Shown here one piece after another: positions 1-64,000 of a stretch of 64,000 bases of DNA. A program made the position numbers and the translations under genes. Numbering within the stretch: the first letter of the stretch is position 1; each line of letters starts with the position of its first letter. The stretch covers positions 2,300,179-2,364,178 of the forward strand of contig NW_006767433.1 in assembly GCF_000264995.1 (NCBI RefSeq). The letters are read 5' to 3'. Below the pieces are notes generated by a model. The model did not search any database and had not been told where the DNA came from. It was given only the letters and a program-made list of their open reading frames with translations. The DNA comes from Punctularia strigosozonata HHB-11173 SS5 (Eukaryota; Basidiomycota; Agaricomycetes; Corticiales; Punctulariaceae).

Positions 1-613
1 GGTGCGCACGCCGCCGCCGCTTCCGCTGTTGAATTCGAATCGGATCCCGCCGCTGGTTGTCTGTAGAGATACATTGGCTGATAGTAGCTTCGATCGAATG
101 TGACACCCACTGTTGTTCTGGTCGTGGAACCAGGACTGGATGGCTGAGGTGCAGGGGTCGGTCGACCGGGTGGGCCAGCAAGCAGGCTTTGTAAGCCGAC
201 TAGGTCAGGTCTGAGTGATCGACATCGGGCGTAGGAGATGCCAGGGACTCACGGAGGAAGGTGTCTAGGGCAGGGTTGAAGTCGTCGTCGCCCGCGCCAG
301 CGGCAGCATGAAAGGCTCGGGGGTCATCCTCGGGATTCTCGATCTGTGGCGCGAGTGTCTGTTAGGGACCGCATGACCGGGGCAGCTTGGGACTGACTCG
401 TTCTACGAAAGTGCCGTTGCAGGATGCACAGTGCGGATCTGGAACCTGCAGGATATTTATGAGGGACAGATTGGTAGGACTTGGTGTTAAGATCGGAGCG
501 CACCATGAGCGGCCGCATCTCGGCGTTGCACTAGAGGAATGAGCATACGGCATCCTCGCAGGTGGACGAGCACCTACTTCGTGGCAGTACCACATGGGTT
601 CTCTTGTAGACAT
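1..613 (-). CDS. RING-type E3 ubiquitin ligase, RNF115/126-like, N-terminal part (cut by window edge)
   Basis: Seen: reading leftwards from the ATG at 611-613, spliced exons give an N-terminal zinc ribbon. It has a WYCHEC pair, then RPLMVPDPHCASCNG, supplying four cysteines. After it comes an IENPEDDPRAFH stretch, then a Pro/Ser-rich and Gly-rich linker (SGGIRFEF) that runs off the window at base 1. At least four short GT-AG introns are needed. Known: in RNF115/RNF126 and fungal relatives this zinc ribbon binds ubiquitin or cargo, and a C-terminal RING-H2 recruits the E2. The RING lies outside this window, so ligase activity is inferred from the N-terminal architecture. The 5' end is complete and the 3' end is missing because of the window, not because of damage. 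Confidence 0.72.
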
Positions 614-967
614 GTCAGGAAACAATCTTGTGGGAGAAGGAGGTCAGTGTAGAGTACAGAACGGACTTCTGTAGTAAAGTGCCACTGGTACTTACATAAG
701 AGGAAGGGTGCTCTTCTTCCCCCTTCCTCATTCCTCGCAACAACTCGACCAAGTCTCCACCAGTCTCTCCACCAGTCTCTCGACCAACCACAAGCGAGTA
801 TATCACACCTTCTCCTCTTATTATTTCATACTGAACCGCTCGTCTACTCGTTTAGTGATTTCTCCTGTCTTTGTCGACTCTTGTCTCGGCCACGCTAGCC
901 TCGCCCACGGCGAGCGACTTCTCTAACCTCAGCCTCGGTGACGACTCCCGTTCAAGTGTTTCCTCCC
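614..967. other. Intergenic, upstream of the RING gene and the relic
   Basis: No gene seen. It is pyrimidine-rich and contains two tandem copies of a 12-nt unit (CCACCAGTCTCT, about 757-780), probably simple low-complexity promoter sequence of the divergent pair. Confidence 0.5.
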
Positions 968-1672
968 ATGGCCCACTTCGTCTCCAAGGACGAGGCTATG
1001 TTTTAATATTCCGGAATCTCTCCGTCGCCCCCGAAGCTTGTCTACACCGGACTGTTGACGACGCCCTGGGTCAAGCCTCAAGGGCCCGAGGCGTACCGCA
1101 AGCTCAAGCAGGTTCGTGGCGTGTTTAATCACCGAGTCAACGACGTCTGGGAGGACCTAGGTCCCCAGGTTCGGGACCTACTGAACGTTCAGCGGATTTC
1201 GTGGACGTCCGTTGACGTCGCTCGTTTCATCACCGACGGAGAATCTGACAAGGCGATTGTCGGGCCTGTGGTCCTATGGATCGGCGTTCGCCCCGGTTCG
1301 CTCGAGGGCGCACCAGCCTTCAGCTCTGGCGCGGAGATCCTGGAGATCCTCAAGTCCTTCGGCATCGAGGACGTCAAGGTAGAATATCGCGAGTCAATCT
1401 ATATGCGGTCAGCCGGTCCAGAGCTCCTTCGTCACGTCTCCAAGGTCAACGACACCGTAGACGTTCGCAGTCCCCTCACTCCCACTCTCAGTCTCTCTAT
1501 CGCTACGGTTGACAGGCCCGACGCCCAGAGCACCATGGGCCTGTACTTCGCCAAGGGCGGCACGAGCAACAAGGTCCTCGGTCTCACCTGTCACCATGTC
1601 CTCTTTAGGACGGACGCCACCACCAACGACTCCTACATCCTCGCGAACGACGCCAGTGCTCCTCGCAAATAC
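968..1672 (+). pseudogene. Truncated relic of an Agaricomycete-specific repeated gene family (trypsin-like-fold hypothetical protein)
   Basis: Seen: from ATG 968 the frame reads MAHFVSKDEAMF and then hits TAA at 1004-1006. In the same frame it continues with a long well-formed stretch (LVYTGLLTTPWVKPQGPEAY, then GVFNHRVNDVWEDLGP, ARFITDGESDKAIVGPVVLW, and finally GLTCHHVLF) up to about 1672. Known: full members of this mushroom family run to roughly 450-550 residues and carry a downstream Gly-Asp-Ser-Gly-type segment. The GLTCHHVLF segment resembles the histidine region of trypsin-like folds. Here everything after APRKYV is missing, and the next kilobase shows no remaining exons. Odd: an in-frame stop plus loss of the C-terminal half, while the central codons look fresh. 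This suggests a recent truncated copy. The enzymatic role of the family is unknown. Confidence 0.7.
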
Positions 1673-2777
1673 GTTCGGTTTCTCCTGTTGGCACTTCTCT
1701 TGACCGGTGCATTGCTCCTTCGGTCCGTCTCTCTTTTCCATCTTCTATTTTCCACTCATAACTCACGACCTTGACGTCTAGACTATGGGCTCGAGCACCT
1801 GTCGTTCTGGTTCGTCTCCTCTCCTTTGTCTCCTCTCTCGCGCAACTGACCTCTTGACGTCTAGGCTCCGTACAACTTGTCATGGTCCGCTGGACTGTCA
1901 GACCTTGCCACCTGCAAGCGGTGGTTTTGTGTAGGCATCTGCAAGGATCGTCGTGTCGTCTATCGTAGCTCGTGTTATCGGACATGGACACTGATAAAAT
2001 AAGCGAAAGTTCGAGGCTGACAGCGAGAGTGCGACGCTCAAGGTGGCTTGACCCTCGCAATAGAACGTGACAGGCATCGAGTACATGTACGTCTCCCAGC
2101 TGTCATCGACCTTTACTCTTCTCATGGCTATTGGGGAATTAGGGAAACTCAGGTAGCGACGGCGCAACACCCAATACCTGGCGAAGTAGCGTACGATAGT
2201 TGGTAGCAAGACGCTGTTGCGTCGAAGGAGAGACGCTAGCAACGCACCATATAGAGGCCTCGGTCTGATAATATAACCCGTAGTGCGCAGTCCGCCTTCG
2301 GACTGATCCATTACGCTCGTCAAGTGTTTGATGTCGAAGCGCGAGCTGGAGGAAGCGACTCTGCCCTCTCGTGACAGCCGGAAGTGTGATGCATCAGCTC
2401 TCTCTTCGCGGTTTCCAGCCTGGTCGGCGTGTTTACCGACACACAGGTAGGTATCAGGACGAGTCTATGACGCTCGACTTTCCGCAACCAGCCATCCACG
2501 TGGCTAGCGGGTCAACTGGTCATGCTGTTTTGCAGCGTTGTTGATAAGTTACGTTCGCTACTGTGGCTCGCACACAGCAGTAGTATTCAGTTTTTACTGG
2601 CGGCCAAAGACTTGACCAACCGCATGGAACGAGCCCGTTGAAGCCGACTGTGGCTGTACAATGGCATAAGTATGTACGGTAAATGACCTCGGCACGTGCT
2701 CGACGCGACTCTGGTTGAACGTTTGAGGACAAGTTAGAACAGGCTCAAACCACGCGTTCAACGCGCTCTGTCTTGCC
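1673..2777. other. Gene-free stretch after the relic
   Basis: About 1.1 kb without a convincing gene. A 141-codon minus-strand open frame (1898-2323) has no recognisable domain and no splice partners. The missing 3' half of the relic is not found here. The last part must hold the promoter of the aldehyde dehydrogenase gene. Confidence 0.5.
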
Positions 2778-5299
2778 ATGGGCTCGCTTGTCTCACTCGC
2801 ACTGCTTTTGATACCTGCTGCTCTCGTCAGATGGTTCTCAAAACACTCACGAAGTGACGAACCCGACGTCCTTTACCCCCTCTCAATTTTCTTCGGCGTT
2901 GGCATATGGATCGTCATACGGCGGTACCAAAACATACGCGACCGTGCTCGCAACTTCAAACATCCCAAGCCTGTTCCGGATGCGAGTGCGCCGATTCTCT
3001 CAGCGATCGACGGTAGACTGACGTTTCATCCAGGCTGCTGAACTTACCTATCAGGCGCCTGTCATACCAAACCCTTCCTTGCACTCGCACAAAAGCGACC
3101 CAGACCTCCTGCCGCCGTTCCAGCCGACCGATAGAGAGTTCATTACCTGCTACGATCCTGCTACCGGCATGCATATTGACACCATTATGGCGGACAACGC
3201 AGCCGATATCAACGCGAAGATCACACGAGCCAGCGTGGCCCAGAAGGAGTGGAAGAAAACCACCCTAGCGCAGAGGCGGCGTGTCGTTCGCAGCCTTAAG
3301 AAGTGGCTTGTAGAGAACCAGGATACCTGCGCACGCGTTGCTTGCAGGGACACCGGAAAGACAAGTGAGTGGCGCACCGTCGGTGAGGATTTGTCATTAA
3401 TCGTCCCCAGTGCTCGATGCTGCCCTGGGAGAAATCCTCACGACGTGCTCCAAGATGGACTGGCTCATCAAACATGGCGAACGCGTTTTACGACCCGATA
3501 GCCGATACCCCAACATGATGTTGCTTTACAAGAAATCACGAGTTTATTATGAACCTCTCGGTGTGGTTGCCGCCCTGGTCTCCTGGAATTACCGTAAGCT
3601 GCTACAAAAAGCGCTTTTATAACGTGTGCCCATTCTCCCCCCTCGGATTATAGCATTACACAACGCGCTATCCCCCATCATGGCATCCATTTTTGCAGGT
3701 AACGGTGTAGTGTTGAAGTGCTCGGAACATGTTGTATGGTCTACCACCTGGTTTATCGGTGCTGTCAAGGAATGCTTGCGTGCCTGCGGTCACGACCCAG
3801 ACCTTGTTCAGGTCCGTCCTCAGTTGTTTGGTCTGACACACCGTATTCATCCCCGCGACGCAGCTGGTACGGTGTTACCCTGACGAAGCAGAAGCGCTGA
3901 CGACCTCGCCCATGATTAAACATATCACCTTCATCGGGTCAGAGCGGGTCGGACGCCTCGTGAGTTCGTACCAGCCGACGTGATGTGCTGCTGATGGTTC
4001 TCTAGGTCGCACAAGCCGCCACTGAACATCTAACACCGGTAACACTGGAACTCGGTGGAAAGGATCCTTGTATCATCATGAAGAACACCGACCTGAACAA
4101 ATGGATCAGTCTGTGGATGCGAGGCGTCTTGTACGTCGCTTGCTCGTATGTCTCAATAGTTCTTTGCTCACCTCTGTCATCCTTGCAGCCAGAACGCGGG
4201 TCAGAACTGCATCGGCATTGAACGACTGATTGTCCACTCGTCGCAGCACGACGAACTGTACGAAATGCTTGTGGAACGCGTGGAGAAACTCCGTGCCGGA
4301 TCCGTGCTTGCGCGAACGCAGGAAGGGTATATCTCGACCGTGGACACCGGATCTATGATCAATGGGGACCGCTTCGCCGAGTTGGAACGCATGATCGCCG
4401 ACGCAGAGAACAACGGCGCACGAGTAGTCGGTGGCAAAGCCTATTCGCACCCTTACCACCGCGATGGTTCCTACTTTGCCCCGACCGTTATTGGCGACGT
4501 TGATCCGAACTCGGAGATCGCGCACACCGAACGTGAGTGTCCGCGCGTGCAGTGGATGAAACGCGCTGATTGTTGTCGATTTAATGCCAGTCTTCGCGCC
4601 TGTGGCTCTCCTCATTCAGTATGAGACCGTCGACGAAGCCGTGGAAATTGCAAACAACACACGGTACGGCCTAGGTGCCAGCATTTTTGGCATGGACCAG
4701 GATGAGTGCCTTAAAGTCGCGAAGCGCCTGGAATGTGGCATGGTATCTATCAATGACTTTGGCGTCTTCTACGTGAGTGATATTCTAGACCGGGAGACAT
4801 CCCCATACTGATTAATATCTTTCAAACAGCTGAAGTGAGTGGGTGGGGTTGTGCGCACATGGTGGAGACTAACCGCACGTCACTATTTAGCCAAGACCTG
4901 CCGTTTGGGGGTACTAAAGCCAGCGGTTACGGCAGATTTGGTGCGTTCACAGACGGACGCTATCAACGTGCCTCTCATGCGGTTCTCGTGCTCTAGGGGG
5001 ACCCGAGGGTCTGCGTTCGCTCACGAACCCGAAGGCCATCATGACGGATCGCCTTCCTTGGTTGATCCAGACTTCAATACCTGCGCCGTTGGACTATCCG
5101 GTGCGATCGCTGGTGCAAAGCTGGTAAGATGGCTCGTCGAACGCGCGCAACATTTCTCTGAGTCCGTCCTAGGGAATTCGTGAGCGGCTTGATCAGTTTC
5201 CTGTATGCCGATGGGTGGCGGGCGAGTTTCAACGGGCTGGGGAAGTTGATCGGGGCGTCTGGCGGGGCTCGGCGGCCGACGACGACGGAGGCGTTTTAG
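2778..5299 (+). CDS. MSC7: Membrane-anchored aldehyde dehydrogenase, Msc7-type
   Basis: Role: NAD(P)-dependent oxidation of an aldehyde; the physiological substrate of the Msc7 branch is not settled. Seen: the first exon encodes two hydrophobic segments (roughly residues 3-20 and 33-48), an ER-type anchor. Later exons carry the ALDH signatures: [15 protein letters not shown] (cofactor fold), LELGGKDP (general-base Glu region), QNAGQNCIG with the catalytic Cys, FAPV and [19 protein letters not shown]. The last exon ends with [12 protein letters not shown] and stop TAG 5297-5299. About nine introns are needed, and each tested join restores family-conserved sequence. Uncertain: the first intron, probably 2973-3033 with an unusual donor. 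Odd: a 5-nt exon at 4830-4834. The gene looks intact. Confidence 0.88.
4830..4834 (+). other. Predicted 5-nt microexon in the aldehyde dehydrogenase gene
   Basis: After the GVFY codons, a GTGAGT donor at 4773 runs to an AG at 4828-4829. Five bases (CTGAA) follow, then another GTGAGT donor at 4835 with an acceptor at 4890. Only inclusion of these five bases keeps frame and gives the conserved FYLNQDLPFGG join. Direct splicing from 4772 to 4891 shifts the frame, and retaining the second intron hits TGA at once. Confidence 0.7.
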
Positions 5300-5810
5300 T
5301 CCGCTTCATGTGGTGTCTGTCGAACGCTGTGTATATTGCTTTATCTCCTCGTGCTAACGATGCTTTTGGACGGAACGCATGCGGGAAGGAAGACGGGTCA
5401 CGTGTGTTACCATGCTGGCTGCGTTGCGAGCTGGCGGTGATGAGGTGCATGGGGCGCGAGCAACGCGAACAACGCGAACAACATGCGACGGGTGCACAGC
5501 TCCATCGCCTAAGATAGCGTCTCAGGTCGAACTCGCAGGCGCGGGCAGCCGGAGCAAGATCGGCGCTTCCGAGCCCCGTCACCATCTCCAGCCATCTACC
5601 CCATCTTCCTCCCCTTCGACGAACACCGTTCCACATGCTTCACCCGTCTTCGTAACCTCCACATCTAGCGCGATCAACCCATACGGTCGGCATGTTTCGC
5701 CTCCGGTCCATATATATTCTTCCCGTCCTCCCGCGGTGGAGGGTCAAGGCTCGCCCCCAGCCCTCAATCCCTGATCAGTCGACCGGACTCGTCCAGGAAA
5801 GCCACGCAAG
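5300..5810. other. Intergenic, promoter region of RNase T2
   Basis: No gene seen. It contains a short GCGAACAAC-like tandem stretch near 5458-5483 and, closer to the RNase gene, a TATA-like element. The two neighbouring genes are co-directional. Confidence 0.5.
5709..5717 (+). promoter_or_regulatory. TATA-like element of the RNase T2 gene
   Basis: The string CATATATAT lies about 95 bp upstream of the ATG at 5811, a usual place for a fungal core promoter. Inferred from sequence only. Confidence 0.45.
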
Positions 5811-7318
5811 ATGCTCGCTGCCAGCCTTGTTCTCGGTGCCCTCGCAGCTCCTTCTTTGGCCTTCCCCTTGTTCAGCTCTTACGAGCCGTTCGAGCTCTTC
5901 AAGCGCATCAGCTCCGGCTGCAGCACCACCGGCACCGCGTCCTGCCACAACTCCACTGTCGTGAAGGACACTTGCTGCTTCGAGGCCAACGGTCTGCTCC
6001 TGCAGACGCAGTACTGGGACTTCGACCCGGCTAGCGGACCCGACGACAGCTGGACGATCCATGGTCTCTGGCCCGACTAGTGAGCTGCGCGCTCAGTATG
6101 CTTTTGCCATTATCGAGCCCTGACAACCATCGGTTAGCTGCGATGGAACCTACCCCGCCAGCTGCGATTCGTCTCGCGCTTACACGGACATCTCGGGAGT
6201 GAGTCCTCTTACGATACCGTGACCGCCGTTCCTGAGAGAGTGTTTTTACTAGCTCCTTACGGACCAAGGCGCCTCGGATACCTTGGACTACATGGAGACG
6301 TACTGGGTTCAGCCCGCCAAATTCGGCACCGATGAATCATTCTGGGAGCACGAATGGGCGAAGCACGGCACATGCATGACGTGAGTGTTGATCCTGTAAA
6401 CTATGCGCCTCATCTCAGATTGGATTGCAGCACTCTCGAGACCTCCTGCCTGCCTTCAGGCAGCTCTAAGGGTGCCGAGGCCGTTGCCTTCTTCAAGACG
6501 GTGGTCAAGCTGTTCAAGGTGAGGCTTTGGATCAGCGTGGCTCGTACATGGTACTGAGTTTTTCTTCAGAAGTTGCCAACGTACGATTGGCTCGCTAATC
6601 AGGGCATCACGCCCGACTCCGACAAGACGTACACCTTGAAGGAGTTGACCTCCGCCCTCGAGGCCGAGTCTGGCGGGTTTACTCCCGCGCTCGACTGCGA
6701 CAGCGGCAACCTAAACATGATCAGCTGGTACTTCAACCTGAAGGGCTCTGTCATCGACGGCAAGTTCGTGGCCATCGATGCTCCGGAGGCCGGCTCGTGC
6801 CCTTCAAGTGGCATCAAGTACCCGCCCAAGTCGGGATCGTCGTCTTCGAGCACCACCACCACGAAGACTTCGACGAAAACCAGCACCTCCACCACCAGCA
6901 CCGCGACCGCCACTGGCCTTCCTACCAAAGCGACGCTCGTCGCTAGCTCCAGCGGTGGCTTGCTCAGCGGGGGCACCTGGTCGACGCAGACCTTGGCTAC
7001 GTACACCATCTCGGGTTCCGCCGACAGCTTCACGATGAAAACCTCCAAAGGAAGCTGCGGCGTGTCGAGCGGCGCGCTGAAATGTGGCAGCGGCGTTTCC
7101 TCATCCTCTTTCTCAGCCGTAAGCACGCCCGCGAATGTTCGTTGAGCATTTGCCTGATCATTCCTTGTTAGGTCTCCTCCGGCAGCAAACTGTTGCTCGC
7201 TTATGACGGATCCACCAAGTGGTCCTCCGACGATACCCCTAGCGGGAGCGACCAGGAGACGGTCTACACTGGCAGCAGCCATGACGAATCCTTTAAGATC
7301 TCAATCCACTCTACGTAA
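5811..7318 (+). CDS. Secreted ribonuclease T2 with C-terminal extension
   Basis: Role: extracellular or vacuolar endoribonuclease cutting RNA through 2',3'-cyclic phosphates. Seen: a signal peptide of about 17 residues (MLAASLVLGALAAPSLAF), then a cysteine-rich body with paired cysteines (CCFEANG). The CAS-1 active-site motif WTIHGLWPD ends the first exon and CAS-2 (FWEHEWAKHGTC) lies in a middle exon, so both catalytic histidines are present. After the T2 domain comes a Ser/Thr-rich linker (about 6835-6950) and a C-terminal domain of roughly 100 residues, as in other basidiomycete T2 enzymes. About five short introns, with stop TAA at 7316-7318. No damage seen. Confidence 0.9.
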
Positions 7319-7490
7319 CGAGGCTGCTGGCCTATATATACCTGCACTGTGATGGCAATGTAGCAATGATGAATCGAAGCAGAAATGTAGCATAGTGCGC
7401 ATCCGTGAAGTTGGGACGTCTCAAGCGGTGCCGCATGCCTGTCGGTAGAGAAGCACAATCCTGTTGGGTCATGTGTGCACTATCGAGCTC

Positions 7491-8025
7491 ATGCGATCTT
7501 CACTGGATCACCCTGCGCTCCATCTGCGCGTCCTGCCTGGCCTTTTCTTCGTGCGGCAGCTTCCAAGCAAGCCCGGTGTCCCCTTGGAAGAGGAAGTGTT
7601 GGCTTATCTGCGCGATGGCAGTAGATTCATATCCGTCACACGCACGAACGAAGAAATATCCATAGTCGGGGAGGCTGGGCCGATAGCAGCAACGAATGTA
7701 GAGGCAAACTGGAAATGCATTCGAATTGCGGGCCCAATGGATTTTGGTCGGTCTCACAGGTGGACAAGTGTGGATACTTCGCATTTTCTGACAGCCAGCT
7801 GCGGGCAGGACTGACGGGCATCCTCTGCGATTTTACTACGCCGTTAAAGAAGGCTGCGGTACCTGTCTTCGCGGTCAGCACATAGTACGAATCAAGAGGC
7901 CAACGCGAGTGCGCATGCTCATATCTTCATGCTACAGCAACACCGACTATGTTCTTGTACCGAAAGGAAACATCGACGACGCAGTCCATGCGCTCAGAGA
8001 AGACGGCTGGATTTTCCAGGAGTGA
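7491..8025 (+). CDS. CASTOR/GATSL-like ACT-domain protein
   Basis: Seen: three exons give about 145 residues. The first has SRFISVTRTNEEISIVGE followed by WKCIRIAGPMDFG, the second LTGILCDFTTPLKKAAVPVF, the last NTDYVLVPKGNIDDAVHALR and GWIFQE-stop. These are hallmarks of the tandem ACT fold of the CASTOR family. Known: animal CASTOR1 binds arginine and inhibits GATOR2 upstream of TORC1; fungal homologues are shorter and largely unstudied. Inference: small-molecule, perhaps amino-acid, binding. The start ATG 7491 was taken because it is the first in-frame ATG of the first conserved exon; an earlier spliced start is possible. Transcribed towards the Oac1-like gene, with 127 bp between stops. 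Confidence 0.75.
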
Positions 8026-8152
8026 AGTATATCAGATTTAGGGTTGGTCTGCATCGGCAATGCACTTCACGATCGAGACACGGGGCTTCGTCGATAAGAA
8101 ACCTTGTAGCCTCGTACACTGGAAGAGGCCATATCGCATTGATCATGCCTGC

Positions 8153-9649
8153 CTAATTGTGGCCGTACCGAAAACGCCTGTATAAGTTGATGAGTAGGTC
8201 GTTTGCGGTGAGAGTGATTATACTGTGTAGGTGATGTTATCAGTGCACGAGCAAAAATCGGGGAAAACTGTTCGCTCACGTATGAGGTGCAATGCGGAGG
8301 AAGTGAGCGGTTGAGCCTGAAAAGGGAGCAAGCTTAATGTTCACCATGCAAGTAAGCCATTGCAGCCACGTACCTTTATACCAGCCAAACACGCCTTCTG
8401 TTTTAACGGTCTTCCACAGACAGTCTATTGGATTCTTGTATAGTGTTCCTGCATATCGACCATTAGGTAATTTCACCATGGGTTGATTGTACATTCGTGT
8501 TAATGCCTGTGAAATCGTCAGCGGCAGATCATAGTCTTAGAACGGCCACGTACTGTGTCGGCGGGCTGCATAGCAATGCACTAATTTTACGGCATAAGTC
8601 AAAGCTATACTTCCCCTTTCGTTCGCACTGACCACACACATCCCAGATACAGTGCTACTGAGGAGGTAGGTCCATACGCTGTTACTCGGCAGTATGCCTC
8701 GCGATACAAGCTGATTCTTGGTCCAATTGTAACTTGGCAACTGTACGGAGGAGCCCATGGAGGTTCGCAGGATGGCAGCGTCGATTCCGTTCACGAGGCC
8801 TCTCCACTTCTGGGCTTTGAAGATGGTGGCCAGGGCGTCAAACGAGCTTTTGTAGTGGTGTTGTGCGCCAACCGGGAGCGCTGGTGAATAAGCCTGATGT
8901 ACTGACGTCAACCACGGCAAGGCCAGCCTAACTTCAGCTTCAGATGGAGCGTACTTGCATGCGAGCCTTTATGAGGAACAGCGGATTCCCGAGAGACGCT
9001 GAAAATGTCCGCGGAATGACTACTTGGCTTCATAGCCCACCTCTTCCGACATACCTCCAACAGCACCGCTAGCAGCACCAGCCAGAAGGGAGGTTATCGG
9101 AACCTGTTCTGTAGGCGACCATCCCAGTAAACGGTTTATGCTGTGCCGTATAGGTTCGTAGAAGCCTATGGGGTACTTGAGCACAGATGGCACGCCGCGA
9201 GTGATCAAACATACCCAGTCGTGAACCATTGAGTAATATCTAAGCGATTTAGATGGTTACAACGGAGACTTCAGCAAAGGTCTCACTTGGTACGCGTACT
9301 GTATACATGGATCAGTGAGGAAGCACGACATACACCAAACGTTATACTCGCCGCCGGGGCCAATCCTCGCTGCAATCCTCGGACACCTTCGTTGCGCCAA
9401 GTCTTGCCCCACACATCGAACGCATTTCGGTAGACCTTCTCAAAGCCTCCCTTCATGAGCTCTCCCTGTAGCTGCAGACGCGTCTTGGCGACTTCCGCCG
9501 GGTTGGAGAAGGTGACCTGCGGATCACTGAGCGGAAGTCCGACGCAGCCTAAGCCAGGCACTGACAGCTATACATGCCGCGATTCCTCCCAAGACGAAGC
9601 CCTCCGCCGTCGAGAGCGGCTTGGGCGCGGACGGTGGAGGCGCTGTCAT
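8153..9649 (-). CDS. OAC1: Mitochondrial oxaloacetate/sulfate carrier, Oac1-like
   Basis: Role: solute carrier of the inner mitochondrial membrane; yeast Oac1 moves oxaloacetate, sulfate, malonate and isopropylmalate. Seen: an N-terminal exon (ATG at 9647-9649) ending GGIAACIA, then VTFSNPAEVAKTRLQLQGEL, the first carrier signature. Next come NGSRLGFYEPIRHSI, SLLAGAASGAVGG with NPLFLIKARMQS, GSSVQLPSYNWTKNQL, and the third repeat with a QP.D signature before TRMYNQPM. The last exon ends in TLTANDLLINLY and stop 8153-8155. All three mitochondrial-carrier repeats are present. Multiple introns, including one inside the first helix. It shares a 151-bp divergent promoter with the Mdm1-like gene. 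Confidence 0.88.
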
Positions 9650-9800
9650 GTCCCGCGAGATGGAAGGGAAGAAGGAGGACAGGGAGCGAGAGGGAACGAG
9701 TAGACGATCACAGGGTCGTCCCGAGCGGACGCAAGGCCGAACAAGTCCGCGCGCGTCGGAGCCTTGCTTCCCGTCGCCCGACGATGACCTGACCGTCGCG

Positions 9801-12800
9801 ATGCCTGCCCCGCGAGTTGGGACCCATGCGCTGGTCGTCGTCGTCGTCGCCGCCGCCGTTCTTCCTGCTTTGACGCGTGTAGCTTACTACCCTGTCGTTC
9901 TACTCGTCTTCCTGCCGCTCTTCTTGGCCCTACTCTGCATCACCCACTTCGCCGGCTATGTCCTGTTGGCTAACCATCTCGACGCCAAGTACCACGAAGG
10001 AGCCAACCGCTCGCTACGTGCTGCCCGACCTCTTGCCTTCTCGACGCCTGCGGCGTGGCAGGCAGTGTTGACGCGGTCGCAATGGCACAAATCCCCCCAA
10101 TCATTCACGCATCTCGTCCCGCAATATCCCACCGTCTCCGCCATCCTAAACGAGATCCTGATCATGATAGTCCGAGACTTCGTCTTGACGTGGTACAAGG
10201 ACATATCCTCTTCTCCCTCCTTTCCCACCGCAGTTTCCTCTACACTGCATAGCTCTATGGAACGTCTCCTTGACCGCACGACGAACATCGATCTCCCAGT
10301 GCTCATCGTAAAGCGCGTCCTCCCAAAAATAACGACACACCTCGAACAATTCCGGCAGTCGGAAACGACCCTTCGTGGCGCAGGGCTGGAGCGCAGGCTG
10401 ACCCAGTCCGAGGAGCTGGACTTGCTTCTGGCCAGTCGATACGCAAGCAGAGGAGCGAAGCTGCATCCCGCGGTAAATAACCTGTCGTCCACCTTCACAC
10501 GACAATCAGAGGAGGAGCATCTGCGGAAGCTAGTTGACAAAGTACTGCCATTGATCCTGCCGGAGAACGAGGCTCGCAGTGCCGCCGTCAAGATTGTGGC
10601 GCGCGAGATAGTGGCATGCTCTGTGCTGTACCCCGTTGTCGACATGTTGTCCGATCCCGATTTCTGGAATCGTACCATAGACCAGGTCGCAGGTGCCGCC
10701 ATTCAGCAGCAGAAGTTGGTATCGCGGGTACGCAACGTCCTGGAAGCCCAATCACCGGGGCAGCCTTCCTCGGACGTTTCTCCAGCAACTTTGGCGCCGG
10801 AGGCCATCACCATCAATACCGATCCTCGTCACTTCGATGCGTTTCTGCGCAGCATCAGTCGTTGCTCGTCCTTGCTGGATGCTAGGCGCCTGAAGAACGA
10901 CATTGTTGGCGAGATACGAAGGACGCGCGCCTTGCTAGGTTTGTCCAGTTACTTGTTGCAGTCAGATTCCGAGCCGAGTCTCATGAATTATAGCAAACCA
11001 CGAGAACGAAGAATGGATTAACGGCAAAAAAACTGAAGATATAATATCGTTCCTTGACCGTTTGTACACTGCCCGGCGCAAGGTAGAGAAGCGGATATCA
11101 ATACTAGGTGGTGGAGAGCAAGAAACGGTACATTTGTTTATTTATGCGGCTTGCTCGTCTTCGATCCTGACACGGTCCAACAGGTGGCCGTAAATTCAGA
11201 TGCAGACTCGGAGAGCACTCAAAGCCTGAGTCTACGTGACGTACTGTCGAATCCGAGCTCGCTGTCGTATTTCATGGAGTTCATGGACCGCAGGCACCGC
11301 TCCCTACTCGTACAATTCTGGTTAACGGTGGAAAGCTTCAAGGATCCGCTCGAAACTGTGGATTCTTCTTCGTCCGGTGACGAAGATGAACTGCTGCAGG
11401 CGCCCGCTGATGCAGTTACGGTCAGAGAAGACATCTCCATGATCTATGACCTATACTTCTCTTCCTCGACTCCTCCTGCTGCGTTGTCCAATATCTCCCG
11501 CAAGTATATAAACGCGATCCGCGAATTCGCGACCGGCGAGCAATCATCCTCACCTATCGTGGAAAGGAAGGTACGGCGCAGTGTACTGCTGGCCCAAAAA
11601 CAAGCGGAGCAGGAGATGGAACACGACTTCGGTGACTTCCGGCAATCAGAGCTGTGGTTTCGAGTGGTAGGAGATTCTGGGATGCCGCTATCCGCGGCGA
11701 GACAGAAGCAGTCTCGGTCGTCACCCACCTCACCCAAACTCGCTCGAACATCCTCGGGGGATGCAAGGGGGTTCATGCCGGCTGCCAGTCTAGTTTCGCG
11801 GGCAGATTCCACATCCAGTTTGGCCTCCGGCACACCTACCCCATCATGGGCGCTGGGATCTTCCCACTCTTCAACTTCCGAGCCTTTCCCAGCTGCGATA
11901 TCTTCCCGACCAGCCACCTCGAACTTAGCGCTTCTCATGTCATCCGATGCAGGGTCTCTGGCGAGTCTGCGCACGCCCGGGTCCAACAATGCCGACATAC
12001 TCAGCCGCTTGTCGGGTCAGACGTTGGATCATGACATCCAGCATCGATGGTCCGAAGAACATATCGTCGATGCTATCGGTTACTGACTTGTAGACGCTGC
12101 GGACGAGGTTTTGCCCGGGGAAATTGGGCAAGGTTCGGCCTCGAGGCGGTTCAGAGGCAAGGAATGGGGAGTCGCGGGAGAGGAATGCACGTAATTCAGC
12201 GCTTTCGCAGACAGCAGGAATGGCTACGAGACCCTGAAAGGATGCATTAGCTACGACGCTGCAGAAAAGCAAGGAGTATGGCACATCATCACCTGCATGT
12301 ACTTCTCTAATGCCTGTCGTCGGATATCGACAAAGCTTCCAGACAGCGACGTGACAAGTCGTTTGCCAGGGAAGTCGAGGTTTCTGACCGAAGCATAACG
12401 CTCGCGGAGCTTGTTATGCATGCTGAGGAACTCATTGTACCTGCGAGCGACGACCCAACCAGAAGCAAAACCACCGTCTGGAGCAAGTTGCTGGACTTCG
12501 ATGAGGTACCGCACCACGCTTCTTCCGTTCTCTTCACCCACGGTGGAATTTACGATTGCCACCTTTGTGCGGTCCGAAAGGAGGCGATTTGCGTTTTCCT
12601 GCTGCTCATACTGAGTCTTCTGAAAGGTTAACTCCCGAAGCTCGCGATCGAGGGAAGCCTTGGACTGGCGGAGGAGCCTGAGCTCCTGAGCGTCGCCTGT
12701 CAACTCGGCTTTCTTGATCAACGTATTGAGCATACCATCTTGTGACTGAAGGTTATTGATCTTATCGGTCAAGCGGGATATGTCATAAGATAACTGAAGA

Positions 12801-13838
12801 TCTCCTGGCGCCGCTAGCTTGAAGGATCCGACTTCTTTGTCTTCAAGGCCGAGAGTGTCTTCTTCCTCGGAGTGAACTTCGTCCTCGAACAAAACGCGCC
12901 GTTTCGGTCGGGAACCAGCAAATGGTTTGTTGGATTGAACATCAGGCTCCGGTATCGTAGAACTTTGCGATGCAGCGGGATTTGAGTTACCCGTCTCACG
13001 CTGCTCGAGGATGATGTCCGTCAACGCATGTTGTATGGCTGCGATACGCTGTTGCTGTGCCTCGTCTGGAGCGAGTATCTTTGATTCGTCGAATTCGTCG
13101 AACAAAGAGTTACGGACGAAGACCTGGTCGCGAACGCGCTCAAGGCGTCTGGCAAAGCATCTTCAGAAGATGCATTATCCAAGATGTCCGGAGACCTTCG
13201 ACCTCTCGATGGCGAGACAAGCAGTTCCACGTTTTCTTCCCCTATCTGCGATTTACTCTTAGCGCTGTTCGAACTCGACGAGAAGAAGAACTGGCTCAGA
13301 CGGCAAGCGATCGTCATCATCCTGCAGCAGGTACTCGGCGGTACCATCGAACGGTGAGCCTCTACCGAGATTTTCCGACCCCTGTCATCAAATGAGTCAT
13401 GATATAGGAAAGTGAAGGAAGGTGTCAAATCAGTGCTCGACGAGACCCATGTCATGCTTTTCCTCAACTCTTTCCGGGATAATCTCTGGCCGCAAGGCAA
13501 GCTGAAAACCCCTGTAGCTCCGCGGTCTACCGAGGAGAAAAATCGCACTCGGGATGAAGCAAACAGGAAGCTGTCCGCTCTGATGCCAGGTGAGAATCAA
13601 CCGCGTCGGTCAGAATCGACTTCTGATCCATCGAAGATCTCGCGGCAAACGTCATCGGGAGATCGAATGCCAGACGAGGCGCGCGCCGTATCTTTGCAGC
13701 ATTGCAAAATCGACGGCTTAATCAACATATCATATACACAATCATAGACGAGGTGAATAATGAGTGATTCCGGCTGACGGTCACTCATCACGGATGCCAC
13801 AGGTCTTTAATGCGCTTTTCCCTGATACCCCAATATGA
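9801..13838 (+). CDS. MDM1: Mdm1/SNX14-type sorting nexin (TM-PXA-RGS-PX-nexin C), disrupted by an internal inversion
   Basis: Role: ER-anchored lipid-binding tether; yeast Mdm1 sits at nucleus-vacuole and lipid-droplet contacts. Seen on +: two N-terminal membrane segments (residues about 9-50), a PXA domain through ~10,930, short linking exons, an RGS domain (~11,200-11,650, FMEFMDRRHRSLLVQFWLTV) and a Ser-rich linker to ~11,977. The PX domain and downstream linker lie reversed at 11978-13106. The + reading resumes at ~13107 (VTDEDLVANALKA) and continues through the nexin C domain (FELDEKKNWLRRQAIVIILQ; RGARRIFAALQNRRLNQHII), ending at TGA 13836-13838. All exon joins outside the inverted block are intact. 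As written, translation would enter the reversed DNA and stop at 12084-12086, losing PX and nexin C. ATG 9801 was chosen because earlier in-frame ATGs fall in or near the 5' end of the divergent Oac1 gene. Confidence 0.85.
11978..13106 (-). other. Inverted internal block of the Mdm1-like gene (PX domain segment)
   Basis: The minus strand of this block encodes, without any stop and with its own intact introns, the middle of an Mdm1 protein: LFDEFDESKILAP, a coiled coil, the PX core (RYLIEVQQLAPDGG, WVVARRYNEFLSMHNKLRER, NLDFPGKRLV), then FLSRDSPFL, SVTDSIDDMFFGPSML and AAEYVGIVGPG. Reversing the block joins SLRTP to LFDEFDE on the left and GIVGPG to VTDEDLVANALKA on the right, both in frame. 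The cut points can slide by one or two bases without changing this. No flanking inverted repeat is visible. Confidence 0.85.
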
Positions 13839-13916
13839 TTCATGTATACCTGCATATTTTGCTCGGAATGATAGAATCAACATATCTGGTGGAACTGTAC
13901 AGTACATTACGTGTCA

Positions 13917-15867
13917 TTATCTATCTTGTATGTCCGCAGCTGAGACGGATAGTGAATGCGCCTGGAAAGCGGTGTTGGATCCTTCACTCAGAGGTGTTCC
14001 TGACCTTGAAGACTCGGTAGTGATTTCTTCAAGCACCTTCACTCTTTTGTTCTTCACGCGATAGGCCATGATGGAATTCGCTGACGGGTCGTCGTATCTA
14101 CCCACGACCGTAAGGTGAGGTTATCAGGCGCACAATGATGCACATACACTTTGATTGTATGTAACAAAAAACCGCCTGATCCGGACGTAGTCATGAATGG
14201 ATGAGTTCGGCCAGGAAGTACCTGATCAGCCTCGTGAGCGCACACCTACGAAGAAAAGCGGAAGTTGACATACCTGATAACGGCGTGTCCAGCTCTCGGA
14301 CACGGTAGGTCCCAAGTATTGTGGCTTTCCGCGTAGCTCGCCTTGGAGGTCCGCTAAAATCTGATTCACGATGTGAATCAACCGAAGTCACTTATCGAGA
14401 ATGTACAAGATCACTAACCTGCATGTAAGGGTTATGAACCACTATAGACGCCGAGCCAGCTAGATATGGCGAGAGCTTGTCCATGATCGACAGCGGATCG
14501 TATTCGCTCGCTACCAGAAGTCTGGATATTTTAAATCGAAGAAGTCGCTGTTAAGCGTCAAATAGACTTACCCATCAAAACCACCTGCATATAGCTCTTC
14601 ACGAAGGCCTTGGAGCGTATCGGCAGCAGCTTTCCGCTTATTCAGGCGCGATTTTTGCTTCTCAGATTTGGCCTGGCTCGCATGATCCTCAGAAGCCACT
14701 GCAAAAGGTGTCGGCTCACGCAATGTGAGTAACGGTGGATTGACGGCGAAACGCGTACCTGGAATGTAATCTTCTTCGAGAGTTAACCAGTTCAGCGAGG
14801 ATATGACAGAGTCAAGGACATTTTTGGGATAATTCATGTGGGTCAAGACGGGGTAGGTAGGCGGAGAATCGACATCACAGATTGTGAATATTCGACCGCT
14901 AGCTGTAACGCATGGTTAGTGGCGATCGAACGATGAGGAGCTCCACAACATACCTCCGATACGATCCAGCACTGCAGAAACGACCATACCACCTGCATCG
15001 TCCACGACAAGGTACCGACCATCCGGACGTATATTGCATAGCGTAATCATTTGGGACAATGTATCTATACGGATTTCGCGGGTTCGAGTCTTGTCCTTGG
15101 CAAACCAGTATTCGCAGATATTGAATAAGGTCGGCTCCACGACAGTAAAATATTTGCCGTATCTACGGTGTTTCAATTTCACGGCGCGTTGCTGAGTGAA
15201 GGTACGACTTACTTGGCCTCCTTGCGTTTCTTGTACTTCTCCTTGCTGTATTCCGTTTTCAAAGCATACGTAGCGTGCATCTCTACTTGTTTCTTGATTA
15301 TTTCCTGCGGAGACATTTTATCAGATTGTTTGAGTGGCGACATCCATATATGGTGGATATTCATACGATACCGATGCATGAACACCAGATTTTTTCAATG
15401 TGTCTATCTCCTCGGATGTTAGAGGTTGCACGAATTGTCCATCGTTGATGAGTTCGTTAGTTGCCTCCGTATCCTCTTCCTGCGATATGAGAGCGAATCA
15501 AGAAACGTGGGCGGAGCTGAACCAACCGAGATCTTGTATTGTCGGGGGTCTCATGAGTTTCAATTTCTTGTTGTCGATTTCGAACGACAGCCCATAACTT
15601 TGCCCAATAAGCTCATTCGCCGCGAACGAACCAAATCTTCCGAGACTGATATTACTGGGCGGCGAACGTTCGACGAGAAGACGAGCAGACAAATGAGACG
15701 AATACCTACCTGTGCCCGTCGAGTTTGATACTTCGGACCTCGCCATTGGGCAGTCGCAACAGCGTCGTGTGTCCTGGCTCGATGAGATCACTCCTCGCGT
15801 GTGAGAGTTGTGCAGATTCCGCTTGTCCTGAAAAGCTGGCAGATACGTGGCTTCCTGTTGCGTTCAT
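13917..15867 (-). CDS. TRM6: tRNA (adenine-58-N1)-methyltransferase non-catalytic subunit Trm6
   Basis: Role: with the catalytic subunit Trm61 it forms the nuclear m1A58 tRNA methyltransferase; Trm6 binds tRNA. Seen in order: ATG 15865-15867, then LIEPGHTTLLRLPNGEVRSI, FGSFAANELIGQSYGLSFEI, KYFTVVEPTLFNICEYWFAK, CNIRPDGRYLVVDDAGG, LDSVISSLNWLTLEEDYIPG, LPGRTHPFMTTSGSGG. The last exon begins with IKVYDDPSANSIMAYRVKN and ends at TAA 13917-13919. The degenerate methyltransferase fold and the TTSG.GG C-terminal motif match the family. Multiple introns. Its ATG lies 89 bp from that of the divergent She4 gene. Confidence 0.88.
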
Positions 15868-15956
15868 CAGTTGACAATCCTAGTCTGCCGGTAGCTGAGT
15901 TGGGCCGTGAAGCAAAAAGCGACCGCGTTGAGGGTTCTCACGGGTGCCTGTTCGCT

Positions 15957-18017
15957 ATGAGCCATGACCAGGAACTCGACGCTCTGCTCCAGCGTTCCGC
16001 TGAGAAATCGTTGAAATCGCTCAATGAGGAGGAAACTGCATGCTTAGTGTCGTCTTTTCTGCCATCTCATCCTCCTGCCGCTCGTTCAAAGGCATACTTA
16101 ATCCTTTCTTCCTTCTGTCAGGCAGTGCGCTCAGCATACCAGACTACCACTCAATCCGAGTCGGACCCTGCAGCTGCCTCGATTGCCCGCTCATTCTCCT
16201 CGCATGTACTCGAGAAACTGTCTGGAGCGAACGAATATGACACCCTCGCGTCTATCTCATTCCTGATTGCCTTATATCAGGTGGATTGGCAGGCGGCCAC
16301 GTCCATCCTTTCTAGGGATGGTATTATCGACGCTGTCATGGATGCTCTAGATTTATTCTCGTCGTCGAAGGCTATAAACCTAGCCCTTGCGCATCTCCTC
16401 TCCCAGGCTAGCGGTCATACAACGGCGCGAGCCATGCTTCCGTCACAGTGTTCCGAGTGGCTGGTCGCGAAATCTTCGCAGAAGACCGATCCTGCCCTGC
16501 GTGCGGCTGCTGTCGTGGCGCTCGTCAAACTTTCGCGAGCAGAAAGCTCTGATGCTTCCGCAACCAAACCGGCTGAAGGCGTCGCTACTGATGACGAGCT
16601 GGCGAACTTGATGAAGGATCTTCTCCTCGAAGGAAAGGACGAATCTTCAGTGGCCGATGCTATCGAAGGCCTTGCGTACACAAGTACCGATCCTCGAGTG
16701 AAAGAATCGTTGTCCCAGGATGAGCCATTCCTACGGCGACTGTTTTCTCTCGTGCCGAAGCGACAAAAATCCATTTTGCAGGGTCTTCAGGAGGATCGAA
16801 ATACGGCAGTCCTGTACGGCATCGTCATTATAATTGCCAATATATGCGGCTATCGTCCACGTATCAGCAAGGAGCAGGCGCAAGTGGAGAGGTTGAAGAG
16901 AATGACGAAGACCGGTGCCTCACGATCGGGCAAGTTGGTCGATCCTGGCTCAGATCCTCTTGAGGATGACACTCGCGTAAAGGAGAGGGGAAGCCGAATC
17001 GTCAAACTCGGTGCCATCGACGCTCTAGTGTCGGCAGCGAGAGGTGTCGACAGTCGAGGTGTTCGAGTTGGAGTGGCAAATGCCCTGTTAAGCTTGGTCG
17101 AAGACAGGGAAAACCGGGGAAGGGCGCTGCAAAGTGGTGCAGCGAAGACCCTAATGGCTATCATGCGCGCATCACCAGCGCTCGTGGGGGATACCAAATC
17201 ATCCGTGGATCCAGCGGATCTGCTTGCAGTACAAGCATTAGCCAAATTGGCCATAACGTCTTCTCCGATACAAGTCTTTGGACCCGACCCAGGAGTCATG
17301 TACGACACCATACGCCCCTTTTCTATCCTTCTCATGTCGTCATCATCAAATCTGCTTCAACGTTTTGAAGCACTCATGGCCCTCACGAACATTGCATCAC
17401 ATGGACCTGAAGCATGCTCCCGCATCGCGAAGACGGATGGATTGATGAACAAGGTTGAACTTTTGCTGCTGGAGGATCATGAAATGGTTAGAAGAGCTGC
17501 TACAGAGCTTCTTTGCAACCTTGTCGCGGGTTCTGAAGAAGCCTTCGAGCGATACTCTAGTGAGAATGGCGCGAAGTCCAGGCTGCACATCCTCGTGGCG
17601 CTGGCGGATGTAGAGGATCTGCCTACGAGGATGGCCGCGTCTGGAGCACTCGCGGCTCTGACATCGTCACCGAACACATGCCGCACACTCATGGAGCTGC
17701 AGCGGGAAAGACATAGCATGCTCTCTATCGTCGCGCAGTTGATTGACCCGTCAGTGGGCGTAGCTGGCGATGACAATACGGAACCCCGAAACCCTGCCCT
17801 TGTTCACCGCGGCGTCGTCTGGGCAAGAAATATCTGGGCTGGTTGCCCGGAAACTGATGCACGCAAGGATCTCGTCAAGGAAGCGGAGGCGTCGGGCCTT
17901 GTCCGGGCACTGACCGGCTTAGTGAGGGATGCGCCGAAGGTGGATCCCGCGATTCTTCAACCAACAGCCGAGCTGCTAAGGCTGCTGGTGGGCTCGGGAA
18001 TCGATATCAAGTTTTGA
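15957..18017 (+). CDS. SHE4: UNC-45/Cro1/She4-type myosin chaperone
   Basis: Role: cytosolic armadillo-repeat chaperone that folds and stabilises myosin motor heads (She4 in budding yeast, Rng3 in fission yeast). Seen: one intronless 686-residue frame from ATG 15957 (MSHDQELDALLQRSAEKSL), made almost wholly of helical repeats. Its C-terminal half contains VKLGAIDALVSAARGVDSRG, LLQRFEALMALTNIASHGPE and HEMVRRAATELLCNLVAGSE, typical of the UCS domain. No TPR domain is present, as in She4. An upstream in-frame extension to 15801 is rejected because it overlaps the Trm6 5' exon. It lies 202 bp upstream of a class I myosin gene on the same strand. The absence of introns stands out among intron-rich neighbours. 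Confidence 0.88.
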   Translation: MSHDQELDALLQRSAEKSLKSLNEEETACLVSSFLPSHPPAARSKAYLILSSFCQAVRSAYQTTTQSESDPAAASIARSFSSHVLEKLSGANEYDTLASISFLIALYQVDWQAATSILSRDGIIDAVMDALDLFSSSKAINLALAHLLSQASGHTTARAMLPSQCSEWLVAKSSQKTDPALRAAAVVALVKLSRAESSDASATKPAEGVATDDELANLMKDLLLEGKDESSVADAIEGLAYTSTDPRVKESLSQDEPFLRRLFSLVPKRQKSILQGLQEDRNTAVLYGIVIIIANICGYRPRISKEQAQVERLKRMTKTGASRSGKLVDPGSDPLEDDTRVKERGSRIVKLGAIDALVSAARGVDSRGVRVGVANALLSLVEDRENRGRALQSGAAKTLMAIMRASPALVGDTKSSVDPADLLAVQALAKLAITSSPIQVFGPDPGVMYDTIRPFSILLMSSSSNLLQRFEALMALTNIASHGPEACSRIAKTDGLMNKVELLLLEDHEMVRRAATELLCNLVAGSEEAFERYSSENGAKSRLHILVALADVEDLPTRMAASGALAALTSSPNTCRTLMELQRERHSMLSIVAQLIDPSVGVAGDDNTEPRNPALVHRGVVWARNIWAGCPETDARKDLVKEAEASGLVRALTGLVRDAPKVDPAILQPTAELLRLLVGSGIDIKF

Positions 18018-18219
18018 ACCTGAACGTATATGGTTTGGGACAAGTTGTAGTGATGACCATAGTTCGAACATGTATGGCTATATTTGTGCAGCAATAGCAA
18101 TCGTTGGACACCAGCTGCCGCCGTCCATGAGGTCACAGCCACGCGGCGCACAGCGTGCAACACGCAGCCAAGCCTCGTCTTGAACACAGCCAAATCGCTA
18201 TTCCCAATCCACGTCCGAG

Positions 18220-21200
18220 ATGGTTAGCAGACCCCATTCAACTCGCGAATAATGGCTGAGTACATACGTTCAGGCTATCTCGAAGAAGGCAGGGAAGAAG
18301 CCTGTGGCGAAGAAGGCCGGGGGAGGTCCTGGAAAGGTGGCCAAGGTGCGCAATCGGTAGATGGTCAACACTGCGAGGAGCTCACGAGACACCAATCAGG
18401 CGGACTGGAAGGAAGGATTCAAGAAGAAACAAGTCGGTGTATCGGACATGACCTTGTTGACGACGATCAGCAATGAAAGCATCAACGAGAACCTGCAGAA
18501 ACGCTGGAAGAGTGGGGAGATTTATACATATATTGGCCCCGTCCTCATCTCCGTCAACCCATTTCGAGGTGCGCAGTAACAAAGATGCCGGAACCCGATG
18601 AAATACTCATGATCATCGTTCAGATCTTGGTATCTACACCGATGAGGTCCTTCAACGATACAGAGGCAAAAACAGGCTTGAGGTTCCACCTCACGTCTTC
18701 AGCATTGCTGAGGGTGCCTACTACAACATGAAGGCGTATCATGAGAACCAATGCGTGATCATCTCTGGAGAATCCGGGGCGGGCAAGACGGAAGCAGCGA
18801 AGCGAATCATGCAATACGTTGCTGCTGTATCCGGTGGAGAGGACAGTGGGATCCAACAGATCAAGGACATGGTTCTTGCAACGAATCCGCTCCTGGAGAG
18901 CTTTGGATGTGCTAAAACGCTGCGCAATAACAATTCCAGTCGCCATGTGCGTGCGCGTAATGCACCATGTCCTCATAACTGATGTATCCTCCACAGGGAA
19001 AGTACCTTGAGATCATGTTCAACAGTCAAGGGGAACCTGTCGGAGCACAAATCACCAACTACCTGCTCGAAAAGGGCCGCGTCGTCGGACAGGTGCAGGA
19101 CGAACGCAACTTCCACATCTTCTACCAGTTCACGAAGGCTGCATCGAGTGCGCAAAGGGGTACGTACTTGCTGCTTGCGTTCGATTGTGATAGAGTATTC
19201 ATGTTGCGCATGGCAGATGAGTTCGGCCTTCAGGGCCCCGACGCGTATGCGTACACTAGCTTGAGTAATTGTTTAGAAGTGGAGGGCATAAATGATGAGC
19301 ACGATTTCACCGAAACCCTAGTATGTATCAGCCATACCTCTTTCGTGTCGTATCTTACATGTCTACAGAACGCGATGCAAGTCATCGGTTTGACAGCTGA
19401 AGAACAAAACGATATTTTCCGCATGCTTGCCATCGTGCTTTGGCTGGGAAATGTTCAGTATACCGAAGGCGATGACGGCAACGCAGTAATTGCGGATACT
19501 TCAGTCACGGATTTCATCGCGTATCTCATGGAGGTCGATGGTGCACTGGTTCAGAAGGTGATGACGACGAAAGTTGTCGAGACTCAACGCGGAGGGAGAC
19601 GTGGTTCTGTCTACGACGTCCCATTGAATCCAGCCCAGGCTTCAGCAGGGCGCGATGCACTGGCCAAAGCCGTTTACAATAATCTATTCGAATGGATAGT
19701 TTCGAGGATCAACATCTCAATGAAAGCTCGCGGGGGTGTTGCTCAGCTGATTGGCATCCTGGTGAGTTGCACTATCCATGCCTAATCCATGCAACTGTTG
19801 TTTACGGTCCATTCTCTCCAGGATATCTTTGGCTTTGAGATCTTTGAGGTCAGTTGAACCCATCTGAATCCTAAGGCAAGTGTGCTGAGCACAAGCGAGC
19901 AGGAAAACTCCTTCGAGCAATTATGCATCAACTACGTCAACGAGAAGTTGCAGCAAATCTTCATTGAGCTCACGTTGAAAGCGGAACAGGAAGAGTATGT
20001 GCAAGAGCAGATCAAGTGGACTCCCATCAAGTACTTCAACAACAAGATCGTGTGCGATCTCATAGAGGAACGACGACCTGCTGGAATTTTTGCCACGCTC
20101 AACGACGCCTGTGCCACTGCTCATGCGGATCCTACCGCCGCTGATAACAGCTTCATCCAGCGGTCAAGTATGCTTTCCAGTAACCCACACTTCGAGTCGC
20201 GTGGAACCAAATTCCTTGTCAGGCATTACGCCGGTGACGTGATGTACAACGTGGCTGGAATGACGGACAAGAACAAGGATGCGCTGGTGAAGGACCTCTT
20301 GGACCTGATTGGAACCAGCGGAAATCAGTTTCTGCAAGGTTTGTTCCCTGACCGTCCCGATCCCAACAGCAAGAAGCGTCCACCTACTGCGGGTGATAGG
20401 ATCAAGGCAAGTCGGCCTTAAAACGCCTTCTTATCTCATCTCAAGTACGCAACTGCAGGCCTCCGCGGGCGCTCTGGTCGAAAACCTCATGCGCTGCCAG
20501 CCGTCATACATTCGCACGATCAAGCCGAACCAAAACCGAAGCTCTACGGAATATGACTCGCCCGCAGTTTTGCATCAGATCAAATACCTCGGATTACAGG
20601 AGAACATTCGCGTGCGGAGAGCGGGTTTCGCCTACAGGAACACGTTCGAGAAAATGATTGAGAGATTCTACCTTCTGTCTCCGGCTACTTCCTATGCCGG
20701 CGACTATATCTGGCAAGGCGACGCGAAATCCGGTTGTGAGCAGATCCTGAAGGATACGGGCATAGCTAGAGATGAGTGGCAGATGGGCGTTACAAAGGCG
20801 TTCATCAAGAATCCCGAAACTGTGAGGACTGCTCCTCAAGCTCAATGGTCATCGCCTGACTCCATCACCAGCTTTTCGCCCTTGAAACGATGCGCGACCG
20901 ATATTGGCATAATATGGCAGGTCGCATTCAACGGGCATGGAAAAATTACATGCGTTACAAGCACGAATGCGCCCGACGCATACAACGATTCTGGAAGAAC
21001 AACAAGGAGTCCATCGAGTACGCCAAGAAGAGGGACTATGGCCATCAAATCCTTGCGGGTCGCAAGGAGCGCAGGCGCTTCAGTCTTCTTGGTTATCGCC
21101 GATTCATGGGAGACTACCTTGATGTTAATGGCAAGAGTGATCTTGGCGCAGAGCTCCACGACGTATGCGGTCTCGGTTGTGAGTGGCGCTTCTAACTGCG

Positions 21201-22861
21201 CATCAGTTTGCCTAAGGATATTATAATAGCCGAGTCGGTGGAGTTTAGCTCCCGAGCGCAAGAACTTGTTTCTAAGCTGGGTCGTTCCAGTAAACCAAGC
21301 CCTCGCTACCTCATTGTAGTGAGTTCTGTGCATACCTTGCGCAGCATTTCCCTAAGCTCGAGATGCAGACGCAAAAAGCCGTGTACATTGCGGTGACTAA
21401 CTCCACGAAGGAGGGCGGCATCATCACAAGTCTAGAGCGCAAGATACCCTTGATCACTATCAAGAGTATCGCTGTGTCTAATCTTCGTGATGACTGGCTG
21501 GTGAGTGCTCTAATCGTCCCGATAATCCCATACCATTAATGCCTGACCAGGCCTTAAATACGAACAATCCGGAGGAAGCGGATCCTATCATTAGCTGTTA
21601 TTTCAAGACGGAATTCTGCGCGACTTTACTCAGACTGACTCAGGCAAGCATCAATCTGGTGATAGGACCCACGTGAGTCTTGTTCGGAATGACGTTGGGC
21701 TAGACTCAGCCCCCAAATCAGCATTCAATATTCCAAGAAGAAGGGCAAATTGGCGGAAGTGAAATTCATCAAGGATGAGACTGTACCGAGAGATGACGTG
21801 TACAAGAGTCATACGGTACACGTCCCATCTGGTGAACCGCCAAGCAGTGTGTCCAAGCCCGTTCCGAAGCCGAAGCCCGGAGTAGTACGTCCGATCACTC
21901 AAGGGAAGCTCTTAAAGAAAGGCGGTCCGTCAAGTGTAAGCTCTATAGCTTCTTGTGCATGACGGTCATTCATTGGTTTGCCTCGCAGAGACCCGCGGCG
22001 TCCCGGCCGAAACCCGCGGCGCAGGCCTTACCAGGAAAGTCGGCGCCAACCGTGACCGCAAAGCCGTCAGTTGCCACGGCGGCGTCGGCGTCGGCGGTGC
22101 GTGCCCCGCCGCCGCCTCCCAGTCGAGCTGCTGCGCCTCCACCGCCGCCTGTAGAACCGGATGTGGAACGATACAAGGCTAAATTTGCCTTCGAAGGTCA
22201 AGAGGGGGAGATGTCGTTGAAGAAGGATGATGTCGTAGAACTGGTCGAGAAGGATGATAACGGGTGGTGGTTAGTGAGGAAGAATGGAGTTGAAGGTTGG
22301 GCGCCTTACAATTACCTGGAGCTGGTTCCGCCGGAAGCCAAGGCTGCTCCTCCGCCCCCGCCCCCACCTCCTGCTGCTAGAAGACAGCCACCGTCCGCGC
22401 CGTCAACGAGTGGATCTGCCAAATCCAGTGCACCGACTCCCAAAGTTGCAGTATCTATCAAGTCCCTTGCCGCAGATGTCTCAGCCAAGCCCGTGTCCGT
22501 ATTCCCTGGTATGGCACCAGCCAACGGATCGGCAACACCATGGAAGAAGCATGCCGCTGTTCCAACATCCAATGCTGCTTCGGAAGACAGTTCGCCAGCT
22601 TCTTCACGCCCCCCCAGCACATTAGGACGCGCTCCTCCGCCATTGGCGGCCAAGCCTAAACCGCCAGCTCCGCCGTTGGCATCTAAACCAGGTGCACCTA
22701 AGCCTCCAGGAAAGCCTGCTGTGCCTTCTGCCCCCAGGCCCACACCCGCCGCGCCGCCTCGGCCAGGAGGCGTTTCCAGACCGGCGGCAGCACCAGCAGG
22801 GCAAATGGACTTGGCTGCCGCCCTTGCCAGGCGTGCTCAGCGCATAGCGGAAAATGATTGA
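18220..22861 (+). CDS. MYO1: Class I myosin (motor, IQ, TH1, SH3, proline-rich tail)
   Basis: Role: actin motor of endocytic patches and hyphal polarity. Seen: the start ATG (18220-18222) is followed at once by an intron and then [14 protein letters not shown]. The motor has [13 protein letters not shown] (P-loop), NNNSSRHGKYLEI (switch I), DIFGFEIFE (switch II), [19 protein letters not shown] and SYIRTIKPN. The TEDS-site region reads [13 protein letters not shown], with a phosphorylatable Ser as expected for PAK-controlled fungal class I myosins. Next come IQ motifs ([10 protein letters not shown]), a TH1 membrane-binding domain ([20 protein letters not shown]), polyproline, an SH3 domain ([20 protein letters not shown]) and a Pro/Ala tail ending [12 protein letters not shown]. 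About 14 introns, one apparently GC-AG. All joins checked are intact. Confidence 0.93.
20407..20458 (+). other. Predicted GC-AG intron in the myosin gene
   Basis: The exon end AAG is followed by GCAAGT and the intron closes with CTGCAG. Only this pair yields the conserved [13 protein letters not shown] sequence in frame. AG|GCAAGT is the usual GC donor context. The nearby GT at 20411 shifts the frame. Confidence 0.7.
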
Positions 22862-23100
22862 TGTGCAAGACCGGCGGTTGGATTAGACTCAGAGTGTACA
22901 GATTAGCCTTTGTTGGATTGCAGTTCACGGATATCTAATTGATGATGTCATTCGTGCTCCAGCGGGAAGGCCAATGCTTCGAACGAGTGAATGGTATTAT
23001 TGACGATAAGGTCAGTGTGCCGTTCCAGAATGCATAATTGTACATATCCCGTGGTCCATGAGATGTGCCATGCCATAGGGTCTACTTAAAGCAGCGTCGA

Positions 23101-25145
23101 TTAATAGGCGGGCGAGATAGATATGGGAGGCGAAGGCGGGGTATAGTTTACCATCCCTTCCATCAAGGAGTGTTCCACTTCTGTTTCTGATACAAGGCTG
23201 TCGTTTCCGGCACCGGAGCCTAGCGGTGTCGACGAGCGAGGTCCAACGTCATCAAAAGAGGCGAAGGAGGCATCGGGGTCGTCCTCTTCCTCGTTATCGG
23301 CGTCCACTATGCTGGTGTCGATGACCGACGACGACATATCCGCGTCTTCAGAATCCTTCCTCCATGAGCGCACTTCTTCCGCGCTGAGCACTTTAGTCCC
23401 TCTATGTTCCATGAAGTCCTCGGCTTTGCTCTCCAATGCCCTCTTCCCATGAGCGATCAAGTCTAGAACCATGTCTTTGACTCGCAAGTATGCTGCATCT
23501 TCTTTGCCGGCTACCTTGCCCTTGACGAGGCCATCGTCGCCTAATTCCTCCTCCTCTTCCTCGTCCTCGTCGTCCTCATCGACCGTCAAGTCATCCTCAA
23601 CCGATGAATTCGGACCCCTGGCTGCAAGAGCTCGGAATGCCCGCGGAGGGAGCGCAAGTCGGGATTCTCGTAATTTCCGCCGCAAGTCTCTGATTTCTTT
23701 CGCTTGGCGGTGTTTAGCAGCCTCCAGGGAGGAGTTAATGGCGAGAAGAGATCGGTTGCTTATTTCCAAGTCAGCAATCTAAGGGATACGATGTCGGCGT
23801 GAGGTCATAGAAATTTTGAGAGCAGACTGACTTTGCGGTTCGACTTCGCTTCATCTTTCTCTTTGTCACGCCCATGGCTGACAACGAGAGAGCGTGGAGA
23901 GGAATCTACTTCATCGTCCACGACTTGATCCGCGAGGATCATAAGCCCGCTGATTCCTTGTGCAAGCGATGTCGATGCTGTCCTTGCGCTCATGGCAGAT
24001 TCGTGACTAGTGAAGGATAAAGACGAATGGGAGGCCGATGACTGCGAAGAGAAAGAAAGCGTAGACGATTGTGGTGACTGGGGAGGGAGAGGAATGCGTG
24101 AAGGATCCACCCTCACTCTAACAACGGCATCCTCCGCTGCGGTCACGTTGAAGGGCCGGTACTGAGGCCTAGGGCTCGATGCAGGACTAAAACGCGCGGT
24201 TGGGGATTGATGCGAATCATGTGTGAGGGACGCCGAGTTACTTGTATGGGAGTTCGGAGGGGACACCGGGGGAGAGGCGGGAGTGGTAGCGAATCCTGAC
24301 AGGGAGGGCGTACGTCCATGAAGTCCTCGTCTAGCCTCCGGGGTAGGAAATGGAAAACTAGGAACATTGGATTGAGAGAGGTTGGAAACTCTGGCTTTGA
24401 CCCGCAGAGAGCCAGTTTCCGCAGCACGAGAGAGAGGGTAATCTGGACTATTCACAGACGAGACGGATGATATGGACGCTTTGCGGACATTAAGAGTGCT
24501 CGTGGATGCAATGTTACGAAGACCTAAGCTATCACTACGTCGTCGAGGAGAGACTCCCGATTCGTGTGATGGAGCAGAAAGAAGAGCGACGTTAGGAGGG
24601 GATTGCAGCACAATCGCAGAACGAGGAGACGGAGAAGTCGACGTTGATGGAGCTTTAACAGTCAGACGTGCTCTTGGAGCCGCAGAGACACCTTTACTGG
24701 TCGGAAGTTTGGATGGTGAAGATGGACGTGAAGGGCCATTAAGCGGTTTGAATGGAGACGGTGCCCGCGGTATCGTCGATGTACCGTTCGTTCTGCTCGT
24801 GCTGCTAGCTGTGCTCGCGGAGGGGGTATTGGACGGGGTCCGTGTGATGATCCTTGCACTGCTGTTGACCTTAGCCTTCGCTCTGACTACCGGAGGTAGT
24901 GGCGACAAGGATGAGTTGGCCTTGCTCGGTGAAGGAGGTCGAGAGTACGACTGCACATTCGGTTGCGTATAATCGAGCTTGGCTGTCACCTGTGCTGCGA
25001 ATGAGACTCGGACTGAGCACGTAAAGTCTGGCAGACCTTTCGCTTCGCAGCAGGTCCAACATCCATCATCCACCAGGCATAAACAAGATGGTCAAGGTTC
25101 GAATCGTCCAACGAACGCGTCCGTGACCGCGGCCAACTTCACCAT
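23101..25145 (-). CDS. Ser/Pro-rich fungal protein with a short conserved coiled coil, unknown function
   Basis: Not assigned to a named family. Seen: a likely short first exon from ATG 25143-25145 (MVKLAA) spliced to VTAKLDYTQPNVQSYSRPP, then about 380 residues of low-complexity Ser/Pro/Thr sequence with SPSK/SPR-type repeats. An intron follows, then a basic helical segment (ISNRSLLAINSSLEAAKHRQ, KEIRDLRRKLRESRLALPP), an acidic run (DEDDEDEEEEEELGDD), and a tail ending SPPISISPAY at stop 23101-23103. Similar LLAIN-type coiled-coil segments occur in uncharacterised proteins across fungi. The composition suggests a phosphorylated scaffold, perhaps cytoskeletal (inference). The first exon join uses a weak donor and is uncertain. 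Confidence 0.65.
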
Positions 25146-25243
25146 GTTACCCGGCATAGCCACCACCGCATTGAATCACTTGTGATCGTGTTGGATTCAG
25201 AGGCTAGGTGCTTCCTTGCCCAGCCAGAACTATCATATACATA

Positions 25244-26751
25244 TCATGTACGCAACGCAGTCAATGTGGTGTAATAAGCCGGCTTTTTCTCATAACTGTC
25301 GTCCCAGAGCAACCCATAGCCTTGTCCTATTGTCATTTGATTAGCTGATGGCCCCACTGTGCAGCATGAAGATGGGGACATACCAGGGAAGGTAGAGGGG
25401 ATCCAGCTGTATGCTGCATAAAAATTCTGCTGTCAGACACGAATAAATCACTCGACGAGATGCTACACGTACAATCCGTGATGCCCCAGGTCGTCTACGT
25501 GAAAGCGTTAGCATTATGCTATAACATTCTAAGGTTGTGATGATCGACGTACAATACCGACACACTTCTTGACAGCCTGGCATGCATTGACTACGAATGC
25601 GAAGTCCTTAGCATGTTGTGCAATGACGGATGCATTCACTGGAGTATTCGCCTGTGAGGAAATTAATCAGCGGGTTTTCCTTTGGTTCATTCGGTAGTAC
25701 GATCCGAACCCTGATATCTGTGTGTTTTATATGAGCACAAACAATAGGGGAGGATAAGCCGCAAGATCACTCACCAAGCTCAGTGATTGCCACCTCAACG
25801 CCAGCGTCAACGAATCGCTGGAGATTTGCCTGCAGGTCGTTCGGTACTGAACCGACGATGAAGTGGCTCTACAAGAGAGGCTCCCAGCAGTTCTGATAAA
25901 GTCGAATGGGTCAACCGACCTGAAACCCGACACCATCAATTAAGCCTTTGCTCTTCAAGGACTTCACCAAGGAAAGGACTGAGTCCGATTTATTATTTAC
26001 GCCCTCTGTATTGTAATCATTCTGTGACGCACAATCAGTCATCGTAGCAGAATCAGGAAGGCCGCCACACAGACATAGTACAACTTGGCGCGAGGGTCGG
26101 CTTTTCTTGCAGTCTGGTAGGCGATTTCAAAGTAGTCCTCGCCAATGTTTTCCAAGAACACATTATCGCGGAAGGTCCCGTCGTCGTTGAACCCTTCGTT
26201 GACTACATCCCAGGCATATATGCGACCTTTAAAGTGGGTCATTGCTGCATGTCACACTTGGTCAAGCACACGCTGCTGCGAAATCATTACGGGCATACCC
26301 GTCGTAATGTGGTTCTGCATAGCGCTCAGAACTTCTGACTCTGGTATTTCGGTCACCCAAGGGGCAAGCTGACTATATCAACATAATGAGTGGTAATCCG
26401 GGATGCGAGGAGTTGACAATAATACCTATACCACACGAGGGTGTGACCACGAATGACGTAGTCGTGAGCTTCGGCAAAGGACACGATGATCTCAGCCTGG
26501 GTGAAGTTGAAGACACCCTGTTCGGGCTCGGTGATCTCCCACTTCATCTCGTTTTCCGGCGTCAGGCCACCGTACTCGGCAACTGCAATTTCGCGGAACA
26601 GGTGGTCGGTTTTGTTTGTCAAATGCCCGTAACCAATCGCAGCAGCAAAGTAACGAGGCGATGCCGCGGCCTTGAGAGTAGATTTTGCTGGAGAGGCCGT
26701 TGCAGCGAGCGCCAGGGAACTGCTGACGAATAGAGCACCGAAGCAGTGCAT
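25244..26751 (-). CDS. GH10 endo-1,4-beta-xylanase, secreted
   Basis: Role: cuts xylan backbones in plant cell walls. Seen: signal peptide [21 protein letters not shown], then the GH10 fold: [38 protein letters not shown]. The acid/base segment is [14 protein letters not shown] and the nucleophile segment [10 protein letters not shown], so both catalytic glutamates are present. Also seen: YYNDYNTEG, DGVGFQSHFIVG and a final [13 protein letters not shown] before stop 25244-25246. No CBM1 or other binding module, so it is the single-domain type. Roughly eight introns. Only about 100 bp separate its stop from the start of the next minus-strand gene. Confidence 0.9.
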
Positions 26752-27362
26752 CCTGTATGCTGCGTGATTAGAGTTATAGGGACCGGACCGTAGCGTCTCA
26801 ACGTCTTATTGAGCGGCCTCCAGAATGGCCAGTGATGACCGTTCCTTATATATCTTCGTGCGTAGGTCCGGATCCCGCTCGCGTTCCTAGCATGAGATGC
26901 CCTTCTCGAGTGTTCTGCTTGATGATGGAGTGGGTAGAACATACCCGGAGAAACTTCGGGAGTCAGCTGCGCGAGGCCGTGACCACATGTGCTGAGCGCG
27001 CAAGGCGGATGCTGGCTGATCTTGAAGCTGGAAGGTGCACAAATGGTGATCAATAGCAGTCAATAGTTTATATGGATCGTTGAACACCGTGAGGCTAAAT
27101 GATGATCCGTAGCGTCTCCGGGCCGCCGTAAAGATCACCTTGCCTGGTCAGGCTTCTTCCATGGGTTCATCACGAGGCAAGGGCGAAAAACCATCGTTTG
27201 CATGGATGTCAGGGAGGCAGGACAAGATGATATCACGAGAACTCTGGAGAAGCACCCGGTGCAAGCATCCAATGGCTCTTGCATACTTCGCAAACTATAC
27301 ACCAGCCTGGGCTCTGTGCCTCGAAATCAGACATCTGGTTAAGCTCGAAGACCACGGTGTAC
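26752..27362. other. Intergenic, xylanase promoter and riboflavin synthase 3' flank
   Basis: About 600 bp without a gene. It includes a TATA element for the xylanase on the minus strand. No other element is claimed. Confidence 0.5.
26844..26854 (-). promoter_or_regulatory. TATA box of the GH10 xylanase gene
   Basis: The minus strand reads GATATATAAGG about 95 bp upstream of the xylanase ATG, a good match in sequence and position. Confidence 0.5.
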
Positions 27363-28237
27363 CTATAGTACGCCTTTCTTCACAAGCACGTCCTCGACAA
27401 CCCTCTCAATCAGCGACCGTATATTTCCATCTCCAGCTCCTGATAGCGCCGCCGAGACGCTCTTCTGAACGTATTTGCCAACCATATCAACCTCAATATT
27501 CACCTTCGCACCGTTCGCTTTCCTTCCGAGAGTGATCTTCTCCTGCGTATGCTGTATCAGCATGACACCAAAAGCTCGCCTCTCGTCATCCACCGCGGTG
27601 ACTGTCAGAGAAGCGCCATCGATTGTGACGTATCCTTTGGGAATTATGTATGGGAGGAGTGAAGGGCGGGTAGCCGTTGGTTCCGGAAGCTGGAAGAGGA
27701 GACGAAGAGAGTCGCCGTCGGGCTCCCGGTCCACGATAGTGGCTGTCGTATCCACATGAGCCTATATTCGGTCTAATATCAGCGCAAGGGCGGCTGATGC
27801 AGGCAAAAGGAGCGCATGTCACCTGCACAAAATGACCTCCGAAACGCGTATGAGCACCCATGGCACGCTCAAGGTTTACTTCGTCGCCTTCACGTCGCTC
27901 TCCTGGGGTTGATGACAACTGTCAGAACCTGATGCTCGTCAGGTTGAAGGCTGCCTACCTAAATCTGTCCGGTCAAGGGTTTCGTTCGCTAACCATACCT
28001 TGAACCACCCGCCACGTTCTCTCTCGTTAAACTCCGTTACAGTGAGGCACGCCCCGTTCACGGCGATCGAATCACCAACGTGGCAATCGCCAAGGATGGG
28101 TGCAGAGTTCGATATAATGAGGGTGCATCCACCATCATCTGTGATAATGGAGGTAACAGTGCCCAGATGTTCGATCTGCATGAAACTTGAGCATATACCC
28201 ACCGTTGGCTAAATCCTCGTACAAGACCTGTAAACAT
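27363..28237 (-). CDS. RIB5: Riboflavin synthase (alpha chain)
   Basis: Role: dismutation of two 6,7-dimethyl-8-ribityllumazine molecules to riboflavin, the last step of vitamin B2 synthesis. Seen: the start exon encodes only MFTGL; after a short intron comes IEHLGTVTSI. Two lumazine-binding barrels follow: GDSIAVNGACLTVTEF in the first and GYVTIDGASLTVTAV in the second. Other conserved parts are ERAMGAHTRFGGHFVQ, HVDTTATIV, and a C-terminal helix VDMVGKYVQKSV that drives trimer formation. Stop TAG at 27363-27365. Three introns. Intact and of usual length (about 235 residues). Confidence 0.93.
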
Positions 28238-28723
28238 AAGGGATAGTTGGAGGCACTGCTCGCTGTGCGGTGTGGAGGTTGGAAGATAGCGTGCGAGAGT
28301 GACAGCCACGGTGAATCATTTACATCAGAATTTGCTATCTTCATCCACTCCCATGACTCCTAGCATGAGCAAGTCGTCCACGAAGCAATCTTCGCCTCCA
28401 TCCGTCGAGTCTCGGTCCCTTTGGCAGTCTTGGGCAGGCAAGCCGTCGTGGTCAAATGCTGGCAGTTGTTCCCAACAATGACGACCATCAGCTCTGCCCG
28501 CCAGGTCGCGCTTGCACGTTTCACTGGCCTTGACAGTGTTTGCCGCGGCTGGTTTGTACATATCTGACAAACTCGAAGACTCCGTTCCAGCAGCCCCAAG
28601 CGACTACGTTCCGGGACAAAAACCAAGGTCTACAAATTCTCCTGACAACAACACAAGTCACAGTGCATAGCGTACGGTGGGGAGATGGGATGCATGGGGT
28701 GCGATAGACTAGGGATGCCGCGC
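28238..28723. other. Intergenic, upstream of riboflavin synthase
   Basis: About 490 bp. Short open frames are present on both strands, but none has a domain or plausible splicing. It holds the riboflavin synthase promoter and the 3' flank of the next minus-strand gene. Confidence 0.45.
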
Positions 28724-29740
28724 CTACACTGGGTACCCTGGATGAAATCCTGTCTCCGAAGGATATATGTCCCCGACCTGTATCCTTCCTGACGGTTGGC
28801 TCCCAGCAGCCGCGGGGGGATAGTGTGGGACTGCAGAATCTGGCACCAGGAATGCGCTCTGTTGACCCGACGATGGATACACCATAGACTGCTTCTTTGC
28901 CTTCCGAGGGGTCCAAGTCCAACGCGAAGCACGATTGTGTTCTTGCTTCTCGGCTTGTGGCAGCGATGTGAACGAGGGATACCTGTGGCTATCGGAGGTT
29001 GCAAGTTGCATTGCCCAATCTCGTTTCTCCCAGTCAGGTACCAACTCTTCCTCCCCGTGGCGTTGTCGTCGACCGCAGCAGAGCAAATCGCGCAAGAATA
29101 ACCACCAGTGGTCGAAGAAGACAATCGCCAGAAGCATTCCAGCGACGCTGCTGAAAGCGATCACGGTCACGCCGATGACCATCCATTGTTTTGATACCCC
29201 ATGAAATGTGGTTGACGTAGCTGAAGGGCTGGCAGTCGGTGTTGCTATTGGTGTAGATGAAGCCGCCACTGTAAGCGATGCCGATGTCGATAACGTCGTG
29301 TGCGAAGGCAACTCCGTGCTTCTAGTCGATGTTGTCGGGGTTGAGTGCAAGCTCGTCGTGTCCATTGGGTGCGAAGAAGTATGTTTGGTTGGCTTAGCGG
29401 TATCGGTCCGTGTACCAGAGATGTTGGAGCTGCTCGAATCTGCAGACGCGGAGGTCAAAGAGGACAGAAGGTCTTGAACTCCGTCCAGCCCTCCAAGTCC
29501 TTGTGAAGCGGTGACCGTAACCTGGTGCTGGCTGCTCGTAGAAGTGACTGCTGAGGCCGACGGGGCATTGGCTGTAGTGTGCGTTGGAAAACCATAGGGA
29601 TCCTCTACTTCGCCCAAGGGTTGACTGAATATCTCCCCGCCGACTTCTCGCCGCGGTGGGGGCATAGGTACAGGTGTAGATGTCGTCGCCGCCGTTACCA
29701 TCGCCGTAAGTGCCAGCACGAACAGGAGGTATAGCTTCAT
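28724..29740 (-). CDS. Ser/Thr-rich single-pass plasma-membrane protein, unknown function
   Basis: Seen: one intronless frame of 338 residues from ATG 29738-29740. It has a signal peptide (MKLYLLFVLALTAMVTAA), an ectodomain of about 170 residues dominated by Ser and Thr (likely O-mannosylated), and one membrane helix (WMVIGVTVIAFSSVAGMLLA). A cytoplasmic tail begins FLRDLLCCGRRQ, a possible palmitoylation site, and ends with a Pro/Tyr-rich segment. Known: the layout resembles fungal wall-stress sensors of the Wsc/Mid2 kind, but no WSC cysteine domain is present. Sensor function is therefore only a suggestion. It is next to an exo-beta-1,3-glucanase gene. Confidence 0.7.
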   Translation of the reverse strand: MKLYLLFVLALTAMVTAATTSTPVPMPPPRREVGGEIFSQPLGEVEDPYGFPTHTTANAPSASAVTSTSSQHQVTVTASQGLGGLDGVQDLLSSLTSASADSSSSNISGTRTDTAKPTKHTSSHPMDTTSLHSTPTTSTRSTELPSHTTLSTSASLTVAASSTPIATPTASPSATSTTFHGVSKQWMVIGVTVIAFSSVAGMLLAIVFFDHWWLFLRDLLCCGRRQRHGEEELVPDWEKRDWAMQLATSDSHRYPSFTSLPQAEKQEHNRASRWTWTPRKAKKQSMVYPSSGQQSAFLVPDSAVPHYPPAAAGSQPSGRIQVGDIYPSETGFHPGYPV

Positions 29741-29978
29741 GGGTTTAGATTGATTTTGCGCGCTGAAGGTCGAATGGACTGGCACGGTCTCGCATTTCAA
29801 CGAGGTGATCAACGTCAACGTCATTTGTCGTTGTCACTCGGACAACCCCTTCAAACTAACGACATCGTTACAACCAAGGAATTCATGTACAACAGCAAGG
29901 CATAGCCACTCCTTGCCAGTATAACACCATGTGCGTTCGCGACCATGTTCAACGCAAGCCTCAAGGCCCACGGCACTC

Positions 29979-31914
<1,936 letters not shown>

Positions 31915-33133
31915 AGTGCACTGCGGGGAAAGTGTGATGGGTCGGATTATAACCGGAGCATGGGCTGGACATGGTATCTTATAAGGGCGCCACTGAGGAA
32001 GAGAAGCGATCTCGCCGATCTATATCGACCACGGCGGAGGTACATACGATTGACGTATCACCGAGAATGCATGGCAGAGTTTGGTTCGCGTCGGACGCAT
32101 GTCCCGTATGATTGGCCATGTATCACTAGTATGATCATGTAGAATGGAAGCGACACGTTGCTGAGACTGGGTAGGGTGGAACAAAGCCGGTACCTAGCCA
32201 CCTGGCCGTTCGTTCGACTGAATGGTCGTCAAGGAATACAAGATATCTGGGCATTCAGGGACAATCATCACCTGAGAAGAAGACCTTCCTCCACTGGCCC
32301 GGATTATTGTTCCCCGAGTATGCATTGCAAGATTATTGAAAGTATGGGGCGATTGCTCGTTCCCTGGTAGACAGAACGTATTTCGGTATAACGTGCCAAG
32401 TAAACCGAACTTTGCGCGACGTCCCGGTTGTTGTGAAAGGTGGCCGACGATGTTCACGGAGTACAGTCCTCTCCCGGGCTGGACTGCATCAGGCTGGATA
32501 GAAGCACGCGATACCTATTTGCGGGTCCTTCGCCTCCGGCATGCCGTACGCATGAGCGTAAATGAGCACGAATGAGCGCTGACAACAAGTTGACAGAAAG
32601 AAAGCACCCGCGTTATCGCTCAACCTATTCAAACCCGTTGCGGTTCCGTCCGCGTCTCGGCCAACGCCGAAACACCGCTCAGCCTTGAAGCGGTGTGTCG
32701 GATGTTCTACAGCTCACGGGAACCGTGGATGCACTGTGTACGCCAAGCCGCACGTATTGGCGTGCGGTGCGGCAACCGGTTGTTCCGCTATTGGGACCGC
32801 GCCGGAAATATACCTACCTACCTACCTTCATCGATATTCTGTATCATCGGTACGCAAGTCGAAGTTCTCCTCTGGCCACGGCATATATAACCTACGTATA
32901 GCAGCATCTCTGCTCACTGAACATCTGCTGGTCCACTGTAACGCGAAGGAGCTCTACTGCGTGAACCGGCCTCATTCGAGTGACTACTGCTGCGTGAAAT
33001 GTTTCAGTCGATCAGAGCTCATTGTGATGACGTTGCATGCATCGGAATCCAAATAGCATTGATTTCGCCAGTGCAGCTGGGTGTCTAACAGCGGTAGTCA
33101 TATTCATTAATCGGCGGTCTCCACCCGGATCGT
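31915..33133. other. Gene-free 1.2-kb stretch
   Basis: No convincing gene on either strand. It has a TATA element for the glucanase at its left end and a short CCTA tetranucleotide run near 32813-32828. Open frames here are short and lack domains. Confidence 0.5.
31976..31986 (-). promoter_or_regulatory. TATA-like element of the GH5 glucanase gene
   Basis: The minus strand reads TTATAAGATAC roughly 65 bp upstream of the ATG at 31912-31914. Confidence 0.4.
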
Positions 33134-33705
33134 TCAGCTTCCCCGATACGTAGTGAAGGAGTACGGGCTGATCAGGAGCGGTATATGGTATGGTTCGTCT
33201 GGGCTGTCCAACTCAAATGTTATCTGCCATGCCCAACCTTGTGTTAATTGGGTCTGAACAAAGGGCTACGTGAACAGAACGGACCTCCACCCACGGATAG
33301 AAGCATTTCGTGTCTTGTTTCTTGAAGTACTCCTCTGTTTTGAAGACCACTTTGTACAACGTATTTGCTTTCACCTTTACAACACCTTTTGCCTCGGGAG
33401 ATATAGGCACAGGGCTCATACATCGTCCATCTGCATCGGTTGTGCTGGAGCGTGGCGGTAGAGCACGGATAAGAGATCTCAACTACGATCGCGTCAAGCG
33501 CCCGGTGAATGGACTGACCCTTCTGCAAGGGGCTCAAACATGGCCATCCCCTTCCCCAGGATATGGTATTCTTGAACCCGGATTTCAATGCCTGGGCAGG
33601 GCTTCCCCGTGGATGCATCAAGCACTGAGTTAACTGGTAAGCAGCGGACACACGGAGAAAGACCGATGAGGTACCGTGACATGTAATAGGTGATTTCGTG
33701 GTCAT
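33134..33705 (-). CDS. 5-hydroxyisourate hydrolase (transthyretin-like)
   Basis: Role: hydrolyses 5-hydroxyisourate to OHCU in urate breakdown, following urate oxidase. Seen: from ATG 33703-33705, MTTKSPITCHVLDASTGKPC with the N-terminal catalytic His, then IEIRVQEYHILGKG, a spliced GTTDADGRC, VVFKTEEYFKKQ, CFYPWVEITFEL, YHIPLLISPYSF and the signature C-terminus TTYRGS-stop. YRGS distinguishes the enzyme from the hormone carrier transthyretin. Three introns; one needs the acceptor at the second of two nearby AGs to keep frame. No peroxisomal PTS2 was identified. No other purine-degradation gene is visible in the window. Confidence 0.88.
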
Positions 33706-34267
33706 CAAGTCGATGCCTACTCCGTTGTCGCCTTGAGGATTTCCAGTACTATCGCACGCCAGCGAGGCGTGTGTCTGGGTCCGAGGCAGCTGTTGAGGAC
33801 CGCATCACAATCGTACCGTATGAATATATAGTGGCTGCTGGCTCAAACCTCAGGCGCCGGCCTTCACGATGAGCTCAATTTAAGGTCTGGATGCATCGAC
33901 GTCATGGCCTCCGGTCGTGCCGGTCGCCAGGCGCAGTTCCATGGGGCGGGAGGACGCGTGACGATGTGTTCTCCCCGCAAGCTGGTGATAAACGAGTAGT
34001 GAGAGACAATGCGCATGGTGGGTCGTATCATCGGCATATGCAACGACCGTACGCATGGTGCGTGGAGTGGTACAGGTCAGACTCTGATCATTCAATCGGA
34101 TGTACAACTCTCGGCGAGCAGCGAGCGGGCGTCAACCCCGATGACGTCTCACGTGATTGAGTGAGCACTGCATTGGGCGCTTATTTATCAGTGAAGAGTG
34201 TGTTACCGTTCGCCGACGTCAGCCTCGCTGCCTTCTCGATTCCTAGGTTACATACTGTACAGACAAC
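33706..34267. other. Shared upstream region of the hydroxyisourate hydrolase and thioredoxin genes
   Basis: About 560 bp between divergent start codons. No gene and no clear TATA recognised. Confidence 0.45.
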
Positions 34268-34943
34268 ATGTCCATCACGCATCTCACGTCGGTCTCTCAG
34301 CTCGATGGTATACTCTCCAAGTCGTCTGGAAAGCTCAGCGTCATCGACTTCCACGCTACGTGGTAAGTATCAGTGCCTATTTTACCCATTGTTCTGCGAC
34401 CGGTACGATCTTTGCCTCCTTAGGTGTGGTCCTTGCCACATGATTGCTCCCGTCTTTGAAGCACTCGCGAAGCAATATCCCAACGTGAATTTCCTCAAAT
34501 GCGACGTCGACGCCGCGCGAGACGTAGCGAGCCTGTACCGGATATCCGCGATGTTCGCACCTCCACCCGCTTGTTGCTGCCTCACCCGGGTCTGACACTC
34601 CACAAGGCCTACGTTCGTGTTTCTCAAGGGCAGCATCAAAGTGGACGAAATTCAAGGCGCTAATCGGAGGTTCGTCACCTGTCCACTCAGTAGTAGTGCT
34701 GCGTCCGTTGACAATCAACTGCTCAGTGCCCTTCAAGCTGCCGTCGCGAAGCATTCTACCGGCTCTCCGAGCAGTAGCTCCGCGTTCTCCGGGAAAGGCC
34801 AGACCCTCGGCAGTTCCTCATCTACCCCAAGCTATGTGCCGGTGCCTCGCGACCTTGTCAACGGTGCTTCGAGCATCGATCCGCAAGTTAAGATCCTGCT
34901 TGCTTTGCTTGGCGCGTACTTTGTTTTCTGGTACATGAGCTGA
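34268..34943 (+). CDS. Thioredoxin with C-terminal membrane anchor
   Basis: Role: thiol-disulfide exchange. Seen: from ATG 34268, a normal thioredoxin domain with SVIDFHATWCGPCHMIAPVF, both active-site cysteines included, then VNFLKCDVDAARDVASLY and the cis-proline motif AMPTFVFLKGSIKVDEIQGA. It is followed by a Ser/Gly-rich spacer of about 45 residues and a terminal hydrophobic helix ILLALLGAYFVFWYMS-stop. Three introns, all joins clean. The terminal helix with almost no residues after it fits a tail anchor, which would display the thioredoxin towards the cytosol on ER or outer mitochondrial membrane (inference). Human TXNL1-type PITH domain is absent. Confidence 0.85.
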
Positions 34944-35196
34944 TTTCGTTGTTTCTTTCGGTGGCTGGTGTAAACTTGTATATTTCTATGCGCAACACAT
35001 TCATCACTCGCTCGTGATTCGAAAGTTCACCGGCTCGATGGTACGCATTTCATTATGAACGGTATTGTTCTTTAAGGCAGGATCATGGCATGTGACAGTA
35101 CACGCGAACACGGCGGTGATGGGTCAACTGTTGGCAATCAACGCGTCAGCACTATTCTCGGACGCAAGAAGGGGTAAAATTCGTACATTCAGGTGT

Positions 35197-37830
35197 TCAC
35201 GTTTTCGCAGTACTCGGCCTATGAGCCCTGTGCTTTAACCTCAAGGACCCTGTCAAGCTCAACTTTCGCTTCACCCCAGCCTTCCCCCTGTAATGATACG
35301 TCGGCGGACCGAGCCCCGCGTTGGCGATCCCCAGGCCGCCCCCGATCATCCCCAGCTCATCCACCTCCAAGCAGGGCATGGACAACATGTCTGTCAGCTC
35401 GGCTTTCGGTCGGATGTTCCTCTGCAGCTCGGGAATAAGCTTGGTTGGTGAGCCAAGAGGTGTTTCCTCCGGGATATCCGTCGGTCTCGACGCGCCCTTG
35501 CGTAGACTATCTGCGCTGCTCCTCAACAGTGCGTTCGATGCAATCTGTCGATTATCTCCTCCAAGGGACGTGGATCGCTTCCGGGCAGGCTTTGGACGTG
35601 GGACACGGACGGGCACTCCGTTCATCGTCGCGGAGGCCGCAACCTTGACATCCCAGTAGCTGATGCTCTGTCCGACCCAACTGCTAGGTGTCGCAGGAGC
35701 ACTATCCGAGCCAGGCGATAGGGACTCCTCGCGTGGCCTCTTTGGGGGTTCCATCTTCTCAGCCATCAGCTTCGGCACAACGCCCTTCTTCAAGACGCGC
35801 ATCAGCCCGATCTTCTTCCCGTGATTGGCGTGAACGAGACCGGGAGAGCACGAGAAGCTCAAGGGGGTGAAAGTCTTCTCGCCCGCGACGATCTTACCGT
35901 TCATTCGTCGGTCGTCGACAACGTATGTGAACCGCCACTCGAGCGTCGCCCCCGGCGAAGCTTGCCCCGAATCATGCGCGGACTCCGTCCCGTTCACGGC
36001 ATACGCCCCATTCGACTTGATGCTTAGGTTCGCCTGGCGAGATATGTAGTCCCTCGATTCATCCCCGTTGAGGGTGACGCGCCGCAACACGGGCGGCGCA
36101 TCCAGATACGAATGATGGAAATTGTAGGTCAGCCGCTTCATTGGCATGAAGTCGACGATACCGGAGCCTGTGGTCGCTAGTCCGTGAAGAGAGCCTTGTG
36201 GAGAGAAGCCCTTCATCCGGAAAGTCGGCTTTATCGCGCGGAAGCCTTCTTGATCAATATACAGTTCAACGATAGTATGGCTGAGCCACGACAGATGGGC
36301 GGACAGCGTCGAGGTTTCGGTGTCGAGGGACAGCACGGAAACAGCCGCTGGAGGAGGAGCCGGCGCATCTGACATGACAGCTGCTGAGGGGTAGGACTGG
36401 ATAGGAGGTTTATTGGCCACGAGGATCAATGTGTTCGAGCATCGGATCGATGTCGTGGAAGCCGAACTATACGAGTGCAGCGTCGACCCAGAGGTCTGTC
36501 TGCTGTGGTTGGAGGTGTGGATATCTTCCCTCGCGGACACATCGAGTCGCTCAGAAGAATCGGAGTAGTCGGTGGAAGCGTTGCGCACCGTCGTCGTCGA
36601 GTGCGTCCGGCGGTGTGGGCCTCTGGGCGAGTGACTGCTCGGTGGGAAGGAGAAGATGATGGGTGTTGCCGGTTCGGAAGCGGACGTTTCTCTTGGTCGC
36701 GGTGCCTCTTGCCGGGGCGGAGCGTCGGTAAGCGGTGAACGCGGACCAGGACCATCTGGGATCCTGAAGCGTATGCTACGCAATGACGAGGAACTGCCGT
36801 GGCCGATCCCGCCCCTCCGCCGGAGGTGGTAGCTCGGAGACGCGCTGCCGGACGACATGACAGAGAAGCGAGAGGACGCGGGCGATGGCGGGCCAAATGT
36901 CGGCGTGGGCAGTGCGCCAGCCTGCGATTCCGAGTCCTCCATGATCAAGAAGCTATCTCCTTGCTCCATCTCCTCCTCCGGATCGGCATCAATATCCAAA
37001 CCCGACGGCGAGCCGTTCGTACTCACGACCTGCTCGGTTGTCAGGGCCTTGTGTTCCTCCGAGAGCTCAGGACCTAGATCTAAACAGGTGTCGTATGCCG
37101 CGAGGCTCATGTCGTCCGACCTCATCGATTGGTCTGTATCATCAATGTCACCGAACGCGGAGCGGCCTAGTGATCCAGGCGAAACCAGGGCTACCACCTC
37201 TTCGGCGTCGCATAGCGAACCGCCCATGTCCGCCAACTCGAGTGCCCTCGCGAAGCGGTTCGTCGCATCCCTTAGCGCTCCGTCCACTGGATCTGGCCCG
37301 ACCGGTCCGAAGGTTCTGCCCGTCTTTACAGTATCAAGGCTGGAACTGGCGGTAACGAACGACTCCGCGGCAGGCGTCGCGCAGACCCCAGGCGCGGCTG
37401 CGTCCAGCTTGAGCGGCGGGGGCGAGGGAAGCCCCTGAGGTATGAAGAGAGCCTCCGCGCGAGCGGCTTCCCCACTAACAGACAACCCGCGCCGCACCCT
37501 GCGCGAACGAGGGATTGGAAGAGGCCTCGCCGTCTGGAGTTGAGGAGTGGGCGGATCCCGAGAGGGAGGATCGGTATAGGCGCTGCGCCGTTCCGAGCTG
37601 GGGCTACCGCATATGACACCGAGCTCGAATATCCCGGCATCGAGACAGATTGGGATCTCGCCGTACGAGCAGTCGGCGGTCACGCTCTCCTTGGTGAGGA
37701 TGGGCGAGGGCGGCGTGAGGTCCGAGGCGAGACCCCTGAGGATCGACCAACTGTTCAGCAAGCGTGTAGTGTTAGCGGTGGAAGGACGGGGAGGTGTCGC
37801 AGGAGAGTATGTGTACGTCGTTGTGGCCAT
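35197..37830 (-). CDS. Large low-complexity protein with a conserved C-terminal domain, unknown function
   Basis: Not recognised as a named family. Seen: one intronless frame of 877 residues starting MATTTYTYSPATPPRPST. The first ~480 residues are Ser/Pro-rich and disordered-looking, with acidic patches (DADPEEEMEQGDSFLIMEDS). From about residue 490 an ordered region appears: SLDTETSTLSAHLSWLSHTI, FRMKGFSPQGSLHGLATTGS, VDFMPMKRLTYNFHHSYLDA, TLEWRFTYVVDDRRMNGKIV and FTPLSFSCSPGLVHANHGKK. Then comes a basic tail with SLSPGSDS and KPARKRSTS. The ordered part looks like a beta-rich single domain; basic clusters may be nuclear localisation signals (inference). Convergent with the thioredoxin gene. 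Confidence 0.75.
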   Translation of the reverse strand: MATTTYTYSPATPPRPSTANTTRLLNSWSILRGLASDLTPPSPILTKESVTADCSYGEIPICLDAGIFELGVICGSPSSERRSAYTDPPSRDPPTPQLQTARPLPIPRSRRVRRGLSVSGEAARAEALFIPQGLPSPPPLKLDAAAPGVCATPAAESFVTASSSLDTVKTGRTFGPVGPDPVDGALRDATNRFARALELADMGGSLCDAEEVVALVSPGSLGRSAFGDIDDTDQSMRSDDMSLAAYDTCLDLGPELSEEHKALTTEQVVSTNGSPSGLDIDADPEEEMEQGDSFLIMEDSESQAGALPTPTFGPPSPASSRFSVMSSGSASPSYHLRRRGGIGHGSSSSLRSIRFRIPDGPGPRSPLTDAPPRQEAPRPRETSASEPATPIIFSFPPSSHSPRGPHRRTHSTTTVRNASTDYSDSSERLDVSAREDIHTSNHSRQTSGSTLHSYSSASTTSIRCSNTLILVANKPPIQSYPSAAVMSDAPAPPPAAVSVLSLDTETSTLSAHLSWLSHTIVELYIDQEGFRAIKPTFRMKGFSPQGSLHGLATTGSGIVDFMPMKRLTYNFHHSYLDAPPVLRRVTLNGDESRDYISRQANLSIKSNGAYAVNGTESAHDSGQASPGATLEWRFTYVVDDRRMNGKIVAGEKTFTPLSFSCSPGLVHANHGKKIGLMRVLKKGVVPKLMAEKMEPPKRPREESLSPGSDSAPATPSSWVGQSISYWDVKVAASATMNGVPVRVPRPKPARKRSTSLGGDNRQIASNALLRSSADSLRKGASRPTDIPEETPLGSPTKLIPELQRNIRPKAELTDMLSMPCLEVDELGMIGGGLGIANAGLGPPTYHYRGKAGVKRKLSLTGSLRLKHRAHRPSTAKT

Positions 37831-38222
37831 GGTGCTGCACGGTTATCGCGGTGGAGGGGGGGCGGCGCTGGCCAGAGACAGCTTGCGCAAGGGAAAGTGC
37901 TGCTCTGGAAAACTTGGACTCGCCATGTTGGGACGAACCTCGGACGCATGTCATGTCTGTCAGAGGATGGAACAGAAGCGACACTGCCAGCCCAAGGTGT
38001 CATTTGAAACCTCCGCGAGAAGCGCCTGGTCAGGTGACATCTGCGACAGAACCACGGTACGCTGATATATTATACGGAGGCGCGGTACACACAAGGTCAT
38101 ACTAAACAGAAATATGCGAAACGACAGACAACACATGGCAAACAGAAGAACAAGGGGCGCCCAATATGCGGACACACGGACAAGCGGCAACAGCCGATGA
38201 GCCTTAGCGAGTTTCACTCTCC
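37831..38222. other. Intergenic, 5' flank of the 877-residue gene
   Basis: About 390 bp. No gene seen; it holds the promoter of the minus-strand gene to its left and the 3' flank of the DUF6533 gene. Confidence 0.45.
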
Positions 38223-39949
38223 TCACATTGTCGTCTTCTCGACTTCGACCCTGATACCGCCAACCCCGTTCGCCATCTCAAGGTCGCCAAATTCCTCGCC
38301 GTCCTTAGACGTCGTGCGCTCCATCACGCCACCCACCGCATCGAGTTCGACGCTATGCGCGGTCATCACCCCCGAGTTGATCGTGGAGGTGACGCCGCGT
38401 GCGCTGCGCACGAGTCCGGAGGAATTGGAATGCTTCGTACGCAGCCCGGTGCGGCTACTTCCGTGCGAGGATAATCCGAGCGCTTGCGCGAGCTTGAGCG
38501 GCGAAGACAGCGATGTCCCGTTAGAGGTGTGGCTCGCTGGAGAGTAGTGCGGGTTCACGGCAAACTGGGGTGTGAGAGCGACCTCGTCGTCCAGGGAGCG
38601 GCTGCGCAAATCGAGTATCTGGGATAGCGTGTCAGTATCTTGTTGCATATCGTGGGACTCTAAGCCTTACCATACGGCAGGCGAGGACCGGTGCGAGCAT
38701 CACGCTGAGTGGGATGCAAATGGCCGAAATGGCTTGGCGCGGTCTGTGGACCAATGAGCCTTCTAATCCTATCCGAGCTGGCTCGTCCCGCTTACTGGAG
38801 GTAGAAGATTCCGTTGATCTGTTTGGAACAGTGAGTCGCTGACCACTATCAAAGGCAGCCGGAGTTACCAAATTAGCTATGGATATCAGAAGGAAGTAGA
38901 AGACCCCTGTTAAATTGGCAGGTCTGAGCGATTGTCAGCTGCAGTGATGCTCCTAGTCACCTTCGCGGATGAATGTCTGGATGAGGCGGCTGGTCATGCC
39001 GCCGTTGCGGCGACGAACCGTGATCGCTTTGGCCACGGTCATGGTGGTGACGATCGTGTCGAATGCCAAAGGGGCGATCTAATGGCGAGTAAGTACGGAC
39101 ACCGGCTTGCGGAAGATGAAATTTCTTACGAAAAATCCTAGAAGATGTGCCGAGTGTGGCTTGGATACGGGTAGGCATGGACCCATCGTCTATATACACG
39201 AAGCGGGTCAGCATAAAAAGTATGAAGGAGCGATTTACGACCGACAAAGGGAGGCTTCACGAAAGCGAGCACTGAAAAAATGCGATCAGATAGTGAGGAA
39301 CGATCTATGCATGTCTTACAGTCCATCGCGTCTACAGCGACCCAGAGTTGATAGGTGATCATGGCGGACATCATGATCAGGAGCGCCGCAAGGACGGCGT
39401 TGTTCCGATTAAAGAAAGCATAAGTGCGTATGACCAAGACGGCTGTATATCTCACTGAGCGATCGTCGCGAACTGACGACCAAACTCGCAGTTACCTTCC
39501 GCGCCGACTTGGTTCCACATGGCAAGAATGACGGGAATACGATAGATTCGCTGACAGGTTTCCAAAGAGTGATCGACGCAAAAGACGTAGAGAAGGTAGG
39601 GTACGACGGTGAGGACCCAATAGCGGCACATGAGGTAGGTAAGCTTGATGGGTGTCCAGCGGCATTTCCAAATCTGCAATAACCTTGTGAGTGACGGCCT
39701 CGACCACGGGGGGTTTGCGACGTACGCATCGCCATTCAGTCGGGAGACTGGTGATCCAGTCCCAGGCGACGATGGCGTACATGGCTGGAGGCGATGAGCG
39801 CCTTGTCTAGGGTCATCGGCTGTCCTACATACCGCAGAAGTGCACCTGCGTCCTGTCACGCTTTTGTCAGTATCGTTTTACGGTAGAGATGGCCAGAAAC
39901 GAAATTACACGAAGATAAAATGTTGGGCGGTCTCGAGAGTGTCGGGCAT
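38223..39949 (-). CDS. DUF6533-type multi-pass membrane protein
   Basis: Seen: spliced exons from ATG 39947-39949 (MPDTLETAQHFIF), a 13-nt exon at 39833-39845, then AMYAIVAWDWITSLPTEWRC. After that: WTPIKLTYLMCRYWVLTVVP, YLLYVFCVDHSLETCQRIYR, VLVIRTYAFFNRNNAVLAAL and further hydrophobic exons. A cytoplasmic tail of about 110 residues (PLKLAQALGLSSHGSSRTGL) ends GGIRVEVEKTTM-stop. Known: DUF6533 proteins are numerous in mushrooms, have about seven helices and no established function; some resemble receptors in topology. Splicing in the middle (39,000-39,450) was not fully resolved. It shares a 240-bp divergent promoter with Alg9. Confidence 0.75.
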
Positions 39950-40189
39950 GGCGGGCGTCTCTGTCCTGGACCACGGCGCGCCCGGGTCTTGACTTTATGG
40001 GGGCCGGTGGCATGTTGACGCCTCTGGACGTGCATTTGGGCGGTCGACGAGGAAGGATGCGGGGCACGTGCGGCTGTCGAGTTTGGCAATGCGGCTGCCA
40101 TTCCGGGCGGAGCACTGCCACTGCTCCCGAGCCGCGCGCTGGCGGGACTCGGCTTCGCTCCGAAAGCGCATTGCAACTTGATCGCAACG

Positions 40190-42520
40190 ATGGCGGCCAA
40201 CGCGAACGTGCAGACGCTCCGGCTCAGAGCGCGGACGGACGAGCCCAAGCCCCCGCCCAAGTCGCACCACACCGGCATCCTCCAGGACCAGGTTCGCAGG
40301 TGCGCCTTCATCCACCGCACTCCCACCTCGTCTGACCCGCCCCAGATCCGCACGCGCACCATGGACCCCCAGCTTTTCCATGGCCGTCCGACTCCTGCTC
40401 CTTGTCCGGGTCAGCGCCGCCATGTACTCCAATATTTCCGACTGCGATGAAGGTCAGTTCCCCAGCGACGTCCAGGGCCGCGGCTCACCCTTGTGCAGTG
40501 TACAACTACTGGGAACCGCTGCACTACCTCGACAAAGGATACGGCTTCCAAACGTGGGAGACCTCGCCCAAGTACGCAATTCGTAGTTGGGCATACATTC
40601 TCCTGCACTTCCTCCCTGCTCGGCTAGCCGGGCTCAGCGGACCCTCCAAGGTATGTCATCGACACCCCCCGCGACGTCGCTTCCATGTTCTCATACGTTC
40701 CCCAGAGACCAGCTTTCTTTGCGACCAGAATCTTCCTCGCCGTGCTCTCCACGCTCTGTGAAGCCAAGTTCTACCGCACCGTCGTCGAGAAGATCAACCT
40801 CCGCGTCGGCCGATACCTCTTTTTCATGCTCCTGTTCAGCGCCGGCATGTGGAACGCCTCCGTTGCCTTCCTCCCCTCGTCTTTTGCCATGTACGCCGTT
40901 ACGCTCGCCTACTCCTTCGCCTTGGCTCCGCCGCGCATAGCCGATGCGCAGAGGACCTACTCAGCGACGGCGCTCTTCGCTGTCGGCGCCCTACTCGGCT
41001 GGCCATTTGCCATTGCCCTTGCCATTCCGTTTGTGTTCGAAGAGCTCTTCGTACTAGGCGGAGATCGCGTCATCCAGCGCGACCGTATGACCTGGTTCGC
41101 CGCGCGGTGGAAGCGACTCTTTACCGCCGGCGCTCTGGCCTCGGTCGTCCTCGTTCCCATCGTCCTCGTCGACAGCTATTTCTACGGCAAGCTTACCGTC
41201 ACGCCCTGGAACATTGTCTCCTACAACATCTTCTCCGACCCCGCACGCGGGCCGGAGCTGTACGGCACAGAGTCTCCCGCGTTCTACTTCCTGAATCTCG
41301 CCCTCAATTTCAACCTCGTGCTTCCCATGGCTCTGCTAGCCATTCCATCGCTCATCCTGACGTACTACATTGATCGTAGGCGTCTGTATACGCCCGGTGC
41401 CGCACCCGTCTCTCCGGACATCCTTCAGAGCAGCGCGTATACGGTCATGGGCATCCGCCTCTTGCCTGTGTATATCTGGCTAGGTATCCTCACGGCACAG
41501 GCGCACAAGGAGGAGCGCTTCGTGTTCCCGGCTTACCCTCTCATCTGCTTCAACGCTGCGGTGACGCTCTACCTCGTTCGCGGATGGATGGAGGTCGCGT
41601 ATGTTAAGGTGACGGGGTCTAGTTATCAGGTACCTCATTGCACTTCTTCATAGCATCAGCGATTCTGATACGCACCCGTACAGGCATCCAGGACGTCGAT
41701 CTTCCGCCTGACCACCCTTTCCGTCATCCTATACACCTCACTCATCTCCCTCACGCGCATCCTGGCGCTCTGGCATTATTATCACGCCCCACTCTCCGTC
41801 GTGTTCCGCCTGGAAACGAACGAACTCCCGGCGCTGCTCAATTCCGCCGGCCTGTTGCTGCCTACGTCAGCCTCTGCTCCCTCGCCGATCCCAACGCCCT
41901 CTCCCTCGGTCAAGAAGAACGTGCCCTACTCTGAAGTGCGCAAGGCCGCCCAGGCGAAGGAGGAGGCTGACCGGCTCGCAGAGCAGGCCCGAGCCCATCT
42001 AGACACGGCGCTCGTGCGGAAGATGAACCTGACGCTCTGCATCGGAAAGGAGTGGCACCGCTTCCCTGGACACTACCTTGTCCCCGATGGCGTTGACGTT
42101 CAGTTCGTGCGCGGCGCGTTTGAAGGGCTCGTGCCCGGCAAGTTTGCGCCCGCCCCGGCCACGGACGTGTTTTGGAGCCGCCGCGTCGGCACCTCGCGCG
42201 TCCCGGAGGACCAAAACGACCTCAACAAGGCGGAGGAGAGCCATTACGTCGACGTCGATCAGTGCGACTACATGCTCGACCTGTTTCTGCCGCACCACAC
42301 GGATCTCGACCCGCGCGAGCCACCGTACGCGATCTCGGAGGCATGGGAGAAGGCGCACTGCGCTCCGTTCCTGGATGCGGCGCACAGCGCGACGCTGACG
42401 AGGACCGTGTGGCTGCCGAGCGAGCGGTGGCAGGCGACGAACGCATGGGGAGAATGGTGCTTGCTGCGGAGCAAGGGGCTCCAGCAGAAAGTGAAGCAGC
42501 GCGTAGCGAAGGCGATTTGA
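40190..42520 (+). CDS. ALG9: Alpha-1,2-mannosyltransferase Alg9 (GT22)
   Basis: Role: ER-lumen enzyme adding the seventh and ninth mannoses to the dolichol-linked N-glycan precursor. Seen: ATG 40190, a basic cytosolic start (ARTDEPKPPPKSHHTGILQD), then a spliced first helix VRLLLLVRVSAAMYSNISDC with DEVYNYWEPLHYLDKGYGFQ and TWETSPKYAIRSWAYILLH, the GT22 catalytic loop with its acidic residues. Several membrane helices follow, including AGMWNASVAFLPSSFAMY, and the family motif AQAHKEERFVFPAYPLICFN. A C-terminal lumenal part contains KEWHRFPGHYLVPDGVDVQF and stops at 42518-42520. Four introns found, all giving conserved joins. Intact. Confidence 0.9.
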
Positions 42521-42659
42521 GGGTTCGGATAGTAGAGCAAAAAAAAGTATGTATTCGGCATGCATGAATAGAATAATTGCGACAGCAAGTGATGCGTAGG
42601 GCAAGTCCAGGTGTCGTACAGTGTTCGTACACGTCTCAACAAAGGGTATCTGATGGTCG

Positions 42660-43520
42660 CTAGTCTCGCCCGTTTAGTCCTTCAAAGAAAGCCACGATCT
42701 TCCGCACGTCCGGGCAGACAGCGAGCCGGATCCGCTCGCTCTCGCACACGAGCCCGCGCCCCTTCCCCTCGACCCACTTGGCGTCGCCGCGACCCCCGTG
42801 GCCGGCGTCTCTAAACCGTTGGGAGAGCACATCGCGCTTTATACTCCACTTGAGCTTTCGAACGACGGGAAGGAGCGAACGCGAGAGGCGGGGTGAGGCG
42901 TACTCGCGTTCGAGGTCGGGCAGCACGCGGAGGGAACGCAGGAAGTGCGCCGGCGTGGGCGCGAGCACGAGGCGGCGGAGGTGATGTGATAGCAGGTTTT
43001 TGGTGTGCGTGCGCTGGATGCGGAGCGAGGACTCGTATTGCTTGACGGACTGCGAGCGAAGATAAACATGCGATTAGCGGGGCTGCGGCCGCGGCGACTG
43101 CGGTTGCGACCGAGGCGCGAGCGGGTGGTAGGATGGGGGATCGTCGGGGATGTGCCGTACTGACCAGGTGGGTGTAGAAATATAAACCTGCACGCCAGCG
43201 GCGCTCGATGCCCAGCCCGCGCATGACACCGCGGGCGACGAGCTCGCCGACGGTCGGCCGTGGCGGGGCCTGCCTGAAGAGGGCGTGGGCGACGCGCGAG
43301 GGCGCCACGACGCGTAACCTATAGTGGTGTAATACCGGGTCGGCTGCTAAGGCCCGCAGGACGTGGCATACGCGCAGGCAGCTCGCCAAGTCCGGGAGGT
43401 CGAGATAGGATACTGCGCTCGCACCGTTCGAGTTTAGGGGCTTGGCTCAATGTGAGGGAAAGACGTACGGATGTGCAGGAGCGTTTCCGGAGGCAAGTTC
43501 AGTAGTAAAACAGTCCTCAT
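42660..43520 (-). CDS. F-box protein
   Basis: Seen: from ATG 43518-43520, MRTVLLLNLPPETLLHILSY spliced to LDLPDLASCLRVCHVLRALA gives a clear N-terminal F-box, the Skp1-binding motif of SCF ubiquitin ligases. The rest (APSRVAHALFRQAPPRPTVG, RWRAGLYFYTHLSVKQYESS, LRRLVLAPTPAHFLRSLRVL, ERIRLAVCPDVRKIVAFFEG) has no recognised substrate-binding repeat. Total about 210 residues in three exons, with stop at 42660-42662. The substrate is unknown. The gene is very GC-rich. It shares a 151-bp divergent promoter with cutC. Confidence 0.78.
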
Positions 43521-43671
43521 GTTCAATCTTGCGGCTGAAGGTGAGGTTGAGGACCGCAGATGCAATGTAACACCTGAGCCAGCCAAGGATTCCGGAAGCA
43601 GACGACCGAGTGCCCGGAGCGTGTGAGATCACATCCAGGCGCCGTACAGCCACAATATACTGTATCTTGAC

Positions 43672-44803
43672 ATGGTGTTGATCGAGGTCTGCGTCGATTC
43701 ACTCGAGTCCGCCATCCGGTGAGCGGGAACCAGCGGTCCGCTGCCAGTTTGATGCCTACACACATCCTAGTGCCTTCAGGGGAGGCGCAGATCGCCTTGA
43801 ACTCTGTGCCAACCTTGGCCTCGGCGGTGGGACCACCCCCAGCCTCGGGCTCTTCAACGCGGTTCACCGCGCGCTGCCTGCCATACCGATCATGGTGAAG
43901 CAGCCTCCGTACTTCACCCATCGCCTCATTCAGCCGACGTGACGTGCACGCACGAGAAGTAGGTGATGATCCGACCCCGCGTCGGCGACTTTTGCTACTC
44001 GAGCCTCGAGTTCGACGTGATGATCGAGGACATCAAGCTCTTTCGCAAAGCAGGCGCGACGGGCGTCGTCGCCGGCGTGCTCGCCAAGGACGGAGCGATT
44101 GATGTCGCGAGGATGAGGACGTATGTGGCCTTTCTCGCAGTCTTATCAACACGACGTTCATGCGCCTGTCTTCAGTCTCACTGCGCAGGCTGGGCCCGGT
44201 TTGCACTGTACGCGATTTCTCGTCTCACGAGACGGAGCTCTGAAGATATCTAGTCTGCTTTCATCGAGCATTCGACTTGTCTTCGATGTTGCCCCTCGAA
44301 GGCGAGTGGACCGTGGTGCAGCTCAGGAGTCGTTCACCTGACTAGAACATGATAGCCCTTCAGGCCGTGCAGCAGATCCCAGGCATAACTCGCATCCTGA
44401 CGAGGTACGACATCGCGTTGGTATACATCTCAACTCCGGTTCTGACGTTGCTCCGAGCAGCGGCCACGGCCTCGTCGCTCCTTCCGAGCCCCATGCACTC
44501 TCCTCCTTGCTCGCGTTCGCGTCCACCATGACCATCCTCCCGGGATCCGGCATCAACGCCGTCACGGTCGGCCCGCTCCTCGACGCGCTACTCCCCTACG
44601 GGTTGCGCGAGATCCACTTGAGCGGCGGCGGCTGGGTCGACAACGGCACGGAGAACAGGAAGCCTGGCTTCGGGATGGGCATCGGCGAGAGCGAGTGGGG
44701 CGTGTGGAAGACGGACGAGGAGAAGGTGCGGGCGGTGAAGCGCATCGTGGAGGAGAAAGTGAAGGAGTTTGAGAGCCGCGGGCCGGGCCCGATGGCGATG
44801 TAG
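43672..44803 (+). CDS. cutC: CutC-family protein (copper homeostasis protein CutC homologue)
   Basis: Role: CutC proteins are TIM barrels linked to copper tolerance; the biochemical reaction is unsettled. Seen: from ATG 43672, MVLIEVCVDSLESAIR spliced to GGADRLELCANLGLGGGTTP, then IPIMVMIRPRVGDFCYSSLE, FRKAGATGVVAGVLAKDGAI, LVCFHRAFDLSSMLPLEG, ALQAVQQIPGITRILT and MTILPGSGINAVTVGPLLD, the usual order of barrel strands. The C-terminus (FGMGIGESEWGVWKTDEEKV) resembles eukaryotic members, where this loop sits near the dimer face. Stop TAG 44801-44803. About six introns; the exon around 44230-44330 is short and its donor was not fixed. Confidence 0.85.
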
Positions 44804-45776
44804 AGTGCGGATGGAAGGCTCGGCTCAGCAGCGCTGCTGTCTTGGAGGTTGACAAGCGACGCGTATGGTATCAGACGAGTCATACTGCGTGCGGTAATAC
44901 TCCACAGGTCAGACAATGATAGAAATCTCGACAGCGGCGGAGCGGCCGCCAGTGGAGTGATTGGTTTTTGCGATGATGACCATAATTGCATGATATGAGA
45001 CGCACCGTGCAGTACGTGATCGCCGACTCTCACCGGTGGCGTCGACCAAGACCAGGATCGCCGTGGCCAAGTTTGGTGACAAGCCAAAGACGTAGTTGTT
45101 CGGCACAGGTTCGCCATGCGCTGAGTTTGGGGAAAGGCCGGAGGGGTCGTGTTCTGGACCCTTCGCAATTCGGACGCGAAAATGAATAGTCGCCTTGGAT
45201 TCTGGGGGCTGTTGATGCGCCGTTGCATAAACTTTGGACGAAGGTTCTGATCGATGTTCCCGAGCCAGCGCCGCACCTGGAATATGGTTCACTCGCCTCG
45301 CGTCCACCGGCGGCAGGGACGAGATATGAGTGAGGGACAGGCTGGGACACGACCCTGAGACGAAGATAATAGGCTGCCAGATCCCGATAAGATTCGGACA
45401 GCCGATTGAGCGACGACGGTGACGCGGTCTGACACGGCTAGACACAGGCCCGTCGTAGCCTCGAGGGCCGAGGCGCACACTGAAATTGAATAGAGCGAGG
45501 ACGACGCGGAGTCGGAGCCCAACGACGGTGATCAGACTCTCAGACGTCTGATGCCGCCGACTCCGCGCGCGCATGTGTGGCCGATAGCGCGATAGGGGTG
45601 ATTCATCCTGCGAACCCTGCCGATGATGTGAACAACGACGCGCGAGACGGTCGCTCCGTGCGGGAACATTTGAGACTCGGTATACAGATATCTACAGCCC
45701 CCAGCGGTGCAGTCACGCCCGGTAGCCCAGCCGCCTTCCCACCTTCCCTTCCCTTCCCAGTCGCCTCAGATAGTCT
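44804..45776. other. Gene-free stretch upstream of the desaturase
   Basis: About 970 bp. Two long minus-strand open frames (44596-45276 and 44909-45574) have no domain, no splice logic, and one overlaps the cutC 3' end, so they are treated as chance. It contains the presumed desaturase promoter. Confidence 0.5.
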
Positions 45777-47575
45777 ATGGCCGCCACCGTCGGCCCTCCC
45801 GCACCTGCACCGCCCAGGCCCTCGTCCACATCTCCCCGGAGGCTCGAGGTATGGTGGAGCAACGCGACCTTTTTCGTCGCGGCCCACGTCGCGGCCCTCG
45901 TCGCCATGTACTATACGCCGCCGTCCCAAGTCCCCCGCGCGACCTTGATCATGGCATTCGCGTTGTGGCAGCTCGCGCAGTTCGGGTACGCGACCACCTC
46001 TTCAATCGTGTGTTGCCGGACCTGAACGAGTCCGCCGCGGCATAGCATCACCATCGGTTACCACCGCCTATGGTCGCACAGAGCGTTCCGGGCAAGCTTC
46101 GGAGTCAGGGTAGCTCTCGCCACGCTCGGCTCGAGTGCTTTTCAAGGTTCCATCAAGTGGTGGTACGCCCCTTCCACGTCTTTTGTATTCGACACCTGCT
46201 CAACCATGTCCAGGTGCCTGCGTCACCGCTTACACCATGTACGCTTCTTCTTTCAATCAACCTCGTCGCGTGTCTCTGAGAAGCATATTGCAGCGTTTCA
46301 CGGACGATCCCGATCATGACCCGTCTGTGTTCCACAACCTTTGCGCGTTCGCAACGTTCTAAAAATGCAATTGCGCGTAGGTACGCCGCCACCAAGGGTC
46401 TGCTGTGGTCACACGTGGGATGGATATTCTTCAAACCCACGTATGAACGGATGGAGCTTGTCGACAGAGAAGACCTGGACAGTGACCCTGGTACGTCCTC
46501 ACGGAGCTCCAAACATCGCCTCAAACGGCTGACGTAATGCATACAGTTGTGCGACTACAACATAAACATTATGGTGAACTCAATTCGTCGGCTGAGGCAC
46601 TCGAGCAGCAATAACATCGTATCCTCTAGTACCTTTGGCCTTGTTCACGGGATTTGTTGTTCCTCCCTTGCTAGGTGCTCTCTGGGGCGACGCTTGGGGT
46701 GCATATGTATACGGTAGCCTTGTTGTTCGAATTCTGAGTAAGTTTTATCTCCCTAATATATGGCAGGGTGCTAACCATGTGTGCAGTATGGCACTGTACC
46801 TTCATCGTCAATTCGTGGGTTTGAGCATCCTAGGTTGTGCATCGTGCGTTACTGACTTTCCATAGATTAGCACATTGGGACGGCCTCCAACTCTTCTCTG
46901 ACGAGAATAGCTCTCGGGGAAACCTTGTATGTGTTGTTCTTCTTGCACACACAGGAAACGACTCATCGCGTGCCGCAGCTCTTCGCATTGCTCACCTGTG
47001 GTGAGGGGAATCACAACTTCCACCATGCGTTCCCCCAGGACTTCCGCGCCGGCCCATCACTCTCGGACTGGGACCCGTCCAAATGGATCATCCTTGTCCT
47101 TCATCGCTTCGGATTAGCCTCTGGTCTCCGTCGGGCACGCTATACCGATATGGAATCCGCCAAAGCATACATGCAGCACAAGCATCACCACGGCGTGCCT
47201 CCGGAGGACAAATCGTTGATCTGGGAAGGTCCCTCGTGGGGTTCTGAGGAGGTGGAAAATTACGTCCGAGGCAAGCCTGGTCGATGCGTCCTGCTCGTGG
47301 ACGATTTTGTCGTGGAAGCAACCGAATACCTCGGAGAGCATGTGAGTGATGCGCCTACCCAGGGTGACGCAGAGTCTGACTCGTTCTTCACGTAGCCCGG
47401 CGGCGCGACCTTGCTCCGCGATTACTCCCTCCGTGTGGACAAGGACACGGACGAGCTCAAGTGGCGAGATGCTAGCTGGGCGTTCGACGGCGGGCTGAAT
47501 CAGCACTCGCGCGCGGCGAAACAACGACTTCGAGAGCTCCGCGTCGCGAAATTGTCAGCTACCGTGCAGTACTGA
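45777..47575 (+). CDS. OLE1: Delta-9 acyl-CoA desaturase with C-terminal cytochrome b5 domain
   Basis: Role: ER membrane di-iron enzyme making palmitoleic and oleic acids, using its own cytochrome b5 tail. Seen: ATG 45777, membrane helix near FFVAAHVAALVAMYYTPP, His box 1 GITIGYHRLWSHRAFRA, His box 2 CLRHRLHHRFTDDPDHDPY split over two exons of 25 and 29 nt (46214-46238, 46294-46322), GLLWSHVGWIFFKP, the NSLAHWDGLQ region and His box 3 GEGNHNFHHAFPQDFRAGP. The b5 domain has the haem motif EHPGG, spliced across an intron, and a second histidine near LNQHSRAAK. The protein ends ATVQY-stop. At least nine introns. Intact. Confidence 0.92.
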
Positions 47576-48106
47576 GATACCTGGTCTCCGGGCTCATCAA
47601 CGCACTTACTTATCCATCGACGTATTCGAAATCACGAGATTACGTGCGTCACTTGTCAGACGAATCCATTCCCTGAAATTTGGGATGACCCGTGCACTAG
47701 CGTCTGACGTATCCTCACAATCGAATAAAGCGTGGAGATCTCAGGACGAAAGACGCAAGCGAGGCGTAGAGCGTCGAAGAAAACCAATTTTACCAATTTC
47801 AAGTCCGTCGTTTAGGTCCACTCATCAAGAGTTCGCTCTGTGTTAGATTTCGCCTGTACATATATTCCTTGTAGCCCCAAGTCGAGTCTGAAGTTCAGCG
47901 TTTCAACGGCGTTTGCGTGTTGTGTGTGCATGTGTGGCATGGGGTCATCACAGTCACGTGCACGGCGACCGCTCAAATGGGCTCCCCGGCCAAGGCGGCC
48001 CCGTCAAGTCCAGCAGCCCAGATAGCCCAAACCCGGCACCGCGCAGGTCAGATAGCGAACGTCTACCTTCCCAAGTGACCAACGCAAGCGCAGATAATCC
48101 GTGGCC
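47576..48106. other. Intergenic between the desaturase and bromodomain genes
   Basis: About 530 bp, no gene seen. It holds the desaturase 3' flank and the promoter of the bromodomain gene. Confidence 0.5.
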
Positions 48107-50279
48107 ATGTCGAAGCGCGAGCTCGGCGCGATCTCCAACGGCGCCGCGGTGGACGTCGATGCTCCGCGAGCGAAACGACACCGTGCAGGCACAGCCTCTA
48201 GTCCGCCAGAAGAAGAGGCAGGAGGAGAATTGATAGATGTAGTGAAGACCGAGGATGAAGAGCAGCAGCAGGCAGTATCAGTGGGGGGAGACACGGAGAA
48301 GGATGAGGAGGTCAAGGAGCAGGGGCTGAAGCTTTGGCAGACGGTTAAGGATGCGGTCAACAAAGAGTGCGCACGCTTCGCTCTTTCCTCTCTGGCTCCC
48401 TGATCATGACTCTGACGTCGCTTTTTGTCGCTATGCATTGTTCAGAGGCCGAACTCTCTCTCACAGCTTCCTGCAGCTACCGTCCAAACGGCAATATCCC
48501 GACTACTACCAGCTCATCAAACGACCGATAGCACTGAAGAACATCAAATCGCAACTTGACAGCGGACAGTACGAATCTCTGGAGGACGTCAAGCAGGATC
48601 TCGAGCAGTGTTTTGCCAATGCGAAGAAGTATAACATGAGGGAGAGTCAGATATGGAAGGATGCCAAACATCTGCATGTAAGCGCTTGCGTCCACGGTGA
48701 CTTCGACTTGCTAACGCCCGTCATCTCTCAAGAAACTCGTCAAGAAAGAATACGCGAAGATGACCGGCCAAGAAGAGGAAGAAGCTCACGACGATGCCCA
48801 TGGCGAAGGGGGCGAAGGGGAAGGCGAGAAAAGACAGAAGGTACCCAACCTATACCGACAGATGAAGGCAAAGATGCAGAAATTGGTTTCGAAAACCGAC
48901 GAGAAGTGAGCCCGGATTGTGCTACGGTGATCCTCGCTGACATTTTGGCAGTGGCCGTGTACTCTCCACCGAATTCATGGAGCTACCTTCGAAGAAACTC
49001 TGGCCGGAGTACTACAAGGTGATCAAGAAACCTATGTGTTTCGAATTCATCTTCGTAAGCGACTTCCACCTTCGCATATCAAACGAAGACATTGATCATG
49101 TCCTAGAAAAAGGTCAAGCGTAAGGAATATACAAATTCAGCGGACTTCGCGGCAGACGTCGAGTTGGTCTTCGATAATGCCCTTGAATTCAATGCCGATC
49201 ATACGCCGATATGGGAAGACGCCGTCTCCCTCAGGGTGAGCAGCCATCCTGACGATGTCGTGCATCCTCTTATCTCTATATAGACGTTCTTCGCTAAACT
49301 CATGTCCGAGCTGCCGGCCGAGTTTGCTCTACCCCAATACGCGCCTGCTCCGAAGATTAAACTCAAGCCTAGCATACCAGCTACACCTTTAGCTCCCATC
49401 CAGCAGGCGGATAACTCCGGTCAAGCTCCCCTCGTTCGTTTGCCTGGAGGACAAGGAATACCGAATACTGCTGCTATCACGATTCCCGCAGCATACCCTA
49501 CCATCGCCCCTGCTGTTGCCCCATCTTCTTCGACGAGCCTTCCTGTGATGGCAAACCGAGGTCCAAGTGCTAGCGCCGCCCCTCCCCCGCAATACGCCGC
49601 CTCGACGAGCACTTATCCGCATTATTATCCAAGCAATTATCAACCTCTTTTGGCCGCGGCAAGCTCCCCTGTGGTGACAAATGGTGCTACTGCATCTCCT
49701 GCAGTACCGCCTGCGGTGTCCGAGTCATCCGGATCATCCACCGACTCATCGCAACGGCTGTTGCGCTCCGTGTCCTTGATAACGCAACCACACGGTCGGA
49801 GGTTGCGACTGCAACATCGCGAAGGGGTGTCAAGCTGGGTGCTTCGTCTGGCTCACACAGAGAAGAATGTTAGCGTAGAAGACGTGTTGTTTTCGGGCCC
49901 CGAAGAGCACGCGAGCGATGACGAGGACGAAGGTGGGGGAATGGGAAACGGAGTGGAGGAGTATGAAGAGGATGCACCCATGAGTCAGAAGAAGGGCAAG
50001 AGTCGTGGTCCGGGACGACCTCCGAAGAGGAAACCGAAGGACAGTTCCTCAGATGCGCCAAAGACGCCGATCAAGGTGAAAACTCAGAACGGCGTCAAGG
50101 TTCCGGTGAAAGATCCTCCTATGCCCTCGCCTGAGGATATACTAGTGAAACTGAATGGCAACCAGCTCAACGCGTCTGAAGGGGACCTTACTTGGCACAC
50201 GGAGGTATCCGCCGGTGCGAATGTGCTCGAGGTGGGAGAGAAAGGTGGTAATACTTGGAAAGTGTACCTCTTTGCATGA
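48107..50279 (+). CDS. RSC4: Tandem-bromodomain protein, Rsc4-like chromatin remodeller subunit
   Basis: Role: reads acetylated histones for an RSC-type SWI/SNF remodeller. Seen: from ATG 48107, a charged N-terminus (KRELGAISNGAAVDVDAPRA). The first bromodomain (HSFLQLPSKRQYPDYYQLIK to CFANAKKYNMRESQIW) carries the acetyl-lysine Asn in KKYN. After an acidic linker comes the second bromodomain (MELPSKKLWPEYYKVIKKPM to FDNALEFNADHTPIWEDAVS), Asn also present. Then a Pro/Ala/Ser-rich region, an AT-hook-like patch (KSRGPGRPPKRKPKD), and a conserved C-terminal domain (WHTEVSAGANVLEVGEKGGN) ending YLFA-stop. Five or so introns in the 5' half only. The Rsc4 assignment rests on two adjacent bromodomains and the C-terminal domain. 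Confidence 0.85.
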
Positions 50280-50392
50280 TCTCGTTGAATAACTTCCGCT
50301 CCGTCAATGGACCATCACCGTCTCGCATGTATGGGTGTTTTCTGTGATTTTAGGCTCTTATTCATTATGTGTGCAATATACTAGCAGTACGT

Positions 50393-52412
50393 CTATTCCC
50401 GCGATAACGGCATAGTGTCCTCTTCTCCTTCAGCGTCATCATCTGAGCTCCCGCTTTCGGGTTCCCGCTCATAATAATGATATCGTCCAGCCTCGAACAT
50501 ATGACTTTGCACATACTCCTCTAGCATTTGCTCACGATTCATCGGTCGTACTTCGTACCCTTCGGAACCGCGACGAACTCTGGGCCGAGGAAGTTCAGGT
50601 TGTTCGTACGCCACAGCTCGTTCATCGCACTCTTCGTCCTCTGTGGCTGACCGATCCGACTCAGATGGCGCGTATCCTGAGATACCCGCTGGGTCGTTGT
50701 AATCCGGATGCCAAGGCGGGACGTCAGATATGGCTTGGGGTCCCTTGATTTGCTGTAGCGGTCTTGACCTGCGGCGCCGCGCTTGAGAGGGGTCAAGGTG
50801 AGGGTTGAGCGCTCCGTTGCCGTAGACCCACGGCGTCTCTGGAAGCTTGAAACCATGCTGTTGTGGGTCGGATTCCGTAGGATCACGCGGAGGCCATGTG
50901 GGTTGCTCATTGGCATCTAGAACGAAAAGGAACGGTTTCAGTAAGGAATAATCAATACAATGAAGGGAGCAGATGTAGAATCTAGTCGTGTATGAGCTCA
51001 CATATTATCGTATCGCATAGCACATCGCACACCTATAGAATACACCATAGGACGGGACTCTGGTATGGCACACCATCATGGCTCGACGATTCGCTTTCCC
51101 GCCGCTCCAAACCCGTGGACTCCGCCCGCGTGACTCGAAGATTGGAGTTCCATCCACTCACCATAATCCGTGGTCATATCATATTTTAGCCCATTTCCAG
51201 GCGGTACTGTGGGGCAGCACCACAAGAGAGGATTGCTACCGAGAACGGACACGACATTGCTTTTGTAACCTAAATCCTGTCAACCCAGGTCAGCAAGAAC
51301 GACATCTCGCATGTATATCCATACATATGGGAATTTGATCTATGCGATGATGTAGTCAGCGAATATCCAAGATGGCCAATGAGTATAATAGACCTCCTGT
51401 ATTTTGCCGCGTCGCACTAATGTAGCAGCTTTGTCCTTTTCCCAACCTTCTATCGTTGTGCTGTTGGCGAGCAAACAATAGAAGTGATAGATGCTACCAA
51501 ATCGTTAGGCTACGTGTACTACAAATTGCATCGAATATGAGATGAACTTCACCTGAAGGCACCAACAGCGCATATGACGGGAACGCAAGTCACATAGTTG
51601 AGGACGATAAATATAAGCTGTAAACAAGCCACCGATGAATCACCATCCTCTAATGAGGAACGCCATACCAACCTCGACGCCAGATGGCTCGTCCTGTGCA
51701 GAAAATATTAGCTTCTATCCATCGACGAAACCAAGACTCACCCAGTAGCCTCGGCCCATGCCCTCAAACACACGGCGGGTAATCACGGTGACGTGATAGA
51801 TGCATGCAACGTCCACGAAGAAGAGAAAACGGATGAAATGGCCGTAGTTTGCAAAACCAATGCAATTGTTAACCCATGGACAGTGATGCTGAGAACAGCA
51901 AAGTTAAGTCGCGCAACTGCCGGGCTGCCATTACAAGCTCACGTCCATCCGCAGCACGCAGCTGAAGCCGATCAGCGTCCCGCTATCAACAGTTCAAGGT
52001 AAACTCACCGCTTGCATTGTTTGCAATGGTGAGCCCTAGGAGGTTTATATGATTGGCAAGTGCGACAGTATCGCGGGGTGCCCGTCAAAGGTTTGACTTC
52101 GTAACCATGCTCAGACTGAACATCCGGTTGCCAGTCCTTCGGCACCTGTCCTGGATCGGTGAGGACACACAGCCAGTAGTTCCAGAGTAGCATTCCAACA
52201 AGAAGGCTGCATCCAATTATCATACACATGAGGCAAGAAGACTGAAGGTATTCATGCGTCACGCACTTGAACGGGCCAAGGAGCGTCATGAGCTCGACTG
52301 AGAGCTCTCGTCCGTACCAAGGCCAAATGATAAATATCTGAGAAGAATAGGCTATGAAAGAAATCAGGGAGAGCGTGAGTCCAACGACAATCCGCCCCAG
52401 CCAGCGGCCCAT
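50393..52412 (-). CDS. PFA4: DHHC palmitoyltransferase Pfa4
   Basis: Role: ER protein S-palmitoyltransferase; yeast Pfa4 modifies chitin synthase Chs3 and amino-acid permeases. Seen: ATG 52410-52412, [20 protein letters not shown] and a second helix ([20 protein letters not shown]). The Cys-rich domain is [20 protein letters not shown], then CVLRMD from a 19-nt exon (51943-51961), then [20 protein letters not shown]. The catalytic motif D-H-H-C is therefore split D|HHC by an intron. The C-terminal cytosolic part ([40 protein letters not shown]) is typical of Pfa4, and the tail is acidic. Stop at 50393-50395. About ten introns; those at 51,000-51,750 were only partly resolved. Confidence 0.88.
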
Positions 52413-52494
52413 AGCAATGTTAGTGTGAAAGCGTGAAGCGTGAAGCGTGAAGTGCTGCGTGAGCCGAGACCGCGTCGACTTGTCTCCTTCCACC

Positions 52495-53622
52495 ATGGCT
52501 TCAAATGGGCCAGCACTGGCGACATCACGACTTTGGTCAACTAGACGGCAAACAACGTCTGCATGGTTGCGCTCGTACTCCATGATGGCGGACGATGTGA
52601 GCTCTGCGCCTGCACAGACGTCCCTTTCCTCCGCTGGACCCGTGCACCGTATTGCCAGCAGCTTGGGCAGCATTTCGCCTCGTACATATTCCTGACACAG
52701 AGATCAATGCAATTGTACTGACTTCATAGCAGCCAATGCACTTTCGCCCGCGACATCTACATTCCGGCGGGGCGCCCCTGTGGCCACAAGTTTCGGCGAC
52801 ATTTCCATTCGTATGTTACTCTACATTGCCCGCGCCATCTGCAATTTGAAATTGAACGTTTTCGCAGCTGAGATAGGCCAGAAGCCGCGTAATGTCAATC
52901 AAGCCCTGAAAAGGGCCGCGAATATGGGTCCTACTTCGCTTGCTGGGCGTCTGGCACTAAACCAACTCGAGAAAAGAGGTGCTGCCCCTTCGTCGGAGCC
53001 GACTGTGCAACATGGGCACTGGGACCGGCCTTCCGAATACACCTCGCGTAACAAGAATCTCAGTACCGGGGCTATACCTTCTGTACCTACGACATGGAAC
53101 AGCGGCGGTGCAACTGGTAGAGAACAAAACACGTGGAGCGGACGGCAGGCCACAAGAAATGGGAGATCGGTTTCCTCCCGGCGTATTGATGCAAAATTGA
53201 CGAGCAAGAAACAGCAAAACGCGCACCGCGCGCAAGGGCTGTTGCGTCGGCCAAAGGTGGTCGAGAAGGAGGAGGAGGATGGTGTTGTGGAAGATGTGCG
53301 TGACAACATCATGGAGGCGGAAAATGTCGAAGAACAACTCCCATTACGAGTTGAGATGGGTGGTCACAAGCAGGGTGTTGCTCACACCATTGGCATTCGC
53401 GGCACAGCTCGTAAATCACAAACAGTGGCCAAACACTCGGGGCAAAACGATCCCCTCAATGTGCTTCCAATGCCGGACTCCCCATCGAGCAGCCTGAGCG
53501 TCGCTCGCATGCACCTCGCCAGGAACAGGGATATGTCTTCTGCGCAGAAGCAACGAGCGCTGGCCGTTGTCGGGCAGACTGTCGGGTCACAATCGGGCAC
53601 GGTTCAAATGAAGATCGCATAA
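52495..53622 (+). CDS. Putative mitochondrial protein of unknown function
   Basis: Not recognised. Seen: three exons rebuild one frame. Exon 1 from ATG 52495 (good context CACCATGG) reads [20 protein letters not shown], Arg/Ser/Thr-rich without acidic residues, followed by [10 protein letters not shown], which fits a mitochondrial presequence. Exon 2 starts after a 48-nt intron with a clear branch-like sequence (ACTGACTTCATAG) and leads into [20 protein letters not shown]. Exon 3 continues with [20 protein letters not shown], a basic low-complexity middle ([20 protein letters not shown]), and ends [20 protein letters not shown]. About 335 residues in all, with no enzyme motif. Starts only 82 bp from Pfa4 in the opposite direction. 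Confidence 0.6.
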
Positions 53623-53772
53623 TCCGCGACGTATTCATACCAAGCCCATTGTCATCAGAAATTCGTAGTGGGACGATTCTAAATTAGAGACAACAAGTAA
53701 TAAGATACATCTTCCACGCATCAGAGCGGATGAGGCCAAAAGTACCAATCAGACAGATAGCGGTTGCTCCAC

Positions 53773-56093
53773 TCACTCGCCCACTGACAATGTCATGGAC
53801 TCAACTTCGGGCTCAGGACCTCGTACCTCGCTCATGGAGTGCCCCGGCACTGGGCCTTGAACTTGCGGATTTCCCTCATCACGTCCTGGGGTCATCGAGG
53901 GCATTGAGATATTGCCCTTAGCGTTGGCCTCCTCGTAATCATTCATCCTAGCGTGGCCTAACGGAGCTTCCGGTGTTGCTCGACCAGTACTGGCTGAGTC
54001 ACCGGGTGCAGTGTCATCGATTTCCATCGCTTTAGGGCTTTCAGAATCGGGTTCTAGTTCATCTTCCTCGCCATCGGGATACCGTACCCAGTATGGAAGT
54101 GCGAATTCGTGGATTTTGTCGACGCCGGATGGTATCCTTGCCCCGAATGCGTTGCGACCTCCCTGTCGCTCTTTAGCTGCCGCCGACTTGCGCATGGCCG
54201 CGAGGACTAGGCAGCCGGGTCCAGCTGCGCGATTCCGAGCGCGAGTGCCCACGGATATAGACTCCTCTGCACCAGAAATGATTGAAGCTGTGCGATTTTC
54301 GGACAGGGAAATATGGCTTGCGCGACGTTTCTTGCGCGGTTGCGGCGCAGAGATAGTCTCCAACGGAATGTCTTCTGCTTCCTTGTTATCCAATTCCGCC
54401 ATTTCTGCGGCCGAAAGGAAGCGACCATTCGCCCCTCTGATGGCCTTGCCTGCTAAGACCTGAAGGACTCTCGGATGGTTGGTCATGTTCCGTTTCATTG
54501 CGGGGCTATAGGGGCTCCGCACAGGAGCAGACATAGGGGCCTGCCTTCGCCTTCTAGTCGTGGAAGCTGGACCAGCGGATGCCGGTGCAGGTGTGGTGCG
54601 GTCGGAGCCGGAAGACTCCTTAGCAGGCACTTTGATCGTTAGCATGACGCCGTTTGCCTTCCCGTCCCCGTACAATGCTTCTTCCGATTCGTACTCGGTT
54701 TCACCGTCGCCTACGCGGGGAGCTGCGTCCTGTGGTTCATTCCCCACAATGGAGCCCGCATCCGGTGTGCCCACCGACGTTGCATCCAGGGACCGCTGTT
54801 TCACGCGCCCCGGAGGATGTCCAAACTGGCGATTGATCGCATTGACAAGGGACGCAGCCGCATCAGCAGCCGTATCAGGTGGGTGATTTCTCTTCGGCCC
54901 CTGTGCTCGCTGTCTCGACTTCTGCGGTTTGCGCGCAGGCGAAACAGGTTCCTCTTCATCCAATGTTATCTTCTCAGTTCGCTTGACGAACTTGCTGCCG
55001 TTCACTGAATCCTGTTTAATCACTTGTTGCCTCTTCGCATCATCCCGACTCTGCTGCTTCTTTTCCGGCCGCTCCGACGAGAAAGTCTGCTGTTGGTCCA
55101 CGCTGGGAGTCGTAGGTGTAGATACATCCTTAGCCACGCTGATTTTTTTCTCCGCGGCACGAGGACGATCCGGGGGTAGTAAGATTCGATAGCGCTCCTC
55201 GAGACCCTCTGCAATCTGAAGCATTTCCCTCCGTCGCCGTTCGCCTTCTTGGATACTGGCAATGCTATGCGGATATCCAGCAGCGCTGCTGAGTTCCTCA
55301 GATAATTCATCGTATCGAGGCGGGGGGGCGGAAAAAGAAGAGGCCGGGAGGGCAAGGAAGGCGGAAATCTCCATGTTGCGGAGTTGGTCGATGCGTTCCT
55401 TGAGTTTGTAGTGTTCGTGCTTGAGTTTCTCTTTTTCGCGAAGCCGTTGGCGTTTCTCGAATGCCTCGTATTTCCGGTGTCGTTTTTCATAAACAGAGTC
55501 GGAAGTGTCCACTGTTTCCTACGTGCCAGATCATGTCAGTCACGCCCCTCCAGAATTAAGGTCAAATACCTCCTGTGATCCTCTTGGTCGAAAGCGGCCG
55601 CCTACTGCTGCATCGTCGGATAGATTGATGTAGTGGGGGACCTGTATGGTCTCCTGAGCCCTACAAGCTGCAATAACCTCTGGCCTATCGAAGTAACGGC
55701 CGTATGCGGTGGTATTGAGCTCAACCTTGAAGGTGTCGGACGTAGATGACGAGGGCACCAGTGAAGAGTCGGTGGTGAACACGAACTTGGTTTCGGCGGG
55801 AATGAGTGGTTTATCTTCGACTGTTTGCGCGGTTGGACTTAGCACACGAATAGGCATAAAGAGGGTATATACGCACATCTCCGTAGCTGCGCGTCCAGGA
55901 TCATCTGGTCCACATTCGTACTGCCAATGCCAAGCCCACCTCGACGAGTTCGGGAGGGAAGAACACGCTTTTGGCGTGTCTGCATCGTAGGTTTCGGTGA
56001 GGAAGTAGCTCTATCGCCGACCGCGTCGACTTGACGCTTTTTGCCTTGGGACTTGCTCAGGGCAGTCGCGGCCGGAGGAGGGGACATCACCAT
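53773..56093 (-). CDS. Basic coiled-coil nuclear protein, possibly Sas4-like
   Basis: Seen: ATG 56091-56093 (MVMSPPPAATALSKSQGKKR), a basic N-terminus, then SDTFKVELNTTAYGRYFDRP and ETIQVPHYINLSDDAAVGGR. A strongly charged helix follows (SVYEKRHRKYEAFEKRQRLR, KEKLKHEHYKLKERIDQLRN). The ~450-residue Ser/Arg/Pro-rich remainder carries several basic clusters (ARKPQKSRQRAQGPKRNHPP) and LPYWVRYPDGEEDELEPDSE. Known: Sas4-type subunits of histone acetyltransferase complexes contain a comparable K/R/E-rich helix preceded by SLYHKLHRR-type sequence. The match here is only by general pattern, so chromatin function is a suggestion. Two or three introns lie near the 5' end. Stop at 53773-53775. Confidence 0.6.
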
Positions 56094-56279
56094 GGTGGAG
56101 CCGCAAGTGAACAGCGTTCCAGTGATGGTATTGCAAGCTACAGCGACTGTTCCTGTGGTGAAGTTGAGGCTATGGCACACGTGCCACGGTCCCCAAATAT
56201 TGCACAGGTATTGAGTTAATACTGCTACTCAGCGCAACAAACAAATAGTAGTGCCTACGGAGCGAAGCGCTATGGCAAG

Positions 56280-58224
56280 CTAATTGTGATTGTCTTTCTG
56301 TACCTCGTAATTTACACTATCCGACCACGCCGAGGAACTCCACCCTCTCCCGACGCTCGCATGTCCGGGCGATCCTAGACCATACTGATGCCCCATGCCA
56401 AAAGAGGCAGCGAATCGCGGGTTGATGTGCGGTTGTATGAATGGATCGACATGAGGTTGTTGGTAGTATAACTGCTGTCCGTAAGAGAACGGACTCTGGT
56501 GAATCCAGACATCATTCGCCGGATAAGTAGGCTGTTGGACGTTGGTGGGGCCGTGAACGTCCAAATACTGGCCTGTAGCTCTGGCAATAGCTTGTGAAGT
56601 CGGTGACAGAGGCCGATGAGAGGACATCCCTGGAGCGTGGGCTGCATATGTTTGCTGCCGCTGCGAGGTGCCCCAAGCCCGTTGGGCAGTGTCACTGGTC
56701 AAATGCGGGCCACGATTTGATGATGTATGTCGGACATCTCTTCGCGAGTCCCGATTAACCCCGCGACCACGATTACCTCGAGGTCGATTATCCTCCCGGC
56801 GCTGACCGCGGCCACGGCCACGACCACGAATGGCATCTCGATCCCGAGAATACTCTGCAGCACGTTGAAGTTGCGAGTCTTCAAAGGGTCCTTCTCCGCA
56901 AGAGTTGACGGCGGTGGTGGTGAAGTGAGACTGATGCTCAAACACGGACGTCGGTGGTTCACTGGAAGGAACTCCTTGGTCGATATCGGTCCCATACACG
57001 TCCGAGTAAGGGTCATCGTATGGAAGCGGTGCTGCTCGCGAAGGCCCGGCGACAGCATCACCATCGTAAGGTCCAAACTGATCGTAAGGATTGCCATCGT
57101 ACGTAGGTTCGCCAGCAAGATCTTGGTCCCGCATCTGTGAAGGAGTAGGAGTGGTGTGCCTTGATGGTATAACGGACCCAGCACGCGAATCCGAGCGCCT
57201 GGGGCACCACGTCAGTGTACCGGACAAGAGCTTAAAGATATGGCGCGTACCTCCGTTTCATCTTGGCTGCCCTCTTGAAGGCAGCTTCTTCCTCGTCGTC
57301 AGAGAAATCAAGCTCGTGAGCGGCGGGTTCTTCGTCGTGGATATTACTTGCGTCGCTCCCCTTCGAGTGTTTCAACTCGTTGAGAAAAACGAAATGGCTG
57401 CGGCGAGGGACATGGAAAACGGGCTGGGATACCTGCACTTTACCAGGTACAAGGGGATAGGAGTCGTTGAATTGAACCTGGTATAAAGGTTGATGTGTTG
57501 GTCCAAATGTCTCGTAGATCTGATCACACAATTAGAGGAACGGTGCCAAACTGAATGTCCGGAACTCGCACATAACCGAGGACCCTTCGGTCCTCCAGAA
57601 CCAATAATGTCTCGCTGTCCAGAGCCTTCTCTGACGCGCGGCCGGTGACAGGAGCCGGGATTCCTTTGATGACCACAGTCTGAGGAAGAACAGTCATCAC
57701 TTCGCCAACTTTTTCCAATTCTTCATCGGAAGGAACCTCGGAGGCTTCTGGGATGGTGATAGCCAGTTCCGTGATTTCATGCTGTGTTTTCAGATAGCCT
57801 TGCGGTTTCAGCCCGCTGTCCTCGCCGTCTTCATCTTCAGCAGCAAGATCAATGTTGGCTCGTTTCCCAGGGTGCGAGGCCTTGCCGGATATTGACTGGT
57901 CTGATTCAGAATCAGAGGAAGAAGAGTCATCTTCCAAGTCGGAGTCCAATGGGCTGAGAGGGCGGTCACTCCCTGGTGAATTCGGAAACGACGTGCGACG
58001 TACTCAGTATCTTCGTGGTCCGATATACACTTGAGGCGAGCTTCTACTTCGTCTTCGCTATCGACGTCTCCGTTGGAACTTGCGATGTCTTCGTCAGATC
58101 GCTCTGCTTCACGAATTCCCTTGGGGAAGGCCGGGGGAGGTGGAATCTCCCCAATAAGCTCATTAATCAAGAGTAGGTCTTGTGGCAAGGTCGAAGGCGC
58201 CTTGAAACCGTCGACATTATCCAT
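56280..58224 (-). CDS. NAF1: H/ACA ribonucleoprotein assembly factor Naf1
   Basis: Role: binds Cbf5/dyskerin during H/ACA snoRNP assembly in the nucleus and is later replaced by Gar1. Seen: ATG 58222-58224 (MDNVDGFKAPSTLPQDLLLI), an acidic Ser-rich region, and the Gar1/Naf1 core barrel: VGEVMTVLPQTVVIKGIPAP, ALDSETLLVLEDRRVLGYV, then spliced YETFGPTHQPLYQVQFNDSY and GKVQVSQPVFHVPRRSHFVF. A long C-terminal region follows with DEEPAAHELDFSDDEEEAAF and RGRG-type repeats (RGRGRGRGQRREDNRPRGNR), typical RNA-binding RGG sequence. Stop TAG 56280-56282. Intron number about five. An ATG further upstream is in frame but less conserved, so 58224 was chosen. Confidence 0.87.
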
Positions 58225-58410
58225 GGTATGCAGAGGAATGGCGCGAATTCGAGCAACTCGGGGGGCCAAAATCATTGACAGGAGCTCATGTGATCGTCTT
58301 CGCGCCAATCAAGACGCGATGAATAAAGCTTGAAATTTAGCACCGCCACTGCCAGCGTCCGAGCCCCTTCGTCACGTCAAGTCCCGCAAAGCGTCAACTT
58401 CTCAATAGTC

Positions 58411-59466
58411 ATGGCATCATTCCTTCCTGCGGCCAGGAGGACGACGGCCAACGCGCGTCTCCTGCGTACCCTCCGATGCTACTCAACCGAACCGACCAAA
58501 CCTTCGGTCAAGCTCATCGCTGAATTGCGCAAGCTCACCGAGGTGTCCCTGACAAAAGCCCGAGAAGCACTCGTGGCAACCAACAACGACCTTGACAAAG
58601 CCCTGGATTGGCTCCATAAAGAGCTTGCTGTGTCTGGCGCCAAGAAGGCCGCGAAGGTCGCCGGACGCAATGCCGGCCAAGGGCTCGTGAGCGTTAGTGT
58701 CCTCGGACGCGGAACAGGCTCTGGGAATGGCGGGTTACGCGCGGCGATGGTGGAGCTGAACTGCGAGACGGACTTCGTCGCCAGAAATCAGCTGTTCGGT
58801 GCACTGGCTGCGGATATCGCGCACACTGCCGCGTTCATCACCGAACCCACTTCGTCGAACACTCTGCTCACGCCGTGCTCATTGGAGGCACTCACGCATG
58901 CACCCCTCATATCCGCAGCTAATATCGGAACCACGGCTCATTCGACGGTTGCCAGTGCGATCCAGGAGACCATCGCCAAGGTTGGCGAGAAGGTCTCCCT
59001 CCGTAGGGCAGTCACAGTTGTCCGCGACCCCTTCCCTTCCTCTCAATCAGAGCTCGGCCTCCGTGTCGCCTCGTACCTCCATGGATCCCTCAATAACACA
59101 TCACAAGGACGGGTTGGCGCTCTGGCTCTCATTGGCCTAAAGTCAAACCGCTTGTCTGAATTGCTTTCCGGAGACGCTTTCCGCGGGGATTTGGAGAAAA
59201 TGGAGCGCGCCATAGCGCGCCAGATAGTCGGTTTCGAAACACAATCAATCACAGCCAGCGGTACCGAAGCTGACGCTGACGAAACAGCGTTGTACGAGCA
59301 GCCCTTCATGATGCTTGGTGGGGATGCAGATGGAGATATTGTACGGAATGTGCTGCAGTCGTGGGCAAGGCAGCGAGGCATGAACGGAGGAGCGAACAGA
59401 CATGGCGGGGTGGAAGTACTGGAATTCGCCAAATGGACTGTGGGAGAGCCTACGCCCGAGGCATAA
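58411..59466 (+). CDS. TSF1: Mitochondrial elongation factor Ts
   Basis: Role: nucleotide exchange factor for mitochondrial EF-Tu. Seen: one intronless frame of 351 residues from ATG 58411. It has a presequence (MASFLPAARRTTANARLLRT LRCYS), then the UBA-like start LIAELRKLTEVSLTKAREAL and NNDLDKALDWLHKE, the core GGLRAAMVELNCETDFVARN with the TDFVARN hallmark, and dimerisation-like repeats containing VGEKVSLRRAVTV and ALIGLKSN, ending EFAKWTVGEPTPEA. Longer frames upstream to 58330 exist but the presequence begins at 58411. Shares a 186-bp divergent promoter with Naf1. Confidence 0.92.
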   Translation: MASFLPAARRTTANARLLRTLRCYSTEPTKPSVKLIAELRKLTEVSLTKAREALVATNNDLDKALDWLHKELAVSGAKKAAKVAGRNAGQGLVSVSVLGRGTGSGNGGLRAAMVELNCETDFVARNQLFGALAADIAHTAAFITEPTSSNTLLTPCSLEALTHAPLISAANIGTTAHSTVASAIQETIAKVGEKVSLRRAVTVVRDPFPSSQSELGLRVASYLHGSLNNTSQGRVGALALIGLKSNRLSELLSGDAFRGDLEKMERAIARQIVGFETQSITASGTEADADETALYEQPFMMLGGDADGDIVRNVLQSWARQRGMNGGANRHGGVEVLEFAKWTVGEPTPEA

Positions 59467-59727
59467 AAAGCACACGTATCAAGTATGCTCCTTACTTAAT
59501 GCCCTAATGCTCACCGCTCATCGTATAATATACCATTGATTGAACAACGTTGTTGATTGGGAGGATGCGTACAGGAAATTACAACAGTACCGCAAGACAA
59601 CATTGAATATGAGCTCAGAACCCGGTTTCTAACAGATATCAGTGTCAAATTTAACAGGTTCAGCGCCGGCACTCATGGCGTCCGAATTGCATGGTATCGA
59701 CAACTGATCATTGTGTCTTCGTGAGTT

Positions 59728-60954
59728 TCACGATTTCGACATGAGGAAGTCCAGAGGACCCTCCCAGTCTGTATCGTCGAGGGTCATCCTTGACACATAC
59801 AGTCCTTGAATCAGAAGGTCAAAATCTGTTCTAGACTGTGACGCGGTGCACCTACAGATCTGTTTGTTCCTGGTTAGCGCTAAGGAAGACCGATAAACAG
59901 CTATAAAAGCACTCACAAATGACACCAGATATCATGAGATATGTGCCCCATGCCTGAATACCAAAATCAGAACGCTTCGCTAGATATCAGCAATCTTTGC
60001 GCTTACAGTGAAGACATGCCACCACGAGTGTCCTGCTTGGGGTTCAGCATGACGAGTAAACGGCAAGAAATTACGTTCGTTACCTTCGAGAAGCAACGCC
60101 GCAGGCCATCCGATGCTTGCTTTCCAACGAGTTAAGGTGCCGCACAGAGCGTTGTCCATGTTCCATATTCCGAAACCAAGAGCGAACAGTCCAGCACCGG
60201 TCCAGAACATCTGCAGAATTGAGGAGCGTGTCTTGTCAGGGACTCGCATTGAGGCCGGAGACCAGCGGATGAGGTAGGTGACCCTAGAGCTGGTAGCGAT
60301 CACCAGCAAAGCAAAGACGATCTGATGATACATGGGGTTGCGGTACCACGTAGCGCTGTGTGCATGTAAGTAACTAATATATAAGAGATGACGCGTAGCC
60401 ACGTACTATGACCATGTAAACAGAATATCAAACGCGGCAACCGCAAGAGCAAGGAAGTAGGATCGCAGGTTCCGGTGGCCAAATCCAGTCTCCGTATTGT
60501 ACAAGATAAACGCGCTGTAGCTTGCGACAAATATCATTGGCAGCTCGTCTGCGAGTTGCGCTTCGTAGAGAAGAGTCGCGTGGAACGCGAAACTGCCAAT
60601 TCCTACGAGGGCAAAACCCTGAGCGCACGGTTAGCTGTCTACTGAGCACGAATATGGTAGCATATTTACCAGCCATCCCACAAGAAACCGCTTGGGAAGG
60701 GACTGTTCCAGCGTCTTCCGCGCGCCGTGCAACGCGATCCATATGGTGAACACATTCGAGAATGTATTGGCGACCTCGCATATATAGTGCGAAAATTTGT
60801 AATTCTCCTGAAACCGGGTGAATACGGGCATTCATATCACCAAAGCTGAACCGGGATACTGACCTCGCACCAATCAAGAGTAGCGGTAACAGGACCCCAA
60901 AAGCCTTGGCGGGCAAAGGGATCCGCTGAAGTGGATGCATTGGAAGGGGCCATG
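59728..60954 (-). CDS. YPC1: Alkaline ceramidase (Ypc1/Ydc1 type)
   Basis: Role: ER multi-pass hydrolase converting phytoceramide or dihydroceramide to sphingoid base and fatty acid. Seen: ATG 60952-60954, [20 protein letters not shown] with [10 protein letters not shown], then [40 protein letters not shown] (the first metal-ligand His and the Asp), [60 protein letters not shown] and GHGWWHVFT (C-terminal His pair). These are the zinc-binding and catalytic landmarks of the CREST-like ceramidase family. Stop 59728-59730 after DFLMSKS. Six or so introns. Confidence 0.9.
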
Positions 60955-61399
60955 GCTCCTGACGGCGCTCGGGCAGAGCTGGGATGAGGTCGAACGCGCA
61001 GACAAGTCCGCGATCGGAGGAGGGGGGCTTACTTCAGGCAGACCGCACGCTGACGATAGCAATGACATGTCATAGGCTAGGTCGCCGACGCGCCGAACGC
61101 GGAATGCTGAGGCGGGCGTAGCGCCCGCCCCCGTACGAGAGGGTGCTGAGCTCGTGCATACTTAAACCTGATCCGGTCGCAATGATCTGATGATGTGTAC
61201 AGAGGTACGGCAGAAGGCGACGTTAAGGACCTGACTAGCAAGGGTTGTTAGCGCCTTAGCACTGGCTTGAACACACCCGACGCTTTTGCCGTACTGGAGC
61301 CGTGATATGCCGAGCACGGCACGCAGGTCAGGTGATGCAAGTATTTGGCGACCTTACTGGCGTCAGCAACATCTGCGCCGTGTACCGCGTACGACCACG
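60955..61399. other. Shared upstream region of ceramidase and MPP-alpha genes
   Basis: About 445 bp between divergent start codons. No gene or strong core-promoter element recognised. Confidence 0.45.
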
Positions 61400-63144
61400 A
61401 TGCATCACACTTCCAGGACCGCGCTGCGCCGCTCACTGAAGCGAGTTCACCAAAGAACTCTTTCTACGTCGGCACCGGCACCACCGGTTCAAATAACTAC
61501 CTTACCCAACAAGATCCGGGTTGCAACGGAAGCCACCCCAAGCCACTTCTCGGCTCTGGGGCTCTATGTCGACGCGGGCTCTCGCTATGAAACGCCGTCT
61601 ACCCTTGGAGTTAGCCACTTTGTGGACAGATTGGCATTTAAGGCGCGTTTTGCTCGGATATCTTTTAAGGACGCCTGTCTGAGCCAACCTAGACCACGGC
61701 CACACGCTCTCAGGAGGAGATGTCTGCTGCCATCGACCAGATGGGAGGGCAAATAATGTGTGCTTCAGCAAGGGAATCCATGATGTATCAGTCAACGCAC
61801 TTCCACCAGGCGAATCCATTAGCCTTGTCACTCATAGCCGATACGGTCATCAACCCCGCTTTTCTCGACGACGAAATTAGTTTGCAGCGCGATGCTGCTC
61901 GTTACGAAATCCGGGAAATCAATTCAAAGCCGGACATGATACTTCCGGAAATCTTACATGAAGTTGCATACGACGGCAAGACGCTTGGCATCCCGCTCTT
62001 ATGCCCCGAAGAGCGAATAGATCACATCAATCGGGATTGCATTCGGGAGTACATGCAACGCCTTTACACCCCGGAGCGCATGGTCGTTGCTGGTGCAGGA
62101 ATGCAGCACGAAGAGCTGGTCGAACTGGTGGACAAATACTTCTCGTCGTTGAAGCCCACTACCTTCATCCCGCCGCATCCCCTGCAGCCAACCTCCCGCC
62201 AAAATAATCCGCAACATCCTGTTGCACCACATCTGATCCCTAAATCGCCCGGTTCGCTCTACAAGTCCCTCACGCGGGCCGCTTCGTATTTGACCCCCTC
62301 CGTCACGCTAGAACCCGGCTACTCATCTGTTCTGAACCCGCAATCTACGTACACTGGTGGCCATCGCTTCCTCCATCGAGAAGACAGCGAATTCAACCAC
62401 TTATATCTTGCCTTTGAGGGTGTCAGCATACACGACGATGACATCTATGCCCTAGCGACTATGCAAGTACTTCTTGGAGGAGGGGGAAGCTTTTCAGCAG
62501 GTACATGCGTGCCTTGGTCTATAGTTCACATTGCTGAAACCATCGTGTATCCAGGAGGCCCAGGGAAAGGAATGTACTCACGTCTGTACACCCACATTCT
62601 CAACCACTACCCGCAGGTCGATCACTGCGCCTCCTTCCACCATATATACAGTGATTCCTCCTTGTTCGGCCTTTTCGCATCCTTCGTGCCCAAAGCAGGT
62701 CGCCACCATGGCAATACAGCCGACCAAATCCTACCTCATCTCGTACATCAACTAAGTTTGCTGCTCTACGCGCCAGTCTCCGAAACTGAGCTCAGCCGCG
62801 CGAAGAACCAGCTAAAATCTAGTCTGATGATGGCCCTCGAAAGTCGAGCTGTTGAAGTAGAGGACCTTGGACGTCAGGTGCGTATCGTGGATACTTTCAC
62901 GACGTATTTTTTTTTTCTTAAAAAAAACCTGGCTTTACGTTAGATCCTCGTACACGGTCGCAAGATTTCCGTATCCGAGATGTGTGAAAAAGTGGATGAG
63001 TTGACGCCCGAGTCCATTCGCAAAACCGCAGAGCGCGTCTTCGGGCCTCGATCGGGCAACAAGGCGACAATCGTCTGCATGGGTCGGGACGATGTCAGAG
63101 ATTGGAAGGGCGTCCTCCGCAAGTATAGTGTAGCCGGAGCTTGA
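61400..63144 (+). CDS. MAS2: Mitochondrial processing peptidase alpha subunit
   Basis: Role: with the catalytic beta subunit removes presequences from imported matrix proteins; alpha binds substrate. Seen: ATG 61400, presequence-like [20 protein letters not shown], then [40 protein letters not shown] and HFVDRLAFK, a degenerate zinc motif as expected for alpha. After an intron (61643-61692, apparently GC-AG) come [60 protein letters not shown], and the glycine-rich loop [20 protein letters not shown] spliced around an intron. Then [20 protein letters not shown] and ARMALES-like helices, ending [19 protein letters not shown]. One intron contains a T-run followed by an A-run (about 62906-62928). 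Stop TGA 63142-63144. Confidence 0.92.
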
Positions 63145-63736
63145 AGGCGTTCTTGGCGTACATTCGCTATTTTAACATATATTAATCTACCCTTTAGTCG
63201 AGCCCATGCGTCCTTGGCGCCACTCACTATCACTGCCTGCTATGTGTACCTGTTTCATTACCGAATTCGGGCGTACAGTCCCGGTCCGGACAGCGAATCA
63301 GGAGTACTCTAAGGTAGGGCTCATTCATACATAGCTACTACAGTGCCCGATCAGTCACTTGTACAGTACCAGTCACTTGTACACCTGCCTTGATCTGGCT
63401 CCCCTTGCTCAGAGTTAGCTACTTCCTCTTCGAACTACAGTACCATATAGTTATATACATCCTGGCTACAATATTTGATACTGCATGGGATGCAATTTAT
63501 CGACTCGATTAATTGTAAGACTGTCCAGAATGTGTGAAGTCCCATTCTTGTCAGGGCACGGCTCCCACACTCGCCTCATGTCTCATTGTTCTCTTTTTCT
63601 GCTTCCGCTTCTGTCCCATTTCGTTCACTCCCCCTAATACTTCCGTCTCCCTATTCGGTCGCGCTCTCCCGCGCCCTCCTTTTGGCATCTCCCCTATTTC
63701 GTTCCGTCGCTCGGCGCTCCTAGGGCCTCCGCACTC

Positions 63737-63758
63737 GACCGGCCTTCCTAGGCCGGTC
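63737..63758. repeat. Perfect 8-bp inverted repeat with 6-nt loop
   Basis: GACCGGCC, loop TTCCTA, GGCCGGTC. It sits about 12 bp before the TGTCGGG string. It could be a hairpin or a dimer-protein binding site. Confidence 0.6.
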
Positions 63759-63886
63759 CACCGGTCACGTGTCGGGCGTCCGAGGACCCTCCCCTTCTCT
63801 CATTGGACCATCTTTCGTTGTGTTGATGGATTACTCATCTACTATATAGTCGCCTGTTGCACCAGGGAGCAACCCAGACTTGTTCT

Positions 63887-63979
63887 CTCAGTTGCCTCCC
63901 TGCCTTGTGCGACAGGTATGTGTATTTCCCCTCGTATCCTTGTATATATACTCAGTTGCCTCCCTGCCTTGTGCGACAG
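63887..63979. repeat. 29-nt direct repeat, two copies 64 bp apart
   Basis: Copy 1 at 63887-63915 and copy 2 at 63951-63979 are identical (beginning CTCAGTTGCCTCCCTGCC and ending GTGCGACAG). The spacer is pyrimidine-rich with a TATATATA run. Confidence 0.85.
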
Positions 63980-64000
63980 CGTCTCAACCGCCATCCGGGG

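Follow-up and report, generated by a model that had tools for sequence, protein, structure and literature searches.

Is a gene whose middle part lies backwards between its two ends a true feature of the sequenced DNA, and what would such a layout leave of its protein? The question is raised by an SNX-RGS (Mdm1/SNX14)-type gene that spans positions 9801-13838 of the window (the whole 64,000-nucleotide stretch analysed, from Punctularia strigosozonata, a fungus akin to mushrooms and bracket fungi) on the plus strand, with the block 11978-13106 lying on the minus strand. The original prediction described an Mdm1/SNX14-type gene with an inverted middle, and Pfam bears this out, placing PXA and RGS behind a TM-like N-terminus on the plus strand, PX on the minus strand and Nexin_C on the plus strand again. 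The gene resembles the SNX-RGS or SNX-PXA-RGS-PXC family (yeast Mdm1, human SNX13/14/19/25 and the fungal protein P0001) in having a hydrophobic N-terminus, PXA, RGS, PX and Nexin_C, but unlike the members of that family it has its PX-bearing block on the opposite strand.

Exon 1 (9801-10938, plus strand) opens with the start codon and encodes an N-terminus that is hydrophobic, TM-like by eye and alignable with the N-termini of relatives, followed by PXA (PF02194, E=2.2e-53); it is open in frame and matches residues 6-380 of P0001. Exon 2 (10994-11127, plus), recognized by its continuous frame and a P0001 match, lies between GT-AG introns at 10939-10993 and 11128-11183. The left part of exon 3 (11184-11977, plus) carries RGS (PF00615, E=6e-10) and a linker that runs to the left breakpoint, beyond which the plus-strand frame reads about 35 foreign codons and then a stop (11978-12086). 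To the right of the block the gene resumes on the plus strand at 13107-13353, a stretch leading into Nexin_C that is supported by Pfam, frame and alignment with relatives. After an intron at 13354-13407, the main Nexin_C exon (13408-13589; PF08628, E=6.8e-14) is located past a stop as the DNA stands; the short piece preceding it scores under the cut-off (E=0.0015), and the domain with its neighbouring pieces reaches 75.3 bits in the genome search. A further Nexin_C exon (13637-13752), placed by frame and in part also recovered by the genome search, is enclosed by introns at 13590-13636 and 13753-13802, and the last exon (13803-13838) encodes VFNALFPDTPI and a stop ending at 13838. All introns were positioned by hand and then checked by reading frame. 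An 84-bp form of the intron at 13590 was dropped, as 13590-13636 brings the conserved C-terminus into frame.

The block itself comprises 356 codons on the minus strand, namely the rest of exon 3 (linker, coiled region and most of PX), an intron, and the next exon as far as the right breakpoint. PX is detected on the minus strand at E=1.6e-13, and P0001 matches the block twice, both times on that strand. The block's introns had been described as intact. The intactness holds, with GT-AG ends, and the plural does not: there is a single intron (12234-12292, minus), across which relatives align once it is removed. Read in its own direction between the two plus-strand parts, the block yields a protein of 1238 aa, a length as in relatives, and neither a stop nor a frameshift was seen in its frame. 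The assembly sequence is identical to the window at the gene locus. An Rfam search of the window gave 0 matches, and a similarity search among plasmids, a collection ill-suited to fungal DNA, gave none.

As PX lies on the opposite strand, it cannot stand between RGS and Nexin_C in one transcript, and no collinear transcript encodes the whole protein. The plus-strand frame stops at 12086, so that Nexin_C is lost from the product besides PX, the domain whose removal from the transcript had been predicted. One could suppose a stable new layout, in which each part acts as a gene of its own or splicing skips the block so that RGS is fused to Nexin_C, and both plus-strand parts and the block do retain open frames. 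This we consider very improbable. Within the 304-codon ORF that the block has on the minus strand, ATG is absent upstream of codon 144, and the simple motifs tried gave one donor-like site (11667; GTRNG in 11601-12086) and one acceptor-like site (13166; YAG in 13061-13200), which by arithmetic are mutually out of frame. The intron needed would measure about 1.5 kb versus 47-59 bp for the gene's six introns. Under these motifs, re-splicing around the block appears unlikely.

The breakpoints were scanned over 24 bases either side of those first proposed (49 x 49 = 2401 pairs), allowing plain inversions only, with no base gained or lost, and scoring similarity to P0241, a metagenomic relative described below, at the left join and to P0001 at the right join. 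Both joins were open in 781 of the 2401 pairs. The best pair, 11977|11978 with 13106|13107, was tied with a pair shifted by 1 bp, which gives an identical sequence owing to a 1-bp overlap at the joins. The next four pairs shown scored 2 to 5 units lower out of 291 and were symmetric shifts of 1 to 5 bp, which fixes the inversion ends to a few bases. The claim that reversing 11978-13106 restores both joins with no base added or lost is thus matched by a top-scoring pair, within a scan that would not reveal whole codons lost from or gained by the poorly conserved linker at some distance from the joins. All 11 aligned sequences have an identical R-x-P-L-F motif at the restored left join. None of the 11 has a gap across the right join, where G1046 is G in eight and A in three (P0002, P0032 and P0069) and the adjoining G1044 is invariant.

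No inverted word longer than 8 bp is common to the two ends (200 bp around each), nor does any inverted-repeat pair link them among the 25 listed of 27 found, in agreement with the reported absence of flanking inverted repeats. This bears on the suggestion of a programmed or site-specific flip acting as an on-off switch of the gene. Such a flip would fit the clean inversion and the intact block. The inverted repeats looked for at the ends were not found, however, the ends fall within ordinary codons, and the relatives examined (ten full-length proteins and P0241) all show the normal order; moreover, we know of no programmed gene-flip system in fungi. The suggestion is therefore unsupported, and we regard it as extremely improbable. 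Little more credence is given to the broader idea that the block flips in living cells, or that both orientations are held between the nuclei of a dikaryon under regulation; if true, the fungus would be switching a lipid-tether gene on and off or sharing it.

The same joins bear on whether the layout is an error of assembly, scaffolding or curation, in which a 1.1-kb piece of a normal gene was inserted backwards. Apart from the flip, nothing in the gene is damaged, either within the block or to its left and right, as an error in an intact gene would look, and the assembly holds one copy only and no second allele. Overlap-based assemblers need an overlap to join sequences, and scaffolders usually leave gaps. 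The window, however, is without any N; at the joins no base is visibly missing or added, and the ends carry no inverted repeat. Given a 1-bp overlap and no inverted word above 8 bp, an overlap assembler could not, we infer, have built these joins from reads in normal orientation, since the overlap required is absent. The near-blunt joins would thus speak against an overlap-based error, a point that the original prediction had not weighed.

The ancestral order was sought among relatives. A search with the two plus-strand parts gave 592 proteins, and among the best 120 of these the named relatives are Agaricomycetes, with lengths of 1133-1303 aa. All four domain labels occur in 115 of these 120, in a list that does not give domain order; the RGS label is absent in four (P0016, P0053, P0058 and P0103) and the PX label in one (P0065). 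In an alignment of ten full-length relatives, chosen from the same 120, with the reversed-block protein, each of the ten proved collinear, i.e., in uninverted order, at an overall identity of 60-65%.

A search with the block alone gave 329 proteins, of which the best 120 were listed. The closest relative among the matches listed is P0241, an ORF of 517 aa from a metagenome contig of 4,253 bases, which shares 83% identity with the first exon of the block. Over a comparable length, P0247 follows at 72% among the best 120 of 329; two short proteins score 80% and 75%, though on only slightly more than half of the block query. P0241 holds RGS and PX within one ORF. It matches the gene's left part at 64% over 245 gap-free residues, and its left-part and block matches adjoin, one residue apart; it covers the left join only. 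Among the matches listed, P0241 is far nearer to the gene in the window than any named species. As these relatives and P0241 carry the normal order, the order in the window is derived and the normal one ancestral. The layout in related species had been singled out as the comparison that might overturn the idea of an inversion; it favours one, as the ten full-length relatives and, at the left join, P0241 are normal.

The locus suggests an orthologous place as well. The gene order across 9801-22862 is the Mdm1-type gene, Gcd10p (minus strand), UNC-45 and myosin, and a mitochondrial carrier was also identified among the neighbours. The UNC-45 protein (15957-18014) is 100% identical to the database protein P0121. 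The Mdm1-type and UNC-45 genes carry locus tags two apart in each of the three relatives compared (HGRIS_008295/008297, D9758_002198/002196 and EWM64_g2490/g2492), and this spacing suggests that the neighbourhood from Mdm1 to UNC-45 is conserved and that the locus in the window is orthologous. The UNC-45 gene, of the myosin-chaperone family, adjoins the myosin gene, at which Myosin_TH1 scores just under the Pfam cut-off (E=3.6e-7, 30.5 bits versus 31.1).

The block is present once in the assembly (33.6 Mb, 32 contigs). A genome search for a second Nexin_C gene found none, its sole match being the locus in the window, and a search with P0001 matched this gene in eight pieces, of which the two that belong to the block lie on the minus strand. 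Two weak P0001 matches lie elsewhere, one to the PXA part (G000:C1:1428836-1429420) and one to the PX part (G000:C7:263477-263710), perhaps in other PXA and PX genes. From the single Nexin_C locus and the P0001 matches, in a search that scores the best candidates, no intact paralogue was seen, and the gene appears from these matches to be the genome's only SNX-RGS (Mdm1/SNX14-type) gene.

The single copy also weighs on one particular form of a real inversion, a standing polymorphism in which, for example, the two nuclei of a dikaryon hold different orientations and one was kept in the assembly. A polymorphism would account for the absence of decay, since function would be maintained by the other copy. 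No second copy exists in the 33.6-Mb assembly, however, and no protein near-identical to the Mdm1-type gene occurs among the matches listed (the best 120 of 592 and the best 120 of 329). A polymorphism is accordingly unlikely, though better placed than any programmed flip.

How long could the block have been turned round? The protein in the window is 60% identical to the ten relatives to the left of the block, 68% within it and 74% to the right, compared with 67, 72 and 79% for the relatives among themselves (ungapped columns in both cases). The ratio of divergence in the block to that in the flanks is 0.855 for the protein in the window and 0.853-0.946 across the ten relatives. Of the tree length, the protein in the window accounts for 0.127 in the block versus 0.137 in the flanks. 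Since the block has not diverged beyond its flanks, the inversion is not an old one; at this evolutionary distance the test would miss a recent relaxation and shows only that. No decay is visible in the block, as had been stated.

Were small flips a habit of this assembly, others might be expected nearby, and the surroundings were therefore scanned with a hexamer-based six-frame segmentation covering the window and 100 kb per side (263,822 bases of C1:2200001-2464000, 0.8% of the assembly, omitting a 178-base gap before the window). The detector was partly trained on the window and produces false positives. It called eight strand-flip triplets, one of which is the Mdm1-type block. There it put the right breakpoint at 13105/13107 and missed the left by about 230 bp, having called part of the linker (11748-12016) minus. 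Two other triplets fall in one helicase-like gene, whose minus frame runs through, and another lies within a plus-strand gene that reads through in frame. By eye from the translations, one is a pair of adjoining genes on opposite strands and one a plus-strand gene with weak flanks. Neither C1:2213823-2214578 nor C1:2276223-2277296 has a convincing gene on the strand read, and both were taken as noise. A minus call within the myosin gene (window 20960-21207) was also a false positive, as the plus frame reads through. No second convincing flipped block was thus found in the 264 kb scanned (0.8% of the genome), which likewise counts against an assembly error.

We therefore favour, at a probability of roughly 0.6, the reading that the sequenced DNA truly bears a young inversion of about 1129 bp that breaks the SNX-RGS gene. 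Counting against it, one would not often expect, a priori, to meet a newly arisen null of a conserved gene in a sequenced isolate. Most of the 1,170 intragenic variants in a study of 142 yeast assemblies were insertions, and each strain had a few inversions, those above 1 kb being counted (PMC10412453). Such scarcity of small gene-breaking inversions also lends something to an error in assembly, which we hold to be a possible but distinctly weaker explanation.

A young inversion would have begun with two double-strand breaks inside the gene, followed by end joining with the middle piece turned round, over 0-1 bp of overlap and with no repeat involved. The transcript from the normal promoter would then encode the anchor, PXA and RGS, followed by about 35 foreign residues and a stop, and PX and Nexin_C would be lost from the product. 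SNX-RGS proteins are reported to occupy contact sites that the ER makes with lipid droplets and with the vacuole or lysosome, and a joint fold of PXA and PXC (Nexin_C) round a hydrophobic pocket is predicted to form their lipid-binding core (PMC8864675). If that predicted co-fold is correct, the PXA-RGS product would be without PX and without half of the core, and the inverted gene would be expected to act as a null.

Mutation by small inversions within genes is already familiar, and the case in the window is like other intragenic loss-of-function inversions in having two breakpoints in one gene and a reversed middle. It differs from them in that no repeat flanks it and no base is visibly gained or lost. 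A literature search on microinversions in fungal genes returned nothing that appeared relevant. The case is a neat one, as no repeat, no visible base loss and no second gene of the family were found, and we consider it of modest interest. Should the layout prove to be an assembly error, it would be a clean test case for detecting gene-breaking flips in fungal assemblies. If the inversion is real, it would be an example of repeat-free inversion without visible loss. It would also be a natural knock-out, with the middle piece intact, of the one SNX-RGS gene that the searches revealed in this basidiomycete's genome, and would offer a handle on the role of an ER contact-site lipid protein in filamentous basidiomycetes.
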